This document shows positions 1 to 64,000 of a DNA stretch of 64,000 nt, piece after piece; positions within the stretch are counted from its first letter, which is position 1; each line of letters opens with the position of its first letter. Position numbers and translations under genes: made by a program. Source of the DNA: Gammaproteobacteria bacterium (GTDB lineage Bacteria; Pseudomonadota; Gammaproteobacteria; Pseudomonadales; Azotimanducaceae); assembly GCA_026707945.1 (NCBI GenBank), contig JAPOVV010000110.1, positions 1-64,000 of the forward strand. The letters run 5' to 3'. The notes under the pieces were generated by a model that worked only from the letters and a program-made list of their open reading frames with translations, searched no databases and was not told the origin of the DNA.

Positions 1-2
1 CT

Positions 3-341
3 CTACCACGCGTTCTCGGTTGGCGTAAGGCGATGGAGATGATGATGACCGGTCGATTCATGAGTGCGGAAGAAGCACATGAAGCCGGTTTCAGTAATTA
101 CCTTGTGGAACCTGAGGAGCTCGAAGCAAAGACGATGGAATTAGCGCTTGAGCTGGAGGCAGGTCCACCCATCGGCCAAAAAGTTGGTAAGTTGCTCGCG
201 ATCCGAACCGCCCACATGGACTTCGATACGGCAATGCAGTGGTCCGAGTCAGTGATCCCGTTGGTAGGGCTTTCACAAGACTTCAAGGAAGGACAAGCAG
301 CGTTTCGCGAGAAACGCGAAGCGAAATTTAGAGGCTTTTGA
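3..341 (+). CDS. Enoyl-CoA hydratase/isomerase family protein, C-terminal part (5' end outside window)
   Basis: The reading frame is already open at the window edge and ends with TGA at 339-341, so only the last ~112 residues are present. The visible start reads LPRVLGWRKAMEMMMTGR, the typical crotonase segment after the catalytic region. It continues with A-EAHEAGFSNYLV and a PPIGQKVGKLL helix, as in enoyl-CoA hydratases. Members hydrate or isomerise acyl-CoA thioesters in the cytoplasm during beta-oxidation or related catabolism. The catalytic glutamates and oxyanion-hole residues lie upstream of the window, so the exact reaction cannot be judged. It is followed after 9 nt by glutathione peroxidase and, further on, other acyl-CoA enzymes. 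Confidence 0.88.
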   Translation, partial: LPRVLGWRKAMEMMMTGRFMSAEEAHEAGFSNYLVEPEELEAKTMELALELEAGPPIGQKVGKLLAIRTAHMDFDTAMQWSESVIPLVGLSQDFKEGQAAFREKREAKFRGF

Positions 342-350
342 GGTTTGGTT

Positions 351-827
351 ATGGCGTTTCACGATTTCAACATGAAAGCAATTGACGGCACCAACGTATC
401 GTTCAATCAGTTCAAAGGTAAACACTGTTTGGTGGTCAATGTCGCAAGCGAGTGTGGCTACACCCACCAATACGAAGGCCTTGAGAAGTTGCAGCAGGAT
501 TTCGCCACAAAAGACTTCACCGTACTGGGATTCCCCTGTAACCAGTTTGGCGAACAGGAACCGGGTACCGATGAGCAGGTTTGCGAATTCGCCCAAACGC
601 AATATGGTGCGACATTCCCCCTCTTCAGCAAAGTTGAAGTTCGAGACGACGGCGCATGCGAGCTATACCAGTGGCTCACCTCGCAGAAGGCACGTCCCAA
701 TGGGAAACCAAACATTGGATGGAACTTCACTAAGTTCCTGATTGACGGAAATGGCAATGTCCTTGAGCGTTTTGAGCCACAGGTTACACCCGAAGAAATC
801 GCGGATACGTTAAACACGATTCTCTAG
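351..827 (+). CDS. Glutathione peroxidase (Cys type)
   Basis: This is a thioredoxin-fold peroxidase of about 158 residues, a normal length for bacterial BtuE-like enzymes, which reduce hydrogen peroxide or lipid hydroperoxides with thioredoxin or glutathione. The family signatures are complete: NVASECGYT with the peroxidatic Cys35, LGFPCNQFGEQEPG with Gln69, and WNFTKFLI with Trp124 and Asn125. The active-site codon is TGT, so this one is a cysteine and not a selenocysteine enzyme. I choose ATG 351, which has GAGG about 7 nt upstream. An in-frame TTG at 345 would add only two residues. It lies 9 nt after the hydratase and may be co-transcribed with it. Confidence 0.93.
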   Translation: MAFHDFNMKAIDGTNVSFNQFKGKHCLVVNVASECGYTHQYEGLEKLQQDFATKDFTVLGFPCNQFGEQEPGTDEQVCEFAQTQYGATFPLFSKVEVRDDGACELYQWLTSQKARPNGKPNIGWNFTKFLIDGNGNVLERFEPQVTPEEIADTLNTIL

Positions 828-1012
828 TCCGGTCGCAGCACTGCTACGCAAGGTTCGCATCTACCCTTAAACTAAAATCCCACGCTAGTTTGAGCGCGCC
901 GTGTACTGCGGCGACAGCTTTCTGGGATTCGCTTGAACCCTTTCTTGACCTACACGATCGTGGATACATCCGCGGCTACGTTACGCACCGGCTGCGGACT
1001 TAGGAGAACACA

Positions 1013-2668
1013 ATGGCTACTGTAAACGGCGCGACCTTGATGGCGCGGAGCCTAAAGCAACAAGGTGTCGACTACATGTTTGGCATCGTCGGTTTCCCTG
1101 TTCAGGGGGTGGCCGCGGCTGCCCAAAACGAAGGCATCACCTATATCGGCATGCGCAATGAACAGGCGGCTAGCTACGCAGCCCACGCCGCAGGTTACTT
1201 GACGGGTCGACCACAAGCGTGTCTTACCGTCTCTGGCCCAGGCGTAATCCACGCTTTTCCAGGGCTGGCAAATGCCAAAGAAAACTGCTGGCCGATGATT
1301 TTGATTGGCGGCGCTTCGCCTGTATATCAGAACGGCATGGGCGCTTTTCAGGAGGAGCGGCAGACTGAGTTAGCAGCGCCATACTGTAAATACGCCCACG
1401 ACATCGAACACGCTGAACGCATCCCCTACTATGTAGCGCAAGCCGTACAAAGCTCCATTTATGGTCGACCTGGTCCCGTCTACCTGGACTTTCCTGACGA
1501 CATCATTCGAGCAGAGGTCGAAGAAGACGAGATTCAACCGGTATCGCAAGTGCCTGAACCACCGCGCACTCTAGCCGACCCGGCCGCGATCGAAGGAGCT
1601 CTCGACGCACTCGAGTCTGCTGAGAAACCGTTGGTGGTAGTTGGTAAAGGCATGGCATGGTCGCGGGCCGAAGATGAGGTCCGGGCTTTCATCGAACGCA
1701 CGCAACTTCCGTTCCTTGCTTCACCCATGGGTAAAGGCATACTGCCTGATGACGATCCGTTGTCTGTAGGCGCAGCCAGAAGTACAGCACTCCGCGAAGC
1801 CGACGTCGTGTTCTTGATGGGAGCGAGACTTAATTGGATCATGCACTTTGGACTGCCGCCACGCTTTAACAAAGATGTGCGCGTTATCCAACTCGACATT
1901 AATCCTGAAGAGATTGGTCGCAACGTCCAATCGGAGATTGCATTGGTCGGTGATGGAAAAGCCATCACACAGCAACTAAACACAGCGCTCGGGAACAGAC
2001 AGTGGTTCTATCCAGACGAGACCGCATGGCGACAAACGTTGAAGGCGAAGGCTGACGACAACGCCGAAGCGGTTAAAGGTATGATCGAAGACGACGCCTC
2101 GCCGATGAACTACTACCGTGCGTTTAAGGACATCAACGAGTGGTTACCCGATGATGCAATCATTATCGGCGAAGGTGCCAATACGATGGACATCGGTCGC
2201 ACCCAAATGCTGAACAAGCTGCCACGGCATCGTCTCGATGCTGGCACCTATGGCACGATGGGCATCGGTCTCGGATTTGCGATTGCAGCCGCGGTTACCA
2301 ACCCCGACAAACCGGTTGTATCAGTTCAAGGTGATTCCGCGTTCGGTTTCTCGGGGATGGAAATTGAAACGATGGTTCGCTACAAACTACCAGTCAAACT
2401 GATCGTCTTGAACAATGGCGGCATCGGGGGAGGTATCGGTCCCCTCAAAGAAGGTCAAACCGTACCGCCCGGTATCTTGACTTACGGCGCGCACTACGAA
2501 GGGATGATGGATGCACTCGGTGGCAAAGGCTACTATGTTGAGGATCCTCAAGACCTGCGTGGTGCTTTGGACGATGCAATGGCGTTCGATGGTCCAACGT
2601 TAATCAATGTACCGCTTAATCCTCGTGCTGGTCGTAAGCCGCAACAGTTTGGTTGGCTCACTACATAG
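1013..2668 (+). CDS. Thiamine-diphosphate enzyme, 2-hydroxyacyl-CoA lyase / oxalyl-CoA decarboxylase family
   Basis: This 551-residue protein has the three-domain ThDP fold. The N-terminal part (GIVGFPV, then YIGMRNEQAA with catalytic Glu50, LTVSGPG, ANAKENCWPMILIGGAS, GAFQEE, SSIYGRPGPVYLDFPDD) closely follows eukaryotic HACL1 and bacterial oxalyl-CoA decarboxylases. The C-terminal ThDP-Mg site is GDSAFGFSGMEIE starting near residue 440, with NNGGIGGG about 30 residues later. HACL enzymes split 2-hydroxyacyl-CoA into formyl-CoA and an aldehyde; oxalyl-CoA decarboxylase yields formyl-CoA. The sequence alone does not settle the substrate. An acyl-CoA epimerase-like gene follows after 40 bp and a PhyH oxygenase lies 1.7 kb downstream, which favours a 2-hydroxyacyl-CoA substrate. 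GGAG is present before the ATG. Confidence 0.88.
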   Translation: MATVNGATLMARSLKQQGVDYMFGIVGFPVQGVAAAAQNEGITYIGMRNEQAASYAAHAAGYLTGRPQACLTVSGPGVIHAFPGLANAKENCWPMILIGGASPVYQNGMGAFQEERQTELAAPYCKYAHDIEHAERIPYYVAQAVQSSIYGRPGPVYLDFPDDIIRAEVEEDEIQPVSQVPEPPRTLADPAAIEGALDALESAEKPLVVVGKGMAWSRAEDEVRAFIERTQLPFLASPMGKGILPDDDPLSVGAARSTALREADVVFLMGARLNWIMHFGLPPRFNKDVRVIQLDINPEEIGRNVQSEIALVGDGKAITQQLNTALGNRQWFYPDETAWRQTLKAKADDNAEAVKGMIEDDASPMNYYRAFKDINEWLPDDAIIIGEGANTMDIGRTQMLNKLPRHRLDAGTYGTMGIGLGFAIAAAVTNPDKPVVSVQGDSAFGFSGMEIETMVRYKLPVKLIVLNNGGIGGGIGPLKEGQTVPPGILTYGAHYEGMMDALGGKGYYVEDPQDLRGALDDAMAFDGPTLINVPLNPRAGRKPQQFGWLTT

Positions 2669-2708
2669 ACAGTCTTTCGGCTAATACTGGTCAAGCCGTT
2701 CCTACGCG

Positions 2709-3170
2709 ATGAGCGAGCAGAACAAGAACCCGATCGGCAAACTCGATCACATCGGGTTTGCCGTTCATAGCATCGAGGAAGCCCGGAAGTTCTGGGAAGA
2801 CAAGATGGGAGCGACGATGCAGCGAGTGGTTGATCACCACAGCGGCGATTTTCGTCTCGGAATTCTCGACTTACAAGGATTCTGTATCGAGTTACTGGAA
2901 CCGATCAATCCTGATGGGTTCTTACAGAAGTACTTGGAAAAGCGCGGCGAAGGCGTTCACCATATAACGCTTCAAACTCCAGAACTCCGTGACAGGGTCT
3001 CTGCGTTGGAAGAAGAGGGCGTTCGAGTTGTGGACAAGCACTTCGACAAGAGTGAAGGTGGTGTTGACGCATTCATTTCGCCAAAGAGCTCGCATGGCGT
3101 CTTGATTCAGCTAGGCGAAAACGTTGGTCCACTCAATAGTCCGCCTTACTGGGAGTCGGAGGAGCATTGA
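2709..3170 (+). CDS. VOC-fold protein, methylmalonyl-CoA epimerase-like
   Basis: A 153-residue protein spanning one paired VOC domain. KLDHIGFAVHSIEEARKFW at the N-terminus, ELLEPI in the middle, LEKRGEGVHHITLQT, and PKSSHGVLIQLGE at the end reproduce the methylmalonyl-CoA epimerase pattern with its His/Glu metal ligands (His in DHIG, Glu in ELLEP, the second His in HHIT, Gln or Glu in the last strand). Family members epimerise methylmalonyl-CoA or related 2-branched acyl-CoAs using a divalent metal. Since 2-hydroxyacyl-CoA and 2-methylacyl-CoA both have an epimerisable alpha carbon, a role beside the upstream lyase is plausible but inferred. Its stop codon (TGA 3168-3170) overlaps the TTG start of the next gene. 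Confidence 0.8.
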   Translation: MSEQNKNPIGKLDHIGFAVHSIEEARKFWEDKMGATMQRVVDHHSGDFRLGILDLQGFCIELLEPINPDGFLQKYLEKRGEGVHHITLQTPELRDRVSALEEEGVRVVDKHFDKSEGGVDAFISPKSSHGVLIQLGENVGPLNSPPYWESEEH

Positions 3171-3910
3171 AGCCCACAGCCCCGATTGTCTATTGGCAAC
3201 CCGGATGAACGAGCTGCTTACGGGTTAAAGAATTCCTCTCGACCCGTGCGGTCGAGTTCGAGTCCGCTAACGTCCAAGAAGACGTTAATCGGCAAGCGGA
3301 GCTCGAAGCGCTCGGCTACAGGATCGTACCCATCGTCGCGGTTGGACAACGAGCCGTGCACGGTGTTGATCTACAGCAAGTAGCGGGTCTGCTCGGTCTC
3401 AACTACGATTCAAACCCTGATCTTTCACCAGCGGAACTCATAGTTAGACAGGCCGCACTTCTGTCTATCCTTGATAGTGCGCTAGATCACATCCCAAAGT
3501 CTGCCCACGAAATAAAGATTCCTGGTCGTGATCGAACTGTCTGGAACCTTGTTGAACATATGTGCGAGATCGCGTGTGTCTATCAACGCGTAGTTGAAGG
3601 CACCTCAACATTCGACGCCGCCGCTGCTGACGCAGAAGTTACTGATACATCGACAGGCGAGCAATTACATTCGTCGATTAGCAGACTAACTGCAAAACTG
3701 TCCGTTGAAACTCAAGATTACGAAAGATCTGTTGAAACCTATTTTGGACCCGCATCTCTCCACTACGTACTCGAACGCTGTACCTGGCACATCGCTCAAC
3801 ATCTTCGTCAACTTGCTAGTCTAATGCGCGACATCGACACCGCGATCATGCCTGAAGTCGAAGCCAAATTACTTGACGGGTTACCCATCCCGATCGAGGT
3901 ATGGGACTAA
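3167..3910 (+). CDS. Glutaredoxin-DinB fusion with in-frame TGA at the active-site Cys: candidate selenoprotein
   Basis: Read from TTG 3167 the frame is open to TAA 3908-3910 (247 residues) except for one TGA, codon 14 at 3206-3208. Translation across it gives IVYWQPG-[TGA]-TSCLRVKEFL, a glutaredoxin N-terminus whose first CxxC cysteine is the TGA. The thioredoxin fold continues with VEFESANVQED, a cis-Pro loop RIVPIV (Pro55) and G-VDLQQVAGLLGL to about residue 78. Residues ~90-247 form a DinB-like four-helix domain with His131 (NLVEH) and His208/His212 (WHIAQH), the usual metal triad. GGAGGAG at 3158-3164 precedes the TTG, which overlaps the upstream stop. The same TTGA coupling starts the gene at 45567. 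A hairpin meeting bacterial SECIS rules lies downstream. A gene caller would start at GTG 3356 and lose the redox domain. A nonsense mutation remains the alternative. Confidence 0.75.
3206..3208 (+). other. In-frame TGA, proposed selenocysteine codon
   Basis: The codon replaces the N-terminal cysteine of a glutaredoxin CxxC motif: Pro-Gly precedes and Thr-Ser-Cys follows. It is the only stop in a 248-codon frame that scores as protein on both sides. Cysteine codons TGC and TGT differ from TGA by one base, so a point mutation is possible. Position at the catalytic residue, an intact downstream reading frame and a SECIS-like hairpin favour recoding. Confidence 0.7.
3230..3259 (+). promoter_or_regulatory. 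Candidate bacterial SECIS hairpin
   Basis: A perfect 7-bp stem pairs 3238-3244 (CTCGACC) with 3250-3256 (GGTCGAG) around the 5-nt loop CGTGC at 3245-3249. A short lower helix GAA/TTC (3230-3232 with 3257-3259) is separated by a 5-nt bulge on the 5' side. The loop begins 36 nt after the TGA and has G as its second base followed by U. Published bacterial SECIS rules ask for a G in the first two loop bases and 16-37 nt spacing, so both are met, the spacing near its upper limit. A competing 6-bp helix, 3220-3225 with 3242-3247, also exists. Confidence 0.55.
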
Positions 3911-4336
3911 ATGAGCAACACTGCGCCGAAACGACCAATAGGAGCGAAGAAATTCGTACTTCTGCATCACGGCCGTTGCTATCGAGATTCATTTCATTAC
4001 CGCATCGGTGCAAACGCTGAGATCGTACGCCTTGAAAGCGACGACCTAAGTACGCAACACCCAAACTCGATTGGGATCCAACTGATGGGCGACTTTGACA
4101 AAGAACCGGTGCCAGCCGATCAGTTACAAGCGCTTAAGGACTTACTTCTGGATCTCAAATTGCGTTATCCAGCCGTGCAGATTGGCGCACACCGCCAAGT
4201 CAGGGGTGATCGAAAAACAACTTGTCCTGGCCGTCGATTTCCAATGCGTGAGCTACGAGAGTGGGCGGATACGCACCTTCTGGATCAGCGCGACGATGTC
4301 CTTCGTGAAGTGATCGAATCTCAGTACCGACCTTAA
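3911..4336 (+). CDS. PGRP/Amidase_2-like N-acetylmuramoyl-L-alanine amidase
   Basis: A 141-residue single-domain protein with the amidase_2/PGRP pattern: KKFVLLHH (zinc ligand His19 or His20), SFHYRIGANAEIV, NSIGIQLMGDF, and IGAHRQVRGDRKTTCPG with ligands His94 and Cys105. The family cleaves the lactyl-amide bond between N-acetylmuramic acid and L-alanine. No signal peptide or membrane segment is visible, so it would act on cytosolic muropeptides or be exported by another route. The ATG directly follows the stop of the glutaredoxin-DinB gene (TAAATG), so the two are translationally coupled. The domain is slightly short at the N-terminus compared with AmpD. Confidence 0.75.
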   Translation: MSNTAPKRPIGAKKFVLLHHGRCYRDSFHYRIGANAEIVRLESDDLSTQHPNSIGIQLMGDFDKEPVPADQLQALKDLLLDLKLRYPAVQIGAHRQVRGDRKTTCPGRRFPMRELREWADTHLLDQRDDVLREVIESQYRP

Positions 4337-4378
4337 CGGTAAACTTCGAGCTCACTATTGGCCTGCTAAACAGCTCTT

Positions 4379-5275
4379 ATGAATATTGCCTCTCAAGGCG
4401 CGCAACCAAATCTCGACGGTCTGATGCAAGATCTCGAAAAATACGACCTGCTTAAGCATGCGCTGGAACTCGACGCATATGGATTGACCGTCATTCCACC
4501 CGAGAAGATGGGCGCCGACAAGGACTTCGTCACGCGCCTACGGGACGCGATCATCCGAACATGTGAAAAACGAAATGACCTAAACATCGGCGATCCCGAT
4601 AACCCGTCTGCTGAGGACGTCAAGAAATCATTCATCAATTCGTGGTACCTGCTTCAAGAGGACGAGGTATTTGTCGAGGCAGCACTCAATCCGCGTGTAC
4701 TAACGATAGCGCGTTGGTTATGTGGTCAAAGCGCCGTTTTAGCGGGACACACTTGGATCATCAAACCTAAAACCAAGCATGGATTGGGATTGCACAGCGA
4801 CGCACACGGGATACCACCGGGGGGTGGGCACATCGCCCACGTGGCAAATCTCTCATGGCTTTGTACCGACTACACGTCCGCGGACGATGGACCCACCGTA
4901 TTCGTACCGGGTAGTCATCGTTACGGCCGTGCGACCTTACCACATGAATCCTCACTCGATGAAACGCCGTTTCCGGTCGTAACGCTCGAAGGGGAAGCAG
5001 GATCACTTGCGGTATGGCATGGATCGACATGGCATGGATCACAACCACGAAAAAACCGTGGGCTTCGCGTGACGTTAGTGCAAGTCTTCATGCGAATGCA
5101 CATGCGACCGATTCACCTGTGGAATCGCGACGAGATCAGCAGTAATCTGCTTGGAAAATACCCAGAACTGGAACGAGTTTTAGGTTTAGAGTCCTTGTAC
5201 CCCTACAAAGAACACAATGACCATCCTGAACGGGTCGCTCCATTTATGAAGACCGGTACGGATCCGTTTGCATAA
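4379..5275 (+). CDS. Phytanoyl-CoA dioxygenase (PhyH) family protein
   Basis: A 298-residue Fe(II)/2-oxoglutarate oxygenase. The jelly-roll core shows the iron facial triad: His139-x-Asp141 in GLHSDAHG, and the distal His219 in STWHGSQ. Arg230 in GLRVTLV is placed to bind 2-oxoglutarate, and PGSHR around 177-181 is the typical loop. The substrate is unknown, since this family hydroxylates acyl-CoAs but also many small metabolites. It lies 42 bp after the amidase and 27 bp before an SMP-30 gene on the same strand. It is one of three PhyH-family genes in the window, the others being at 23458 and 51816; they differ in sequence and are not recent duplicates. Confidence 0.88.
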   Translation: MNIASQGAQPNLDGLMQDLEKYDLLKHALELDAYGLTVIPPEKMGADKDFVTRLRDAIIRTCEKRNDLNIGDPDNPSAEDVKKSFINSWYLLQEDEVFVEAALNPRVLTIARWLCGQSAVLAGHTWIIKPKTKHGLGLHSDAHGIPPGGGHIAHVANLSWLCTDYTSADDGPTVFVPGSHRYGRATLPHESSLDETPFPVVTLEGEAGSLAVWHGSTWHGSQPRKNRGLRVTLVQVFMRMHMRPIHLWNRDEISSNLLGKYPELERVLGLESLYPYKEHNDHPERVAPFMKTGTDPFA

Positions 5276-5302
5276 CCACCATTCTTAAAGAAGAGATTCA
5301 AC

Positions 5303-6190
5303 GTGGGTATTGAAGTTAGAGATTCGCGCGTACTTGATATAGTCAGCGAACGCACCGAATTAGAGGTTCTCGGAGAAGGATTCGGTTTCACGGAGGGACC
5401 TATCTGGCACCCCGTAGAAAAACACTTGACCTTTTCCGATATTCCTGGCAACCGAATGCACCGATGGTCAGAAACTACCGGTGTCGTGGTCTACCGCGAA
5501 CCTAGCAATTTGACCAACGGAAACACATACGACAAGCAAGGTCGCATTCTGTCGTGCGAGCACGGTACGAGTCGAGTCGTGCGAGAAGAACTTGACGGCA
5601 CGATCAATGTAATCGCAAGCCACTGGGACGGTAAAGAGCTCAACAGCCCGAACGACATCGTCGTTCGAAGTAATGGTGATATCTTTTTCACCGATCCCAC
5701 GTTCGGAAGGGCCGATCACACCGGTATACCTCGCGAACTCGAACTGGACTTCACTGGCGTATACAGGATCGACGGACAGTCGGGGAAATTGACGTTATTG
5801 CGCAGTGACTTTACCCAACCAAATGGTTTGGCATTTACTCAGGACGAGCAGTTTCTCTACGTAGCCGACACCCCAGAGATGCACATTCGTAAGTTCAAGG
5901 TTGCCGAAGATGGCGCTCTATCAGACGGCGATATATTCACGCATTCCACGGGTCAAGGCGCTGGTGCGCCTGACGGTCTAAAAGTTGACTCGAATGACAA
6001 TGTCTATTGCTGCGGACCTGGTGGAGTTCACGTCTACGCACCGGATGGCGCCTGCTTAGGCGTTATCGAAACGCCAGCATTCTGCGCCAATTTCACTTGG
6101 GGTGGGGACGACTACCTCACTTTCTACATGACTTCGTCAAATCACCTTTATCGCATTCCGGTAAACGTGCCAGGAACGCCGCTTTTTTAG
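5303..6190 (+). CDS. SMP-30/gluconolactonase family protein
   Basis: A 295-residue six-bladed beta-propeller lactonase. LGEGFGFTEGPIWHP carries the N-terminal Glu metal ligand; ELNSPNDIVV has the Asn and TQPNGLAF and DGLKVD supply further ligands of the central divalent-metal site. Related proteins hydrolyse sugar lactones such as gluconolactone, or act as esterases. No signal peptide is present. The start is GTG 5303 with a purine-rich AAAGAAGAG upstream. Close spacing to the PhyH gene suggests a shared transcript, but nothing ties the two reactions together. Confidence 0.88.
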   Translation: MGIEVRDSRVLDIVSERTELEVLGEGFGFTEGPIWHPVEKHLTFSDIPGNRMHRWSETTGVVVYREPSNLTNGNTYDKQGRILSCEHGTSRVVREELDGTINVIASHWDGKELNSPNDIVVRSNGDIFFTDPTFGRADHTGIPRELELDFTGVYRIDGQSGKLTLLRSDFTQPNGLAFTQDEQFLYVADTPEMHIRKFKVAEDGALSDGDIFTHSTGQGAGAPDGLKVDSNDNVYCCGPGGVHVYAPDGACLGVIETPAFCANFTWGGDDYLTFYMTSSNHLYRIPVNVPGTPLF

Positions 6191-6241
6191 CAGCATTCCA
6201 GTAAAAACCGTTCTTTCAAGCAAATCGGAGGGGACGTCAAG

Positions 6242-6487
6242 ATGCCAGATCAAATATCCAAATCCATGACCACGGTCGCTTGGATCCTAATTTCAATCAT
6301 CGGAATAGTCGTAGCAGCGGGCGCAACCTACGGCGTTGCCATGTTTCTCGTGACTCCAGGAATCGCCGTCTGGATCAAGCTTCTAACGGCCGCAGGGATT
6401 GTGGGATTCGTGTTACTCATGATCGTGGTTATTCGTGATCGAATGAAGGAAAGAAAGACCGACAAATACAAGGACATTGAGGTATAG
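6242..6487 (+). CDS. Small two-helix membrane protein
   Basis: An 81-residue protein with two hydrophobic segments, about residues 12-36 (VAWILISIIGIVVAAGATYG) and 43-65 (WIKLLTAAGIVGFVLLMIVV), followed by a charged RDRMKERKTDKYKDIEV tail that would sit in the cytoplasm. GGAGGGG precedes the ATG. I do not recognise a family. It ends 2 bp before the YbjQ-like gene, so it probably shares its function or membrane location. Confidence 0.72.
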   Translation: MPDQISKSMTTVAWILISIIGIVVAAGATYGVAMFLVTPGIAVWIKLLTAAGIVGFVLLMIVVIRDRMKERKTDKYKDIEV

Positions 6488-6489
6488 AC

Positions 6490-6810
6490 ATGCTCATCGT
6501 TACAAGCGATTCGGTGCCCGGTAAGCGCATCGTCAAAACGCTCGGATTGGTACGAGGAAACACAGTTCGAGCCCGACATATCGGTCATGACGTCATGGCC
6601 ACCTTGCGAAACATCGTTGGAGGTGAGATTGGTGAATACGGTAAACTCGTAGCGGAGAGCCGTGAGCAGAGCATCGATCGAATGCAATCTGAAGCGGAAG
6701 CGCTTGGTGCAAATGCGATTGTTTGCGTTAGATTCGGAACGTCAGTTATGGCTCAATCGGCTGCTGAACTGCTCGCATACGGCACGGCGGTCGTCGTCGA
6801 AGACGAATGA
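6490..6810 (+). CDS. YbjQ/UPF0145 family protein
   Basis: A 106-residue protein with the whole YbjQ domain: MLIVTSDSVPGKRIVKTLGLVRGNTVRARHIG at the start, a central GGEIGEYGKL, and an EAEALGANAIVCVRF strand near the end, then AYGTAVVV. Members form pentamers and are annotated as putative heavy-metal-binding proteins; the biochemical role is not established. The gene is coupled to the small membrane protein upstream (2-bp gap). Confidence 0.88.
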   Translation: MLIVTSDSVPGKRIVKTLGLVRGNTVRARHIGHDVMATLRNIVGGEIGEYGKLVAESREQSIDRMQSEAEALGANAIVCVRFGTSVMAQSAAELLAYGTAVVVEDE

Positions 6811-7112
6811 GTGATTTCGATCACCCCAAAAAGCCGTAGTGGTTTGACTTCCGGCCAACGCAAGGCAACCATAGCATCAGCTAACAACGCACCCGTGCGA
6901 TATCGCTCGGAGTAGTGGTCTTGTAGCGGCTGCAATGTTTCCTATCTAGGGCGCATACTGTTCAGTTCGATTGTGCCCTGGTTCAATTCAACTGCCGATC
7001 CCTCGATCGGCGACGAGCGGACCGACGCAAGGTCAAACGCACCCTATGCGTACGACACTTGTGATCATCCCAAAACTTCCGTTGTTGGTCAAAGCGAATT
7101 AAGAGCGCAGCG
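6811..7112. other. Intergenic region, nothing recognised
   Basis: The 302 bp between the YbjQ gene and the convergent hydrolase gene contain no convincing coding frame, tRNA or clear rho-independent terminator. The two flanking genes end towards each other here, so it probably holds terminator function only. Confidence 0.5.
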
Positions 7113-8495
7113 CTAGTTTTCGCTAGTACCTTGAGCTTCCGACCCGTCCAATCTTGTAGCCCATCGGGCTGCTTGTTCTCGTAGCGGCGTTGCATCTTCT
7201 ACAAGTACCATGCCCTGTTCAATAGAACGATTCATTGCTTCGTTCCAAGCCGTCACGTAAGTGGCAGAGTCAGGATATAAGGACGAGAGTTGCTCATCGT
7301 CGAAATCGTCCGCTCTACCGTAGAGGAATCCAAACCGCGTACCTGCTTGACGAATGCCGAACCCACTATGAGCGGCGGACGGTACTTCTAAATCGGGCAG
7401 TCGAATACCACCAAGCGCATTGCCTTGAGCATCACGTACAACCTCGGGAATCTGCGAATCTGGGTTTACCTCAATTCGGGGCATCATTGGAGGTGCAATA
7501 CCGTCCTTGATCCATACGTGTAAATGGCGGATGGCCGCGTTATAGACTGGTGAGTACGACAACCAATTCCCACCTGAACCTGGTTCCTCAGGCCTAGCCA
7601 CCGATACGTGCGATGTGCCTGCTACCTCCCAGTACCGAAACCGATCGGAATCCTCTTCTCGAACACCGTAATAGCTGGGAACCTCAGTTTCCGAGTTAAC
7701 GACTATGGTTGGGACATCAAGATCCGCTCGAATCGACGCACGAATGGATCCTCGACTATTACCGCTCATTTCCTGCTCGAACGGGAATACGCGACCAAAG
7801 TCGATGAAGGGGATGTAGCCATCGAATACGTGTTCGACATGATGTACTCCGTTGATGTATGTACGCAACCTCATCGCCGATTGAGATGCTCCGACGGCGA
7901 TCAGCCGTTCGACCGCCAAACCACCCATAGGATCGAGATTACTCTTATCTCGATCTGGACTAAGAGCCTGAGCGACCTGCGTAAATATCGAGTACGAATA
8001 TACGTCACCTGGATGTACCAACGTCTCATATCGCTCGGGGTCCCACGATTTCAGTCCTTGCGGGTCTTGCGGAAAGCCATCGATACCTACTTTTTGCGCG
8101 GATACACCGACCCAGGTGTAACCTCGCAGAGATTCGCCAGCTGCAGATCCAAGTTCAAGCCCAGCTGTAACGTTCAACCAGAAAACGATCACCGTACCGT
8201 TGAAGTTCTCGGGTTCACTTGGTCTCACGACCAGCATACGAGTCTTGAAACCAGCCGTCTTATCCGATCGCTTTGACGTCCATTTGCCGTCTGGTGAGTG
8301 AGTACCTTCTACGAGGTCGTACGCGTTTGCTTCCCCTTCAATGAAGTATTCCTCTGACACATAGCCTAGGTCTGCAACGTCAACTGCCGAAAAAGGCTCG
8401 CCACGTTCCCCGCCTGTGATCGGACCGGTAATCGTTGCGGCGTTTGTAAAACAGCAGCTAACACAAACCGCAAAAAACAACGCCAACTTGCTCAT
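7113..8495 (-). CDS. Secreted alpha/beta-hydrolase domain protein
   Basis: A 460-residue protein starting with a signal peptide (MSKLALFFAVCVSCCFTNAA), so probably periplasmic. The body matches the large alpha/beta hydrolase domain family typified by GTVIVFWLNVTAG, YTWVGVSAQKVGI and VGASQSAMRLRTYIN, in which the Ser of GASQSA is the likely nucleophile. VAGTSHVSVA near residue 300 is a candidate catalytic His. Substrates of this family are mostly unknown, probably esters. Note the ANAATITG cleavage region and the acidic C-terminus. It is monocistronic, with 184 bp free to the RNA ligase upstream. Confidence 0.78.
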   Translation of the reverse strand: MSKLALFFAVCVSCCFTNAATITGPITGGERGEPFSAVDVADLGYVSEEYFIEGEANAYDLVEGTHSPDGKWTSKRSDKTAGFKTRMLVVRPSEPENFNGTVIVFWLNVTAGLELGSAAGESLRGYTWVGVSAQKVGIDGFPQDPQGLKSWDPERYETLVHPGDVYSYSIFTQVAQALSPDRDKSNLDPMGGLAVERLIAVGASQSAMRLRTYINGVHHVEHVFDGYIPFIDFGRVFPFEQEMSGNSRGSIRASIRADLDVPTIVVNSETEVPSYYGVREEDSDRFRYWEVAGTSHVSVARPEEPGSGGNWLSYSPVYNAAIRHLHVWIKDGIAPPMMPRIEVNPDSQIPEVVRDAQGNALGGIRLPDLEVPSAAHSGFGIRQAGTRFGFLYGRADDFDDEQLSSLYPDSATYVTAWNEAMNRSIEQGMVLVEDATPLREQAARWATRLDGSEAQGTSEN

Positions 8496-8678
8496 TCGAC
8501 CATCACTCCTTCGCCTGCCATGACTCTACGTAAAGCGAGCTTTGCAACATATTACGAAAGTCAAGAAGTTGAAATCGCGTTTCAGTTCACGAATCGAACT
8601 CACCTGATTGATTCAACGTCGATGCGTAGCAGGCGCTGACCCTCGCATTTCGAAAGCGTCAGTTGGCATCGAGATCTG

Positions 8679-9731
8679 TTACTGAAACTCGGTCCCTCCC
8701 TTTCGACCTTTGAAGTCGTCCAGCACCCACTTCAACCGTCTCGTGCGGTCTGCGGACGCGACTACCACACCTTCTAGTTGCTTGTGATGCGTACTCCACT
8801 CGGCCGCTCGCTTTACCGTTGTTGCGACCAATTCTTGACGGAATTCGGCTTGTACCACCACGGGCACCATATCGAAGCCGCGTTCCGAGCAGAACACTTC
8901 GAGTTCGTTTTGCGGCAACCACCGTCGATCAATCTTCACGTCGAATACCAGAAAACGCCGCGAGTCAAAATCGTAGTGATAGTCCTGGATGCCAGGTCCA
9001 ACAATCTCGCCAAGCACATGAAAAGAAGAGATACCGATGTTGTCGTTCTCGTCTCGATGAATCGCGTCAAAATGTTTGCGATAGGCTTGCACGTAGAGGT
9101 TTCTCTCATTGTCGGACTCTTCCAGGTCGAAACACATACCCTTGTCCGCAACGCCCTTACTCGACACGATATCCCCTGCATACTCTCTGTCCCAACCCAT
9201 CGCGCAAAAAGTGCCGTGCATCTTCTCAGTAATCACAACCGGTTCATCCTGCTTGAACGTTTGTACTTCGTCGTTCTGAAATTTACGGTAGTTTTCAATA
9301 TCAAAGTGAATCGTGTGGCCGTAGGCATTACGTAGCTTGCCATTCATTATTTGCGGGATTTTCGGTTGGAATTTCTCCACGCCCAATACTGCTGTTAGAT
9401 TCTCTTCGCAGTCGGCGTCCACGTTCAACACAATAGGTTTGCACAGCACAGTCTCCGATATTTCACCGCGCAAACGAATCGGTTTGACGCGATTACCTTT
9501 CGAACCGGCAAGTACGCCTTTTCCGTTCTTCCATAGTCCAAGCGTTTGGAGCAGGTCGTCCGGCAGAATGGCGTGTTCGGGAAACGCAACCACACGCTCA
9601 CCAACCTGGTACAGGTCTTTTTGCACGACTGAACGCGAGCCGTCATCGAGCGTGGCAATCTCGAGCGCGTCTGCATTGTCGTGTTCGCTGATACCCGCTA
9701 CGGTGCGAATTCTGACTTCAAACAGGCTCAC
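8679..9731 (-). CDS. ATP-dependent RNA ligase, Rnl5 (Deinococcus DraRnl) type
   Basis: A 350-residue protein with an N-terminal OB-like module (about 1-120) and a C-terminal nucleotidyltransferase domain, the order seen in Deinococcus radiodurans RNA ligase. Motif I is EKMHGTF with the adenylated Lys170. FHVLGEIVG fits motif III, LEGVVVAS motif IV and RLKWVL motif V. Such ligases seal 3'-OH/5'-phosphate RNA nicks, in the known case best when the 3'-OH strand sits on a duplex. It is the last of four minus-strand genes that follow a toxin-antitoxin pair and a ParA-like ATPase (230-bp gap), which hints at repair of RNA cut by a toxin. That link is inference. Confidence 0.82.
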   Translation of the reverse strand: MSLFEVRIRTVAGISEHDNADALEIATLDDGSRSVVQKDLYQVGERVVAFPEHAILPDDLLQTLGLWKNGKGVLAGSKGNRVKPIRLRGEISETVLCKPIVLNVDADCEENLTAVLGVEKFQPKIPQIMNGKLRNAYGHTIHFDIENYRKFQNDEVQTFKQDEPVVITEKMHGTFCAMGWDREYAGDIVSSKGVADKGMCFDLEESDNERNLYVQAYRKHFDAIHRDENDNIGISSFHVLGEIVGPGIQDYHYDFDSRRFLVFDVKIDRRWLPQNELEVFCSERGFDMVPVVVQAEFRQELVATTVKRAAEWSTHHKQLEGVVVASADRTRRLKWVLDDFKGRKGGTEFQ

Positions 9732-9961
9732 GCCGACTTCTCCTTATTGGGATGTTGCTATGTTCGACCCTATTATCAAATGAAAAACGGCAACTGCCAG
9801 AACGAATTTCGCAACAATGTACTTATGGTTTGAGTTCGACTATTAGCGATGTTTTCACATCATGAACGTTACGTTCGTGAAGCCGATTCTGACTATGGTC
9901 TTCCTAACCATCCGTACGGTGCAGATCAAGTCGAGCGTCACAATTCATGCTCCTTCGTGAC

Positions 9962-10780
9962 TCACGAATTGCCGCCCGCGATTAGATCAGTTATTTTCTG
10001 GTATTCAAGAGCTAAGCGACTGTTCGGCCTCTCTACCGCGAATACTGTTTGCCGCAATAACTGAAAACTCTCGTAGTGATGAATCGTCAGCAACTCCCCA
10101 ATACCCAGCTGATCTTCGAACCGGTGTCTGAAGTCATCAAGGATGCCGTCCTCGTCATACATGCTCGGTACCGCTGCCATCACGAAATCCAACTCAATAT
10201 TCTTTCGTCGGACGGTAGGCGATTCGGCTCGGATTTGGGAGACAATCTGCTTTAAGCCATAGAGATTCTGCGCGTTCGGCGAAAAGAACGCCAACACGTA
10301 ATCAGCGAGCTGTCGCGTACAAATCCCGACCGTACTCGCGAATCCACTACAGCAGTCGATTAGTACGTAGTCCGGTTCGATCTCGATCGCCCATTGCGCT
10401 TTCATATCCTCAAACAGACGGAATCCATCTCGTTTCTCGTATAGATCAAACCAATTAATACGCGCCATTTTCGCAGCGTAATTTGGATTTCCTTCACCTG
10501 ACAGCATCACGAGAATGCTCGCATTGGACTTGGTCTGCGCGACATAGTCTCCCACCCCTGGGGCCGAATCGAAGTTCAGAAAGTGATGAACATAGTCGAC
10601 AATCCCAGGGAGACTTAAGCCTGAGTTCAAGTATCCAAACGAACCTAGCCCAGGTGATTCGAGGTCGAAATCAACGACAAGCACCCGATAACCTTTGTCA
10701 GCCAACTGCGCCGCAACGTTGACAAGCGCAAGGGTTCGCCCGACGCCGCCTTTAAAGCCGTAGAAAGTACAGACTCGCAA
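9962..10780 (-). CDS. ParA/MinD-like ATPase with KGGVGRT P-loop
   Basis: A 272-residue SIMIBI-class ATPase. The deviant Walker A is GFKGGVGRT (residues 8-16), where Arg replaces the usual second Lys, as in the KGGVGR subfamily. VLVVDFDLESPGLG is the A' motif and PDYVLIDCCSGF the Walker B. The C-terminal half has no DNA-binding domain. It begins at TTG 2 nt after the antitoxin stop, so the two are coupled. In ParA-type pairs the small upstream partner is a DNA-binding protein, and here that is the zinc-finger/HTH antitoxin. The function is unknown; regulation of the toxin pair or a defence role is possible. Confidence 0.78.
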   Translation of the reverse strand: MRVCTFYGFKGGVGRTLALVNVAAQLADKGYRVLVVDFDLESPGLGSFGYLNSGLSLPGIVDYVHHFLNFDSAPGVGDYVAQTKSNASILVMLSGEGNPNYAAKMARINWFDLYEKRDGFRLFEDMKAQWAIEIEPDYVLIDCCSGFASTVGICTRQLADYVLAFFSPNAQNLYGLKQIVSQIRAESPTVRRKNIELDFVMAAVPSMYDEDGILDDFRHRFEDQLGIGELLTIHHYESFQLLRQTVFAVERPNSRLALEYQKITDLIAGGNS

Positions 10781-10782
10781 AT

Positions 10783-11349
10783 CTACGTGGTTTTTGTCAC
10801 TGGCATGAGCCTAAAACCAATTCGTGCACCGATTGAGGTGTCAATATCGGCCAGTCCTGGAAATCTGTTTTGCTCTGGTTCGTCACTTGTTTCGTCTCGT
10901 GATACCAAGCTGTCCTTTAGCATAGGAACGACAGACTTCAAGTGGTAGATGCCGTCCTGTATTGACAGAAGTCGTAGATAACGATCGTAGGCGAGCGATT
11001 GCACCCCTTCGCCTCGTTCCCATCTACCAAGAGATGCTTCACCGATGCCGGTCAATTCTGAGAACTCAGCGCGACTCAGTCCGTGTCCTTCTCGAATGTC
11101 TCTAATTTCACGAGGAGAGAGTGCACCCAAATGTCTGCAAAGGGCTTCGTGGCGCAATTTGTTCGCGTACACACTCAGCGTATCGAAACCGCAATTCACG
11201 CAGGTGTGTACCGGCAACTCGACAGGAAACCTCTGAGATTCCTCGCCTTCGCCATACACGTATTCGGTCTCTTGCCACGCACTTTCCAGTCTCCCACCGC
11301 AATCGGGACAGATCCCATCGAACGGCTCAAGGTAATCGTGCTTACTCAT
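10783..11349 (-). CDS. MqsA-like antitoxin: YgiT-type zinc finger plus HTH
   Basis: A protein of 188 residues. The N-terminal domain has two CxxC pairs, Cys14/Cys17 (ICPDCGG) and Cys50/Cys53 (TCVNCGF), the zinc finger typical of MqsA/YgiT antitoxins. It is followed by an HTH_3-type DNA-binding domain (ALSPREIRDIREGHGLSRAEFSELTGIG, then LGRWERGEG). The ~75-residue C-terminal tail is unusual for MqsA, which ends soon after the HTH, and may contact the following ATPase. I choose ATG 11349 because GGAG lies 8 nt upstream. It lies 21 bp after the toxin-like gene and 2 nt before the ATPase gene. Autoregulation through the palindrome at 11761 is likely. Confidence 0.82.
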   Translation of the reverse strand: MSKHDYLEPFDGICPDCGGRLESAWQETEYVYGEGEESQRFPVELPVHTCVNCGFDTLSVYANKLRHEALCRHLGALSPREIRDIREGHGLSRAEFSELTGIGEASLGRWERGEGVQSLAYDRYLRLLSIQDGIYHLKSVVPMLKDSLVSRDETSDEPEQNRFPGLADIDTSIGARIGFRLMPVTKTT

Positions 11350-11370
11350 TTCGGACACTCCGATATCTTT

Positions 11371-11730
11371 CTATTGATTGCTTAATACGGAGTAGTGAAA
11401 ACTTCGTCCCACAACCGAATTACGGACGATTTCCAGCTTGACATACAGCAACGGGTCTTCGCTCGCAATTTTGATATACATCACGTAGCCTCTAGCCCCT
11501 TGTGGTTGTCTCAATATGACTTGCTCAACGCAATGTCCTGCTTGGAGTTTCTCCGTAATCAACGTTCAAGCCCCGTCATCGGTGAAATAGCCGAATAGAC
11601 CACCAGACGGATCTCGTACGCGCTCGGGATGCCAATCCGTAGGTCGATCCCTAGTGAATCTGCTGTCGCGGCGTTCCGGAGTCTTCGATAATCGAATCAA
11701 CTCCTTTCGAATTTCGTCCAAAATGCTCAT
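11371..11730 (-). pseudogene. Toxin-like gene of the TA pair, interrupted by an in-frame TGA
   Basis: From ATG 11730 the frame runs MSILDEIRKELIRLSK... to GYFTDDGA, meets TGA at 11568-11566 (codon 55), and continues in the same frame TLITEKLQAGHCVEQVIL...YVKLEIVRNSVVGRSFHYS to a stop at 11371: 119 codons in all. The C-terminal YVKLEI-GRSFHYS strand and the position before an MqsA-like antitoxin suggest an MqsR-like or related small toxin; the family is not certain. A Trp is plausible at the TGA (TGG to TGA), which would make this a silenced toxin. Selenocysteine is less likely because no CxxC or other redox motif surrounds it. Translation could also restart at TTG 11562. Confidence 0.6.
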
Positions 11731-12110
11731 CTGGACTATACCTTTAAAAACAAAGACGGAAAGATCATATGATCTTGACTTTAGATTAATGGGAGTATTT
11801 TATCAATCGTCATATCAATTGATACGAAACTTTAAGAGGTTTTTCTCATTCAGTGCAGCAAGTTGGCGCAACCACACTATCGAGGCAACTTCGGGAATGC
11901 ATCAAGACACAGATTGAAAGGCTCAAACACTCTAAGTGCTTTATCGAAGTGAAAATCTGCGTGATTACGAAATATCCAGTTGGTACTTAAAGCGATCAAT
12001 GCGATTTCATCGATGATCTAACGTCAAAATTAGTACCTATACGCTAATTCCCAGCGTTGACCCGAGCCTTTTGTCAAGGTAGTCGACGGAAATCAATTGT
12101 TGCACGTCAA
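11731..12110. other. AT-rich regulatory region between the TA locus and the HAD gene
   Basis: The 380 bp between the divergent toxin and HAD genes are clearly more AT-rich than the coding sequence around them. They contain the 16-bp palindrome at 11761 and a second, 12-bp palindrome TATCAATTGATA at 11813-11824. No credible coding frame was found. Both promoters should lie here. Confidence 0.55.
11761..11776. promoter_or_regulatory. Perfect 16-bp palindrome, candidate antitoxin operator
   Basis: AAGATCATATGATCTT is a perfect inverted repeat 31 bp upstream of the toxin-like ATG, in AT-rich DNA where the TA promoter is expected. HTH antitoxins usually bind such palindromes in their own promoter. 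Assignment to this antitoxin is inference. Confidence 0.45.
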
Positions 12111-12758
12111 ATGAGTCGTTACACCCACATTCTCTTCGACCACGATGGCGTACTCGTGAACACCGAGCCACTTTACTTCCGTGCAACCCAGGAGTGCGTC
12201 GCCGATTTAGGCGTCGATCTCCGTTTGGGCGACTATTTAGCGATGATGGCAGAAGGCAAAAACGCTTGGGAACTTGCTCGGCGAAGTGGCGCCAATGAAA
12301 GCGCGATCGACCAAGCAAGGTACCGGCGCAATTCTCGATATCGCGAGTTACTTAATTCTGAGCCGATCGATATCGAAGGCGTTGACGAGGTACTTGCCGA
12401 ACTCTCGCGCTGCTATCGCATTGCGATCGTTACCACTGCACTACGTGAAGATTTCGAATTGATCCATCGAGGTCGAGACATCGTTTCGAATGTAGATTTT
12501 GTATTGACGCGCGATGCGTACAGCAACAGCAAGCCACACCCGGATCCATACCTCGCAGCTCTCGACAGGTTCAGAATCAGTCCCGAAGTCGCACTCGCCG
12601 TGGAGGATTCTCAACGCGGATTAACGGCTGCAATTGCGGCAGGACTCGACTGTGTCGTCGTACACAACGAATTTACCACTACCCAAGATCTATCTCAAGC
12701 AACTTATCACATCGATCACCTTAAAGACCTACTTCCGCATGTACTGAGGCAAAGGTAA
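12111..12758 (+). CDS. HAD-superfamily hydrolase (beta-phosphoglucomutase/phosphoglycolate phosphatase-like)
   Basis: A protein of 215 residues with all HAD motifs: FDHDGVLVNTEPL (motif I, where the second Asp is the acid/base and the first position after F is the nucleophile Asp), AIVTTALR (motif II), KPHPDPY (motif III Lys) and VEDSQRG (motif IV). A helical cap domain lies between motifs I and II, as in subclass IA phosphatases and phosphomutases. The usual DxDG reads DHDG here, so the second position is His but both key Asp are kept. ATG 12111 is preferred, because the open frame to 12057 adds residues unlike the family. Confidence 0.85.
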   Translation: MSRYTHILFDHDGVLVNTEPLYFRATQECVADLGVDLRLGDYLAMMAEGKNAWELARRSGANESAIDQARYRRNSRYRELLNSEPIDIEGVDEVLAELSRCYRIAIVTTALREDFELIHRGRDIVSNVDFVLTRDAYSNSKPHPDPYLAALDRFRISPEVALAVEDSQRGLTAAIAAGLDCVVVHNEFTTTQDLSQATYHIDHLKDLLPHVLRQR

Positions 12759-12801
12759 AGGCTTTTAGCATGCTAGTCGAGTAGCTTCGGCATCGAACTG
12801 A

Positions 12802-14415
12802 ATCCACGCCACGAGTGGCGAACCACAGCTCTCAGACGTCGCGATCAACAACGGCAAAGTAACCGAAGTCGGTAAGATCGAATTTACGGGAAAATCAGAA
12901 TTTGACGCTGACGGTCTGACTGTCACGCCTGGCTTTATAGATCTCCATACTCATCTCGACGCGCAGATCGGTTGGGATCGAGATTTGACTCCTGTGTCTT
13001 GGCACGGCGTAACCACCGCTTTGATGGGGAACTGTGGCGTGATATTTGCACCATGTAAATCTACCGACCGCGAACTCTTAGCCGGGATGATGGAAACTGT
13101 CGAGGACATTCCTCGCCAATCGATTCTGACAGGACTCCCATGGGACTGGGAGGACTACGGCGAGTATCTCGATTCAGTTGACCGGCTAGGTCCTGGAATC
13201 AATCTCGCTGGAATGATTGGGCATGGCGCACTCCGTTTTTATGTCATGGGTGAGCGCGTTGTTGAGGAGGATTCCACCGAAGACGAGCAGAAAACCATGG
13301 CACAGATCGTTGCCACGGCGATCGAACGGGGCGCGGTTGGTTTCTCAACCAATCGATATGAGAATCACCGTTTACCTGATGGTCGCCCAATCCCAGGAAC
13401 TTTTGCAAGCGTCCGGGAACTGTAGCTCATTGGTCATGAAGTCGGCAAAAGGAACGCGCTTTTTCAGAGCGTGGTCATGGACTGGGATCACATTCGATAC
13501 GTCGTCGACAGAGCCAAACCTCGAATGTTGTTTAACTAAACGCTATCTGGCGTTCGCGACGATGAATCCGGGTATCGTCTTCGACGTGAAGTTGACGAGC
13601 TGGCACAAGGTCGCGATGTATCGGGAGTAGCACAAGTGCGAGGTGCAGGGGTGCTCTTGGGTTTCGAAGCGATGGTTCCGTTCCGCGGCGAAGCCTGGAA
13701 TATGCTCAGAGAATTAAAACTCCAAGACAAGGTCGCTGCCATCCAAGACGAACAGTTTCGGCAGCGTTTAGTCGACGAAGTGCGAGAGTCCAAACGCAAT
13801 TGGCCGGACCGGGAATGGGTGTTTTGTCTGGGTAACGATGAATCGCCCGATCACAGTATGGGTGATCACAATCAGTTAATGCGGATGGCCGAACGAGCAA
13901 ATGAACATTGGTGCGAAACACTTTTGCGGTTAACCGCGGAATCGAACGGCAGAGTTTTGTTCAATGTCGTTGAAGAAAACCAGAATCTCAAAGCACTCGG
14001 CGATATGTTTGACGGCGGTCTTGTCTTTCCCGGCGTAGGTGATGCTGGCGCGCACGTGACGTATGTCATGGATGCCGGATGGGCAACATTCGTGTTGGCA
14101 TGTTGGATTCGTGAGAAAGGTCTGTTCTCGATGGGTGAAGGCATTCGTCGCTTGACCAGCGCTCCAGCGAGAATCTTGGGATTAACCGACCGCGGCGCGT
14201 TGAAACCAGGTAATTGGGCAGATATCAACATTTTTGACGCGGACAAAGTCGCAGAGGCATATCCCCATCGCGCACATGATTTTCCAGGTGGTGCGCCACG
14301 GCTTACACAACCAAGCATCGGATACAAAGCAACGCTCGTCAACGGTCAGTTCAATGTACTAAACGGCACATCTACCGACACGCATGCGGGTAAGGTACTA
14401 CGACACGCTAGCTGA
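12802..14415 (+). pseudogene. N-acyl-D-amino-acid deacylase (D-aminoacylase) pseudogene
   Basis: One reading frame carries a recognisable amidohydrolase from SDVAINNGKVTEVG through TPGFIDLHTHLDAQ (metal-binding HxH), WHGVTTALMGNCGV, and on to GLTDRGALKPGNWADINIFD. It is broken by TAG at 13423-13425 (after VREL) and TAA at 13537-13539 (between MLFN and TLSGVRDD). The N-terminus is also lost: an in-frame TGA lies at 12799-12801 and no start codon fits the domain. Family members are about 550 residues and release free D-amino acids from N-acyl-D-amino acids. Two different stop codons at non-catalytic positions mark plain decay. The longest intact fragment is 13636-14415. Confidence 0.85.
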
Positions 14416-14493
14416 AAATATGCACAGTGAAGGATTTGGCTCTAACAGCGCCGCCTGACTCTGAATTTCGTTTCGTATTAATCGAGCAATACC

Positions 14494-14907
14494 ATGGAAG
14501 TCAAAAACCAAGTCTCACCGGACATGCAGGTCGCGATGGATTTCTTCTCTCAACCAGAAGATGGACCGTTTGTGATGCTGAATCTACTCAAGTTCAAGGA
14601 AAAACCCGAATACGATGACGATTCAGATGCCGAATCTAGTGGACGCCACGCCTATCAACGTTATGGTCAAGTTGTTTCGCAGTGCATCCAAGAGATTGGC
14701 GGACGCGTGATCTTTAGTGGCTTTGTTACGGGATTGCTACTCGGTGAGATTGAGGAAAACTGGGACATGGTCGCGTTGGTCGAATATCCATCGCTCGAGG
14801 CTTTTCGAAGAATGACTGCCCTCCCTGAATTCATCGAAGCTTCAAAACACCGTAGCGCGGGGCTTGCCGGTCAGCTCAACATCAAGGTTAAACCCACAGC
14901 TGCCTGA
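14494..14907 (+). CDS. DUF1330-like (dimeric alpha/beta barrel) protein
   Basis: A 137-residue protein with the DUF1330 pattern: GPFVMLNLLKFKEKP near the N-terminus, AYQRYGQVVSQCIQEIGGRVIFSG in the middle and DMVALVEYPSLEAFRRMTALPEF before the C-terminal helix. The fold is a ferredoxin-like dimeric barrel. The biochemical function is unknown. It starts 79 bp after the D-aminoacylase relic and could once have been transcribed with it. Confidence 0.78.
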   Translation: MEVKNQVSPDMQVAMDFFSQPEDGPFVMLNLLKFKEKPEYDDDSDAESSGRHAYQRYGQVVSQCIQEIGGRVIFSGFVTGLLLGEIEENWDMVALVEYPSLEAFRRMTALPEFIEASKHRSAGLAGQLNIKVKPTAA

Positions 14908-14918
14908 GAAGATTTGTC

Positions 14919-15818
14919 TCATTCTGATGACTGAGAATCGACGAGTCGCCAGGTAACACCACAAATATCCAATGAGTCGAACATCTTTCGACCGCCCGGC
15001 ACAGACCACAGATCAACACCCACAACACCAATTCTGCCATTTGAGGTCGGCTCGATGAAACGCATCGTTTGTCCCGCCGCTAGATGAAGTACCCCTGGTT
15101 GATCTTCGTCAATCCAGCACCCCGCACCTAACCCCCTGCTCCATCGAGCGCAAACCTCTGTCGGGTCCGCATCCCGAGGCGCAATTTCAACCGCGGCGAA
15201 ACCAGTCGTCACGCCACCGTGCGGTCGCGAATCTACATCTTTCTGCCAAGAATTACCCGCGGGAAAGTAGGCACCTTTATTTCGCGGGAAATCGCTCTGC
15301 CCAGGCCAATTTTCCTGAATTTCTGCAAGCGTACCGAAGTCGTGAGGATGGAACTGCACGTTTACACCAGCAACTGAATCTTCGTTCTTTGGAAGCGATT
15401 CGCCCAACACGTAATTTCTCGATTTCATGTCCGCAAATCCTGAACCGGGTGACCCCGGACATTCGATCAAGCCGCCAGATACCATACCGATGGCGCTACC
15501 TTGCGCAGCCATCGAACGTGAAGCTACCGAAACATCGGGTACCTGGACAATCGCCATGTATCCACAGTCGCCGTTTCGTTCTAGCAGTCTCGTCTGGGTA
15601 GTGGAATTCTTCCATGCGCCATCAGAAGGGCAAACCGTCTCAAGAAACGAATCTCCTAAACGAATGTGCGTGTTGGTTAGATTTCCACCCGCCGCCATAT
15701 TCGGATCTCGAAACACAACGTTTGCATCGAATGCCGCACACAGTAAATTCGAAGTCCACTCAAGATCGTACGCCAACAGACAAATCTGTCGAAGGCGCAA
15801 CACGGGATTTACGGTCAC
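14919..15818 (-). CDS. VOC/glyoxalase-like domain protein
   Basis: A protein of 299 residues made of two VOC modules. The first (about 5-135) reads LRLRQICLLAYDLEWTSNLL, DPNMAAGGNLTNTHIRLGD and FLETVCPSDG; CGYMAIVQVPD follows. The second begins near residue 195 (GVTTGFAAVEIAPRDAD). Metal ligands of active VOC enzymes (His or Glu at the strand starts) are not obvious, so it may be a non-catalytic or divergent member. The gene converges with the DUF1330 gene with only 11 bp between the stops. Exact function unknown. Confidence 0.72.
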   Translation of the reverse strand: MTVNPVLRLRQICLLAYDLEWTSNLLCAAFDANVVFRDPNMAAGGNLTNTHIRLGDSFLETVCPSDGAWKNSTTQTRLLERNGDCGYMAIVQVPDVSVASRSMAAQGSAIGMVSGGLIECPGSPGSGFADMKSRNYVLGESLPKNEDSVAGVNVQFHPHDFGTLAEIQENWPGQSDFPRNKGAYFPAGNSWQKDVDSRPHGGVTTGFAAVEIAPRDADPTEVCARWSRGLGAGCWIDEDQPGVLHLAAGQTMRFIEPTSNGRIGVVGVDLWSVPGGRKMFDSLDICGVTWRLVDSQSSE

Positions 15819-16058
15819 AAGGAATCAACCAAACTACGAAGCCTTGAATCATAGGTGCGAGGCTAGCTACGTCCGCCTTTGTGTAGATGGAGACCCATTT
15901 GATGAAACTTGATGTCGACTCTTTTTCATTCCCGCTTGCCGATAACAGAGGCGACGAGCTAACATTTCGCGATAATGCGCGCATAGAACATCAATGAGAA
16001 AAGGTGAACTTCGTAACTAACAAGCCTCATTTCTCTCGATTCATCGACTCTCGTGGTT
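15819..16058. other. Divergent intergenic region upstream of ppx
   Basis: About 240 bp separate the divergently transcribed VOC gene and ppx. No open frame or RNA gene was recognised; it should hold the two promoters, but I cannot name convincing -35/-10 elements. Confidence 0.4.
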
Positions 16059-17567
16059 ATGGGCGAAACTGATCAGCCCGACACCTCAAATACGGTGAGC
16101 GACACCTACGCAGCGCTCGATTTAGGATCCAATAGCTTTCACCTGCTTGTAGCGCGTGATCGTAACGGTTCGATTCAGGTACTAGACCGCCACCGCGAAA
16201 TGACACGGTTGGCAGCGGGGCTCGAGTCCAGCGGTTCACTCTCTCAAGAGTGCATTGATTTGGCATTGGCCAGCTTGCGCCGTATCAGTCAGCGTATCCG
16301 TTCATTACCACAACACAACGTCCGAGTAGTTGGCACCAATGCGCTAAGAAAAGCAGCCAATCGAGACGCCTTTATTAGTCAAGCAGAAGCGATTCTGGGC
16401 TGCAATATCGACGTAATAAGTGGGAGAGAAGAAGGTCGTTTGATCTATGCCGCAGTCGCCCAATCAATTGAAAGCCGCGCTGATTTGCGGCTTGTTATAG
16501 ACATCGGTGGTGGTAGTACTGAGTTGATTGCGGGTCACAGATTTGAGCCTCACCTAAGTGAGAGTATCCAGATCGGATGTATCTCGATGACAGAGCGCTG
16601 GTTCAAGGAAGGGAAACTCTCCACATCTCGAATGGCAAATGCCGTTCAAGACATGCAACTTGAACTCGAAGTCGTAGAACACAGCTTTCGTAACCATGGC
16701 TGGGAGCTAGCGGTAGGTACCAGCGGCACGATACTCGCAGTTCAAAACGCGATTGCTCAGTTCAGTTCCGACGGGATCACGAAGCCGACGCTGAAAGAAT
16801 TGGGGCGACGTCTAGTTTGCTTCGGCCACATTGACAACATCGACCCGTCATGGTGTTCCCAGCGCAGAGCTCAGTCATTGCCCGGTGGCGTTGCAATGCT
16901 TCAGGGGATTTTCAAGACGCTCAAGCTAGACACGCTTGAAATCTCAAGCGGGGCGCTTCGCGAGGGGCTTCTACACGAATTGGTAGGACGTGCCCACGAC
17001 GTCGATATACGCGAACGATCGGTTCGCGCCCTCACACCTCGCTTTCATATCGACCAGCACCACGCTACTCTGGTTGCGCAGACTGCTTTGGCAATGTTTG
17101 ATCAACTATTCCCAAAAATGAACGATGAGTGTGAGGACGAACGGCAGTTGCTCCAATGGGCTGCCATGCTCCACGAAATCGGGATGGGGATCTCTCATAG
17201 CGCGTACCACAAACACGGGGCATACTTACTCGAATATCTGGACATGCCCGGCTTCACCCTCACGGAACAATCGCAACTCGCATGGCTTGTCCGAACGCAT
17301 CGCCGTCGACTTCAAACAGAAGAACCTATGCCGCACGGAAAGTCACTAATGCATCTTTGCGTGATATTGCGCCTTGCGGTGACGTTTCGACGCAATCGCT
17401 CAGATGCACGACCCGCCGACAACAAATTGAGGAAAAAAGGTGATCGCTATTTGATTGAGATCGATCGTGATTGGCTGAACGCCCACCCACTCACTAGGAT
17501 GGATCTAGAGCAAGAGTCCAACGCGCTCTCGGAAGCTGGCGTTGAACTAGATGTCAAGGAAATCTAA
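16059..17567 (+). CDS. ppx: Exopolyphosphatase, Ppx/GppA family
   Basis: About 502 residues, as in Ppx. The N-terminal sugar-kinase/actin-like fold shows YAALDLGSNSFHLLVA, LRRISQRI, RVVGTNALRKAAN, GREEGRLIYAAVAQ and VIDIGGGSTELIAG; the C-terminal half (from about 310) is the HD-like helical domain with LLQWAAMLHEIGMGISHSAYHKHGAYLLE. Ppx removes terminal phosphates from polyphosphate, and GppA converts pppGpp to ppGpp. Location next to ppk favours polyphosphate. ATG 16059 is chosen; GTG 16053 adds two residues. It converges with ppk: the two stop codons are only 16 bp apart, so the transcripts probably overlap. Confidence 0.92.
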   Translation: MGETDQPDTSNTVSDTYAALDLGSNSFHLLVARDRNGSIQVLDRHREMTRLAAGLESSGSLSQECIDLALASLRRISQRIRSLPQHNVRVVGTNALRKAANRDAFISQAEAILGCNIDVISGREEGRLIYAAVAQSIESRADLRLVIDIGGGSTELIAGHRFEPHLSESIQIGCISMTERWFKEGKLSTSRMANAVQDMQLELEVVEHSFRNHGWELAVGTSGTILAVQNAIAQFSSDGITKPTLKELGRRLVCFGHIDNIDPSWCSQRRAQSLPGGVAMLQGIFKTLKLDTLEISSGALREGLLHELVGRAHDVDIRERSVRALTPRFHIDQHHATLVAQTALAMFDQLFPKMNDECEDERQLLQWAAMLHEIGMGISHSAYHKHGAYLLEYLDMPGFTLTEQSQLAWLVRTHRRRLQTEEPMPHGKSLMHLCVILRLAVTFRRNRSDARPADNKLRKKGDRYLIEIDRDWLNAHPLTRMDLEQESNALSEAGVELDVKEI

Positions 17568-17583
17568 GGCGGCACAAAATTAA

Positions 17584-19680
17584 TTAGAGCTTCATTAAGC
17601 GCAGCAACGTTTCTTGAGCGCTCACACGGGTGTCGTCCGGCGCTTGATCTGCTAGTGTGTAGCTGCCGTCCGTTTTCATAACCCACGCTTGCACGTTGTC
17701 TTTCAAGTAGATCTCTAACCCGTCACGCAAAATCGTTTGTAGCAGTTTTTCATCTGCGATTGGGAATGCCAGTTCGACACGATTAAAGATGTTCCGCGTC
17801 ATCCAGTCCGCACTCGACAGGAAAATCTCAGGTTGATCGTGATTCTGGAAGTAGAAGATGCGTGTATGTTCTAGAAAGCGACCGACAATGGAACGCACGC
17901 GAATATTCTCGGACACACCTGGTATCCCTGGTCGCAAGCAGCAAATTCCTCGAACAATGAGATCGATCTTGACGCCAGCTTGAGACGCTCGATACAACGC
18001 ACGTATCACACCCGGCTCCTCCAACGAGTTCATTTTCGCAATCAGTCGACCTTCTCGACCGTCGCGCACATGTTCAATCTCGCGGTTGATGAGCTCTACC
18101 AGTCGATCAAAAAAAGCGAATGGGGATTGAAACACGCGCTGAAGTGGATGAGGATGACCCTTTGACGTCAACTGCTTGAACACCATCAGCACGTCCTCTG
18201 TGATTTCTGGATTGCACGTTAGCAACCCGCAATCGGTGTACTGTCTGGTCGTTCGAGGGTGATAGTTTCCTGTACCCAAATGGGCATAGCGTTTGAGCTC
18301 GTTATCCTCACGGCGGATGATCAGGACCATCTTCGCGTGGGTCTTGTAGCCGACAAGCCCGAATACGACCTGAACACCTGCTTCGGTCAAAGCTTGTGCA
18401 AGCTCTATGTTCTCAGCCTCGTCAAATCTCGCTCGCAATTCGATCGCAACCATGACTTCTTTGCCACGGTTGGACGCGTCGATGAGCGCTTTGACGACTG
18501 GCGAATCGTGACCGGTCCGATAGAGCGTTTGGCGAATTGAAATAACGTTAGGGTCGATCGCGGCTTGTCGTAATAGATCAAGAACCGGAACGAACGACTG
18601 ATAAGGGTGGTGTAGAAGCAAATCGCCATCCCGAATCGCCTCAAACATGTCAGTCGCCGCTTGAATCCGTTTGGGTACTCCCGGTGAAAACACTGGGAAT
18701 TTCAGATCCGCTAAATCGACAAGATCTGGTACCTGATTCAGGCGCATAAGGTTTACAGGACCGGAACACAGATAAACGTCGTGTTCTGCCAAATCAAACT
18801 GGCCTCGCAGGTAATCAACGACTTCGTTTGGACATTCTTCGTCAATCTCCAATCGCACGGTATCGCCAAAACGCCGCGTGGACAGTTCTCCTTCTACCGC
18901 CAACAGGAGATCGGTCGCTTCCTCTTCGTCAACGAGGAGGTCACTATCACGCGTAAAACGGAATTGATGACACCCATTAACCTCCATGCCCGCGAACAAC
19001 TCATCAACATGGGCGTGAATCACTGAGGATAGTAGTACGAAATCAAATTCATGACCCGATAAGTCCATCGGTAGTTGAATAACCCGTGGCGAAGCCCGGG
19101 GGGCTTGAACGACCGCAAGTTCGACATTCCGACCAAAGGCATCTTTTCCTTCGAGGGAAACAATGAAGTTCAAGCTCTTGTTTGTGACCGGCGGGAACGG
19201 GTGAGCGGGATCAAGACCGATCGGATTCAAAATCGGTAGCAACTCATCCCGGAAATATCGTTGAACCCACGCTTGCTGATCGGGTGTCCATTCGTCGCGC
19301 CTAAGAAAGTAGATATCGCGGTCGCGCAACGCAGGAATCAAGATGCTATTTAGGATCTCGTATTGCTCATCGACCAGTTCGTGCGAGACCTGCGCAATCT
19401 GTTCGAGTTGCTCCTCCACCGACAGTCCATCGGGACCTCGTCGAAATTGACCGTATTTTTGCCTTTGTCGTAGTCCTGCAACGCGAATTTCGAAAAACTC
19501 ATCGAGATTTGAGCTGGCGATACATACAAATCGCAAACGCTCCAGCAACGGAAACTTTTCGTTCCTCGCCTGCTGAATGACACGCCGATTGAATTCGAGT
19601 AGCGACAGCTCCCGATTGACGTAGTACTTCGGATAATTGAGGCTGCGCGTCCCCGAAATATCCGATCGAGAGATATTCAT
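17584..19680 (-). CDS. ppk: Polyphosphate kinase 1
   Basis: A 698-residue PPK1. The sequence contains the N domain (YVNRELSLLEFNRRVIQQA), the head domain, and the two PLD-like catalytic domains, with FDEAENIELAQAL, GYKTHAKMVLIIRRE and HLGTGNYHPRTTRQYTD carrying the phosphorylated histidine. The enzyme makes polyphosphate from ATP reversibly, in the cytoplasm or at the inner membrane. Its ATG lies 12 bp from the ATG of divergently transcribed cmoA, so the promoters must extend into the coding regions. ppx faces it from the other side. Confidence 0.96.
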   Translation of the reverse strand: MNISRSDISGTRSLNYPKYYVNRELSLLEFNRRVIQQARNEKFPLLERLRFVCIASSNLDEFFEIRVAGLRQRQKYGQFRRGPDGLSVEEQLEQIAQVSHELVDEQYEILNSILIPALRDRDIYFLRRDEWTPDQQAWVQRYFRDELLPILNPIGLDPAHPFPPVTNKSLNFIVSLEGKDAFGRNVELAVVQAPRASPRVIQLPMDLSGHEFDFVLLSSVIHAHVDELFAGMEVNGCHQFRFTRDSDLLVDEEEATDLLLAVEGELSTRRFGDTVRLEIDEECPNEVVDYLRGQFDLAEHDVYLCSGPVNLMRLNQVPDLVDLADLKFPVFSPGVPKRIQAATDMFEAIRDGDLLLHHPYQSFVPVLDLLRQAAIDPNVISIRQTLYRTGHDSPVVKALIDASNRGKEVMVAIELRARFDEAENIELAQALTEAGVQVVFGLVGYKTHAKMVLIIRREDNELKRYAHLGTGNYHPRTTRQYTDCGLLTCNPEITEDVLMVFKQLTSKGHPHPLQRVFQSPFAFFDRLVELINREIEHVRDGREGRLIAKMNSLEEPGVIRALYRASQAGVKIDLIVRGICCLRPGIPGVSENIRVRSIVGRFLEHTRIFYFQNHDQPEIFLSSADWMTRNIFNRVELAFPIADEKLLQTILRDGLEIYLKDNVQAWVMKTDGSYTLADQAPDDTRVSAQETLLRLMKL

Positions 19681-19692
19681 CGTGTTCCTATT

Positions 19693-20418
19693 ATGAATAA
19701 GGAAGCGTCCGGTTCGTCAGATCAGCTTTACGCAGAGAAACTGGCGACCGTTCGAGATTTCACGTTTAACGAAGCCGTCACGAAAGTTTTTAACGATATG
19801 GTGCGTCGCTCCGTTCCCGGTTATGAAGCCGTGGTCGAACTCATTGGCGTAATCGCTGCAGCACATAGTCGAAGCCTAAAACGACCGATACATTGCGTCG
19901 ATTTGGGGTGTTCGCGCGGCGCCGTAACGCAGTCCCTTCTAAATCAGCTCCCGAACCCTAGTACTCGAATCGTGGCAATCGACAATTCGGATGCAATGAT
20001 TCAGGCGGCTCGAAAGGAAATTACCGATAAGCGCGTGACGTTCGTCACTGAAGATATCCTCCAGAGTGATTTCAAGAATGCAGACGTCGTTGTAATGAAT
20101 CTAGTTCTGCAATTTATCGACCAATACGATCGGTCAAAGATGCTGAAAAAGATCCGTCGAGGTTTACGTGACGACGGCTTGCTCATTTTGACAGAGAAGA
20201 TTCACGCGGACACTGAATTTGTCGAATATCACCACTCGTTCAAGCGTTCGCGAGGCTATTCCGAACTCGAAATTACGCAGAAACGAGACGCGCTTGAAAA
20301 GGTCATGGTCATCGATTCGCTCGAGACACACCAAACGCGCTTGAACAATGCAGGATTTAGTCAAGTAACCGTCTGGTTCCAGTTACTAAATTGGATATCA
20401 CTCATCGCACGACCATGA
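19693..20418 (+). CDS. cmoA: Carboxy-S-adenosyl-L-methionine synthase
   Basis: A 241-residue class I methyltransferase-fold protein. FTFNEAVTKVFNDMVRRSVPGYE is the CmoA N-terminal signature, followed by the SAM motif VDLGCSRGAVTQSL and VVMNLVLQFI. CmoA makes carboxy-SAM from SAM and prephenate, the donor used by CmoB for the 5-oxyacetyl uridine at tRNA position 34. It overlaps cmoB by four bases (ATGA), as expected for this pair. Confidence 0.95.
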   Translation: MNKEASGSSDQLYAEKLATVRDFTFNEAVTKVFNDMVRRSVPGYEAVVELIGVIAAAHSRSLKRPIHCVDLGCSRGAVTQSLLNQLPNPSTRIVAIDNSDAMIQAARKEITDKRVTFVTEDILQSDFKNADVVVMNLVLQFIDQYDRSKMLKKIRRGLRDDGLLILTEKIHADTEFVEYHHSFKRSRGYSELEITQKRDALEKVMVIDSLETHQTRLNNAGFSQVTVWFQLLNWISLIARP

Positions 20419-21335
20419 TGTTTCGCGACTGGCTGGAATCGAGTTGGCGTACTGCCGGGTTTCCCATCGACACGACTCAGTTGATCCATGGCAAGTTGGA
20501 AGACTGGATGGCCGCACTTGATCGACTGCCGAACGTACAGCCATCTCGAACTCATTTTGGCGATACGCTTCAAGTGGGTACTTCAGAGAACCTGACGACA
20601 GATGAGCGCGAAATCCTCGATGATGTCATCGATAGTCTAAAGCCGTGGCGAAAAGGTCCGCTGAATCTGTTTGGACGTGAAATCGACGCTGAATGGCGTT
20701 CAGACTTCAAATGGAATCGATTAGGCTCGCATATTCAGTGGCAAGAAAAACGAGTTCTGGATGTCGGTAGCGGAAATGGCTATTTCGGCTTTCGTGCAGT
20801 GGATGCTGGTGCTAGTTCGGTACTCGGAGTTGACGGCTACTTACTGTACGTCTTGCAAGCTGCACTGGTCAATTGGTTCGTTCAATCCTCGAATGTCGTT
20901 GTCCCATTGCGTTTCAACCGCGATTCAATAAGAGACGAATTCGATATTGTGCTATCGATGGGTGTGATCTACCATCAACGAGACGCCGACTCACATCTTG
21001 AGGAACTCTTTCGAAGATGCCGACGCGGTGGTCAAGTCATCCTTGAATCCATCGTCGCTGACGAAGACTTCGTTCCTGAAAATCGCTATGCCGGAATGCG
21101 AAACGTCTACCTCATTCCGAGCATTTGTACGCTCGAAACTAAACTACGTACCATCGGGTTCAGCGATCCAATACTCATTGACGTCACCAAAACTACTATA
21201 AAAGAACAACGCAAGACACAACTCATGCCGTTCCAATCATTGACTGATGCACTTGACCCAGCCGATACTTCGCTCACAATCGAAGGCTTACCTGCACCAA
21301 AACGGGCTATCTTGATCGCACATCGAGCAGATTAG
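20415..21335 (+). CDS. cmoB: tRNA U34 carboxymethyltransferase
   Basis: About 306 residues. LKPWRKGPLNLFG, then EWRSDFKWNRLGSHI, the SAM motif VLDVGSGNGYFGFRAVDAGA, FDIVLSMGVIYHQRD and RYAGMRNVYLIPS are all diagnostic for CmoB. It transfers the carboxymethyl group of carboxy-SAM to 5-hydroxyuridine 34 of tRNA, helping decoding of codons ending in G or pyrimidine. I place the start at ATG 20415, which overlaps the cmoA stop (ATGATG); an in-frame TTG at 20391 is less likely. Confidence 0.95.
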   Translation: MMFRDWLESSWRTAGFPIDTTQLIHGKLEDWMAALDRLPNVQPSRTHFGDTLQVGTSENLTTDEREILDDVIDSLKPWRKGPLNLFGREIDAEWRSDFKWNRLGSHIQWQEKRVLDVGSGNGYFGFRAVDAGASSVLGVDGYLLYVLQAALVNWFVQSSNVVVPLRFNRDSIRDEFDIVLSMGVIYHQRDADSHLEELFRRCRRGGQVILESIVADEDFVPENRYAGMRNVYLIPSICTLETKLRTIGFSDPILIDVTKTTIKEQRKTQLMPFQSLTDALDPADTSLTIEGLPAPKRAILIAHRAD

Positions 21336-21704
21336 ATGCTAGGCATATTCCGCTTTCGGGGCAATACTGGTCGAATTCTCGCAATCTACCATAGTTTTTG
21401 CGATCATGATGAACGATCACTCCACCCCATCCAAATCAGAGACGCTACAGGAATTGATCTACTAACAGTCAAGCGGACGTTAGATCAAACCAACGACCTT
21501 TTTATGAAATTACCTGGTCGCGGCGACGGCATCACCCGTTATGCTCTACCTTCCTCGATATACGCAATGGATCCCGAGGAAGTCGAGGCCTTTGTACGTC
21601 AACACGCACGAAGGGAAAACTGGGTCTTTTGGACTATTTGGGCATCCATCATCGTATTGTTCGGCATATCAACCTTTTTTGCATTCGGTTCAATGTTCCT
21701 TTAG
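21336..21704 (+). CDS. Hypothetical protein with wHTH-like region and C-terminal membrane anchor
   Basis: A 122-residue protein starting immediately after the cmoB stop. Residues ~10-75 look helical, with HPIQIRDATGIDLLTVKRTLDQTNDLFMKLPG resembling a winged-helix fold followed by a beta hairpin (GDGITRYALP). Residues ~95-120 (WVFWTIWASIIVLFGISTFF) form one transmembrane helix. I do not recognise the family. A tail-anchored HTH protein coupled to cmoAB is unusual. Confidence 0.62.
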   Translation: MLGIFRFRGNTGRILAIYHSFCDHDERSLHPIQIRDATGIDLLTVKRTLDQTNDLFMKLPGRGDGITRYALPSSIYAMDPEEVEAFVRQHARRENWVFWTIWASIIVLFGISTFFAFGSMFL

Positions 21705-21742
21705 GAATCAATAGAAAACCCTCTCACCTACCGATCGATTAA

Positions 21743-22858
21743 ATGCCTGAATCTGTACCGAACCCACTAAGAAAGCGGCGTGAGCAAGTCGAGAATCTTT
21801 GCGAAGAGATCCGTCAAACACTTCGAGACGAGACTCTCAAACAGAATGAACGTCAAGCGCGCATTACGAAGGCGGCAAAGAAAGCAAATATTTATGGTCT
21901 ATCGCAACCGCAGGAATTCGACGGTTTAGACGCAGGACCATTGGAAGTCGTGGTTGTCCACGAAACCTTAGGAACATTCAACTTATGTCATGTAGGCGGT
22001 CTTTTCGGTCCTCAACCGGGCGTACTGCAGGGCGTAGGCGAACCTTTGAAAAGCCAATACCTCGCACCAATGCTCGCTGGAGAGAAGCGAGGGGCGTTTG
22101 CGTTTACGGAACCTGACGACGCCGAGCGCAAAACTTGGGCAACTATCGACGGTGAGTCGCTTATCGTCAACGGCCAAAAGTCCTACGTGACGGGAGGCGC
22201 AACCGCAGACTACATCAACGCGATGGTAGAGATCGACGGATTAGGACCTGCGATGTTGCTGATCGACATGGCGACACCTGGTATCGAGATCGTGCAGACC
22301 TTCGGTTCGATCGATGGCAGTCATCACGCATCCATGCGCTTTACCGACGTACGCGTGCCCCGCTCACACGTGATCGGCGAACCAGGTCGCGGCATGCCTC
22401 GCGCGATGAATCAAATTGGCGACACTCGACTTGTGTTTGCCGCGCAAAGTGCCGGTCTCATGCAGTGGGTGATTCAGCGAACTACGGAGCATCTACAAGC
22501 ACCTCATCGTAGCGGCGAGCCGCTTGGCAACAAAGAAGGCGTCCGATTACGCTATGCCGATATGCGAATCAAAGCCTATGCGGCTCGCAGCATGTTGTAT
22601 CGCACGGCGCGTATTGCGGAATCCGGTGACAATGTCATCAACGAAGTCATTGCCTGTAAGGTGTTCTGCACCGAGGCGATCGGCGAAATCGTCGATATGG
22701 CGATCCAACTCCACGGGGGTATGGCTTTACAAAGCGGTCACCCGCTCGAGGAGCTTTATCGCCGTGTCCGAGCTTGGCGACTAGCCGAAGGTGCCAGCGA
22801 CATACTTAGATTGAATCTAGTACGAGGAAAACTGGATCTAGAAAAAGGTCGAATTTAA
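21743..22858 (+). CDS. Acyl-CoA dehydrogenase family protein
   Basis: A protein of 371 residues with the ACAD core: GAFAFTEPDDAERKTWAT (flavin/substrate loop), SYVTGGATADYINAM, FTDVRVPRSHVIGEPGRGM, and the C-terminal helical domain with IQLHGGMALQSGHPLEELYRRVRAWRLAEGASDI. The catalytic Glu of the short/medium-chain type is kept in RLAEGASDILR. It oxidises acyl-CoA to 2-enoyl-CoA with FAD. Chain length or branched specificity cannot be read. The stop overlaps the end of the opposing Smr gene by 4 bp. Confidence 0.9.
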   Translation: MPESVPNPLRKRREQVENLCEEIRQTLRDETLKQNERQARITKAAKKANIYGLSQPQEFDGLDAGPLEVVVVHETLGTFNLCHVGGLFGPQPGVLQGVGEPLKSQYLAPMLAGEKRGAFAFTEPDDAERKTWATIDGESLIVNGQKSYVTGGATADYINAMVEIDGLGPAMLLIDMATPGIEIVQTFGSIDGSHHASMRFTDVRVPRSHVIGEPGRGMPRAMNQIGDTRLVFAAQSAGLMQWVIQRTTEHLQAPHRSGEPLGNKEGVRLRYADMRIKAYAARSMLYRTARIAESGDNVINEVIACKVFCTEAIGEIVDMAIQLHGGMALQSGHPLEELYRRVRAWRLAEGASDILRLNLVRGKLDLEKGRI

Positions 22859-23436
22859 CCGCGCTTGCTCTGAATGCGTTCTCGGGTCGCTTCCTTTTCG
22901 CGCTCGGACTTGCGCAGCCACACGAGAGTCGTTCCGACACCCCCCAGCTCGGAAGGCGCACTACAAAACGCGAATACATCATTGTGCTCTTTAAGCACCT
23001 GACCAACGTAGCTTTTTAGCTGAGCTGGTGGATTCGATCGAGCACCCTTACCGTGGACGATTCGAACGTTTCGATGTCCGCTATCAAGTGCTTTAGCAAT
23101 AAACGACCAGAGTAGCCCATGAGCTTCTCGAATTGATCGATGATGGAGATCAATTTCGTCTCCGGACGTGTAGTGACCCAGTTTTAATCTGTCAAGTACC
23201 GCGATTTGCGTACCTTCTCGATGCCATTGAAAGACATGATCCGGCATCACGTGACTACTTTCGTCCAAGAAGTCTCTCATGTAATTCGGCGATGGTTCCT
23301 CGGTCGCGTGCTTCTGCGCGGCAATTTGCTGTGGTGTGAGCTCCTTCGGTCCGGCTGCTCGGTCGATACGCGGTGTCGTTTCGAGCTTATCGACGTCCGA
23401 CATCTCGCGCTCGAACTCGCTCAAATCGCCTGCCAT
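22855..23436 (-). CDS. Smr-domain protein (SmrA-like)
   Basis: A 193-residue protein whose C-terminal ~90 residues form an Smr domain: EIDLHHRSIREAHGLLWSFI (DLH motif), VRIVHGKGARS (HGKG motif) and GGVGTTLVWLRK. The first ~80 residues are charged and probably disordered. Stand-alone SmrA/SmrB proteins are nucleases; SmrB cleaves mRNA between collided ribosomes in E. coli. The DLHH and HGKG motifs needed for activity are intact. Confidence 0.87.
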   Translation of the reverse strand: MAGDLSEFEREMSDVDKLETTPRIDRAAGPKELTPQQIAAQKHATEEPSPNYMRDFLDESSHVMPDHVFQWHREGTQIAVLDRLKLGHYTSGDEIDLHHRSIREAHGLLWSFIAKALDSGHRNVRIVHGKGARSNPPAQLKSYVGQVLKEHNDVFAFCSAPSELGGVGTTLVWLRKSEREKEATRERIQSKRG

Positions 23437-23457
23437 ACCAAGACTCTGAACTTCAAA

Positions 23458-24234
23458 TTACGTTAAACGAATCGACGGATAACGATCGGATCGTGTGCCA
23501 GGTATCGGATGGTTGTCACCGTCGTGATAGGTGAAAACCGCCGAGAATTTGACGGCATCGGACTCATTGCGCCCAGCCGCGTGAAATAGGCGGCAGTGGA
23601 AGAACATGACGTCACCGGCATCCAGTTCGACCTGCACTTGCCGATCCAACAAACTTTGGTTCTCTTCAAGGTCGGTGCGCAAAAAAAGATCTCGGTCTAG
23701 TCGACCCCGATCTACTTCAACCACATGACTGCCAGGAATGACCGACAGTGCGCCGTTTTCTCGCGTCTCATTCCCCAGCGCACACCAAATTGAGACGAGC
23801 TCCGCTTGATCGAATGACCAATACCTTATGTCCTGATGCCAGCTTGTCGAACTCGAATAGCCAGGATGCTTCGTCATCACACAATTGTGGTGGTTTTGGC
23901 TCAGTTGCACATCTTGGGTTCCCATGACCGCAACAAGCGTATCCCGAATGGGTTGCGCCGTCGCCAAGTCCGAAAATATGGCATCTCTCGCACATGCATG
24001 AAGCAATCTTCGGGGGGTGTCACCACCGCTCGATTCCCGCGTTGCCGGTGCGCCGGGATAACCCACCTCCGCCTCAAATTCAACTGGCCCAATCAAAGGG
24101 TCCAGAGCCTCCTCGGCCGCTGTCTTTAGCCTTTCGATCATAGGTTGCGAAATCAGGCCTTTCCTCACGATATAGCCTTGCGAGGTAAACAACACCGGCT
24201 CAAAGCGACTAATTTGCGTATCGGGTTGTGACAT
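23458..24234 (-). CDS. Phytanoyl-CoA dioxygenase (PhyH) family protein
   Basis: A 258-residue Fe(II)/2-oxoglutarate oxygenase, with the iron ligands His133-x-Asp135 in SWHQDIRYW and His218 in RLFHAAGRN. PGSHVVEVDRG and DAGDVMFFHCRLFHAA are typical of the PhyH core. NHHNCVMTKHPG before the HxD strand resembles the substrate-binding face of phytanoyl-CoA hydroxylases. Its substrate is unknown. It is 21 bp upstream of the Smr gene on the same strand, so the two may be co-transcribed. Confidence 0.88.
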   Translation of the reverse strand: MSQPDTQISRFEPVLFTSQGYIVRKGLISQPMIERLKTAAEEALDPLIGPVEFEAEVGYPGAPATRESSGGDTPRRLLHACARDAIFSDLATAQPIRDTLVAVMGTQDVQLSQNHHNCVMTKHPGYSSSTSWHQDIRYWSFDQAELVSIWCALGNETRENGALSVIPGSHVVEVDRGRLDRDLFLRTDLEENQSLLDRQVQVELDAGDVMFFHCRLFHAAGRNESDAVKFSAVFTYHDGDNHPIPGTRSDRYPSIRLT

Positions 24235-24614
24235 GGTCTGAATCGTCGAGACGATGTTGAATCGACGAGAGTTTAACGAATTTTTGAATGGAATTGGACA
24301 ACGAACGAGCGCAAAAGTGGTCTATGCAGAGCTGAAAGAGGCTTTTTATGGCGCTTTGGGGCACATTCAATGAACGTTCCACCCCAATATAATTCCGTGT
24401 CCCAATACGCGCTGTGCATTTCGTATCAAAAAGCTTCGACAATTCACGAACGCTTATTCCACGCACGCTCGTACACGTATTCGAACCCGACAGCGAACTC
24501 TGCATCAACCTACCCACACGCACTGCGTTCCATAGTTCGTACAGCGTCAAAAGCAAGGAGTCGTAAACAGCGCTCTGCGAGCCCTGATGGGGTGCGGACG
24601 CCATTACTTCAGAA
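24235..24614. other. Divergent intergenic region upstream of the RND operon
   Basis: About 380 bp between PhyH (minus) and the RND adaptor gene (plus). An 82-codon plus-strand frame at 24370-24618 has no protein-like features and overlaps the adaptor start. I see no hairpin or clear operator, and no TetR- or MarR-type regulator gene is adjacent. Confidence 0.4.
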
Positions 24615-25835
24615 TTGACAGACACACCTGAAATCACTGAATCGACGACGGTCAAGAGACCTAAACGATTTCTACGAGCTTTCCTGAAAGTCGGCTTGCC
24701 AATTGCGTTCTTCGCTATTGCTGGTGGTTTTGTGTATGCCACGCTAACTCGCGAACCGCCGACCCCACCACGCTTCGAAGTCGAACCACCCGCACTACTC
24801 GTGCAAGTTTTGGAAATGCAACGAGAACCGGTGCAGTTCTCTGTTGTTTCCCAGGGTGTCGCCACGCCTCGAACTCGCACTACGATCGTCTCAGAAGTCA
24901 CCGGTCATATCGTCGAGGTCTCGTCGAATCTCGAGAGCGGTGGCTTCTTTACTGAAGATGAAGTTCTTGCAAGAATTGATCCGCGAAATTATGAAACCGC
25001 GCTGAAACGCGCACAAGCCGATTTGGCGAAATCAAGAACGAAGATTCAAACCGAACAAGCTCTCGCCGCGCAGGCATTAGAGAACTGGAATACGCTTCAA
25101 GATCTCTCCGCAGAAAACGATGAGGCATCTGACCTAACGCTGCGTAAACCCCAGCTCGCAGAAGCGCTCGCAGAACTCGACCTCAATCGGGCGGCGCTCG
25201 AAAAAGCCGAAGAGGATCTCGATCGAACGATCATCCGTGCACCGTTTGATGGAATGATTGTCGAGAAACACTCTGACCTTGGACAATTCGTGAATACCGG
25301 CGCACAAATTGCTACTACGGTATCCATCGACCTCGCTGAAATTCGGCTCCCAGTGTCCTTGAAGGACTTTCAATACCTAGATCTTGAGCACTTCTCACGA
25401 GACCGTACCGTACCGGTCACGTTAACTGCAGACATAGGTCGTGAAGAACCGGCCATGTGGCAAGGCAAAATCGTGCGATCGGAGGGGATCGTTAACGACG
25501 CATCTCGCGTTGTTTATGTCGTAGCTCAAGTCGAGAAACCATACGAAAGCGGTACGTCGCATGAACACCCATTGTTGTTTGGTACGTTCGTGAATGCCCA
25601 GATTCAAGGCCGAGAAGCCGGGGCAGTGTATGTAGTACCACGTCACGCCTTATATAACGGCAACACCATATGGGTGGTCGATGATGCGGATGAGATATAC
25701 CCGAGGGAGCTCACAATCATTCGATCAGATCGCAATTCGGCGTATATTTCCGAGGGGCTCGTTGAAGGTGATTTGGTGTGCATAACACCGATCGACCAAC
25801 CCCTGCCGGGGATGAGGGTGAAATACAGTGAGTGA
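24615..25835 (+). CDS. RND efflux periplasmic adaptor (membrane fusion protein)
   Basis: A 406-residue adaptor. One N-terminal membrane helix (FLKVGLPIAFFAIAGGFVYATL, about 20-42) anchors it in the inner membrane. The barrel-sandwich hybrid follows (VSQGVATPRTRTTIVSEVTGHIVEVS, and later APFDGMIVEKHSDLGQFVNTGA), interrupted by an alpha-helical hairpin of about 100 residues. It bridges the RND pump to an outer-membrane channel. The start is TTG 24615. The gene overlaps the pump gene by 8 bp. No TolC-like gene is nearby. Confidence 0.9.
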   Translation: MTDTPEITESTTVKRPKRFLRAFLKVGLPIAFFAIAGGFVYATLTREPPTPPRFEVEPPALLVQVLEMQREPVQFSVVSQGVATPRTRTTIVSEVTGHIVEVSSNLESGGFFTEDEVLARIDPRNYETALKRAQADLAKSRTKIQTEQALAAQALENWNTLQDLSAENDEASDLTLRKPQLAEALAELDLNRAALEKAEEDLDRTIIRAPFDGMIVEKHSDLGQFVNTGAQIATTVSIDLAEIRLPVSLKDFQYLDLEHFSRDRTVPVTLTADIGREEPAMWQGKIVRSEGIVNDASRVVYVVAQVEKPYESGTSHEHPLLFGTFVNAQIQGREAGAVYVVPRHALYNGNTIWVVDDADEIYPRELTIIRSDRNSAYISEGLVEGDLVCITPIDQPLPGMRVKYSE

Positions 25836-28800
25836 CGACGTTTTCGATCAGGGGTCTGAATTAGCCACTCCGCCGCAACAGAACGAGCCAACAACAGCAG
25901 ACTCCAGTCAGGCTGACGATCAACGCGTGACCGGTTTGATTGGTTGGTTCGCGACCAATCATGTCGCTGCGAACCTTCTCTGGATTCTGGCGGTTGGTCT
26001 AGGCGGCTATACGCTGTGGAACATCAAAGTTGAAACGATGCCGGCGTTCGAAACCGAACGCATTACTGTTTCCATGAGCTATCCCGGTGCTTCGCCTGAA
26101 GATATCGAAGAAACGATCACAATCAAAATCGAAGAGGCAATCAAGGATATCGAGGGAGTCGATCGGTACTACTCGTTTTCAAATGAAAGTAGCGGTCAAG
26201 TAACGATCGTACTGGCTACTGGCTATGACCTCATTGAGGTAACGAATGAGGTTAAAGCAGCCGTCGACAGCATCAGCTCCTTTCCACCGGACGCCTATCC
26301 GCCGCGCGTTGGTGAAATGACGATGTTTAAACCTCAAGCGATCGCCGTGCAGGTATCTGGGGACGTCGACATGCGGACGTTAGTGGACGTTGGAGAGCAG
26401 CTGCGGAAAGAGATCATTCAACTTGACGATGTTTCGTACGCAGAGCTGAATGGCGTTCGACCTTACGAAATCCGTATCGAAATCAGCGAATCAACACTTC
26501 AGCGCTACGGACTAACACTCGAACGCGTAGCCCAGATCATTCGACAGTGGTCTGTCAATGTATCAAGCGGTGCGATCGAAACGCAAAGCGGCAGCATTCG
26601 AGTACGAGCTACCGGTCAGGCATATACGGGCGAAGAGTACGAGCAAATCACGATCCTGACCAATCCGGACGGTACCTCACTAAACCTAGGACAAATCGCA
26701 TCAATTCATGACGGTTTCGTAGATTTTCAAAACATCACACTATTCAATGGAAAACCTTCGATCGGCATTCGTGCGCTCGCTCGTGGTAATGAGAACGACG
26801 TTGATATTGCCGCTGCGGTTACTGAATGGGCGGAAGAACGCCAACTCACCCTTCCTAAATCGATTAATTTGACTACTTGGGGTAGTTCTGCGTACTACCT
26901 TGAGGGGCATCTCAAAATGATGCTCAAAAACCTCTTATTCGGCGCATGCTTGGTATTTCTAGCGTTAGGGATTTTTCTACATGTGCGTGAAGCGGCATGG
27001 GTGGTGTTTGGGCTACCGGTAGCGTTTCTCGGCGCGGTGATATTCCTTCCCTTGCTCGATGTCACAATCAGTATGCCGAGCCTGTTCGGGTTCATCGTCG
27101 TCATCGGTATTGTGGTCGACGACGCGATCATCATCGCGGAGAGCGCGCATGCAGAAACCATGCAAAAGGGCTACAACGTAGTCAATATCGTCAAAGGCGC
27201 TCAGCGTGTTGCAGTTCCGGCGACATTCGGGGTACTAACCACCGTAGCCGCGTTCATGCCACTCATGTTTGAGACTGGACCGATAAAGAACATCGTCATA
27301 CCCATCACGAGTGTCATTATTTTCTGCCTGCTCTTTTCGCTCATAGAGTCCAAGCTCATTTTGCCCTCCCACTTAGCGTTGATGAAATCGTCGCACAGTC
27401 GTTGGGATGTGGTCGCAGATTGGACACAGAAGCAGCTTAGCCGATTCGTTGACAACGTCTATATTCCTTTGCTCAGGCGTTGCATGGAGTTCCGTTACGC
27501 AACCCTTTCGTTTTTCTTCATGTTGCTAGTCGGCGCGTCGATGTTGGTCGCGAGCGGCATCGTTCCGTTCGGGTTTTTCCCGGGCGGTGTGAGCGACTTT
27601 GTACGAGGCGAGGTAACGATCGTTGACGGTGCGCCAGATCAGTTGATGGAAGACACTATTAATCACATCAACGGAGCGCTTGACGAACTACGAGCAGAGT
27701 TTCTGGAAGAAACCGGCGATCCAGTTATCCAGAACGTTTACACCTACACCCGAAACAATAACACCGAAGCACGCTTTCAGATTGAACTTTCGAAACTCGG
27801 CGAAAGACCTGTTGAGACATCCGAAGTCGCTCGTAGATGGCGTGAAAAGGTTGGCGATCTCGCGCACACCGAAGACCTGAGCATTTCCGCTTCACAGAGT
27901 ATGGGAAGCGGTTCTGATCTTGACATAAACCTTCGAGGGGAGAATTCCGACACGTTAGAACGTGCGGGTGAAGATCTCGTTGACTACCTTCGAGACTACA
28001 GCGGATTGTTCAATGTACAAAGTTCCGCTACAGCGGGACCTCGAGAAATGCGGCTCGCCGTCAAACCAGCGGGTCAGGCAGCTGGCTTAACGCTCAGTGA
28101 TTTAGGTCGACAAGTTCGCTATGCACTCTACGGTGCCGAAGTCCAAAGAATCCAGCGCGGGAGCACAAATCTTCGAGTCATGGTCAAGTACCCGAAGGAT
28201 GAACGTTCATCGATCGGAACACTCGATAACATGTGGGTAAGGCTACCTGACGGTTCAAGTGCACCATTCGACACCGTCGCTGAGTACCGAGAAGATACTG
28301 GATACAGTTCGATTCGGCGAGACGGTGGCGCTCGTACACTCGCGGTATCTGCGGAAGCCGAACGTAGGCTCGTCAATCCTCAGCAAGTTCTCGCTGCTGC
28401 TGAACGAGATTTCTTACCAGAACTGGAAGCTCGCTATCCGGGCGTGACGTGGGAAGTAGGAGGGACAACACGCGATGAGATGGTTGGAGTTAACTCTCTC
28501 ATCATTGCGTTTTCGTTCGCCATAGCCACTATCTATGCGCTGATGGCGATTCCCCTACGGTCATACCTATTACCGATACTGATCATGAGTGTTATCCCAT
28601 TCGGCATCATCGGTGCAGTATTCGGGCATTGGATCATGCGCTCGCTTTTTGACGAAACGATCGTCTTTAATTTCGTCTCGATGATTGGGTGCATGGCTCT
28701 GAGCGGGGTGGTCGTTAACGACAGCTTGATCCTAGTTCACTACGTCAAGCGCAAACTCGCCGAAGGCGCGGATCTCGTGAGCGCTATCACTAGCTCAGGT

Positions 28801-29067
28801 AAGGCGAGATTCAGAGCAATTTTGTTGACCTCATTGACGACATTCTTGGGTCTTATGCCAATTCTCTTCGAGCAATCGTCTCAAGCGAAGATGATCGTCA
28901 ACATGGCTATTTCAATCGCGTTTGGAATTCTTTTTGCGACAATGATTACGCTGATTCTGATTCCTACCTGGATTCGAGCATTGGCTGACATCGGTTGGAA
29001 TCGCGCAGCCGTTGACAGGATACCGGCTACGGAACAACCCACCGGAGTACCAGCTCCGGCAGGTTAG
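25828..29067 (+). CDS. RND-family efflux transporter permease (AcrB/HAE type)
   Basis: A 1079-residue inner-membrane pump with the normal RND layout: 12 membrane helices in two repeats, each followed by a large periplasmic loop. Helix 1 is at about 45-63 (VAANLLWILAVGLGGY). The proton-relay helix 4 has VVIGIVVDDAIIIAESAHAE with the paired Asp residues, and SYPGASPEDIEETITIKIEEAI is the porter-domain signature. It uses the proton gradient to export drugs, lipids or metals, together with the upstream adaptor. The GTG start overlaps the adaptor stop. The substrate cannot be predicted; the HAE group usually exports hydrophobic compounds. Confidence 0.93.
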   Translation: MSDDVFDQGSELATPPQQNEPTTADSSQADDQRVTGLIGWFATNHVAANLLWILAVGLGGYTLWNIKVETMPAFETERITVSMSYPGASPEDIEETITIKIEEAIKDIEGVDRYYSFSNESSGQVTIVLATGYDLIEVTNEVKAAVDSISSFPPDAYPPRVGEMTMFKPQAIAVQVSGDVDMRTLVDVGEQLRKEIIQLDDVSYAELNGVRPYEIRIEISESTLQRYGLTLERVAQIIRQWSVNVSSGAIETQSGSIRVRATGQAYTGEEYEQITILTNPDGTSLNLGQIASIHDGFVDFQNITLFNGKPSIGIRALARGNENDVDIAAAVTEWAEERQLTLPKSINLTTWGSSAYYLEGHLKMMLKNLLFGACLVFLALGIFLHVREAAWVVFGLPVAFLGAVIFLPLLDVTISMPSLFGFIVVIGIVVDDAIIIAESAHAETMQKGYNVVNIVKGAQRVAVPATFGVLTTVAAFMPLMFETGPIKNIVIPITSVIIFCLLFSLIESKLILPSHLALMKSSHSRWDVVADWTQKQLSRFVDNVYIPLLRRCMEFRYATLSFFFMLLVGASMLVASGIVPFGFFPGGVSDFVRGEVTIVDGAPDQLMEDTINHINGALDELRAEFLEETGDPVIQNVYTYTRNNNTEARFQIELSKLGERPVETSEVARRWREKVGDLAHTEDLSISASQSMGSGSDLDINLRGENSDTLERAGEDLVDYLRDYSGLFNVQSSATAGPREMRLAVKPAGQAAGLTLSDLGRQVRYALYGAEVQRIQRGSTNLRVMVKYPKDERSSIGTLDNMWVRLPDGSSAPFDTVAEYREDTGYSSIRRDGGARTLAVSAEAERRLVNPQQVLAAAERDFLPELEARYPGVTWEVGGTTRDEMVGVNSLIIAFSFAIATIYALMAIPLRSYLLPILIMSVIPFGIIGAVFGHWIMRSLFDETIVFNFVSMIGCMALSGVVVNDSLILVHYVKRKLAEGADLVSAITSSGKARFRAILLTSLTTFLGLMPILFEQSSQAKMIVNMAISIAFGILFATMITLILIPTWIRALADIGWNRAAVDRIPATEQPTGVPAPAG

Positions 29068-29069
29068 TG

Positions 29070-29330
29070 CTAACTCAGTAATTCGTTAAACACTGTCTCA
29101 CGGTTAACGGTGACGTGTAACGAACGTGATGCTCGGGTAAGCCGTGCTTCGACATAACGGTGTTCCTCCCAATTGAGCTCTATGTTGGTCCATACATAGC
29201 CAACTGGATCTCGGCTGTCGTCGCGTTTGCGTAAACAGTTGTCGACATGCAGTTCTAGCACATTGGTCTCGTCCACACGTATGACGAATTGCTTGTGTTC
29301 GAGATCGAATTCGAGGACGTCGTCACTCAT
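29070..29330 (-). CDS. Small conserved-looking hypothetical protein
   Basis: An 86-residue soluble protein, MSDDVLEFDLEHKQFVIRVDETNVLELHVDNCLRKR and on, predicted mostly beta strand, with three Cys/charged stretches. The balanced composition and the strand periodicity support a real gene. I do not recognise the family. It converges with the RND gene with 2 bp between stops. Confidence 0.6.
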   Translation of the reverse strand: MSDDVLEFDLEHKQFVIRVDETNVLELHVDNCLRKRDDSRDPVGYVWTNIELNWEEHRYVEARLTRASRSLHVTVNRETVFNELLS

Positions 29331-29474
29331 CAGGTTTCTGAATCTGTGTACATGTGCGAAAACACCTAAAGCGTATTAAGCCTGTGAGCTGCGACTAAAT
29401 AAAGTCGAGATTGATGGCGACACACCGGCTTCTTAGCTCAATCGAGCTACCGCAACGGCTCAGAATCACTTGTC

Positions 29475-30263
29475 CTAGTCTGGCAGCGCGCAATCGTCAC
29501 GCGGTATGAGATAGAGATCCTCCACTGAACAATCTGCCAAGATCCTTTTCATTGCATCCCGTTCTCGTTCATCGATCGACATGTCGTATTTCCGCTTTAC
29601 TTCAATGACGCGATATACATACCAACACTTGTTGTGGTCTGGTTCCCACTCGCCTGGATCCTTGTTGGATTTAAAGCTATTCACGCTACCGCTTGCCAGC
29701 GTCAAGTTCAACAAATCATTACCCAATTTGTATCGCTCTACGATATCTCGTTCACACATGCCGCTCTTGTGCGCTTCGTTACGGGAGACGATGTGCTCGA
29801 CTTGTACATCTCTGTAGCTGTCGAAGCAGCTATTCTCGTACGGGCCGTAAATACCGCCCATCGTGTGTGAGATGGTTATGTCGGCATCCGAGTCGTACGC
29901 ATAGTGATCCCCATCATAAGGTGAGTCTTCGCATTCAAGCTGGTCTTCAACACGCAGGCCTAGCCAACTATCTGAGGTATCACTCGCTTCCTCGTCAGAA
30001 CCATCGCTCGTGTCGTCCTCGTTCTCTGAACCGTCATCGGCTGGTGCACCATTTTCACATGCAAGCACTTCGGTCCGATCATCTCCTGTATGGCAATGAC
30101 ATGGATTGCCACTATCTGCGCCACCAGGCGTATGGCACCCATTCGCATTTACTCCGCCCGGATGCGCCGGGACGATTTGTGCTAATCCAAGACTGAAAAT
30201 CAGTATGAGTGCGAATACCGAAATCGAAATTCCGGTTCGCGAAAAAAAGTTAGCTACTGACAA
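29475..30263 (-). CDS. Secreted YHYH-plus-HNH endonuclease-like protein
   Basis: A protein of 262 residues. It begins with a signal peptide or anchor (FFSRTGISISVFALILIFSLGLAQIVPA). Right after comes a His/Cys-rich YHYH-type segment (HPGGVNANGCHT, then PCHCHTG), then a long acidic Asp/Glu/Ser linker of about 40 residues, and a C-terminal HNH nuclease-like domain: VQVEHIVSRNEAHKSGMC, GNDLLNLTLASGSVNSFKSNKDPGEWEP, CWYVYRVIEVKRKY. The HNH core (EHIVSR, LNLTLA, NSFKSNKDP) resembles secreted DUF1524 nucleases. It could degrade extracellular DNA or act in competition. TTG 30263 is the only start before the signal peptide. Confidence 0.72.
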   Translation of the reverse strand: MSVANFFSRTGISISVFALILIFSLGLAQIVPAHPGGVNANGCHTPGGADSGNPCHCHTGDDRTEVLACENGAPADDGSENEDDTSDGSDEEASDTSDSWLGLRVEDQLECEDSPYDGDHYAYDSDADITISHTMGGIYGPYENSCFDSYRDVQVEHIVSRNEAHKSGMCERDIVERYKLGNDLLNLTLASGSVNSFKSNKDPGEWEPDHNKCWYVYRVIEVKRKYDMSIDERERDAMKRILADCSVEDLYLIPRDDCALPD

Positions 30264-31229
30264 GGGTTCTTGCTCAAAAAACGAAATATCCTCTACATGA
30301 GTTTATACAAAAATGGTAGTGATTCACGAGTAAACAACGAGGATCGTTCAACAGACGAACGCATGACGGCGTTGACAAACGGCGTGCATACCTATGGCGT
30401 TTGCGACCTATGGAACTTCGTGCATGCGATGATCCTCTTCCACATCGAACGTGTATTAATGATCTCGACTAGTTCGTATTACATCAGTGAGGTCAACTGG
30501 TCGCCACCTTCAAGGATTGAGGCTACGAGGAGGCTGCTTCGAAGCTCTTCCAAGACGCGGATGTTGGGGATACACCAATACGAACCTACAGCCGGCTAGC
30601 TTCCCTTTTACAAGGTGAGTACCGTTCCGCTAGGTTCCTTTCGCATCGACCTAGGGTTCGTGCGTGACTTGCACTAAGCCGACCGAGCCACCAATCACGG
30701 TCGAACCGGCGATTAGCCAAATGTTTTTTTGCTGTCGCTTTCAATGATCATCACGCAGTGTCTTTTGCGAAAACCACGACATCTCATGAATTGGTTTTCC
30801 GAGTGCCGAAGCACGCAATTACGTCAAATTAGCGCTTCGATTTCGGCGCCGAACAAATGCTAATCACTTCAGCTAGATTCTTCGAGCTACTCAATCCGAT
30901 GGAGGGTTTCACATTCAGGAAATTGCGGATATCCCAAATACACACATCGAGAACAGCTACTTCGATGGATCTGGTAGTTCATCGTAGCAGCTACAGTGAG
31001 TGCATTTCTTCACGTTGAACTACAGAACGAACCAATATCGTGGCCGCTACGGATTTAGCGGTAGAGATGCCACCAGGTACTGAGACCGGCATACAGCGTG
31101 GCACCTTTTTAAGGTGTCTTGTGTACCTCGATTTAAAGTCGTCGACTCAACGTGAGTCGACTAAACCCAACTGGGGAGCAATCCCCAGTCGGGTGTGTTG
31201 TTCCTCATCGAAAGAGGAGGACAACGCCA
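30264..31229. other. Long region without a convincing gene
   Basis: Almost 1 kb with no supported coding frame. A 109-codon plus-strand frame at 30270-30599 has irregular composition, no Shine-Dalgarno sequence and no domain, and I do not accept it. A weak hairpin (31100-31118, GGCACCTT/AAGGTGTC) and the two strong hairpins at 31141-31193 precede the small-gene operon. The region is gene-poor and may be decayed. Confidence 0.45.
31141..31193 (+). ncRNA. Two strong adjacent hairpins in the leader of a small-gene operon
   Basis: Hairpin 1 pairs GTCGACTCA (31141-31149) with TGAGTCGAC (31153-31161) around ACG: 9 bp, perfect. Four bases later, hairpin 2 pairs CCC plus ACTGGGGA (31166-31168, 31170-31177) with TCCCCAGT plus GGG (31182-31189, 31191-31193): 11 bp with one mismatch and a GCAA (GNRA) tetraloop. 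There is no T-run after it, so this is not a simple terminator. It ends 37 nt before the start of the small ORF at 31230 and may be a structured 5' leader, an attenuator or a small RNA. Confidence 0.45.
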
Positions 31230-31402
31230 TGTTGACTTTCTACGTCGTTCCGTTTCGACGGAACATTTCGTTTGAGCGTGGCCTGTCGCGCTTGACGAAT
31301 TTACCTTCGCGCATTGCTGAGCAATTGGTTATGCGTCCGTCACGTTTTGATCTTACAATGCTCCTCAGAGCAGCCGTGGAGGTGTGTCATGATGTCGCTT
31401 AA
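31230..31402 (+). CDS. Small protein of 57 residues, strong Shine-Dalgarno
   Basis: ATG 31230 is preceded by GAGGAGG 8 nt upstream, one of the best ribosome sites in the window. The product starts MLTFYVVPFRRNISFERG and is basic, with about 9 Arg/Lys and little hydrophobic stretch. The frame ends at TAA 31400-31402, overlapping the ATG of the next gene (31389) by 14 nt. A larger open frame in the same phase extends upstream to 31040, but its N-terminal part runs through the hairpins and lacks a start signal. No homologue is recognised. Confidence 0.5.
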
Positions 31403-31712
31403 CAGCGCCGACGCACTTCGTCGGAAGTTGGAAGACGAACACGACTTCAACGCCGAACAGGCTAATGGCACATTGATTGTTGTAGATGAAATGGTCGATC
31501 ACGGAATTGATCGCGTGCTGAAGAGCATCGCTGACTTGGAGTCAAAGATGAATGCACGTTTCGATGTCATGGACGAACGATTCAATGTCATGGACGAACG
31601 ATTCAAGGTAATCAAAGATCATCTGAAAACTATTGAAGACTGGATACCTGTAAAAATCGGATTTATTACGATCGCATTGATCGCCGCATATGCGGCGATA
31701 TTCGGCAGTTAA
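31389..31712 (+). CDS. Small coiled-coil, tail-anchored membrane protein
   Basis: A protein of 107 residues from ATG 31389, with GGAGG 6 nt upstream. After a polar head (LNSADALRRKLEDEHDFNAEQANGT) comes a heptad-like coiled coil containing a near-perfect repeat, RFDVMDERFNVMDERFKVI. The C-terminal ~22 residues are hydrophobic (IGFITIALIAAYAAIF), a tail anchor. The layout resembles small bacterial CCDC90/DUF1640-like or phage-derived coiled-coil proteins, but no family is certain. The 31784-32070 relic is its tandem paralogue. A strong terminator follows at 31749. Confidence 0.7.
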   Translation: MMSLNSADALRRKLEDEHDFNAEQANGTLIVVDEMVDHGIDRVLKSIADLESKMNARFDVMDERFNVMDERFKVIKDHLKTIEDWIPVKIGFITIALIAAYAAIFGS

Positions 31713-31748
31713 TCGGACTTCGCTAGCGTTCCGAGTTCGTCTGTTCAC

Positions 31749-31779
31749 TTCGCGCCTGGGTCATAGACCCAGGCGCGAA
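31749..31779 (+). terminator. Rho-independent terminator after the coiled-coil gene
   Basis: TTCGCGCCTGGGTC pairs perfectly with GACCCAGGCGCGAA over 14 bp around the 3-nt loop ATA, followed by TTTT at 31780-31783. It ends the small-gene operon. In reverse it would also work, with AA-rich sequence on the other side. Confidence 0.85.
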
Positions 31780-31783
31780 TTTT

Positions 31784-32070
31784 CGAATGTGCGTCTTGAA
31801 TTCTCTAAGGTCGGCTCGACTTTGAAGCCAAATCGCGACGTGATATTGATCGTTGAGGACGAACTGGTCGAAAACGGAATTGATAGAGTACTTAAACGCA
31901 TTGCGTCTTTGCGTTCACATATGGACATGCGACTCAACGTTATCGAGGATCGGCTAAGAAGCTTTGAAATGTGGGTATCGGCAAAGTGTGCGTCTATCAC
32001 GATCGCCTTACTGGTCGCACACGAGTTAGGCTTCGGAGGAACTTCAGGCTTCTCGGAATTGTTCCAATAA
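31784..32070 (+). pseudogene. Degenerate tandem paralogue of the coiled-coil protein
   Basis: The translated segment NRDVILIVEDELVENGIDRVLKRIASL... followed by the hydrophobic ITIALLVAHELG matches NGTLIVVDEMVDHGIDRVLKSIADL...ITIALIAAYA of the gene at 31389, in the same order. It has lost one copy of the RFDVMDER repeat and has a different C-terminus (GFGGTSGFSELFQ). The open frame begins inside the upstream gene and crosses the terminator, and no Shine-Dalgarno-preceded start fits the homologous region. I read it as a decayed duplicate, although a short protein from an alternative start cannot be excluded. Confidence 0.6.
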
Positions 32071-32350
32071 CCTGTTTTAGCGACGATCGAAGACTTTCCT
32101 ATTCATGCACGGCCTCAAGCTAGCTATTCATCTTCGCCTTTCGTGCGCTTACTTACTTCCTGATGCTCGACTTTTTATGAGACTTTCGATGCCAACATAT
32201 TAGAAATTCGACAATCAAGGCTTGATCGTCATACATAAATCTGATCGTATCGAATTGGCACGAAACTACGGTAATCTCGGGTGCGCTACTTCGGTCATAT
32301 CAAGCACTCTGCCGTCGAATTAGAGCACTGACGACTGTCGTAGGTTTACT
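32071..32350. other. Intergenic region, nothing recognised
   Basis: The 280 bp between the coiled-coil relic and the end of the convergent allophanate hydrolase gene hold no supported frame or clear terminator. Confidence 0.4.
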
Positions 32351-34093
32351 TTAGTTACCCGAGGATTTCAATGATCGCCGAAAACTTCGCCAACCTCCGT
32401 AGGACGTAATATCGACCGCGCCGTCCGTTGTGCTGAAGTCACCTACGAAGCCTTTCACCCATTCGCCGTTTCCAAGTTCAACCGATCCAATAGCAAGGGG
32501 ACTTTCAACCGGCCCAATGAATCCTCCTAGCTTCTCTTCAGGTAGTGTCCAAACTTCAAGTTCGATCGCCGCGCCCCCCGACGCGTTGCGTACTAACGCC
32601 GGTCGGATACCGTCTGGCAGAGCATAGAGTCGGTAGTAAGGACTCGTTCGAGCACATCGTAGACGTCTGCCTCCGCGACGTGTCAGCTCGTGATTGAGTG
32701 GTTGTCCCGTCATATGTGCGCCGCATACTGCGAGACTCATCTCTTTGCTTCGCATGGAGCGAGACTCTACCAGTTTTTCACCAAGAATGTCGGCCGCTAG
32801 GTCGAGGAGAGCGGTATCGAATCCATCTTTGCCTACCAGCGTGATCCCAAATGGCAATCCCAAAGATGTTGTGCCGCTCGGTAACGCAACAGCGCAGAAA
32901 TCAAGTAGATTGACACAATGGCTGAATGTACCAAGATAGGAATTCGTCGCGAGAGGTTCTCGTTCAACTTCAGCCAGAGTGTAGTGTTTCGGTGCGGTAG
33001 GCATGACGACCACATCGATATCCTCAAAAATCACCTCGATCTCACGTCTCAATTCCGCAAGTTGATACAGCGACCGAAAGCACTCCATTGCGGATAGCGC
33101 CGGAGCGGACTCAATGACTGAGCGCGTGACGGGGTGAACGGAATCCGGATTGTTCTTCAGGAATTCGCCCACTGCGACAGCGCGTTCAGCTAACCAGGGT
33201 CCTTCATAGAGGAGACGTCCCGCGCTCAAAAACGGCTCTGGATCGATGGAAACCGAAGTGTCTGGAAGGTCTTCTGTGAAGCCACGAAACAAACCCGCAT
33301 ACTCCGAGTTGTCACGCCAAGGCAGTTGGTTCGGTGTTAGGTAACCCAATCGTGGGCTCGAACGGGCAAATGATCTTTGTTCGACCCTGCGCGAAAACGA
33401 TTCATCTCGATCGAAGCCACCTGCTATCTCAGCGACTACATTTGCATCAGCAACGTTATTCGTAAATGCAGATACACAGTCAAGAGTCCGGCATGCTGGT
33501 ACGACGCCACGTGTCGACCACCAGCCGCGAGTCGGTTTAAATCCAATCAAGCCATTGAACGCCGCAGGAATCCTCCCAGATCCCGCGGTATCCGTTCCGA
33601 GAGCAAACGGCACCGAACCGTTTCTAACCGCAACCGCAGAACCGCTACTGCTACCTCCTGCGATATAGGTTGGATCGATAGCATTACGTACTGAGCCGTA
33701 GGGCGAGCGAGTTCCGGTCAAACCCGTTGCGAACTGATCGAGATTTGTCTTGCCTATCGGTATTGCACCTGCGTCAATAAGACGATCAACAACAAAAGCA
33801 GATTGTTGAGGTACGTACGCATAGTCAGGACAACCCGCCGTAGTTTGTACACCTGCTAAGTCGATGTTGTCCTTGATTGCAAATGGAACACCCCATAACG
33901 GTGATGTTGAAAAGTCAAGGCTTTCCAGTCGCCCTAAGTAGGTGGACAGCGACGATTCATCAAGCACATGAATCCAAACCGACTTAGGAGAATCTAACGC
34001 TCGCCTTCTAGCGAGTTCGGCGACTTCCTGTGGATGAAGACGTCCGTTAGCATACCCCTTTCGCAGTTCAGCAATGCTATTTAGACGGATCAT
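32351..34093 (-). CDS. atzF: Allophanate hydrolase
   Basis: A protein of 580 residues: an amidase-signature domain of about 450 residues plus the C-terminal allophanate hydrolase domain. The Ser-cisSer-Lys triad region is visible: VPFAIKDNIDL (Lys), AGGSSSGSAVAV (cis-Ser), GTDTAGSGRIPAAFNGLIGFKPTRG (nucleophilic Ser). The C-terminal part (MSLAVCGAHMTGQPLNHELT..., YRLYALPDG..RPALVR) is the small domain specific to this enzyme. It splits allophanate (N-carboxyurea) to ammonia and CO2, the last step of urea-amidolyase or guanidine degradation. It overlaps the carboxylase gene by 4 bp (ATGA). Confidence 0.94.
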   Translation of the reverse strand: MIRLNSIAELRKGYANGRLHPQEVAELARRRALDSPKSVWIHVLDESSLSTYLGRLESLDFSTSPLWGVPFAIKDNIDLAGVQTTAGCPDYAYVPQQSAFVVDRLIDAGAIPIGKTNLDQFATGLTGTRSPYGSVRNAIDPTYIAGGSSSGSAVAVRNGSVPFALGTDTAGSGRIPAAFNGLIGFKPTRGWWSTRGVVPACRTLDCVSAFTNNVADANVVAEIAGGFDRDESFSRRVEQRSFARSSPRLGYLTPNQLPWRDNSEYAGLFRGFTEDLPDTSVSIDPEPFLSAGRLLYEGPWLAERAVAVGEFLKNNPDSVHPVTRSVIESAPALSAMECFRSLYQLAELRREIEVIFEDIDVVVMPTAPKHYTLAEVEREPLATNSYLGTFSHCVNLLDFCAVALPSGTTSLGLPFGITLVGKDGFDTALLDLAADILGEKLVESRSMRSKEMSLAVCGAHMTGQPLNHELTRRGGRRLRCARTSPYYRLYALPDGIRPALVRNASGGAAIELEVWTLPEEKLGGFIGPVESPLAIGSVELGNGEWVKGFVGDFSTTDGAVDITSYGGWRSFRRSLKSSGN

Positions 34094-37000
34094 GGCGCCG
34101 CCGCAAGTGCTTGACCCGCTTGAACCGCCTGACCCTTTGAAACGAGCACTTCACCGACAACACCTGCAGTGGGAGCCGTTACTTCGAACTCGGTTTTCAT
34201 GGACTCGACGACAAAAAGAACATCACCAGCTTCTACTAGCTGACCTTCTCGAACAAGAACGGACCATACGGATCCTGCAAACGGACTAGCGATGAACGCC
34301 TCACCATGCGTATCCAATGGTGAACTCTCCAATCTGCCTTCATCTCCAGTCTCAAATGTCAAGAGGCCGCGAGCTTTCCAATCCTCAAGCTCTGCTGCAA
34401 ACGCCGTTCTTCGTTGATCTTCAAATTCAGCGATGTCATCGGCATTTTTATTGACGAACCCTAAATGGCTATCGAAATCAAAAACTCCATCTTCGATGTC
34501 GATGTCGTGCGCCCCCAGTGGGAAAGCTTCTCGCATTTCCCTTAACTCTGATGCGTCCACCTCGTAGAACCGAATACGATCAAACGACCGGAGTAGCCAG
34601 TGCTTATCGAATGCCTTGCCACGACGATGGTGATCCCAGACTTGCAGAGTCCGACCAACAAACTGATAGCCGCCCGGTCCCTCCATCCCATAAATACAAA
34701 GATAAGCGCCTCCTATACCAACAGAGTTTTCCGCAGTCCAGATGCGCGCTGGGTTGTATTTCGTAGTTACTAAGCGATGTCGCGGATCAACGGTTGTAGC
34801 GACGGGTGCGCCGAGGTACACATCGCCAAGCCCCATCACCAGATATTCCGCATTGAAGACGATGTCCTTGACCGCTTCACGATTTGGCAACCCATTAATC
34901 CGACGAATGAACTCAATGTTGTCTGGACACCATGGCGCATCGGCGCGAACGCTTTTCATGTAACGTTCGATCGCGTCACGGCAGGCAGGATCGTCCCAAG
35001 AAAGAGGTAGGTGAATCACGCGTGATGCCCGCCGTGAATCTGCCACTCGAGCTCGTTCGAAATGAGGACTAAGTTCCCGAACCAACTCATGTGAAGACCA
35101 TCGACTCCTATCGAATCGAATGAGTAAGGAGCGAATACCCGCCGTCGTCTCTAGTACACCGGGTATGCGATCATTGGCGATATCGACTTTCAACCGGTCT
35201 ACGCGAAGACGCAGACCGATATCTAGTAAGTTCGGACCGAACTCAACCAAAAGTGAATCTTGCGCCGCGCGACGCACGCGAATATCGCCTTCTTCAAGTA
35301 CGATCGGATCTTCTACGCTTCGCCGCAGGATCTCCGGCCGCACAAAGACCTCTGATGAGCAAGCCGCGATGGCTTCGTCGCGCTCAAGTGAATATCGTTT
35401 CGCCTCATCTTCGGTTACCGCAACCAGCTCGACTTTGTCGCCACCACGGAGTTGACCCAGCTTCCAACGATCCGCCTCGATCACAGCTCCAGGACATACG
35501 AATCCGCCTAAACTGGGACCGTCGGGTCCAAGAATCACGGGCATGTCCCCCGTGAAATCGATCGCGCCAAACGCGTAAGCATTGTCGTGCACGTTAGACG
35601 GATGGAGGCCGGCATCGCCGCCATCAGGGCGAGACCATATCGGTCGAGGTCCAATCAATCGAACGCCCGTTCGACTCGAGTGGTAGTGGACAGTCCATTC
35701 AGCATTGAGAAATGCATCGACATCGGACGGGGTCAGGAAGTCCTCGGTGCATTGAGGACCCATGGTTATCCGTAGTACATGGCGAGCGCTTAGGTCTGGT
35801 ACAGGCATGTCTGAACGCGTCTGCTGTTCGGCAGTTTGCTTATCAGCAGCCGAATCGATCCTGACGACATCTCCTGCCACCAATGCGCGACCGTTCATTC
35901 CGCCGATGCGACCAAGCGTGAAAGTCGCAGCAGAGCCCATCACCTCTGGAATCTCTAATCCGCCGCCGAAGAGCACATAAGCTCGCATACCGGCAATCAC
36001 ATCACCCACTGCGAGCACGTCGTCTCTTTCTATCGCGATCGGTCGCCACGGATTTGGCGCTTGTTCGATTCCCTTTCGTTGGAGGCTGATCTCAGCTGCG
36101 CCAGCGATGAGAATCGTGGTCGGGCAGTGAAAATAAAGCGTTGGTCCAGTGACCGTAACCTCAAGACCGGGGACGCCTTCATCGTTTCCTAGACAACGAT
36201 TTCCCAGGCGGAACGAAAGGTCGTCCATGGGTCCTGAGGGGGGTACACCAACGTGCCAAAGACCCATGCGACCTGGCCATTGCTGAATCGTTGTTTGCGC
36301 TCCAGGATTTAATACATCAAACGTACGAGGTTGATAGTCGACGCTGCGAAGGGTGGCGGTGTTGTGAATTGCATTAATGAAAGAATCCGTCTCAATCGCT
36401 TGAGCGAGATATTCCCGATTAGTCTCGATACCGTGCAACACACTCTCCTCGAGCGCGTTCTGTAGGCGTTGTCGCGCTTCTTCCCGCGTATCTCCGCTCG
36501 CCATCACCTTGGCTAACAGTGAGTCGTATTGCGGTGAAACGTCTGTGCCGGAGCGCAGCCACGAATCAATGCGTATCTTTGGACTATCGGGAAAGCGGAC
36601 AACCGAAAGCGGACCCGGCGTTGGCCGAAAATCGTGTTTCGGATCTTCGGCGCAAACGCGAGCCTGAATTGCGCATCCAGACGGTGTCAACGCTGCAGTT
36701 AACGTATTGAGCGGCGGTTGTGAGTCGGCCGCTAACTCGATCATCCACCTAACTAAATCGACACCATACACCAGCTCGGTGACGCCGTGTTCTACTTGAA
36801 GGCGCGTGTTGACTTCTAGAAATGTAGCAAGCTGCCGATCAGGATCGTAAAGAAACTCGACCGTACCCGCACTTCGATAAGACACACTTGAAAGGAGCGC
36901 AACCGCGTCTTCGTGCATGCGTTCACGAACTTGCTTCGGAAGGTTAGGCGCAGGGCATTCCTCGACTAGCTTCTGGTGACGCCGTTGCAACGAGCAATCA

Positions 37001-37677
37001 CGATCACCAAGGATCGCGATACCACCTTTACCGTCGCCAAACGCCTGAACTTCAACGTGTCTCGGATTCGTAACGCAACGCTCAACAAACAGACGCGAAT
37101 CCCCGAATGCACCGTTGGCGAGCCTTTCTACCGTACTAAAACGGGACTGCAATTCAGCTTTGTTTTCACACCGTTCCATGCCGATCCCGCCGCCTCCGGC
37201 CGAACTCTTCAGCATCACGGGATAGCCAATCACATCCGCCTCACGTAATCCGTCTTCGAGGCCTGAAAGTACGTTGCTTCCTGGTAGCAATGCGACCCCC
37301 GCCGCAGTGGCAAGTCTTCTGGCTTCGTGCTTCAGTCCAAAGCACTGAAGGTGTTCGGGTCGGGGACCGATGAATGCGACACCAAGTTCCTCTAACTTCT
37401 CGGCAAACGCAGCATTCTCGCTTAGGAAGCCGTATCCAGGATGAACCGCTTCTGCTCCTGAACGACCTACGGCATCAACGACTTTGTCGACCTGCACATA
37501 GGTCTCTGCGACGTTGCCTTTGCCAAGCGAGTGAGCCTCGGTTGCTGCATCCACATGCATCGAACCGCGATCATCGTGCGCGTAAATAGCAGCGCTTTCA
37601 ATACCCATCGTATCGAGCGTACGACATATGCGTACGGCGATCTCGCCTCGGTTAGCTATGAGGACTTTCTGAAACAT
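34090..37677 (-). CDS. Urea/guanidine carboxylase (biotin-dependent)
   Basis: A protein of 1195 residues. Biotin carboxylase comes first (MFQKVLIANRGEIAVRICRTL, KSSAGGGGIGM, EVNTRLQVEHGVTE), to about residue 450. The carboxyltransferase follows, of the KipI/KipA-like allophanate/urea carboxylase type (WPGRMGLWHVGVPPSGPMDDLSFRLGNR, LGPDGPSLGGFV), then the biotinyl domain with ESMKTEFE, Lys1161 being the biotin site. It carboxylates urea, or in the guanidine pathway guanidine, at the expense of ATP. The two UAAP-type genes upstream, known in related operons as carboxyguanidine deiminase subunits, favour guanidine. The residue that separates the two substrates cannot be judged here without an alignment. 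Confidence 0.93.
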   Translation of the reverse strand: MFQKVLIANRGEIAVRICRTLDTMGIESAAIYAHDDRGSMHVDAATEAHSLGKGNVAETYVQVDKVVDAVGRSGAEAVHPGYGFLSENAAFAEKLEELGVAFIGPRPEHLQCFGLKHEARRLATAAGVALLPGSNVLSGLEDGLREADVIGYPVMLKSSAGGGGIGMERCENKAELQSRFSTVERLANGAFGDSRLFVERCVTNPRHVEVQAFGDGKGGIAILGDRDCSLQRRHQKLVEECPAPNLPKQVRERMHEDAVALLSSVSYRSAGTVEFLYDPDRQLATFLEVNTRLQVEHGVTELVYGVDLVRWMIELAADSQPPLNTLTAALTPSGCAIQARVCAEDPKHDFRPTPGPLSVVRFPDSPKIRIDSWLRSGTDVSPQYDSLLAKVMASGDTREEARQRLQNALEESVLHGIETNREYLAQAIETDSFINAIHNTATLRSVDYQPRTFDVLNPGAQTTIQQWPGRMGLWHVGVPPSGPMDDLSFRLGNRCLGNDEGVPGLEVTVTGPTLYFHCPTTILIAGAAEISLQRKGIEQAPNPWRPIAIERDDVLAVGDVIAGMRAYVLFGGGLEIPEVMGSAATFTLGRIGGMNGRALVAGDVVRIDSAADKQTAEQQTRSDMPVPDLSARHVLRITMGPQCTEDFLTPSDVDAFLNAEWTVHYHSSRTGVRLIGPRPIWSRPDGGDAGLHPSNVHDNAYAFGAIDFTGDMPVILGPDGPSLGGFVCPGAVIEADRWKLGQLRGGDKVELVAVTEDEAKRYSLERDEAIAACSSEVFVRPEILRRSVEDPIVLEEGDIRVRRAAQDSLLVEFGPNLLDIGLRLRVDRLKVDIANDRIPGVLETTAGIRSLLIRFDRSRWSSHELVRELSPHFERARVADSRRASRVIHLPLSWDDPACRDAIERYMKSVRADAPWCPDNIEFIRRINGLPNREAVKDIVFNAEYLVMGLGDVYLGAPVATTVDPRHRLVTTKYNPARIWTAENSVGIGGAYLCIYGMEGPGGYQFVGRTLQVWDHHRRGKAFDKHWLLRSFDRIRFYEVDASELREMREAFPLGAHDIDIEDGVFDFDSHLGFVNKNADDIAEFEDQRRTAFAAELEDWKARGLLTFETGDEGRLESSPLDTHGEAFIASPFAGSVWSVLVREGQLVEAGDVLFVVESMKTEFEVTAPTAGVVGEVLVSKGQAVQAGQALAAAP

Positions 37678-37711
37678 GCTTCCGTGAGACGTGCGGTTTG
37701 AATTGCTACGA

Positions 37712-38359
37712 CTAGCTCGTTAGATACCAAACAGTAAGTTCGATTGGCGTCGGGTCGTAGCCGTTGCAAGGGTTGTTTAGTTGCGGACAGTTCGAAATGA
37801 GGACCAAGACGTCCATTTCCGCGACAAGCTCCACGTACTTGCCAGGTGCGCTTATGCCATCTTCAAACGTGAGCCCGCCTTTGGGTGTTACCGGAACATT
37901 CATGAAGAAGTTAATGTTGTGAGTGATGTCGCGTTTGGTCAGTCCCCACTCATCGCGTTGATTGACCGCGAGTAGCCAGCTATCGCGGCAGGAGTGCATA
38001 CTCTTCTTGTCAAGCGCGTACCGTACCGTGTTGCTTTCGCCTGCGCACGCGCCGCCCAATGTATCGTGACGGCCACAGGTATCAGCAACGATCGTCAACA
38101 TCGGATTTCCTTCGTCGGATAACAGCGCTGTACCGGTCGTCAGGTAGAGATTTCCTTGCTCTCGTACCGTATCGAATGCGCTATAGCGTTCATAGGGGTT
38201 GTTCGCATTAAAGAACAACGTATCTACAGCTTGGTTGCCTTTGAGGTCGGTGATACGAAAAATGTCTCCTTTCTTTACCGTGTTCATCCAAAATTCGCCG
38301 GCCCGGACAGTTTCGCTCCGATCCGCTTGGTCGACACTTCTTGTACTTTCCTTCAACAT
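37712..38359 (-). CDS. Urea-carboxylase-associated protein 2 (carboxyguanidine deiminase subunit candidate)
   Basis: A protein of 215 residues of the DUF1989/UAAP2 family: [56 protein letters not shown], and the C-terminal [22 protein letters not shown], all with the Cys and His residues likely to bind metal. In other bacteria, UAAP1 and UAAP2 together hydrolyse carboxyguanidine to allophanate. The next gene (239 residues) is the partner UAAP1. Spacing in the operon is 21 bp upstream and 34 bp to the carboxylase. Confidence 0.9.
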
Positions 38360-38380
38360 CGCGCCACTCCTACTCGATAT

Positions 38381-39100
38381 TCACGCACCCAGTGAGTACA
38401 GATAGTTGTTCATGTAGCCGCGACCGTTTTCGTCTCTAGAAACGCGACACGGGTCATCTTCTTTCACTTCCTCCGCTAGGCTCAGTCGATACGCGATCGC
38501 GCAACGCGGATACTGCGGCGAAGGGTTCAAGGGATGCGGGCATGTGTGGAGTACCACGAGCGTCGGCATTTCAAAACGCAACGTCACGGAGTCTCCCGCT
38601 TGTGAGTGGTTGGCAACAAAATTCATCGTTCCGTCTTCCGCTACGTCCACGCGCGAAAACCAGTTCACATTTGCAGCGAAATCGCGGCGACCAAGGCCGT
38701 ACTTACCAAGTTCAACTAAGAAAGAATCCCGTCCGTTTCGGAAATAGTCGTTGCGTGCCTCCTGATAGGACAAATCGCCCCATTTGCGACGGACGATTTC
38801 CGCGTTGCACGTACCGCTTGAAGTGTCATGCCAACCTAAATCGTCCGCGATGATGGAACAGAAGATGCGACCCATATCCGAGTAGAGACAGTGTCCCTGC
38901 GTGAGTCTGAAAGTGTGTTGACACTTCAAAGTGTCTGGTAGATTCAGCCTTTCGAGGGGATTTCCCGGGTTGTACGTCAGCATGGCCGCGTTACCTCCCC
39001 CTTCGATATCCTCGAGCTGCAGTTGCACACCTGGGTTAATCACGAACGACCAATGACTACCTCCCGGAAGTACATCTTCGTAAAGCACGTCGCTACTCAC
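38381..39100 (-). CDS. Urea-carboxylase-associated protein 1 (carboxyguanidine deiminase subunit candidate)
   Basis: A protein of 239 residues, UAAP1/DUF1989 type: GSHWSFVINPGVQLQLEDIEGGGNAAMLTYN, LGWHDTSSGTCNAEIVRRKWG, NVNWFSRVDV, and HTCPHPLNPSPQYP, which aligns with [13 protein letters not shown] of its partner. The GTG start has AGGAGA upstream. It pairs with the next gene in an apparent heteromer, the carboxyguanidine deiminase of guanidine-degrading bacteria. ABC transporter genes lie directly upstream. Confidence 0.9.
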   Translation of the reverse strand: MSSDVLYEDVLPGGSHWSFVINPGVQLQLEDIEGGGNAAMLTYNPGNPLERLNLPDTLKCQHTFRLTQGHCLYSDMGRIFCSIIADDLGWHDTSSGTCNAEIVRRKWGDLSYQEARNDYFRNGRDSFLVELGKYGLGRRDFAANVNWFSRVDVAEDGTMNFVANHSQAGDSVTLRFEMPTLVVLHTCPHPLNPSPQYPRCAIAYRLSLAEEVKEDDPCRVSRDENGRGYMNNYLYSLGA

Positions 39101-39109
39101 GATTTCTCC

Positions 39110-39877
39110 TTATGCCTGATTAGGTTTCACGTTCATGTTGTCCATGATCGAATCGAGTCGACGATGATGACCGACCGGTAAATCGAACGTGATGGTCGCA
39201 CCATAAAGATCGGGGTTATGCGGGTCGACACGCAGTTTGTCGAAGACCAACAAACGAGAACCTAGGCTAAATCCTTCAGCAATATCGTGCGTGATCATGA
39301 ACACCGTGAGATCCAGTTCCCGAAATAAATCGAGCAGCAACACGTGCATATCCGATCGATAACCCGGATCCAATGCACCAAACGGCTCGTCAAGCAATAA
39401 GATCCGGGGCGCTTTAACCAGTGTCTGCGCCAATGCCAAACGTTGTTGCATTCCTCCAGAGAGTTCTGACGGGTAGTTGTCCGCTGCTCTATCAAGGCTG
39501 ACTCGTTCTAGCATCTCAGATGCTCGCTCTACGTTGTGAGCACGCCGACGGCCAAACGTCCTTCCTAGCCATCGTGAATCCGTCAATTCGAGGCCCAATA
39601 AGACGTTCTCAAGAACAGTCAAATGCGGGAAAACCGAGTACCGCTGAAAGACGACGCCCCTATCTGCACTCGGCTCAGGTATCAACCGATCGGCATCGAT
39701 CATGATGGAGCCTTCACACGGTTGGACTTCGCCTAACAACATGCGTAGAAATGTCGTCTTGCCACAACCCGACGCGCCGACGATGGTTATGAATTCGTTC
39801 TTCTCGACGTTTAGAGAGACTTTCTCCAGCACGATCTTGTCGACGTAGCGCTTCCACACGTTGCGAATCTCAATCAC
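39110..39877 (-). CDS. ABC transporter ATP-binding protein (nitrate/taurine/guanidine-urea type)
   Basis: About 255 residues. Walker A GASGCGKTT, Q-loop RGVVFQRYSVFPHLTV, signature LSGGMQQRLALAQ and Walker B RILLLDEPFGALD are present, and the H-loop is MITHDI. I place the start at GTG 39877 (reading MIEIRNVWKRY), 2 nt after the permease stop; an upstream ATG at 39895 is in frame and possible. It energises uptake through the permease at 39880. The substrate is inferred from the operon: guanidine or urea. Confidence 0.88.
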   Translation of the reverse strand: MIEIRNVWKRYVDKIVLEKVSLNVEKNEFITIVGASGCGKTTFLRMLLGEVQPCEGSIMIDADRLIPEPSADRGVVFQRYSVFPHLTVLENVLLGLELTDSRWLGRTFGRRRAHNVERASEMLERVSLDRAADNYPSELSGGMQQRLALAQTLVKAPRILLLDEPFGALDPGYRSDMHVLLLDLFRELDLTVFMITHDIAEGFSLGSRLLVFDKLRVDPHNPDLYGATITFDLPVGHHRRLDSIMDNMNVKPNQA

Positions 39878-39879
39878 GA

Positions 39880-40686
39880 CTACGCACCGTACCATGCGAA
39901 GCAACGCCGATTCAAGCGACGAAGTCCGAAGTCAAACAGGAACGCGAGGAACGTAATCCAAGCTACATACGGCAGGATGACGTCCATGGCGAGATAACGT
40001 CGAACGAGAAAAATCCGGTAGCCGAGCCCGTCGGTTGATGCGATGGCTTCAGCGGCGATAAGAAATAGCCACGCGCTTCCTAGTGAAAGCCGAACACCAT
40101 CAATAAGGCGTGGCATTACTTGAGGCAATACGACTCGCAGTGCGACTTGCCAGCTGGTTGCATCGAGCGTTTGCGCCTTGATTAATTGCTCGCGCGGTAG
40201 TTCACGTACGCGTTGCTCAATGTCTCGCATTAGGAAAGGCGCTGTACCGAGCAAGATGAGCATGACTTTGGCGAGTTCGCCTACACCAAACACGATAAAC
40301 AAAATGGGCAATATCGCGAGCGGTGGAATCATGGATAGCGCGCGGACTGCAGGCGACCAGAACGCGCCAAACCAGGGCACGAGTCCGTTCGGGACTCCCA
40401 CCGCTAATCCGACCATCGCAGCTAGGAACACCCCTGTCACAAGGCGCTTTAGGCTCGCAGCAGTATCGGTCCAGAAGATGTAGTCGCCAGTTCTTCTATC
40501 CGGTTCGAACGCGACGCGTTCGATCGCTGCGCCGATAGTAGATAGGTTAGGAAGTAGCTTGTCGTCTGGATTTTCCGCAAGGCGGATACTTGACGCGACA
40601 ACATAAAGAAGCAGAGCGAGCACAAACGGTACCGCCGCGCTCGCAAAGATGCCAAAGCCACCTGGGCGTCGATTGATGAGACGCAT
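39880..40686 (-). CDS. ABC transporter permease (SsuC/TauC-like)
   Basis: A protein of 268 residues with 6 or so membrane helices. The first is at about 10-32 (GIFASAAVPFVLALLLYVVASS). The typical EAA loop reads LDATSWQVALRVVLPQVMPRLIDGVRLSLGSAWLFLIAAEAI. Together with the ATPase at 39110 and the binding protein at 40723 it forms a complete importer in this operon. The binding-protein gene is frameshifted, so transport may be impaired. Confidence 0.88.
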   Translation of the reverse strand: MRLINRRPGGFGIFASAAVPFVLALLLYVVASSIRLAENPDDKLLPNLSTIGAAIERVAFEPDRRTGDYIFWTDTAASLKRLVTGVFLAAMVGLAVGVPNGLVPWFGAFWSPAVRALSMIPPLAILPILFIVFGVGELAKVMLILLGTAPFLMRDIEQRVRELPREQLIKAQTLDATSWQVALRVVLPQVMPRLIDGVRLSLGSAWLFLIAAEAIASTDGLGYRIFLVRRYLAMDVILPYVAWITFLAFLFDFGLRRLNRRCFAWYGA

Positions 40687-40722
40687 AGGTCCGACCGTTG
40701 ATTCGACCGGATTCGCTCCGGG

Positions 40723-41803
40723 TTAGATTTCTCCGTCCGCAGCCATTTGCATGTAGCTTGAATCGAACCTGAGTTTCACATTTGATTCTGAACCCAGCAC
40801 TTCTCCGTTCGGCAGTTCAATACCGATGAAGTCAGGTCCTGGGGCACCATCGCCAAGAAGGCCGTGTTCAAACGAGAATTCAGCAACGTTTGTCATTGTT
40901 TCGGCAAGCGCACTTGATTCCACGAATTCGACAGCGGGAGCCGGTTCGAAGAACATTTGCGTTGCTGCAAGTTGAGCGTCATAGCCCGAAAGATCTGTTC
41001 CAGACGCGGTCGCCATACGCGGTCGCCATATGCGTCTTCGCGTCAATTGCAGTTGCATTGGACGCTGCCATGACCGCCATGGTTTCGTACCAAGCACCGA
41101 CTAGAGCTTTTGCTAAACGAGGATCTTCAAGTGCTTCAGTGGAGACCACTAGCATGTCAATGATCTCACCCGGAATCATGGATGAGTCGAACACCGACGA
41201 AACTTCCGGCATGGTCTGGACCTCAGCTAGAAGAGGGTTCCACGTAACGACTGACGTGACGTCGTCCGTAGCAAACGCCGCAACAATATCTGCGTCCGAG
41301 GTATTGACGACCGTGAGATCACGTTCCGTCATACCCGCACCGGTGAGAGCTCGTGCAAGCAGATAGTGAGAAACCGACAGCTCGACGAGATTGACGTTTT
41401 GACCGCGCAGGTCATCCACGGTTTTGTCAGCACCCTTCAAGACGATTCCATCGTTTCCATTGGAAAAGTCCCCGACGATCAGCGCGGTTGAATCTACTCC
41501 GCCAGCCGCCGGGATCGTAAGCGCATCCATATTGGTCATCGTGCAACCGTCAAAAGCGCCTACCGTGTATTGGTTTATAGATTCGATGTAGTCATTGAAT
41601 TGAACTACCTCAATCGTGATACCGTACTTGTCCGCCCATTTATCGACGATACCAGTTTCGGCGGCATATGACCACGGCATCCAACCGACATAGATGCTCC
41701 ACGCGATGCGGTAATCATCCTTGGCGATTGAGGGAAGCGCTAACACGCCTAGTACTAATGCAAGCGCTGTTGTTACAAATTTACGAAAAGAGAGTCGTGC
41801 CAC
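40723..41803 (-). pseudogene. ABC transporter substrate-binding protein, frameshifted by a 13-bp tandem duplication
   Basis: The GTG start (AAGGAC upstream) opens a 274-residue frame with a signal peptide (FRKFVTTALALVLGVLALPSIA) and an NMT1/SsuA-like binding domain, ending shortly after KTHMATAYGDRVW. The rest of the protein, from GTDLSGYDAQLAATQMFF to the natural stop at 40723, lies in the next frame. The junction falls in a perfect 13-bp tandem repeat at 41004-41029. Removing one copy restores a single 355-residue frame reading THMATASGTDLSGYDAQ. The remaining frames are otherwise intact, so the event is recent, or a sequencing artefact. The product may bind guanidine or urea. Confidence 0.82.
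41004..41029. repeat. 13-bp perfect tandem duplication causing a frameshift
   Basis: ACGCGGTCGCCAT occurs twice in direct succession (41004-41016 and 41017-41029) inside the binding-protein gene. Its length is not a multiple of three, so it shifts the frame by one base. Deleting one unit restores the protein. Slippage between such repeats could make expression reversible. Confidence 0.85.
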
Positions 41804-41863
41804 GAAAACGTCCTTATGGATTGAACTGTCGAAGGCGATCTAATCCTTCTACGTAATTGACGT

Positions 41864-41879
41864 AACAACTTCTATGCCA
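41864..41879 (-). promoter_or_regulatory. Possible sigma-54 (-24/-12) promoter of the guanidine/urea operon
   Basis: On the minus strand TGGCATAGAAGTTGTT resembles the sigma-54 consensus TGGCAC-N5-TTGC, with correct spacing. The -12 base C is T here, so the fit is partial. Its place 60 bp upstream of the operon and the nitrogen-scavenging role make it plausible. No guanidine riboswitch motif was seen in this leader. Confidence 0.3.
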
Positions 41880-42050
41880 ACCCACATTGCACACGAATCA
41901 GCCGCGTCTAGACAATTTCGCGCACAATCTGAGCGCTCAATGCACGTTTTTCGGGCAAGAATTGAACTAATCTTCTGACGAAGTATTTGCTTAGTTAGTC
42001 GGAAATCCTTGTGAGTCCACGGCCTACGATTGAAAGAAACACCGATCTAG

Positions 42051-43139
42051 CTAACTCTCTTGTTGTAGAAACCAATCAACAAGCCCGGGATTTAAATCCT
42101 CTGGATACGTGTGTGCCAAGTCTGCGATTTCACGGTAGAAAACACTTGCGCCGGCTGCCGAGAATGAGTACTCCGCGGTCTGTGCAATATCGACAGTGAA
42201 CATCCAATCCAATGCGCCGTGCGTGATACATATTGGTAAATTGCGAAGTCGTTCCTTCGACATCATCTCGATCAACATTGGATGAAAACTCGCTGAACAT
42301 GGCGCCAGGTGCGTAAAAGGAGAATCGTCCGTACATCCCGACACGTATGTGAACGTCCCCCCGTCGCTCATACCTGTTAGTAAAAGCTGGGTGTCATCTA
42401 TGTTTACGATATTGCGAATCGACGCTAATATCCGCTGAAGATTCGGTGAATCTTGGTCAGGACCCATGATCGCCCAGGTACCACCAACCGAAGTTGGACT
42501 CACTAACACCAGCTCCTCGGTTCGAGCCGTCCGCAACCACGACCACAAGTAGGTCGAACCGTGACCACTTCCCCCATGTAATGCGAAAACCACCGGGTAT
42601 GCCTTTTCGTCACTGTACGTTTCAGGGATATATAAGGAAAAACCACCACGCTGTTTTCGGTCGTTATCGATATGGTGAACTCCTCGAAGTCCCGCGGATT
42701 GTTCGTCGTTTTCTAACCGGATTCTTGGCTTATCTTGCTTGCGCTCGTCCAGAAAAAATCGATGAATCAAACTGAAATGGCCCGCTAACGGATACAGCGC
42801 TTCATAAACACGAGATCGCGCCCCCAACGCTCGATAAATCGGCATCATGTCATTGGTACTTTTTCCTACCTCATCGAGCGATTCCAAACTTCGAAGCGCC
42901 ACACGATACGCTTCTGAAACCAAATCTCGGATAGGCTGCGCTTCTGGTAACCAATCTGCCTCGCGTAAATTTCCCGACGCGTCACGAAGGTTCTGTCTTG
43001 TCGTGAGCATCTCGTGACAGATGGACTCCATCGTTCCGGGTCCAAGATATCGAGAGCTCCGTTCGAATACTCGAAGTCCTACTAGTAGTGGTTCGATAAC
43101 GTTTAACAGTACATCTTCAAACTGTCTTTCTTGCGCCAT
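42051..43139 (-). CDS. Alpha/beta-hydrolase esterase (PHB depolymerase/phospholipase-like)
   Basis: A protein of 362 residues with a helical N-terminal part (1-140) and an alpha/beta-hydrolase C-terminal part. YPVVFALHGGSGHGS carries the oxyanion loop, LLLTGMSDGGTFTYVSG the nucleophilic Ser in GMSDGG, and LPICITHGALDWMFTVD a candidate Asp. The last motif DLAHTYPEDLN should supply His. There is no signal peptide, so it is probably cytoplasmic. It probably hydrolyses short esters or thioesters. It has no operon partner on the minus strand. Confidence 0.8.
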   Translation of the reverse strand: MAQERQFEDVLLNVIEPLLVGLRVFERSSRYLGPGTMESICHEMLTTRQNLRDASGNLREADWLPEAQPIRDLVSEAYRVALRSLESLDEVGKSTNDMMPIYRALGARSRVYEALYPLAGHFSLIHRFFLDERKQDKPRIRLENDEQSAGLRGVHHIDNDRKQRGGFSLYIPETYSDEKAYPVVFALHGGSGHGSTYLWSWLRTARTEELVLVSPTSVGGTWAIMGPDQDSPNLQRILASIRNIVNIDDTQLLLTGMSDGGTFTYVSGCTDDSPFTHLAPCSASFHPMLIEMMSKERLRNLPICITHGALDWMFTVDIAQTAEYSFSAAGASVFYREIADLAHTYPEDLNPGLVDWFLQQES

Positions 43140-43248
43140 ATTCCCATGTTACGAACGATGTTCCGTAAAACGTTCGTAGATACCGTCCTCCAAGGTGATC
43201 ATAGACTTGAGACTAGAATGCTTTCAAGTACGCAAGAATCCAGTTGCC

Positions 43249-43758
43249 ATGACTTTGAGTTGGTCACACGCGTTCGTTAACGTTAAGAATCTGAAGAGGA
43301 TGGTGAGCTTCTATACGGACGCACTCGGATTTCGCATCAGCGATCAAACGGAGGGCATCGCTTTTCTATCGCAGCTTGACGACGAGCATCATCAGATTGC
43401 GTTCAAGGAGGATGCCAATCAAGGCAACGAACCAAGTCGAGTTGGGCACTTCGCATTTCGTGTCGATTCGTTGGATGAAGTTAAAAACCTATACACAGAA
43501 CTATCGGCGAACGAAGATGCGGGGAAAGTGGTACCCATAACGCATGGCAATACATGGTCGATTTACTTTCACGATCCTGAGCGCAATGGCATCGAAGTGT
43601 TCTGCGACACTCCTTGGGATGCGGTGCAACCATTAGCGGAGCCGTGGGATCCAAAAATGAGCCGAGTTGAGTTAGAGAAATACACGAAGGATCTCATCTC
43701 ACAACACGGCGACCTGAAAGCAAATCCGCGTGAACACGTTGAATTTGGGCGCGTGTAG
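43249..43758 (+). CDS. VOC-family dioxygenase-like protein
   Basis: One VOC domain in about 169 residues, related to catechol 2,3-dioxygenases and glyoxalases: SWSHAFVNVKNLKRMVSFYTDALGFRISD (His ligand), EDDEHHQIAFKED region, VGHFAFRVDSLDEVK (second His), YFHDPERNGIEVFCD (Glu ligand). The full 2-His-1-Glu triad of extradiol dioxygenases is present. I prefer ATG 43249, where the domain begins; GTG 43195 is an upstream option. It lies 124 bp before a second VOC gene. Confidence 0.78.
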   Translation: MTLSWSHAFVNVKNLKRMVSFYTDALGFRISDQTEGIAFLSQLDDEHHQIAFKEDANQGNEPSRVGHFAFRVDSLDEVKNLYTELSANEDAGKVVPITHGNTWSIYFHDPERNGIEVFCDTPWDAVQPLAEPWDPKMSRVELEKYTKDLISQHGDLKANPREHVEFGRV

Positions 43759-43882
43759 CAAATCCTATGAGACGAACTCAGCAGTAACATTTAGTGCCAA
43801 GCGAATCTGTTCGGCGTTTGTCTGAGTCCAAAATTACACGCTAGTTATTCAAGCTCATTGACGCCGGGAGTAAGTAACAACG

Positions 43883-44746
43883 ATGAAATCTGAACGCTCA
43901 TTCGACCGAACTGTTGAGGATGTGGGCAACATCCAAAATATGGAGCACTTCAATCTCACGGTGCCGGATCAACAGCTTGCAGCACTGTTCTACGTTACCG
44001 GCCTCGGATTTACCCGCGATCCCTACATCGATTTTGGTACCTTCAACATGTGGATCAATGCCGGTGAGCAGCAATTCCACTTGCCGAAAAAGGACGCACA
44101 AAAGTTTCGAGGCACGATCGGAGTTGTTATTCCCAATCATGACGATCTCAAACGCCGATTAAACGGGATCGAACGTTGGATGGATGGTACCGAATTCAGT
44201 TGGGAAGAAGACGGTGATTGCATCAACGTGATTTGCCCTTGGGGAAATACGATCCGCGTCCACCAACCCGAAGAAGGTAACGGGATGGCGCTTGGAATCG
44301 CTTACGGTGACATGCACGTGCCAATTGGATCGAGCGATGGCATCGTTAAGTTCTACGACCAGATATTCGACACACCGGCGGAGAAGGTCGAAGACAACAC
44401 TGGAACCTATGCACAGGTAGCGATGGGTTACAACCAGGTATTCCGTTTTCGTGAGACCGAAAACGACATCGACGAGTACGATGGGCATCATATTGCGATC
44501 TACGTGTCGAATTTCTCACGCCCACACGATGCACTGATTGAACGTGACCTAATTACTGAGGAATCAGACCAGCATCAGTATCGATTTCAGTGCATTGTCG
44601 ATCTCGATACCGGTGATGAAATCACCGAAATTGAGCACGAAGTACGCAGTCTCCATCATCCGATGCGTAGACGCAGCCTAGTCAATCGAAACGCGTCGCA
44701 GACGTTTGGCAACTATCGCCAAGGGCGCGATGTCTTCGTGCCGTAG
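43883..44746 (+). CDS. Two-module VOC-fold protein upstream of a MoxR/VWA pair
   Basis: A protein of 287 residues with two VOC modules (about 17-130 and 140-250): [45 protein letters not shown], then [25 protein letters not shown] and [15 protein letters not shown]. It contains several His residues at ligand positions (EHFN, QFHL, GHHIAI). The stop TAG 44744-44746 overlaps the GTG start of the MoxR gene, so translation of the two is tightly coupled. Metal-dependent oxygenase activity is plausible, and activation by the MoxR/VWA pair is an inference. Confidence 0.68.
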
Positions 44747-45570
44747 TGGTTGCGTCGGGTGACGAAGCCCCGTATTACCTGCCGCTCAGTGATGAAGTCG
44801 ACGTATTTCTGGCGGCTTTTGCACAGCGACTACCGGTACTTTTAAAAGGACCGACCGGCTGCGGTAAAACGCGTTTTGTCGAACACATGTCGTGGCGGAT
44901 ATACGGCGACGACCAACTGGTTCGGAACGCAGTCAGACAACCGCTGACTACTGTTTCGTGTCATGAAGACCTCACGGCAACGGACTTACTCGGTCGATAC
45001 CTTCTGCACGATGAATCTACCAGTTGGCAAGACGGACCGCTGACGTCGGCAGTACGTCATGGCGGCATCTGCTATCTCGACGAGATCGTTGAAGCGCGCA
45101 AAGATACGACCGTTCTGATCCACTCTCTCTCGGATCATCGCCGGATTCTGCCGATCGACAAAACCAACGAGTTACTTGAAGCACACCCAGACTTCCTTTT
45201 AGTTATTTCTTACAACCCGGGCTACCAGAGCATTCTCAAGGACTTAAAACCTAGTACCCGTCAACGCTTTGTAAGTCTCCAGTTTGACTATCCCACCGAA
45301 GAACGGGAAGCTGAGATCATCCGGGTTGAAAGCGGAATTGACGAGCAGAATGCTCGTACGCTCGCCAAAGTTGGCGTACATATTCGAAATCTGAGAGAGC
45401 ATGGTTTCGAAGAAGGCGTTAGTACACGCTTACTCGTGTACGCAGGATCCTTAATGCAGCAAGGCATACCACCGCGACGAGCCGCAAATGCCGCATTGGT
45501 ACACGCTTTATCCGATGATCTAGAGGTGCAGCAAGCTATCGCCGATATCGTCGACGTAGTCTGGCCTTGA
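44746..45570 (+). CDS. MoxR-type AAA+ ATPase (CbbQ/NirQ/NorQ family)
   Basis: A protein of 274 residues. Walker A is [14 protein letters not shown] (about 35-48), Walker [16 protein letters not shown], and sensor 1 [10 protein letters not shown]; the C-terminal helical lid has [30 protein letters not shown]. The organisation is typical of CbbQ/NorQ, which remodel metalloenzymes together with a VWA partner. The GTG start overlaps the upstream VOC stop and its own stop overlaps the next TTG start (TTGA). No rubisco or nitric-oxide-reductase genes are adjacent, so the client should be found among the neighbours. Confidence 0.87.
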
Positions 45571-47522
45571 CCCTACTGAGCGAGGTCGAACGTCCACTTG
45601 CTCTCTTCACGCAAGGGTTAGCGAATCGCATCCCGATTTTTCATAGTGCAGAACAACAACGTTCGATCGTCGGTTCAGATCTATGTGAGTTGTTTTTGCC
45701 GCATGAATTTGACCACTTCGACGAGTCTAGTGCGAACCGCGATGCCTACCGATGGCTCGTCATGCAGCAACTTGGATTTCGTCGCTATGACACGCTGTCG
45801 TTTTCGGTCGAAACTGCAAGATCCCGCATCGAATATCTAGCGATGCAACCCGCGCCTACCGCACATCGCTCCCCCGATCTTGAACTCTTCTATCGGCACT
45901 TCCCGGTGCCAGAGTTAGCGCGATACCTGTTTTTCGTATTGGAAGAAGCCAGGGTTGCCGAATTGATCGTCTCGGAGTTTCCAGGCGCGCAACGCTTAAA
46001 ACGCCAATATCGAACTTTTCGCGAAAGCACGTTCACCCTGTCCGCACAGTCACCGTTTACCGAATTGATGAGTTTGGAGATTGCCTTACAGCGCTTGGAT
46101 CAACTACCACCGAGCTATGTAGATCTTGTCGCACCCATTCTCGACGGACCGTCAAGTGTGTATTCGTCAGCTGAAGCAACCGTGAATTGTTACGGAGCTT
46201 TTTGTACTGATCTCTCATCGGAAGCAGCAAGCACCGTGGACGGCGAACTTGAAGAGATGGTTGAACTACCCACGTTGCAACGTGCAGCACGTCTCGAGGA
46301 GTGGCAAGAGGAACTACATGACCTTGACGCCCAATTGCATGCAATGTCGTTTGATGAGAATGCTGAAGCCAGACAATCCTCTTCCGACGAGGCACTCGAT
46401 GGCTCACTTCGTGAAGCGAGTGTTGAGCTCAAGCAAGAGCGTGATCAGCTTCAACGTAGCATCGACATGGAAAAGTCGCATCTTTCCTCATATGAACGTG
46501 AGCAGATCATTGGTAATCCGCATTTTCGATACGACGAGTGGGACTACCTGAGTCAGAGCTGGCGAAAAGCCTGGTGTTCGGTATACGAGATACGGGAAGA
46601 TCACGTTCGCGAGGATTCAGCAACCGAGTTACTAAAGCGCATCCAACCTCTCGTTCCGAGCGTTAGGAAGCGGTTTGAGCAAGTCAAACCCGTCGGTATG
46701 CGGCGCGTACCTAGAAGCCTGGATGGGGAAGATTTGGACATCAATGCCATTGTCGAAGCGCGCGCCGATAGCCATGCGGGATTAACGCCAACCGAACACG
46801 TGTACGTACGAGTGGAGAAGAAACAACGCGACGTGGCAGCGTGCCTACTCGTCGACCTATCTGCATCGACGGACGATCCGATTGTGCAGCCTGATCCCAC
46901 ACGTATACCTGAAGATGAGGAGGATCCGTTCGACGACCCATACCTTCACGGCGCGATCAACTTCGACCCTGATCAATCTGAATCTGAAACGCCGCGCAAG
47001 ATCATTGACGTTCAGAAAGAATCCGTACTACTGTTAGCGACCGCGCTCGAGAATCTTGGTGATCTGTATTGTGTGTATGGATTTTCGGGGTACGGACACG
47101 AGCGCGTTGAAGTCCATGTCGCGAAGGAGTTCAACGAATCTCTCAACCTTGGAGCGATCAACGCCATTGCAGCGATGAAACCTCTACGCTCGACTCGAAT
47201 GGGTCCAGCGATTCGACATGCAACGCATAAACTGCTAGTAACAGGCAGTGCGTTGAAAGTACTGCTGGTGATTAGCGATGGTTTTCCTCAAGATAGCGAT
47301 TACGGACCTGACCGCAGCGACCATGAATACGGTATTCAGGACACAGCTAAAGCGATCCATGAAGCGCACGAAAAGGGCGTTCAACTGTTCTGCATTACGG
47401 TCGATGTCTCGGGACACGACTATCTACGGCGAATGTGCCGCGATGATCAGTACTGGGTTATTGAAGATACTGAAGAACTACCAAGTGCACTGCAGTTTGC
47501 GTATCGTCGGCTCACTTCGTGA
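45567..47522 (+). CDS. VWA-domain protein, CbbO/NorD family
   Basis: A protein of 651 residues. The N-terminal part ([28 protein letters not shown], then FLPHEF and FRRYD) is the helical CbbO/NorD region, the middle is acidic with coiled-coil stretches, and the C-terminal ~200 residues are a von Willebrand A domain with the metal-ion-dependent site DLSASTDD near residue 428 and [18 protein letters not shown]. The TTG start overlaps the ATPase stop (TTGA). Its role is the substrate-adaptor partner of the MoxR ATPase. A terminator follows at 47527. Confidence 0.87.
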
Positions 47523-47526
47523 CAAG

Positions 47527-47557
47527 AAAAACGGCCACCCTAATAGGTAGCCGTTTT
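47527..47557. terminator. Bidirectional rho-independent terminator
   Basis: AAAACGGCCACC pairs with GGTAGCCGTTTT across the loop CTAATA, 12 bp with one mismatch, with A-run before and T-run after. It lies between the convergent VWA and YccA genes and can serve both strands. Confidence 0.8.
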
Positions 47558-47625
47558 GATCACAGCTCACACTAGTAAGTGATTACAAGCGCCATCCTCT
47601 GCCGTGAATCTGGTTTTCTATCTCT

Positions 47626-48285
47626 TTAGTCGTCCCCGCCGAAAATCCCAATCAGCTGAAGGATGTTGATGAAAAGGAGGTAGAAACTGACGAACAGTTG
47701 ATTCGCAGCGACGATGTAATTTCGTTCGCCGCCTAATACGATCGCACTAGTCTGCCACAGGATCAGCGCACAGGCGACTACGACCACAAACATCGATATG
47801 ACGATAGCGAAGGGAGACATGTTGACAAAGAAACTCAACAGGATGATCCCTAGTATCACAAAGAACGAAACAACTAAGAAACTCGAGAGCCAACTAAAGT
47901 CCGTCCTGCGAACGATTGTATATGCGGAAAGGGCGAAGAATGTCGCTGACGTTAGGGCAAACGCTTGTACAACCAACCATGGCTGTACTGCTAGGTAGAA
48001 CCCAAGAATTGGGGCGATGAAAAGTCCTATGAAGCCTGCAAACACAAAGGACCAAAACAATCCCCAAACAGAATTTGCCGTTTTCTGGACTGCGTACGAA
48101 AGTCCAAAGAAACCTATCAGATAGATGAAGAAATTCATCATGCCGATCCCGAGCGCCATCGCGACGTACGACACAAGCGCAGCAAAGCCGATGGACAGAC
48201 CAAGCATGATGTACGTGTTACGCAAAACACCGTTGATTTCAATTGCCTGTTGTCCAGAGACGTGTGCTAGTGCTGTTAATGCCAT
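47626..48285 (-). CDS. Bax inhibitor-1/YccA family membrane protein
   Basis: A protein of 219 residues with seven membrane helices, starting at about residue 25 (TYIMLGLSIGFAALVSYVAMAL), and the typical end ANQLFVSFYLLFINILQLIGIFGG. This is the YccA/BI-1 family; E. coli YccA interacts with the FtsH protease and modulates its quality control of membrane proteins. A signature QNGVLRNTYIMLG near the N-terminus fits the bacterial group. The gene is monocistronic. Confidence 0.92.
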   Translation of the reverse strand: MALTALAHVSGQQAIEINGVLRNTYIMLGLSIGFAALVSYVAMALGIGMMNFFIYLIGFFGLSYAVQKTANSVWGLFWSFVFAGFIGLFIAPILGFYLAVQPWLVVQAFALTSATFFALSAYTIVRRTDFSWLSSFLVVSFFVILGIILLSFFVNMSPFAIVISMFVVVVACALILWQTSAIVLGGERNYIVAANQLFVSFYLLFINILQLIGIFGGDD

Positions 48286-48572
48286 GTTTTTTACCAGTTT
48301 CGCATGTCTGTGCTAAGTTGAATTATGTATGGTGTCAATCGCACCTTGGCGAGAAACCCATCTTCGAATCATCTGTATAGACAACCAACTATTTCCGCGA
48401 GTTCATCGTCGATTCAGGTGAATCCGAAGCCTCTAATCTAGTTATAAGGACGGAACTATCACAATTCAAGTACTCTCTAAAACGTATACATTGAGCGGGT
48501 TCTCTTCCACACAAGTCCTTCACGAGGACACGGCCATGCAACTTAAACGACACTTTTCTATAAGCTACGATC
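48286..48572. other. Divergent intergenic region
   Basis: The 287 bp between the divergent YccA and DUF2799 lipoprotein genes show no supported frame or RNA gene. Both promoters are expected here. Confidence 0.4.
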
Positions 48573-49226
48573 ATGCATAGTCGACTCTCTCTTCCCGTAT
48601 CGTGCCTTTGCCTCTTGACCTTGAGCGCATGTTCCCAACTTTCCGAAGAAGAATGCCTATACATGAGCTGGCACGCAAGAGGTGTGATGGATGGGGCCGA
48701 GGGTGCACCACCGAGCAAAGTCAACCACTACCAAACCGTCTGTGCTAAGTACTCCGTGATAGTAGACCAAGCAACCTACGAGGAGGGTCGCCAAGAAGGG
48801 GTCAAGCGATATTGCACTCGCGCGAACGGCTTTCACGTTGGTATGAATGGCGACCGCTACGAAAATGCTTGCACAGAGAGCAACGAACGCACGTTCCTTA
48901 GTGGCTATCAACCGGGTCGTTTGATGTGGTCTGCGATCAACAATATCCGAGAGGTCGAATCGGCTGTGCGATCGAGCACCTACCGGATTCAGAACATTGA
49001 AAACAAGATCGATCGCCTGTATGTCGAACTTGAAGACACCAGTTTGACCGATAAGCAGCGATCCGAAATCAGGAATGAAATTCGATGGGCAAGAAGAGAA
49101 ATCGAGAACGAACGCGATCGGCGCAGGACGAATGAGTTACGAATTCCAGATCTAAAAAATAGATGCAATGAAGCTAGGGATCGAGTTGAGTCTCTCGGCT
49201 TTGTCGTGGCTGATGTCTGTAATTAA
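48573..49226 (+). CDS. DUF2799 lipoprotein with coiled coil
   Basis: A protein of 217 residues. The signal peptide ends in a lipobox LSAC (Cys20), so it is a lipoprotein of the envelope. The mature N-terminal part (EEECLYMSWHARGVMDGAEGAP, YEEGRQEGVKRYCTRANGFHVGMNG) is the DUF2799 signature, with paired Cys and GxxDG motifs. The C-terminal ~90 residues are a long charged helix (NIREVESAVRSSTYRIQNIENK onwards), likely coiled coil. Function unknown. Confidence 0.8.
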   Translation: MHSRLSLPVSCLCLLTLSACSQLSEEECLYMSWHARGVMDGAEGAPPSKVNHYQTVCAKYSVIVDQATYEEGRQEGVKRYCTRANGFHVGMNGDRYENACTESNERTFLSGYQPGRLMWSAINNIREVESAVRSSTYRIQNIENKIDRLYVELEDTSLTDKQRSEIRNEIRWARREIENERDRRRTNELRIPDLKNRCNEARDRVESLGFVVADVCN

Positions 49227-49338
49227 TGGGTACGGCTCAATTTAGGCGAGCAGAACGATCCGAACACATCGAATCTAGCTACGGGAATATCTTGAGTTTA
49301 GTCTTGTCCAAGGAGAAACTCATTCCGTAACTCTCTCT

Positions 49339-50004
49339 ATGTCTCCGATGTCGATTTCCCCGTTTCGCATGTATGGTCGTTCTTTTCTCTTTTTGCTCTT
49401 GCCCTTTCTAGCAAGCTGTGCAACTGTCTATACGGCTCCAGACTTCACCGATTACAAGGCTCAACACAAGTCGATTGCTATCCTGCCATTTGACGTCACC
49501 ATAAATCCTGAGCGTCGGTGGAGCGTGTCACAACAACAAATCGATCAAATGGCGAGCCAACACGCTGAGTCCTTTCAAAGAGCTCTCTACACCCAGTATT
49601 TACAAGGCCAACAACGCGGCCGATACACGATTGAATTTCAGGATATTAGCCAGACCAACACATTATTAACTCGTAAAGCCACTAGTGGCAACACGCAAGT
49701 GCTACTAGCTTCCTTGTCAAAATCAGAAATATGTGACGCTTTAAAAGTAGATGCTGTGATTTCAGGTGAAATGGTGTTAACGAAACCGATGGGAACCCTG
49801 GAGTCGATCGCTTCTCTACATTTCTTCAAAATCCCAGGGAGTACGAACGAAGTCCACGTCAACACTTCGATCCACGAGAGCGACAACGGTAAGTTGATTT
49901 GGAACTACGACTTCGCGCAACAAGGTACGCCGTGGAGTTCTGTCGAATCTATCGCAAAGAACTTAATTCGAGGTACTGCACGTAGCTTCCCGTACCGGAA
50001 GTAG
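49339..50004 (+). CDS. Outer-membrane lipoprotein, GNA1162/LPP-like
   Basis: A protein of 221 residues. Hydrophobic leader SFLFLLLPF followed by the lipobox LASC gives a lipidated Cys near residue 27. The mature body contains KSIAILPFDVTINPERRW and SKSEICDALKVDAVISGEMVLTKPMG, typical of the small lipoprotein family (GNA1162/DUF799-like). It lies 112 bp after the DUF2799 lipoprotein and may share its regulation. Function not established. Confidence 0.68.
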   Translation: MSPMSISPFRMYGRSFLFLLLPFLASCATVYTAPDFTDYKAQHKSIAILPFDVTINPERRWSVSQQQIDQMASQHAESFQRALYTQYLQGQQRGRYTIEFQDISQTNTLLTRKATSGNTQVLLASLSKSEICDALKVDAVISGEMVLTKPMGTLESIASLHFFKIPGSTNEVHVNTSIHESDNGKLIWNYDFAQQGTPWSSVESIAKNLIRGTARSFPYRK

Positions 50005-50213
50005 CCGGTACATCTCACCAAGATCTATCTGGCGACCTCACGATTGACGCTCGGAGGTATACGTCCACGCCGAAACTAGAGCCCGGGAGGAAAGCACCCC
50101 GAATGTCGTCCTATGCATACGGTTTAATTCGAAAATATGCGAGGGTCGAGATTAGCTAAACTCGTCACTTTTGATCATGGACCGAAAGCAGGAAACTACG
50201 GAGGAGACAGCAG

Positions 50214-51764
50214 GTGGTTTGGCAATCAGAAGTTGAGGAACTTGAACGCCGAAGAGCGTTTTCTGAAGAAATGGGCGGCGAAGCTGGAATCGCTGAACAG
50301 CGACGGCGGGGCAAGCTAACCGTAAGAGAGCGTATTCGCCTTATCGCAGATGACAACGAGTTTAAGGAGATCGGCCAGCTCGCCGGTGCGGCGACATATG
50401 AAGGTAACAAACTCGTCCACGTTCGACCTTCGAACATGGTCATCGGTACTGCCAAGATCGATGGACGAACTGCTGTCGTAACAGCCGGAGATTTCACCGT
50501 ACGTGGTGGTTCTGCCGACGGCTCAATAGGCAACAAAGGCGGTCATGCACAGACCATGGCTGCAGAATGGAAACTGCCTTTCATCCGTCTACTAGATGCA
50601 ACTGGTGGTAGCGTCAAGACATTCGAACAGATCGGGCGCACATACATACCGACAAATCCGGTAACGCCTGGTATCGAGAAGTTACTTTGTGAAGTACCTG
50701 TCGTTGGTGCCATTCTTGGATCCGTGGCTGGTTTGCCTGCAGTTGACGCATGCCTAGCCCACTTCAACGTGATGGTCAAAGGGATTAGCCAACTGTTTCC
50801 AGGTGGTCCGCCGGTCGTCAAAGCCGCGCTTGGTATTGATATATCAAAAGAGGAACTTGGTGACGAGCGAACCCAGGTGTTCGAGAGTGGTGCGGTTGAC
50901 AACCTGGCCGATACCGAGGAAGACGCGTTTGACATGATCCGGCAATTTCTAAGTTACTTGCCGTCCAACGTATGGCAAATGCCACCGCGAGGAGACACAG
51001 GTGATGACCCGAATCGACGAGATGAGGAGCTGCTTTCTCTCATTCCTCGTGAAAAGCGGCGTACTTACAACCCTCGTCGAATACTAAAAGCAGTGTTAGA
51101 CGAGGATTCGTTCTTCGAAATCACACCCCATTACGGACGCTCTCGGATTATTGGTCTGGCGAGAATGCATGGCTATCCAATCGGTGTCATGATCAACAAC
51201 CCGAACCGAATCGGAGGTTCGATGGATGTTGCCGCTGGCGTGAAGGTCATTCGATTCCTTCAGTTATGTGATACGTTCCATTTACCGATGCTGTATTTAG
51301 CGGACGAACCTGGGTTCATGGTAGGTCCCGAACAACAATCACTAGGCATCGTTCGCGCTGGTGCCAAGATGATTTGCGCCACGCTACGTACCCGTATGCC
51401 TTGGATGTCCGTAATCATCAGACAGTTGTATGGTGTTGCCGGGCAATGCCATGACCGACCAGGCGGAATGTTCAAGCGAGTTGCCTGGCCATCCGGTCAT
51501 TGGGGATCAATGCACATCGCGGGTGGCGTTTCTGCAGCTTATCGTCGCATCATTGCCGAATCAGACAATCCTGAATCGAAACAGCTAGAAATTGAGGAGA
51601 AACTAGAAGCACTCTCGTCGCCGTTTAAGACAGCTGAAGCATTCAACATCGAGGAGATCATCGATCCTCGCGAAACGCGACCACTCATGTGCGAGTTCGT
51701 CGAACTCGCCCAAGAGCACCTCAAGACCCAACTCGGACCTAGTCCATACCCCTATATGCCTTGA
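50214..51764 (+). CDS. Acyl-CoA carboxylase carboxyltransferase (AccD/PccB family)
   Basis: A protein of 516 residues with the paired crotonase-like domains of biotin-dependent carboxyltransferases. The N-terminal half has GKLTVRERIRLIADDNEF, VVTAGDFTVRGGSADGSIGNKGGHAQTMA; the C-terminal half YGRSRIIGLARMHGYPIGVMINNP and DEPGFMVGPEQQSLG with GAKMICATLRTRMPW. These enzymes carry CO2 from carboxybiotin to propionyl-CoA, acetyl-CoA or related acyl-CoA. No partner biotin carboxylase is adjacent, so it must be encoded elsewhere. GTG 50214 is taken as start, with GGAGGA about 9 nt upstream. Confidence 0.88.
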   Translation: MVWQSEVEELERRRAFSEEMGGEAGIAEQRRRGKLTVRERIRLIADDNEFKEIGQLAGAATYEGNKLVHVRPSNMVIGTAKIDGRTAVVTAGDFTVRGGSADGSIGNKGGHAQTMAAEWKLPFIRLLDATGGSVKTFEQIGRTYIPTNPVTPGIEKLLCEVPVVGAILGSVAGLPAVDACLAHFNVMVKGISQLFPGGPPVVKAALGIDISKEELGDERTQVFESGAVDNLADTEEDAFDMIRQFLSYLPSNVWQMPPRGDTGDDPNRRDEELLSLIPREKRRTYNPRRILKAVLDEDSFFEITPHYGRSRIIGLARMHGYPIGVMINNPNRIGGSMDVAAGVKVIRFLQLCDTFHLPMLYLADEPGFMVGPEQQSLGIVRAGAKMICATLRTRMPWMSVIIRQLYGVAGQCHDRPGGMFKRVAWPSGHWGSMHIAGGVSAAYRRIIAESDNPESKQLEIEEKLEALSSPFKTAEAFNIEEIIDPRETRPLMCEFVELAQEHLKTQLGPSPYPYMP

Positions 51765-51815
51765 CCGACTATTGACACACTCGACTGTTTCATCAATTCA
51801 AGAAACGAGCTACGC

Positions 51816-52889
51816 ATGCGTACGAATCCTGAACTAACTCCAGAAGAAAAGCAGACGCTCTACGAAGACGGGTTCTTGGTCCTTCGTGACGTTGTGCCAG
51901 AATCATTGACATTTGAGGCACGACGAACAATTCATATGTTCGCCGGAAAGAATGGCATTCGACGCTCGTATCACGACATATCGACGTCGTCCGCACTGCC
52001 TGACTTGGTAAATCACAGCATCCTTGGCGATATCTTGCGAAACACGATCGGTCCCTACGACGCGCCGGAACGAGGATTCGCTGCCATTCTCTATCCGAAT
52101 GAGAAGAGCGACACACCAAACTACGGCTGGCACCCCCATTTGGATGGTCTCTGGTCAGGGCGCCTCCCAGCGTCGGCGGATGAAATCGACGACCTAAACA
52201 GTCCCCGTACAGAGCATTTCGGTAGCGGCGATGCGACCGTCATGGGAGCGAACATGACGCCTCTATTCCAGGATCCCGAGTGTACGCTTTCACTCGGTAG
52301 CTTCACTGCGTTCGTAGGGATCGCACTGAACGATCAAACGCAATTCGGTCGCGGCAATTTATGCCTCCTTAAAGGAGTCCACGAAGACGTCGAAGCCTTT
52401 TTTCGCATGCAACGAGATTCTGGAGGCGTCGTCGGACCCGAAGGCGAAGCGTGGCCACGGCTAACCAGACAAGCGAACGGTGGCGTATCTATGACCCCTC
52501 TGCCCTACCCAATACGAGATTTGGCGCTACAGGATGCGACCGAGTACAAGGGCTATCGTTTTATTAATCCGTCGCCGATCCTACTTGACGTAGGGGACGT
52601 CGTGATTGCACTCCACGCATGCCCCCATGGTGGTTCGCGTAATGAATGGTCAGATCCCCGTATGAACGTGTATTTTCGAATTCGACGAGATCGACCCGGA
52701 GGCGTCCGTGTTCTTGGCGACAGTGATCATCCCGATCGAGAATGGCTCGGTGGCTTTCATGACTACCCAACAGACTACAACCCATGGGAGGTCGCCATCG
52801 ACAAGCTCTGCGACCACTGGAGCGAATGGGATGGCATGCAGGAAACAGTTGCAATTAACCGAGTACGGGCGCAATCATCGGGCGCTTAA
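51816..52889 (+). CDS. Phytanoyl-CoA dioxygenase-like Fe(II)/2OG oxygenase
   Basis: A protein of 357 residues. It carries the HxD ligand pair in GWHPHLDGLW (His108-x-Asp110) and a distal His in ALHACPHGGSRN, with Arg following in MNVYFRIRR. YPNEKSDTPNYGWHPHLD and RGNLCLLKGVHEDVEAFF fit the PhyH superfamily. It is larger than the other two PhyH proteins of the window and has a C-terminal extension (WEVAIDKLCDHWSEWDGMQ). Substrate unknown. The gene follows the carboxyltransferase by 51 bp. Confidence 0.85.
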   Translation: MRTNPELTPEEKQTLYEDGFLVLRDVVPESLTFEARRTIHMFAGKNGIRRSYHDISTSSALPDLVNHSILGDILRNTIGPYDAPERGFAAILYPNEKSDTPNYGWHPHLDGLWSGRLPASADEIDDLNSPRTEHFGSGDATVMGANMTPLFQDPECTLSLGSFTAFVGIALNDQTQFGRGNLCLLKGVHEDVEAFFRMQRDSGGVVGPEGEAWPRLTRQANGGVSMTPLPYPIRDLALQDATEYKGYRFINPSPILLDVGDVVIALHACPHGGSRNEWSDPRMNVYFRIRRDRPGGVRVLGDSDHPDREWLGGFHDYPTDYNPWEVAIDKLCDHWSEWDGMQETVAINRVRAQSSGA

Positions 52890-52915
52890 AGTGTCGATAA
52901 TTCACTCCGCGCGGT

Positions 52916-52992
52916 GGCTACGTAGCTCAGCTGGTTAGAGCATAGCATTCATAATGCTAGGGTCGTTGGTTCAAGTCCAACCGTAGCTACCA
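52916..52992 (+). tRNA. tRNA-Met (CAT), elongator
   Basis: A 77-nt cloverleaf with a CAT anticodon. The acceptor arm GGCTACG pairs with CGTAGCT (a G-U at the first pair). The D-arm is AGCTCAGCTGGTTAGAGC, the anticodon arm TAGCATTCATAATGCTA, and the T-arm GTTGGTTCAAGTCCAAC. Discriminator A and CCA are encoded. It closely matches elongator tRNA-Met of other Gammaproteobacteria. It lies between an oxygenase gene and DoxX. Confidence 0.95.
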
Positions 52993-53035
52993 CTTGCCCC
53001 AACGCTCATTCGACAGATATAAGGACACGCGGGCC

Positions 53036-53635
53036 ATGGTCGAAAAAATCGGTGCATTGTGGGTTCAAGTGCTTGGCTACCTCAAACCCATTGACGGGAT
53101 ACCGCCACTCTTGGCTCGCCTTTATTTAACACCCGTTATGCTCCAAGCCGGATATACCAAGATCGTCGGTTTTGACAACACGGTTTCATGGTTTGAAAGT
53201 ATGGGCATGCCGTTACCCGTCGTAAGCGTTGCTCTAGTCGCCGTATCTGAGTTCGTTGGCGGCATTCTGTTATTCCTAGGTTGGCTTACGCGTCTCGTCT
53301 GCATTCCGCTCATGATCGCGATGCTCGTTGCTGCGTTCGCAGTACATGGTGAAAACGGATGGCTGACGCTGTCTGACGGCAATAGTTGGCTGGCGAATGA
53401 GCGAGTAGAACAGGCTCAAGAAAAGAAGAGGGAAATCCGACGATTAATGCGCGAACACGGTGACTATCGATGGCTCACCAGTAACGGCAGCATGACGATT
53501 CTTAACAACGGGATGCAGCTCGCAATAACGTACTTCTTATTCCTGCTTATCCTGCTCTTTACCGGCGGCGGCCGATATACGAGCTTGGACTATTGGTTGG
53601 GAAACTGGTTAAACCCACGTCCGAACATTAGCTAA
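53036..53635 (+). CDS. DoxX-family membrane protein
   Basis: A protein of about 199 residues with four hydrophobic segments. The core LLARLYLTPVMLQAGYTKIVG, FESMGMPLPVVSVALVAVSEFVGGILLFLGWLTRLVCIPLMIAMLVAAFAVH is the DoxX pattern. A hydrophilic insert of about 45 residues (RVEQAQEKKREIRRLMREHG) precedes the last helix. Such proteins sit in the inner membrane and are linked to redox or thiosulfate processes in some archaea. I use ATG 53036 with AAGGAC upstream rather than the in-frame TTG at 52994. Confidence 0.85.
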   Translation: MVEKIGALWVQVLGYLKPIDGIPPLLARLYLTPVMLQAGYTKIVGFDNTVSWFESMGMPLPVVSVALVAVSEFVGGILLFLGWLTRLVCIPLMIAMLVAAFAVHGENGWLTLSDGNSWLANERVEQAQEKKREIRRLMREHGDYRWLTSNGSMTILNNGMQLAITYFLFLLILLFTGGGRYTSLDYWLGNWLNPRPNIS

Positions 53636-54063
53636 TGGCGACAAACCAAAACAAGACAATTCCGACGGATCAAAACGTCAAACAGTTCATTGATAGCGTC
53701 GACAATGAGGTCAAGCGCAACGATTCAATAGCGCTTCTCAACATGATGACTGAAATCACAGATCGCCCTCCGGTGATGTGGGGATCGTCTCTCATCGGAT
53801 TTGGAACCTATCACTACAAGTATGCGAGCGGTCGTGAAGGTGACTTCTTTCTAACTGGCTTCTCACCTCGTAAGCAAGCACTGACTATCTACATCATGCC
53901 TGGATTTTCAGAGTACGACGAAATCCTTGGGAAACTCGGCAAGTACAAAACGGGAAAATCGTGCCTTTACGTAAAGAAGCTCGACGATGTGGATCACGAA
54001 TTACTCAAAGAACTGATATCGAAAAGCGTTACGTACATGCGTGACAATTACGAAACCAAATAA
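53635..54063 (+). CDS. DUF1801 family protein
   Basis: A protein of 142 residues, overlapping the DoxX stop by one base (TAATG). Residues 20-130 fit DUF1801 (YdhG-like): MMTEITDRPPVMWGSSLIGFGTYHYKYASGREGDFFLTGFSPRKQALTIY with YDEILGKLGKYKTGKSCLYVKKLDD. This small alpha/beta family is usually uncharacterised. Cotranscription with DoxX is likely. Confidence 0.85.
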   Translation: MATNQNKTIPTDQNVKQFIDSVDNEVKRNDSIALLNMMTEITDRPPVMWGSSLIGFGTYHYKYASGREGDFFLTGFSPRKQALTIYIMPGFSEYDEILGKLGKYKTGKSCLYVKKLDDVDHELLKELISKSVTYMRDNYETK

Positions 54064-54094
54064 CACTTCTTCCCGTCACAGCCATCGTATTTCT

Positions 54095-54529
54095 ATGGCA
54101 GTCAATGACCCGTTAGTTTTTATTCGAGAGCAATCCCGCTCGATGTTCCCTGACGGCGTTGTCTCAGGCTCGGTATTAATGTCCAACATCGCCTTCGGCG
54201 CAGCCGCTCTCGGTGCGGGTCACATTGAGATTTGCAATTCCGGGGATTGGTGGTTCGCAGCGAGCGAAACAAATTGGTTAGAACGCGAGCTAACCGAGAG
54301 AACAGGAGTTGAAGACCTATTCAAGTCACGCGTACGCTTTCCGAGACTTGGACCGAGTAGCTTTCGACCTGAACTGTACGTCGGCGCATTCGCTGAGGAC
54401 ATCTATTTAGATTTGGACGGTCGGTATATCGCTATCAAAGGAGAGATTCCTACTACGAAACCGCATGTCGGCGTTGTCCCGCCATGGTGCGTCTACGTCC
54501 TAAGTTGCCGTGTACCACCTTCTAGCTAA
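54095..54529 (+). CDS. Hypothetical protein
   Basis: A protein of about 144 residues from ATG 54095 (MAVNDPLVFIREQSRSMFPDG). It contains FGAAALGAGHIEICNSGDWWFAASETNWL and FAEDIYLDLDGRYIAIKG. No family is recognised and no membrane segment is evident. It follows the DUF1801 gene by 31 bp and overlaps the end of ychF by 4 bp tail to tail. An in-frame upstream start (54041) is possible. Confidence 0.55.
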   Translation: MAVNDPLVFIREQSRSMFPDGVVSGSVLMSNIAFGAAALGAGHIEICNSGDWWFAASETNWLERELTERTGVEDLFKSRVRFPRLGPSSFRPELYVGAFAEDIYLDLDGRYIAIKGEIPTTKPHVGVVPPWCVYVLSCRVPPSS

Positions 54530-55620
54530 ACATTGAACAGGAAGTGCACAACATCTCCGTCGGCGATCTCATATTCCTTACCTTCTGAACGCATCACACC
54601 CGCGTCACGACAACCCGCTTCGCCATCGTGCGCGACATAGGTGTCGTACGATGCGACTTCCGCGCGGATGAAACCTCGTTGAAAATCCGTGTGAATCTTG
54701 CCAGCGGCGGTATGAGCTAAGGCACCAATCGGAATCGTCCACGCGCGAACCTCATCTGGTCCAATAGTGAAGAAGTGATGGAGACCGAGTAACCGATATC
54801 CTGTGCGAATAACACGCGTCAATCCTGGTTCTTCGAGACCAGCCATTGCGAGAAATTCCCCACGTTCATACTCTGTTTCGAGTTGCGCAATTTCGGCTTC
54901 TAGTTTCGAACAGACCACCACGAATTCCGACGCATCTTCCATCGAGTAGTCACGAACCCGATCCGCCAAAATTCCACCTGGCAGCGATCCCTCGTCGACA
55001 TTGGCCACGTACATCACAGGTTTTTCAGTTAAAAACCGGTAATCGCGAACTAGCTGTGCCTCATGTGCGGCGAGATGCATCGCTCGGATCGGTTGGTTTC
55101 GGTCAAGCGAACCCAAGATTTTCTCAAGTACCACAAGTAGCGCTTTGTCGTCTTTCGTACCAACCCTCGCTACCTTGCGAATTTGTGATTCCGCGCGCGA
55201 AGCGGTTTCCAGGTCAGCGAGTACTAACTCAGTGTTGATCGTCTCAATGTCCGATACAGGCGAAACGTCGCCAGAAACATGCGCAACGTTTGGATCCTCA
55301 AAGCACCTTACGACGTGTGCGATCGCGTCCGCTTCTCGAATATGACTTAAGAACCGATTACCGAGTCCTTCTCCTTGTGATGCACCTTCAACGAGCCCCG
55401 CAATGTCCACAAACGACATCGAACTCGGCACCGTCTTAGACATCTTCGCGATTTCAGCTAAACGAGATATCCGATCGTCGGGAACAGGGACGACACCAAG
55501 ATTCGGTTCTACCGTGCAGAACGGGTAGTTTTCTGCACTTACCGAAGATCTAGTCAACGCGTTGAAAAGCGTCGATTTACCCACATTCGGCAAGCCGACG
55601 ATGCCGCATTTAAAGCCCAT
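54526..55620 (-). CDS. ychF: Redox-regulated ATPase/GTPase YchF
   Basis: A protein of 364 residues, the normal length. It contains the P-loop GLPNVGKSTLFNALT, the central NVDEGS(L) in place of the G4 motif (ATP preference), VDIAGLVEGASQGEGLGN (switch II) and the TGS domain at the C-terminus (TIGPDEVRAWTIPIG, FQRGFIRAEVASYDTY). YchF/OLA1 binds ribosomes and prefers ATP. It ends the rplY-pth-ychF run. Confidence 0.95.
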   Translation of the reverse strand: MGFKCGIVGLPNVGKSTLFNALTRSSVSAENYPFCTVEPNLGVVPVPDDRISRLAEIAKMSKTVPSSMSFVDIAGLVEGASQGEGLGNRFLSHIREADAIAHVVRCFEDPNVAHVSGDVSPVSDIETINTELVLADLETASRAESQIRKVARVGTKDDKALLVVLEKILGSLDRNQPIRAMHLAAHEAQLVRDYRFLTEKPVMYVANVDEGSLPGGILADRVRDYSMEDASEFVVVCSKLEAEIAQLETEYERGEFLAMAGLEEPGLTRVIRTGYRLLGLHHFFTIGPDEVRAWTIPIGALAHTAAGKIHTDFQRGFIRAEVASYDTYVAHDGEAGCRDAGVMRSEGKEYEIADGDVVHFLFNV

Positions 55621-55622
55621 GA

Positions 55623-56222
55623 CTACGCGTCGTCAGAGGGTACGGAATTGAGCTTCGTCATCGCCTTCTGCCAATCACCCGTGAACAGCCACCTCAAGAG
55701 TTCATCATCTAAATAGCTGCTCTCTAAGGCGCGTATCCGGTCCGGCTCGGGCATTTTGACTCGCGTAAGGAACCCAACCAAGTCTTTCGAGGATCCTGGA
55801 TGACCGACTCCGATACGCAATCGACCGAAGTCGCGATTGTCACCGATGTGTTTGATCAGACTGCGTAAGCCGTTGTGACCTCCAGCGCCGCCTCCGAACT
55901 TCAGGCGAGTCTGACCGACTTCGAAGGCAACATCGTCGTATGCGAGAAGGGTCTCATCGGGATCGATTCGAAAGTAGCGAAGAAACGGGCCGATTGCTTC
56001 GCCACTCTGGTTCATATACGTAGTTGGAATCAGCAAGCGAACGTCATGACTCAACAGGAGCCCGCGGCCAATTTCCGCGCGTTTAGCGCGATCGTGCTTT
56101 AGCTGGATACCGAAACGTAACGCAAGCGCACGAAGCCAATTCGCACCTATATTGTGTCGCGTTAGCTGATAGGTTTCACCTGGATTACCTAAACCAACCA
56201 ACAACCGAATGGGGGCTGCCAC
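55623..56222 (-). CDS. pth: Peptidyl-tRNA hydrolase
   Basis: A protein of 199 residues. LLVGLGNPGETYQLTRHNIGANW gives the catalytic His (TRHN), with TYMNQSGEAIGPFLRYF, DDVAFEVGQTRLKFGGGAGGHNGLRSL and RIGVGHPG as family signatures. It releases tRNA from peptidyl-tRNA drop-off products. It lies 2 bp before ychF and 8 bp after rplY. Confidence 0.96.
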   Translation of the reverse strand: MAAPIRLLVGLGNPGETYQLTRHNIGANWLRALALRFGIQLKHDRAKRAEIGRGLLLSHDVRLLIPTTYMNQSGEAIGPFLRYFRIDPDETLLAYDDVAFEVGQTRLKFGGGAGGHNGLRSLIKHIGDNRDFGRLRIGVGHPGSSKDLVGFLTRVKMPEPDRIRALESSYLDDELLRWLFTGDWQKAMTKLNSVPSDDA

Positions 56223-56230
56223 ACTGGTCG

Positions 56231-56941
56231 TTATTCTTCCGCAGCCTCGTCTGAGTCCGGCGTTTCTTCATCGCCCTCTGCGATTTCCGCCCCTTCCTCA
56301 TCCAGTGCGAGTTCGTCAGCAGCTTCCTCTTCTTCGACGTCCTCTTCCTGAACACGGACGATCGATACGCTGACGACAGGCACATTTCGGTCTGAGTCGT
56401 CTCCGGTACCCAGGGAAGGTATGGATACACCGGCGGGCAGCGCTAAACCCGATAGATGAACGGCGCTACCAATGTCGATATCCTCCATGTCCACTACGAT
56501 CGCTTCCGGCAGATCCTTCGGCAGACAACTGATCTCAACTTCGACCATATTTCGAGTGATTGTCCCACCGCTCATACGTACACCGATACAGCTCTCTTCG
56601 TTAATGAAGCGGATCGGGACGGAAACTTGAATCTCCTGGTCTTCACGGATACGCAAAAAGTCAATGTGGGTGATGTTTTCCGTAGCTGGATGGCGCTGCA
56701 TATCCCGCACTACAACCTGCTCGGCATGACCGTCCAACTTGAGCTCAATGATCTGCGAGAGAAAGTTTTCGTTCTGCATTGCTTTCAGAAGGACGCGTGT
56801 CGGTAAAGTGATATTCACCGTCTCCTGGCCCGCACCATACAAGACGCCAGGCACTGCATCGTCGATTCGTCGTAACCGGCCAACTGCACCAGAGCCAACC
56901 GATTCGCGCGTCGAAACTTCCAAAGTCAATTGAGTAGCCAA
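56231..56941 (-). CDS. rplY: 50S ribosomal protein L25, CTC/TL5 form
   Basis: A protein of 236 residues: the N-terminal L25 domain (EVSTRESVGSGAVGRLRRIDDAVPGVLYGAG) and the C-terminal TL5 domain to about 190 (PIRFINEESCIGVRMSGGTI, GSAVHLSGLALPAGV). The end is a long acidic tail of Glu and Asp (EEDVEEEEAADELALDEEG), about 40 residues, common in this form. It binds 5S rRNA. Confidence 0.94.
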   Translation of the reverse strand: MATQLTLEVSTRESVGSGAVGRLRRIDDAVPGVLYGAGQETVNITLPTRVLLKAMQNENFLSQIIELKLDGHAEQVVVRDMQRHPATENITHIDFLRIREDQEIQVSVPIRFINEESCIGVRMSGGTITRNMVEVEISCLPKDLPEAIVVDMEDIDIGSAVHLSGLALPAGVSIPSLGTGDDSDRNVPVVSVSIVRVQEEDVEEEEAADELALDEEGAEIAEGDEETPDSDEAAEE

Positions 56942-57005
56942 TTCAAATCTCCTGAACCGAAGGGGCGCACGCGTGCGCTAGGTTCGTGTTGAGTCGATAG
57001 GTAGA

Positions 57006-57959
57006 TCAGACAAACAAGGCACTGACAGATTCGCGCTCACAAACGCGCCGGATGGTTTCCGCCAAGGTAGTGGCCATGCTGAGCTGGTGTATTTTCTCAC
57101 ATTTCTGTGCATCGGCACGAAGTGGGATCGTATCCGTAACGACCAAACTATCCAATTCCGATGCCTCGATACGCTCAACTGCGGGACCGGAGAGCACAGC
57201 GTGAGTGATATAGGACACGACTTTTTTCGCGCCGCGCTCTTTCAGAGCCACAGCAGCATTGCACAACGTACCCGCCGTGTCGACAATATCGTCTACGATG
57301 ATGCAGACGCGACCGTCGATTTCACCGATCACGTTTAACACTTCTGACTCATTCGCTTGTTCACGTCGTTTGTCGATGATCGCTATCTCGGCGTTGCCAA
57401 CACGTTTCGCGACGGCTCGCGCTCGTAAGACTCCCCCGATGTCCGGGCTGACAACCACCATTTGATCGCCGTAGTTTTGCTCGATCACGTGCGGAATCAG
57501 CACCGATGAGCCGTAAACGTTGTCCACTGGAACGTCGTAAAAACCTTGAACCTGATCCGCGTGTAAATCCACGGTGATTAAGCGGTCGATACCCGACAGA
57601 CAGAGCATTTCCGCAACCACCTTTGCACTGATAGGGACTCTCGCCATGGGCGCTCTTCGGTCTTGTCGCGAATATCCCAAATACGGTATCACAGCGGTTA
57701 TACGTTGAGCTGAAGCACGTTTTAACGCATCGACCATGATCATGAATTCCATGAGATAGTCGTTTGTTGGCGCACACGTCGACTGGATTAGAAAAATCTC
57801 GAGTCCGCGCACGTTATCCGTAATCGTGACACTTACTTCGCCGTCACTGAACCGGTTTATGTCCGCGCAACCCGTACGGAAGTTGCCTTCCTTTGCAATT
57901 CGTGAGGCTAGTTGAGGCACCGATGTGCCGCTGAACAGTCTTACTGCCGAGTTATTCAC
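57006..57959 (-). CDS. prs: Ribose-phosphate pyrophosphokinase
   Basis: About 317 residues. [23 protein letters not shown] is the N-terminus, then [55 protein letters not shown] and [12 protein letters not shown], the PRPP-binding loop. It makes PRPP for nucleotides and histidine or tryptophan. The start is GTG 57959, since the longer open frame runs into the tRNA. It is preceded on the same strand by the tRNA-Gln gene, 23 bp away, so they may share a transcript. Confidence 0.96.
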
Positions 57960-57982
57960 AAGTCGAGTTCCGGTGTGGTAGC

Positions 57983-58057
57983 TGGCTGGGGTGGCAGGGA
58001 TCGAACCTGCGCATGGTGGGATCAAAACCCACTGCCTTACCGCTTGGCTACACCCCA
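57983..58057 (-). tRNA. tRNA-Gln (TTG)
   Basis: A 75-nt tRNA on the minus strand. Acceptor TGGGGTG pairs with CACCCCA, discriminator G and CCA encoded; anticodon loop TTTTGAT gives anticodon TTG; T-arm CAGGTTCGATCCCTG. It sits between lolB and prs as in several gammaproteobacteria. Confidence 0.95.
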
Positions 58058-58126
58058 AAAACAGTCAAGGCGCGAATTGTAAATTTGTGATTGATGGATT
58101 ACACGATTTATCTGCATTACGTTAAG

Positions 58127-58714
58127 TTACTTCTCATTTAGACGCCACTTATCGCATAGCACGAGAACCTCGCCGGCGTCGCTATTCAGTCGCATTTTCT
58201 TACAGACACACTCACCGTCTACCAGTTGAATGTCTTCTACCGCAACTTCAATACCCTCTAAAGACCATTCGTCAAATACCTTTGGTTGATTCACGCCAAG
58301 AGGCAGTAACCGTAGCCACAATCCGAAATCTGCACCTACCTGCCACACGTTAGACGGAATCTCCGCTGGTAGATCATCCGGTTGCAACTCCACGATTCGA
58401 CCACGTCGATCTTCAATGGTGACGTATTCGTGACCGAGGACAACCTTTGCCCGATTAATTCCCAACGGCCCCCATACCTGTATTTGTGTACTGGAACCGT
58501 CGTACGCTAAGTGAAAATCGAGTCGTAAAATTGAGTTTTCGGCTTCGATCCTCATACGACCGACAAGGTCAAATTGACTGCCGACAGGGGGAACGTCGGG
58601 ACCAATGAGCGCGGTACAACCTACCGAGACAGCGCTCAAGACCAGACTCGCACATCGAATAGTCCTGACGACAAACATCCGAAACTCGCGTAAAAATCTG
58701 TTTAGTCTGAGCAT
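58127..58714 (-). CDS. lolB: Outer-membrane lipoprotein LolB
   Basis: About 195 residues. It has a signal peptide with lipobox SVGC (VLSAVSVGCTAL) and then a LolB-like beta-sandwich: FDLVGRMRIEAENSILRLDFHLAYDG, WGPLGINRAKVVLG, and WQVGADFGLWLRLLPLGVNQP. LolB receives lipoproteins from LolA and inserts them into the outer membrane. The product is divergent from E. coli LolB, so position between hemA and prs/tRNA carries weight. Start alternatives are ATG 58675 and ATG 58753; the last would abut hemA. Confidence 0.8.
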   Translation of the reverse strand: MLRLNRFLREFRMFVVRTIRCASLVLSAVSVGCTALIGPDVPPVGSQFDLVGRMRIEAENSILRLDFHLAYDGSSTQIQVWGPLGINRAKVVLGHEYVTIEDRRGRIVELQPDDLPAEIPSNVWQVGADFGLWLRLLPLGVNQPKVFDEWSLEGIEVAVEDIQLVDGECVCKKMRLNSDAGEVLVLCDKWRLNEK

Positions 58715-58753
58715 GTCGGCAAATTCGCCAAATCTAACACCGCATAGCACCAT

Positions 58754-60010
58754 ATGCCGATCTTAATTCTCGGACTGAATCACCAATCAACCACGTTAGA
58801 CATGCGTGGTCGCTTGACGATTTCCCCCGATCAGCTTCAAAGTGCACTCCGCGACCTTCAACAGCAGTTACCCGATCTCAGCGAAGCGGCGATTCTATCG
58901 ACATGTAATCGGGTCGAAATACATGGATTTTCATATTCTGCCGACGCCGAGCCAATCCTAAACTGGCTTGCTAAATCCAAAGGAGTGCCGTTATCCGAAT
59001 TCCGCGAATCGACCTACTACCATGTTGGCAATACCGCTGCTACGCACGCGATGCGTGTCGCCTCAGGTCTCGATTCCCAGATCCTCGGTGAACCTCAAAT
59101 TCAAGGTCAGTTCAAAATGGCATATCGCAACGCACGAGAGTGTGGGGCGTTGGGTACAGAACTAAGTCTGCTTGAGGACTTTACGCTACAGACCGCCAAA
59201 CGAATTCGAACGGAAACCCAGATTGGGGCGGAACCGGTCAGTGTTGCATATGCGACGATTACTATGGCGAAACAGATATTCGCCGACTTTCAGCACGCAC
59301 AAATCTTGCTCATCGGTGCCGGGTCGAACATTCGTCTAATCGCAGAGTACTTAAAAGATGAAGGCGCAACTCATTTCACAATCGCCAATCGAACCCGTGC
59401 GAACGCCGAGAAGCTAGCACCATCTTTAGACGCTAGCGTAATCGAGATAGATGAAGTACAACACCAACTCAGCAAGTTCGACATGGTTGTCAGCTCAACC
59501 GGAAGCGCTGAACCTGTAGTGACTGCCATCATGCTAGAACAAGCCACCAAGCTGCGGCGCCATCGCGCGATGTTTGTGGCGGACCTCGGCGTGCCGCGCG
59601 ACGTCGAGGCGTCCGCAGGTGATATCAATGAGATATACCTTTTTACGGTGGATGACTTATCAAAAATCATCACGCAAAGTCTCGCCAAACGTCAAGAATT
59701 GACGGTTGTCGCAGAAAGAATGGTTGCGGAAGGGGTTACATGTTATCTGCAAAAGCGTCGGGTTCAACTCGAATCGTCTCTCTTGACAAACTACCGGACA
59801 CAAGTAGATGCGATCCGTCAGTCAGTTCTCAATTCAGCGACTAAGAAGCTTGAAGCTGGCGAGCCTCCTGCTGACGTTTTGGCCAAGCTTGCGCATGATT
59901 TGACGAATCAGCTAGCGCATAAACCGACGATTTCGATTCGCCAAGCCTCAGCGACAGGCAACGAAGCCTTTCTAAACTTGCTGAAAGATATTTACGAACT
60001 CGAAAACTGA
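58754..60010 (+). CDS. hemA: Glutamyl-tRNA reductase
   Basis: A protein of 418 residues. ILGLNHQSTTLDMRGRL, the catalytic LSTCNRVEIHG (Cys51), GLDSQILGEPQIQGQFK, and LLIGAGSNIRLIAEYLKDEGA in the NADPH-binding domain are diagnostic. The C-terminal dimerisation domain follows to the end. The enzyme makes glutamate-1-semialdehyde, the first step of tetrapyrrole synthesis. It leads the hemA-prfA-prmC-moeB operon and faces lolB across almost no spacer. Confidence 0.96.
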   Translation: MPILILGLNHQSTTLDMRGRLTISPDQLQSALRDLQQQLPDLSEAAILSTCNRVEIHGFSYSADAEPILNWLAKSKGVPLSEFRESTYYHVGNTAATHAMRVASGLDSQILGEPQIQGQFKMAYRNARECGALGTELSLLEDFTLQTAKRIRTETQIGAEPVSVAYATITMAKQIFADFQHAQILLIGAGSNIRLIAEYLKDEGATHFTIANRTRANAEKLAPSLDASVIEIDEVQHQLSKFDMVVSSTGSAEPVVTAIMLEQATKLRRHRAMFVADLGVPRDVEASAGDINEIYLFTVDDLSKIITQSLAKRQELTVVAERMVAEGVTCYLQKRRVQLESSLLTNYRTQVDAIRQSVLNSATKKLEAGEPPADVLAKLAHDLTNQLAHKPTISIRQASATGNEAFLNLLKDIYELEN

Positions 60011-60019
60011 GAATCTAGC

Positions 60020-61132
60020 ATGAGCCTTTCTGACAGTCTCACTGACAAGCTCGCACAGATTCGGGATCGACACGAAGAGCTTGGCCGTTTACTCTCGGAA
60101 CCTGAGATCGTGTCCGATCGAGAGCAATTTCCGAAACTATCTCGCGAATACAGTGAGCTAGAACCTATCGTTCACGCGTACGAGAAATATGTGGCGCAAC
60201 TTGAAGACCTCGCGCAAGCAAATGAACTGGCGGATGAGGAAGACGAGGATTTGCGTGAACTCGCGACCGAAACGATCAAAGAGTTGACTCCAACGATCGA
60301 CGCGCAAGTCGAAGTGCTGCAGCGTCTTCTACTTCCGAAAGACCCAAACGACGACGCAAATGTATTTTTGGAAATTCGCGCTGGAACAGGCGGCGATGAA
60401 GCCGGATTGTTTTCAGCGGATTTGTACAACATGTATTTGGCATATGCCAATGCCAACGGTTGGACAACCGAGACGATCAGTGCGAGTCCGACCGGAATTG
60501 GAGGTTACAAGCAAGTGATCGTCCGCTTAGACGGACGAGACGCGTTTAGCAAGCTCAAATTCGAATCTGGAGCGCATCGGGTTCAGCGGGTACCAAAGAC
60601 GGAATCGCAAGGTCGAATCCACACGTCAGCATGCACCGTCGCGGTCATGCCGGAAAGCTCGGATGACGTTGAGATAGACATCGACAAATCAGAACTTCGA
60701 ATCGACACCTTTCGAGCATCAGGCGCGGGTGGACAGCATGTCAATAAAACTGACTCGGCTGTTCGTATTACGCATTTGCCGACTGGCGTCGTTGCTGAGT
60801 GCCAACAGGAGCGATCGCAAATCCAGAACCGGGAAAAGGCGATGAATCTCTTAATTACGAAGTTGAAAGATGCAGAGCTTTCCGAACGACGTCAGCAGGA
60901 AGCTTCCGAACGCAAGGCACAAGTTGGTTCTGGGGATCGTTCCGAACGAATTCGAACTTACAACTATCCTCAAGGTCGGATAACCGACCATCGCATCAAT
61001 CTCACGCTCTATAAATTAGATGAAGTTCTTTCCGGTGAGCTCGACCAAATCATCGAACCGCTAACGTTGGATTTTGAAGCAGAGCAACTACGTGAGCTGA
61101 AATCAGCAAACGGTGACCCTGCGCCCAACTAA
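60020..61132 (+). CDS. prfA: Peptide chain release factor 1
   Basis: A protein of 370 residues. It has the GGQ motif in [16 protein letters not shown], which needs methylation by PrmC, and the RF1 tripeptide region [15 protein letters not shown], where Pro-Lys-Thr fits PxT. RF1 recognises UAA and UAG. RF1 does not compete at UGA, which is relevant to the candidate Sec codon at 3206. prmC overlaps its stop by one base. Confidence 0.96.
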
Positions 61133-61950
61133 TGTTGGAACCAACATCGGCTACTTTGGGATCATGGTTTGCGTTCGCGCGGAACCATCTCGATGATGCC
61201 GATGCACGTGCACTATCTGAAGCCGCCTTTGGAGTGAATTACAGCCAATTGATCGCTGGTACGGAAATACCCGTGCCCAATTCTCAGATCGAACTGCTTC
61301 GCAATTTCGTTCGCCGTCGTTTAGACGGTGAACCAGTCGCGTACATCGTCGGTACAAGAGGATTTTGGCGTCGCGAGTTCTGCGTTTCGCCGGACACATT
61401 GATCCCGCGACCAGAAACCGAAACACTGATTGAAACGGTTTTGCCCTTCTTGACGAGTGAATCGCGAGTCTTGGATGTAGGTACCGGTAGCGGCGCTTTA
61501 GGTCTAACGATTGCGCTTGAAACAGGCGCTCGCGTTTTGATGACAGACGTCTCCTGCGGTGCTCTAAACGTAGCGGCACAAAACGCTGAGGAATTAAAAA
61601 TCGACGTTCAACTACGTAAATCTAATTGGTACGACAACGTTGACGGCGCTTTCGATTGCATCGTATCTAATCCACCCTACGTTGCCTCGAGCGACAAACA
61701 TCTGCAAAACGGTGATCTGCTATCTGAACCCCTCATTGCACTAGATGGTGGTATCGACGGTCTCGATGCACTCCGGATTGTCGTAGGCGGCGCTTCCGCG
61801 TATCTTCGGCAAGGGGGTCGGCTCGCAGTAGAGCATGGTTATGACCAAGCGGAAGCTGTATACACGCTATTTCAAGCTGCTGGTTTCCAATGTATCGCCC
61901 TGGTACGCGATCTAAACCATCAACCACGCGTTACGCATGGCGTGCTGTGA
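61132..61950 (+). CDS. prmC: Release factor glutamine methyltransferase
   Basis: A protein of 272 residues. The substrate-recognition helical domain (about 1-75) ends in GEPVAYIVGTRGFWRREFCVSPDTLIPRPETE; SAM binding VLDVGTGSGALGLTIA follows, then SNPPYVAS, the catalytic NPPY. It methylates the Gln of GGQ in release factors. The start ATG overlaps the prfA stop. Confidence 0.95.
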   Translation: MLEPTSATLGSWFAFARNHLDDADARALSEAAFGVNYSQLIAGTEIPVPNSQIELLRNFVRRRLDGEPVAYIVGTRGFWRREFCVSPDTLIPRPETETLIETVLPFLTSESRVLDVGTGSGALGLTIALETGARVLMTDVSCGALNVAAQNAEELKIDVQLRKSNWYDNVDGAFDCIVSNPPYVASSDKHLQNGDLLSEPLIALDGGIDGLDALRIVVGGASAYLRQGGRLAVEHGYDQAEAVYTLFQAAGFQCIALVRDLNHQPRVTHGVL

Positions 61951-62702
61951 TGACTGACGACGAGCTGCTCCGATATAGTCGACAGATCATGCTGCCGGAT
62001 GTAGATATCGAAGGTCAGGAAAAAATCTGCGCCGGGCGCGTAGCCATCATCGGACTAGGAGGCTTAGGCGCACCCGCAGCGATATACCTTGCCAGTTCAG
62101 GCGTCGGTAGTCTCACACTCGTTGACGACGACGATGTGGAAATATCGAACCTTCAACGACAGATCATTCACACAGAAGATTCGCTCAATTCGCCGAAGGT
62201 GCTGTCGGGAAAGGTCGCTATCGAAAGACTGAATAGCAGAACGAACGTCGAGATCATTGATCGTCGCGTAGACGAAGATGAAATGGCAGCGTTAGCCTCT
62301 CGTGTTGACGTGATGCTGGATGCGACCGACAACTTTACAACTCGCTACGCTCTGAATCGAGCTTGTCTTCGCACCAAGACGCCGCTCGTCTCTGGCGCAG
62401 CGATTCGAATGGAAGGTCAGATTAGCGTGTTCGATCCCAGACACGACGACTCGCCTTGTTATCAATGCCTCTACCGCGATGGTCTAGATGAAGCCCTTAA
62501 CTGCGCGGAGAACGGCGTACTAGCCCCGATGGTCGGAATCATCGGTACGATGCAAGCCATGGAAGTACTTAAGCTCCTAGGTGAATTCGGAGAATCCTTG
62601 GTCGGAAAAGTAATCTACTTCGACGCTAAAACCATGCAGATTCGATCGTTCAAGCTCAATAGAGATCCGAATTGTGTCGCCTGTAGCTCGACTTCAGCGT
62701 AA
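61950..62702 (+). CDS. moeB: Molybdopterin-synthase adenylyltransferase MoeB/ThiF-like
   Basis: About 250 residues. ELLRYSRQIMLPDVDIEGQEKI and IIGLGGLGAPAAIYLASSGVG are the E1-like ATP-binding region, with DDDDVEISNLQRQIIH and DNFTTRYALNRACL. CYQCLYR and CVACSS are the two zinc-binding CxxC pairs. It adenylates the C-terminal Gly of MoaD or ThiS. The start is ATG 61950, overlapping the prmC stop (TGATG). Confidence 0.93.
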   Translation: MTDDELLRYSRQIMLPDVDIEGQEKICAGRVAIIGLGGLGAPAAIYLASSGVGSLTLVDDDDVEISNLQRQIIHTEDSLNSPKVLSGKVAIERLNSRTNVEIIDRRVDEDEMAALASRVDVMLDATDNFTTRYALNRACLRTKTPLVSGAAIRMEGQISVFDPRHDDSPCYQCLYRDGLDEALNCAENGVLAPMVGIIGTMQAMEVLKLLGEFGESLVGKVIYFDAKTMQIRSFKLNRDPNCVACSSTSA

Positions 62703-62703
62703 T

Positions 62704-63333
62704 TTAGTTCGCCGACTTCAAATTTGTCTCCGACTTAAACAAAGCACAAAAAGACGCTTCGAAAGCTCGCCGTGCTTTCGTCAAGTTGGCGTTTGGCGCT
62801 AGGTCGATCAGTTGGGTCACAGTCATTCCCGGAATACCACAAGGATCAATGCTGTTAAAAGGTCCAAGATCCATGTCGACATTGAGACTAATACCGTGAT
62901 AAGAACAGGCGCGCCGTACACGTAGCCCGAGCGAACCGATTTTTCGCCCAGCCACGTAAATACCAGGATGCCCTGATAAACGGGTGGCTCGCACCCCAAA
63001 CTCGCCGACCGTATCAATCATGGCCTGTTCGAGCAAGCACACAAAATCATGGACAGAGACACGGGCACGTTTTAGGTCTACTAGCGTGTATCCGACAACC
63101 TGTCCAGGACCGTGGTACGTAATCTGACCACCGCGGTCAGTATGAACAACCGGTATGTCCGGCTCAAGGAACAGGTGCTCTTGTTTCCCAGCTTGACCGA
63201 GGGTGAAGACGGGTGGGTGCTCGGTCAACCACAGTTCGTCCTCTGTTTTCTCTGTACGAGTGGCGGTGAACTCCCGCATGCGTTCCCAAGTCTGCAGGTA
63301 GTCGGTTTCCCCTAAATCTCTAACTTTCAGCAT
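62704..63333 (-). CDS. lipB: Octanoyl-[acyl-carrier-protein]:protein octanoyltransferase
   Basis: A protein of about 209 residues. It contains WERMREFTATR, VFTLGQAGKQEH, the active-site TDRGGQITYHGPGQVVGY, YVAGRKIGSLGLRVRRACSYHGISLNVD, and DPCGIPGMTVTQL with the catalytic Cys. It transfers octanoyl from ACP to lipoate-dependent enzymes. ATG 63333 begins MLKVRDLGETDYLQTW; upstream open frame residues are not part of the family. It overlaps the end of dacA by 14 bp. There is no ybeD between dacA and lipB. Confidence 0.94.
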   Translation of the reverse strand: MLKVRDLGETDYLQTWERMREFTATRTEKTEDELWLTEHPPVFTLGQAGKQEHLFLEPDIPVVHTDRGGQITYHGPGQVVGYTLVDLKRARVSVHDFVCLLEQAMIDTVGEFGVRATRLSGHPGIYVAGRKIGSLGLRVRRACSYHGISLNVDMDLGPFNSIDPCGIPGMTVTQLIDLAPNANLTKARRAFEASFCALFKSETNLKSAN

Positions 63334-64000
63334 CGGTTGTTGTTGGGACCTGAGATCGCCTCTGGGTATCTTCGAACATGAGCAACACACTATCCCACAT
63401 TCTGCCGAATATCCCTTTCTCCTCAACTCTCGCCAAAGCGATTAGTGGCACGCGCGCGACCTCTTCTTCGGCCGCGATTAATCGTAGCTCGCCTAGTTTC
63501 GTACCAGCCTCAACGGGTGCCTCGATTAAGTCCGGCAATATCAACTCGCGAGTAACGCCGTCGAACAGACGTTGAAACATCGTTTTCTTGATCGTCTCTC
63601 CGACCCCAATCGGGACCTGTTCTGTTGTGCCGAACCAGATTCGCGCGTCAGTCACATGCTCTCCTTCGGAGACAAGGATCTTGGTTCGGTAGTTTCTGAA
63701 GCCGTAACTAAGCAACTTTCGCGTCTCGCGCGTTCTTGCCGAGGTGCTTTCGGCTCCCATCACGACACTGATGAGTCTCATATCGTCACGCTTCGCCGAG
63801 ACCGCTAAACAGTATCCCGCGTCTTCCGTGTACCCGGTCTTTATGCCGTCCACACTGGGGTCCAACGTCAGCAAGCGATTCCTGTTAGGTTGATTGATGT
63901 TGTTGTACTCGAACTCTCGTTCGGCGTATATCTTGTAGTGCTCGGGATAGTCGCGAATCAACGCATCTGACAGTATCGCAACATCTCGTGCAGACATGTA
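63320..64000 (-). CDS. dacA: D-alanyl-D-alanine carboxypeptidase (PBP5/DacA), C-terminal part, 5' end outside window
   Basis: The frame stays open at the window end, so only the last ~227 residues are seen. SVDGIKTGYTEDAGYCLAVSAK carries the KTG motif of the penicillin-binding fold. The PBP5-type C-terminal domain follows (GEHVTDARIWFGTTEQVPIGVGETI, TRELILPDLIEAPVEAGTKLGEL) with the amphipathic membrane anchor GIFGRMWDSVLLMFE. It trims the terminal D-Ala from pentapeptides in the periplasm. The nucleophilic Ser motif is upstream of the window. Confidence 0.93.
   Translation of the reverse strand, partial: YMSARDVAILSDALIRDYPEHYKIYAEREFEYNNINQPNRNRLLTLDPSVDGIKTGYTEDAGYCLAVSAKRDDMRLISVVMGAESTSARTRETRKLLSYGFRNYRTKILVSEGEHVTDARIWFGTTEQVPIGVGETIKKTMFQRLFDGVTRELILPDLIEAPVEAGTKLGELRLIAAEEEVARVPLIALARVEEKGIFGRMWDSVLLMFEDTQRRSQVPTTTDAES

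Follow-up and report, generated by a model that had tools for sequence, protein, structure and literature searches.

The locus at positions 3167-3910 on the plus strand raises the question whether a glutaredoxin-DinB reading frame crossed by a single TGA is a broken gene or a gene in which the TGA is read as selenocysteine (Sec). Here, the window denotes the whole 64,000-nucleotide stretch of DNA that was analysed. With the TGA read as a residue, the frame comprises 247 residues and a stop, contains exactly one in-frame TGA and translates as LKPTAPIVYWQPG-U-TSC...EVWD, the TGA being codon 14. This TGA, at 3206-3208, corresponds to the U of a glutaredoxin UxxC motif in the context YWQPG-U-TSC. 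The upstream VOC ORF (2709-3170) ends in a TGA at 3168-3170, so that its stop shares bases with the TTG start at 3167-3169. ORF finding with translation table 11 yields only a 184-aa ORF from GTG 3356, and the glutaredoxin domain is lost. An earlier reading of the letters alone, referred to here as the sequence-only reading, had described a lone TGA on the first Cys of a CxxC motif in an otherwise continuous frame, a TTG start that overlaps the upstream stop with GGAGGAG before it, and an automatic caller that begins at GTG 3356 and drops the redox domain; upon re-reading, we found all of this to be so. Scanning the window for frames split by a TGA yielded 11 candidates, this gene among them; by their coordinates, several of the 11 are adjacent genes in one frame or 5' extensions. 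The features of the region are as follows.

1013-2668, plus strand: thiamine pyrophosphate (TPP) enzyme of the 2-hydroxyacyl-CoA lyase/oxalyl-CoA decarboxylase type, from NCBIfam and PDB matches; a neighbour conserved in the genus.
2709-3170, plus strand: VOC protein, methylmalonyl-CoA epimerase-like (under the cut-off of that model), directly upstream and overlapping.
3158-3164, plus strand: Shine-Dalgarno-like GGAGGAG, read in the sequence.
3167-3910, plus strand: Sec-glutaredoxin-DinB gene, 247 aa, with a TTG start overlapping the upstream stop, from sequence reading, Pfam and alignment.
3188-3352, plus strand: glutaredoxin domain, residues 8-62 (PF00462, 37.8 bits), in which the Pro at residue 55 is taken as the cis-Pro.
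3206-3208, plus strand: TGA read as selenocysteine, residue 14 (U-T-S-C), from codon conservation and Cys in other homologues.
3239-3255, plus strand: predicted bacterial SECIS hairpin, in which 3239-3244 pair with 3250-3255 around the loop CGUGC, from pair counting and covariation; a competing hairpin exists.
3470-3814, plus strand: DinB/STL-type domain, residues 102-216, from a sub-cut-off Pfam match, invariant His and Foldseek; the predicted ligands are His131, His208 and His212.
3911-4336, plus strand: amidase_2 domain protein, the next gene downstream.
4379-5275, plus strand: PhyH (phytanoyl-CoA dioxygenase) family protein (PF05721, 69.1 bits), two genes downstream.

The TGA is conserved. 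The window's family was sampled with 200 genomes out of a larger group. The gene is present in 30 of them, and each of the 30 copies is interrupted just once, by a TGA that occupies the same codon as in the window, with BLAST identities to the window of approximately 38-77%; a Cys form was not found in any of these 200 genomes. Five relatives likewise have the TGA at this codon; they are identical over the 720 bp compared to five genomes of the family sample and are not counted twice beside them. In wider samples, the gene was found in 5/390 genomes of the order (all one-TGA forms and all five also in the family sample), in 2/369 genomes of the class (the window's genome and G120, which has a stop-free Cys form), and, at an E-value of 1e-25, in 2/398 genomes of the phylum, of which one is the window's and the other, G1048, is complete, belongs to a different class and has one TGA. 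Thus, the gene is rare overall. By contrast, in the family of G1048, here the second family, 68/75 genomes carry the gene, each with one one-TGA copy, three of them fragmentary. The position of the TGA was read in 39 of these 68 copies, the three fragments included, and is the same codon in 39/39. In neither family did the genes read (30 and 39, respectively) have other stops or frameshifts. One genome of the second family also has a separate stop-free piece of the 3' half of the gene. In the other homologues read, the six plasmid records described below together with L019, L111 and L112, the Sec column is Cys in 9/9. One scan of viral contigs and one phage tblastn search gave no relatives of the fusion gene. 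A quick tree of the DinB part alone requires two Sec/Cys changes and places the two Sec families in separate groups; a single origin of the Sec form is still conceivable, and several long branches make this tree unsure.

The pattern of substitution around the TGA is that of a constrained gene. Synonymous divergence among six close Sec genes drops to 0.31 across codons 15-31; it is 0.57 for codons 1-13, 0.66 for codons 32-80 and 0.72 for codons 81-215, and the 17-codon stretch with the lowest synonymous divergence begins at codon 13. Among 29 genes of the second family, pairs with the same residue at codons +8 to +16 after the TGA also use the same codon there (identity 1.00, rounded); the value is 0.93 at codon +17 and 0.28 to 0.62 in the next seven codons. 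The signal is weaker in the 30 diverse genes of the window's own family, in which codon identity is 0.54 for codons +1 to +16, 0.49 for +17 to +30 and 0.35 for +31 to +47. Downstream of the TGA, where a decaying gene would be expected to show a pseudogene pattern, the DinB part of the six close genes has a pN/pS of 0.32, i.e. it is under purifying selection. Thus, the conserved TGA, the suppression of synonymous change and the purifying selection together exclude a pseudogene, and we regard pseudogenization and assembly error as effectively excluded explanations of the TGA.

The region after the TGA can form a hairpin with the features of a bacterial SECIS. According to the available text of PMC1088965, a stem-loop immediately 3' of the UGA whose small apical loop contains a G is such a feature; judged from pairing and covariation, the fusion gene has it. 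Counted from the T of the TGA, columns 34-39 pair with columns 45-50, giving six pairs. The cells of these columns are paired in 170/180 cases in the 30 own-family genes and in 168/168 in 28 distinct sequences of the second family versus 17/54 in the nine Cys genes. All six pairs are intact in 62/66 Sec genes (30 from the window's family and 36 from the second, the three fragments being left out) and in 0/9 Cys genes, and the loop contains GUG in 63/66 Sec genes. In alignments of the 30 own-family rows (A2) and of 37 of 58 distinct rows (A5), 94.4% and 95.5% of cells are paired, respectively, versus at most 51.1% and 8.6-52.3% for slid partners; the covariation scores are 0.272 and 0.330, compared to at most 0.119 and 0.110. 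None of 500 shuffles reached the observed covariation score, while 34/500 (A2) and 119/500 (A5) reached the observed number of pairs changed on both sides. A UA/CG exchange at columns 38-46 accounts for 10/16 double-change cells in A5 and may reflect few events. The stem and loop encode Ser-x-Arg in 66/66 Sec proteins and in 0/9 Cys proteins, as expected if the RNA constrains the protein. In three loci (L038, L039 and L042), the six pairs no longer line up in this register; for L038, folding gives a hairpin displaced by a few bases, its loop being GUGC, and L039 and L042 read like L038 at the displaced hairpin.

A second, overlapping hairpin at columns 15-42 is part of the minimum-energy fold of 60 nt of the window (z -1.93 versus dinucleotide shuffles). 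In the 30 own-family rows, 77.3% of its cells are paired and its covariation score is 0.287, which beats the slid controls, and a variant of it has 79.3% of cells paired and a score of 0.281. We set this first SECIS candidate aside in favour of the 34-50 hairpin, which it overlaps, and report both: its covariation is similar to that of the 34-50 hairpin in the same rows, but fewer of its cells pair, and several of its pairs break in the second family, as judged by eye. The free consensus from RNAalifold contains the 35-49 part of the 34-50 hairpin together with a different 5' helix. Compared to synonymous shuffles, the folding energy after the TGA has a z of -1.7 in the window, with 62/1000 shuffles as stable; the mean z is -0.67 in the window's family, the lowest of seven stretches, and -0.30 in the second family, where it is not lower than elsewhere in the gene. 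Rfam gave no match.

The window's genome (G000; 117 contigs, 96% complete) encodes the machinery for Sec incorporation, and profile searches together with ARAGORN recovered selA, selB, selC and selD in it. In comparison with 14 control genomes, SelA (487.7 bits; 2/14 controls) lies close to SelB on the same contig, the SelB C-terminal domain (58.1 bits; 1/14 controls) is in a 638-aa frame, and SelD scores 259.8 bits (2/14 controls over the cut-off). A tRNA-Sec was found with 71.1 bits against a cut-off of 47. Because 5/14 controls also pass this cut-off, the identification by ARAGORN of a tRNA-SeC with anticodon TCA is important. Ten more tRNA-Sec matches in this genome, at 30.7-43.2 bits, are all below the cut-off. 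The SelD match (L016; G000:C31:25158-26054) sits in a 745-aa frame and has the motif MRCGGCGAK in its SelD part; with an N-terminal part that by eye is flavoprotein-like (NADH dehydrogenase-type), the frame looks like an Ndh-SelD fusion of the Cys type, and Ndh-SelD fusions with CxxC are described in the accessible part of PMC2398784. A second, weaker match to the SelD family (L017; G000:C114:322604-323302; 69.4 bits against a cut-off of 125) may be another member of the wider SelD superfamily.

Carriers of the gene generally also have SelB. In the window's family, SelB was matched in 158/200 genomes and in 27/30 carriers; the three carriers with no SelB match are G912 (78% complete), G807 (77%) and G847 (92%). 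In G847 (L052, L071), the absence of a SelB match next to a Sec gene could be an assembly gap. In the second family, SelB was matched in 70/75 genomes and in 63/68 carriers, and the five carriers lacking a match are 60-89% complete. Conversely, SelB is present without the fusion gene in 131/200 genomes of the window's family and in 7/7 non-carriers of the second family. In G1048, a tRNA-Sec (71.2 bits) adjoins SelB, while in the Cys carrier G120 the best tRNA-Sec match, at 49.2 bits, is just over the cut-off.

Based on these comparisons at the sequence level, we consider it almost certain that the TGA at 3206-3208 codes for Sec in a glutaredoxin-DinB fusion protein. Decay of this gene does not fit. 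Because the same stop codon, at the same position and followed by the same RNA signal, is found in two distant bacterial families, the gene looks like a member of an overlooked selenoprotein family.

What would such a protein do? The Pfam Glutaredoxin profile matches residues 8-62 well over its gathering cut-off of 22.9 bits, while DinB_2 (PF12867), at residues 102-216, remains under its cut-off (18.6 versus 24.8 bits). Across 26 aligned homologues, 19 of the Sec type and 7 of the Cys type, the positions invariant in 26/26 include the Sec/Cys column, the second Cys, a putative cis-Pro and three His, i.e. His131, His208 and His212 of the window's protein and the predicted metal ligands. Thus, the two domains with a His triad seen in the sequence-only reading are borne out for the glutaredoxin and for the triad, while for the DinB domain the Pfam match is sub-cut-off. 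Residue 55 is the Pro that we take to be the cis-Pro of the glutaredoxin fold. For the N-terminal part, the solved structures closest in sequence are 7c10 and 7c12, both entries named 'Glutaredoxin' and presumably from a bacterium with a selenoprotein glutaredoxin. An AlphaFold model based on six sequences has good confidence over most of the DinB domain but is poor over the glutaredoxin domain (mean pLDDT 66.8). In a Foldseek search against the PDB, the leading matches are the DinB/YfiT proteins 6iz2 and 3dka; the best E-value is 2.6e-3, none being below 0.001. Rows 1-26, at probabilities of 0.97-1.00, are DinB/YfiT proteins, putative metal-dependent or metal-binding entries, or mycothiol maleylpyruvate isomerase, except for 5com, which is uncharacterised, and 2ou6, a putative metalloenzyme (DUF664). 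The list includes the mycothiol-dependent maleylpyruvate isomerase 2nsf and, lower down, the selenoxide synthase OvsA (8u41; E 0.28). The accessible text of PMC5815605 states that membership of the DinB/STL superfamily is defined by structure and not by sequence; our DinB assignment is based on the invariant His triad and the fold search and not on Pfam alone.

In the window's genus, the gene has a conserved neighbourhood. The TPP enzyme gene exceeds the cut-off of the NCBIfam oxalyl-CoA decarboxylase model NF006721 (578.7 versus 557 bits) and is under that of TIGR03254 (535.9 versus 739.4), and the PDB entries that match it best carry the names oxalyl-CoA decarboxylase or 2-hydroxyacyl-CoA lyase/synthase. 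TPP and VOC genes precede the Sec gene in 8/23 loci (the window, L009, L012, L058 and L072-L075); these eight loci are in eight different genomes, all of the window's genus, while the other 15 loci are in other genera. Because the neighbours of the Sec gene differ outside the genus, the cluster suggests, without showing, a role of the fusion protein in 2-hydroxyacyl-CoA metabolism in this genus. An operon link for the Cys form of Variovorax by way of its TPP enzyme was dropped, as this enzyme has 26% identity to the window's lyase. Directly upstream of the lyase-type gene, at 345-827, the window has a glutathione peroxidase gene of the Cys form (ECGYT); Sec (UxxT) is listed in some bacterial GPX-like proteins (PMC13188914 Table 1).

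Taking these data together, we suggest the following model. The UGA would be decoded as Sec by SelA, SelB, SelC and SelD, directed by the hairpin at 3239-3255 with GUG in its apical loop. The product would have an N-terminal glutaredoxin with a Sec14-x-x-Cys17 active site and a C-terminal DinB/STL-type domain with a three-His metal site. The metal-activated DinB domain would attach a low-molecular-weight thiol (probably glutathione) to an electrophilic substrate or remove it from one, while the Sec14-Cys17 pair would reduce or resolve an S-conjugate or mixed disulfide and would itself be recharged by glutathione or thioredoxin reductase. We infer metal-site thiol transfer together with Sec-based reduction because of the features of the metal-dependent bacillithiol transferases of this superfamily: in the part of PMC5815605 available to us, three His are the only fully conserved residues of eight aligned enzymes, and two such enzymes carry a second domain that probably determines the non-thiol co-substrate. 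Our best guess is, therefore, a Sec-dependent, glutathione-linked thiol-transfer or reduction enzyme; that the reaction is thiol transfer coupled to reduction is a tentative proposal, to which we give somewhat less than an even chance. For the window's genus, a link of the substrate to acyl-CoA alpha-oxidation-like metabolism is conceivable, since the Sec gene is co-directional with the 2-hydroxyacyl-CoA lyase-type, VOC and PhyH genes; we regard this link as rather improbable.

Three further readings of the locus, and one of the protein, compete with this model. The one that survives best accepts Sec and has the protein act as an ordinary Sec-glutaredoxin deglutathionylase or reductase, in which DinB is a substrate-binding or dimerisation module with no thiol-transfer chemistry. 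The weak sequence similarity of the DinB part and the variation of the neighbourhoods between genera are in its favour; against it, the three His are invariant in 26/26 aligned homologues, as they are in the active bacillithiol transferases in the available text of PMC5815605, and we consider this reading possible but unlikely. Far less probable is a dual-product gene in which the UGA acts as a selenium-dependent switch, so that cells short of selenium would make a DinB-only protein by internal initiation at GTG 3356, and other cells the full Sec protein: the window has a usable internal start, but nothing besides this start points to a switch. A nonsense mutation would leave a decaying gene, perhaps with the DinB protein alone made from GTG 3356, which is the one product that automatic ORF finding returns; in view of one-TGA copies in 98 genomes of two families, with the same codon in 69/69 read, purifying selection downstream, the suppressed synonymous change after the TGA and the full Sec machinery in the genome, its probability is negligible. 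Equally negligible is decoding of the UGA as a non-Sec residue by code reassignment or a suppressor tRNA, for which we found no support, since the genome has tRNA-Sec, SelA, SelB and SelD, the upstream gene (2709-3170) terminates at TGA, and the position is Cys in homologues and followed by a SECIS-like hairpin.

If the preferred reading of a Sec-dependent thiol-transfer or reduction enzyme is extended to its fullest form, these proteins would be the founding members of a selenoenzyme family with the sites of a Sec-glutaredoxin and of a metal-dependent thiol-S-transferase in one chain, acting as a two-step relay of thiol conjugation or removal and then reductive release; the family would span two proteobacterial lineages that are distant from each other and share the SECIS, and one of these lineages would tie it to 2-hydroxyacyl-CoA/alpha-oxidation metabolism. 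As a whole, this proposal is doubtful. The family adds a new domain pairing, a Sec redox site with a DinB-type metal site, to the prokaryotic selenoproteome and poses a concrete, testable substrate question.

As to known systems, Sec glutaredoxins themselves have been described, and the novelty lies in the architecture. A selenoprotein glutaredoxin (PF00462, UxxC) listed in Table 1 of PMC13188914 shares the glutaredoxin domain and the Sec at the first position of UxxC; that entry does not mention a DinB domain, whereas the window's protein is a 247-aa fusion with Y/F-W-Q-P-G-U-T-S-C. Glutaredoxin-DinB is absent from this table, which comprises 119 prokaryotic selenoprotein families or subfamilies (2026), and 'DinB' is absent from the main text of that paper; nor was it found in the portions of the main text available to us for PMC12013277, PMC1088965, PMC2398784 and PMC9312934. 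The 'Grx-like' entries in the accessible part of PMC2398784 could include fragments of the family. With the window's protein, none of the models in NCBIfam release 20 scores over its cut-off, and the best E-values of five other members are all at least 1.8e-11. The matches listed in the open-access literature, supplements being outside the scope, include no Sec glutaredoxin-DinB fusion. Because the inventory, NCBIfam and the literature searched hold no description of one, as the sequence-only reading had also supposed, we conclude that this is a Sec glutaredoxin in a new two-domain architecture. The UXX-star selenoproteins (NF041212, NF041211 and NF047338) are glutaredoxin-like and listed as (seleno)proteins; the window's protein is far under their cut-offs (32.0/66, 25.0/100 and 24.6/97 bits, respectively), and these models span approximately 70 positions and cover no DinB domain. 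The bacillithiol transferases BstA-H (DinB/YfiT, STL), as presented in the available text of PMC5815605, resemble the window's protein in three conserved His and probably, as judged by Foldseek, in the helical-bundle fold; the window's protein differs in being very distant in sequence, under the PF12867 cut-off, fused to a Sec redox domain and proteobacterial.

A further comparison is with the Cys-type glutaredoxin-DinB proteins. A tblastn search of plasmids gave 13 records (Rhizobium 8, Caballeronia 3, Roseomonas 1 and Variovorax 1) with at least 80% query coverage and 29.6-34.1% identity, i.e. the same two-domain architecture at full length. Some of these records from the four genera are annotated 'DinB family protein' or 'glutaredoxin domain-containing protein'. 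As noted in the accessible text of PMC1088965, selenoprotein genes are often misannotated with the UGA taken as a stop; thus, an entire family can go unnoticed under the label 'DinB protein', its start misplaced. The Cys-type proteins differ from the Sec forms in that the six plasmid records read all have Cys-Ser-Ser-Cys and in that the complete hairpin and Ser-x-Arg are absent. In the second family, two genomes (L111 in G1338 and L112 in G1343) have a stop-free Cys copy in addition to the Sec copy; the Cys copy L111 has CTSC, and Ser-Lys-His in the place of Ser-x-Arg. Together, the matched Cys relatives and these two double-copy genomes provide material for asking what selenium buys.
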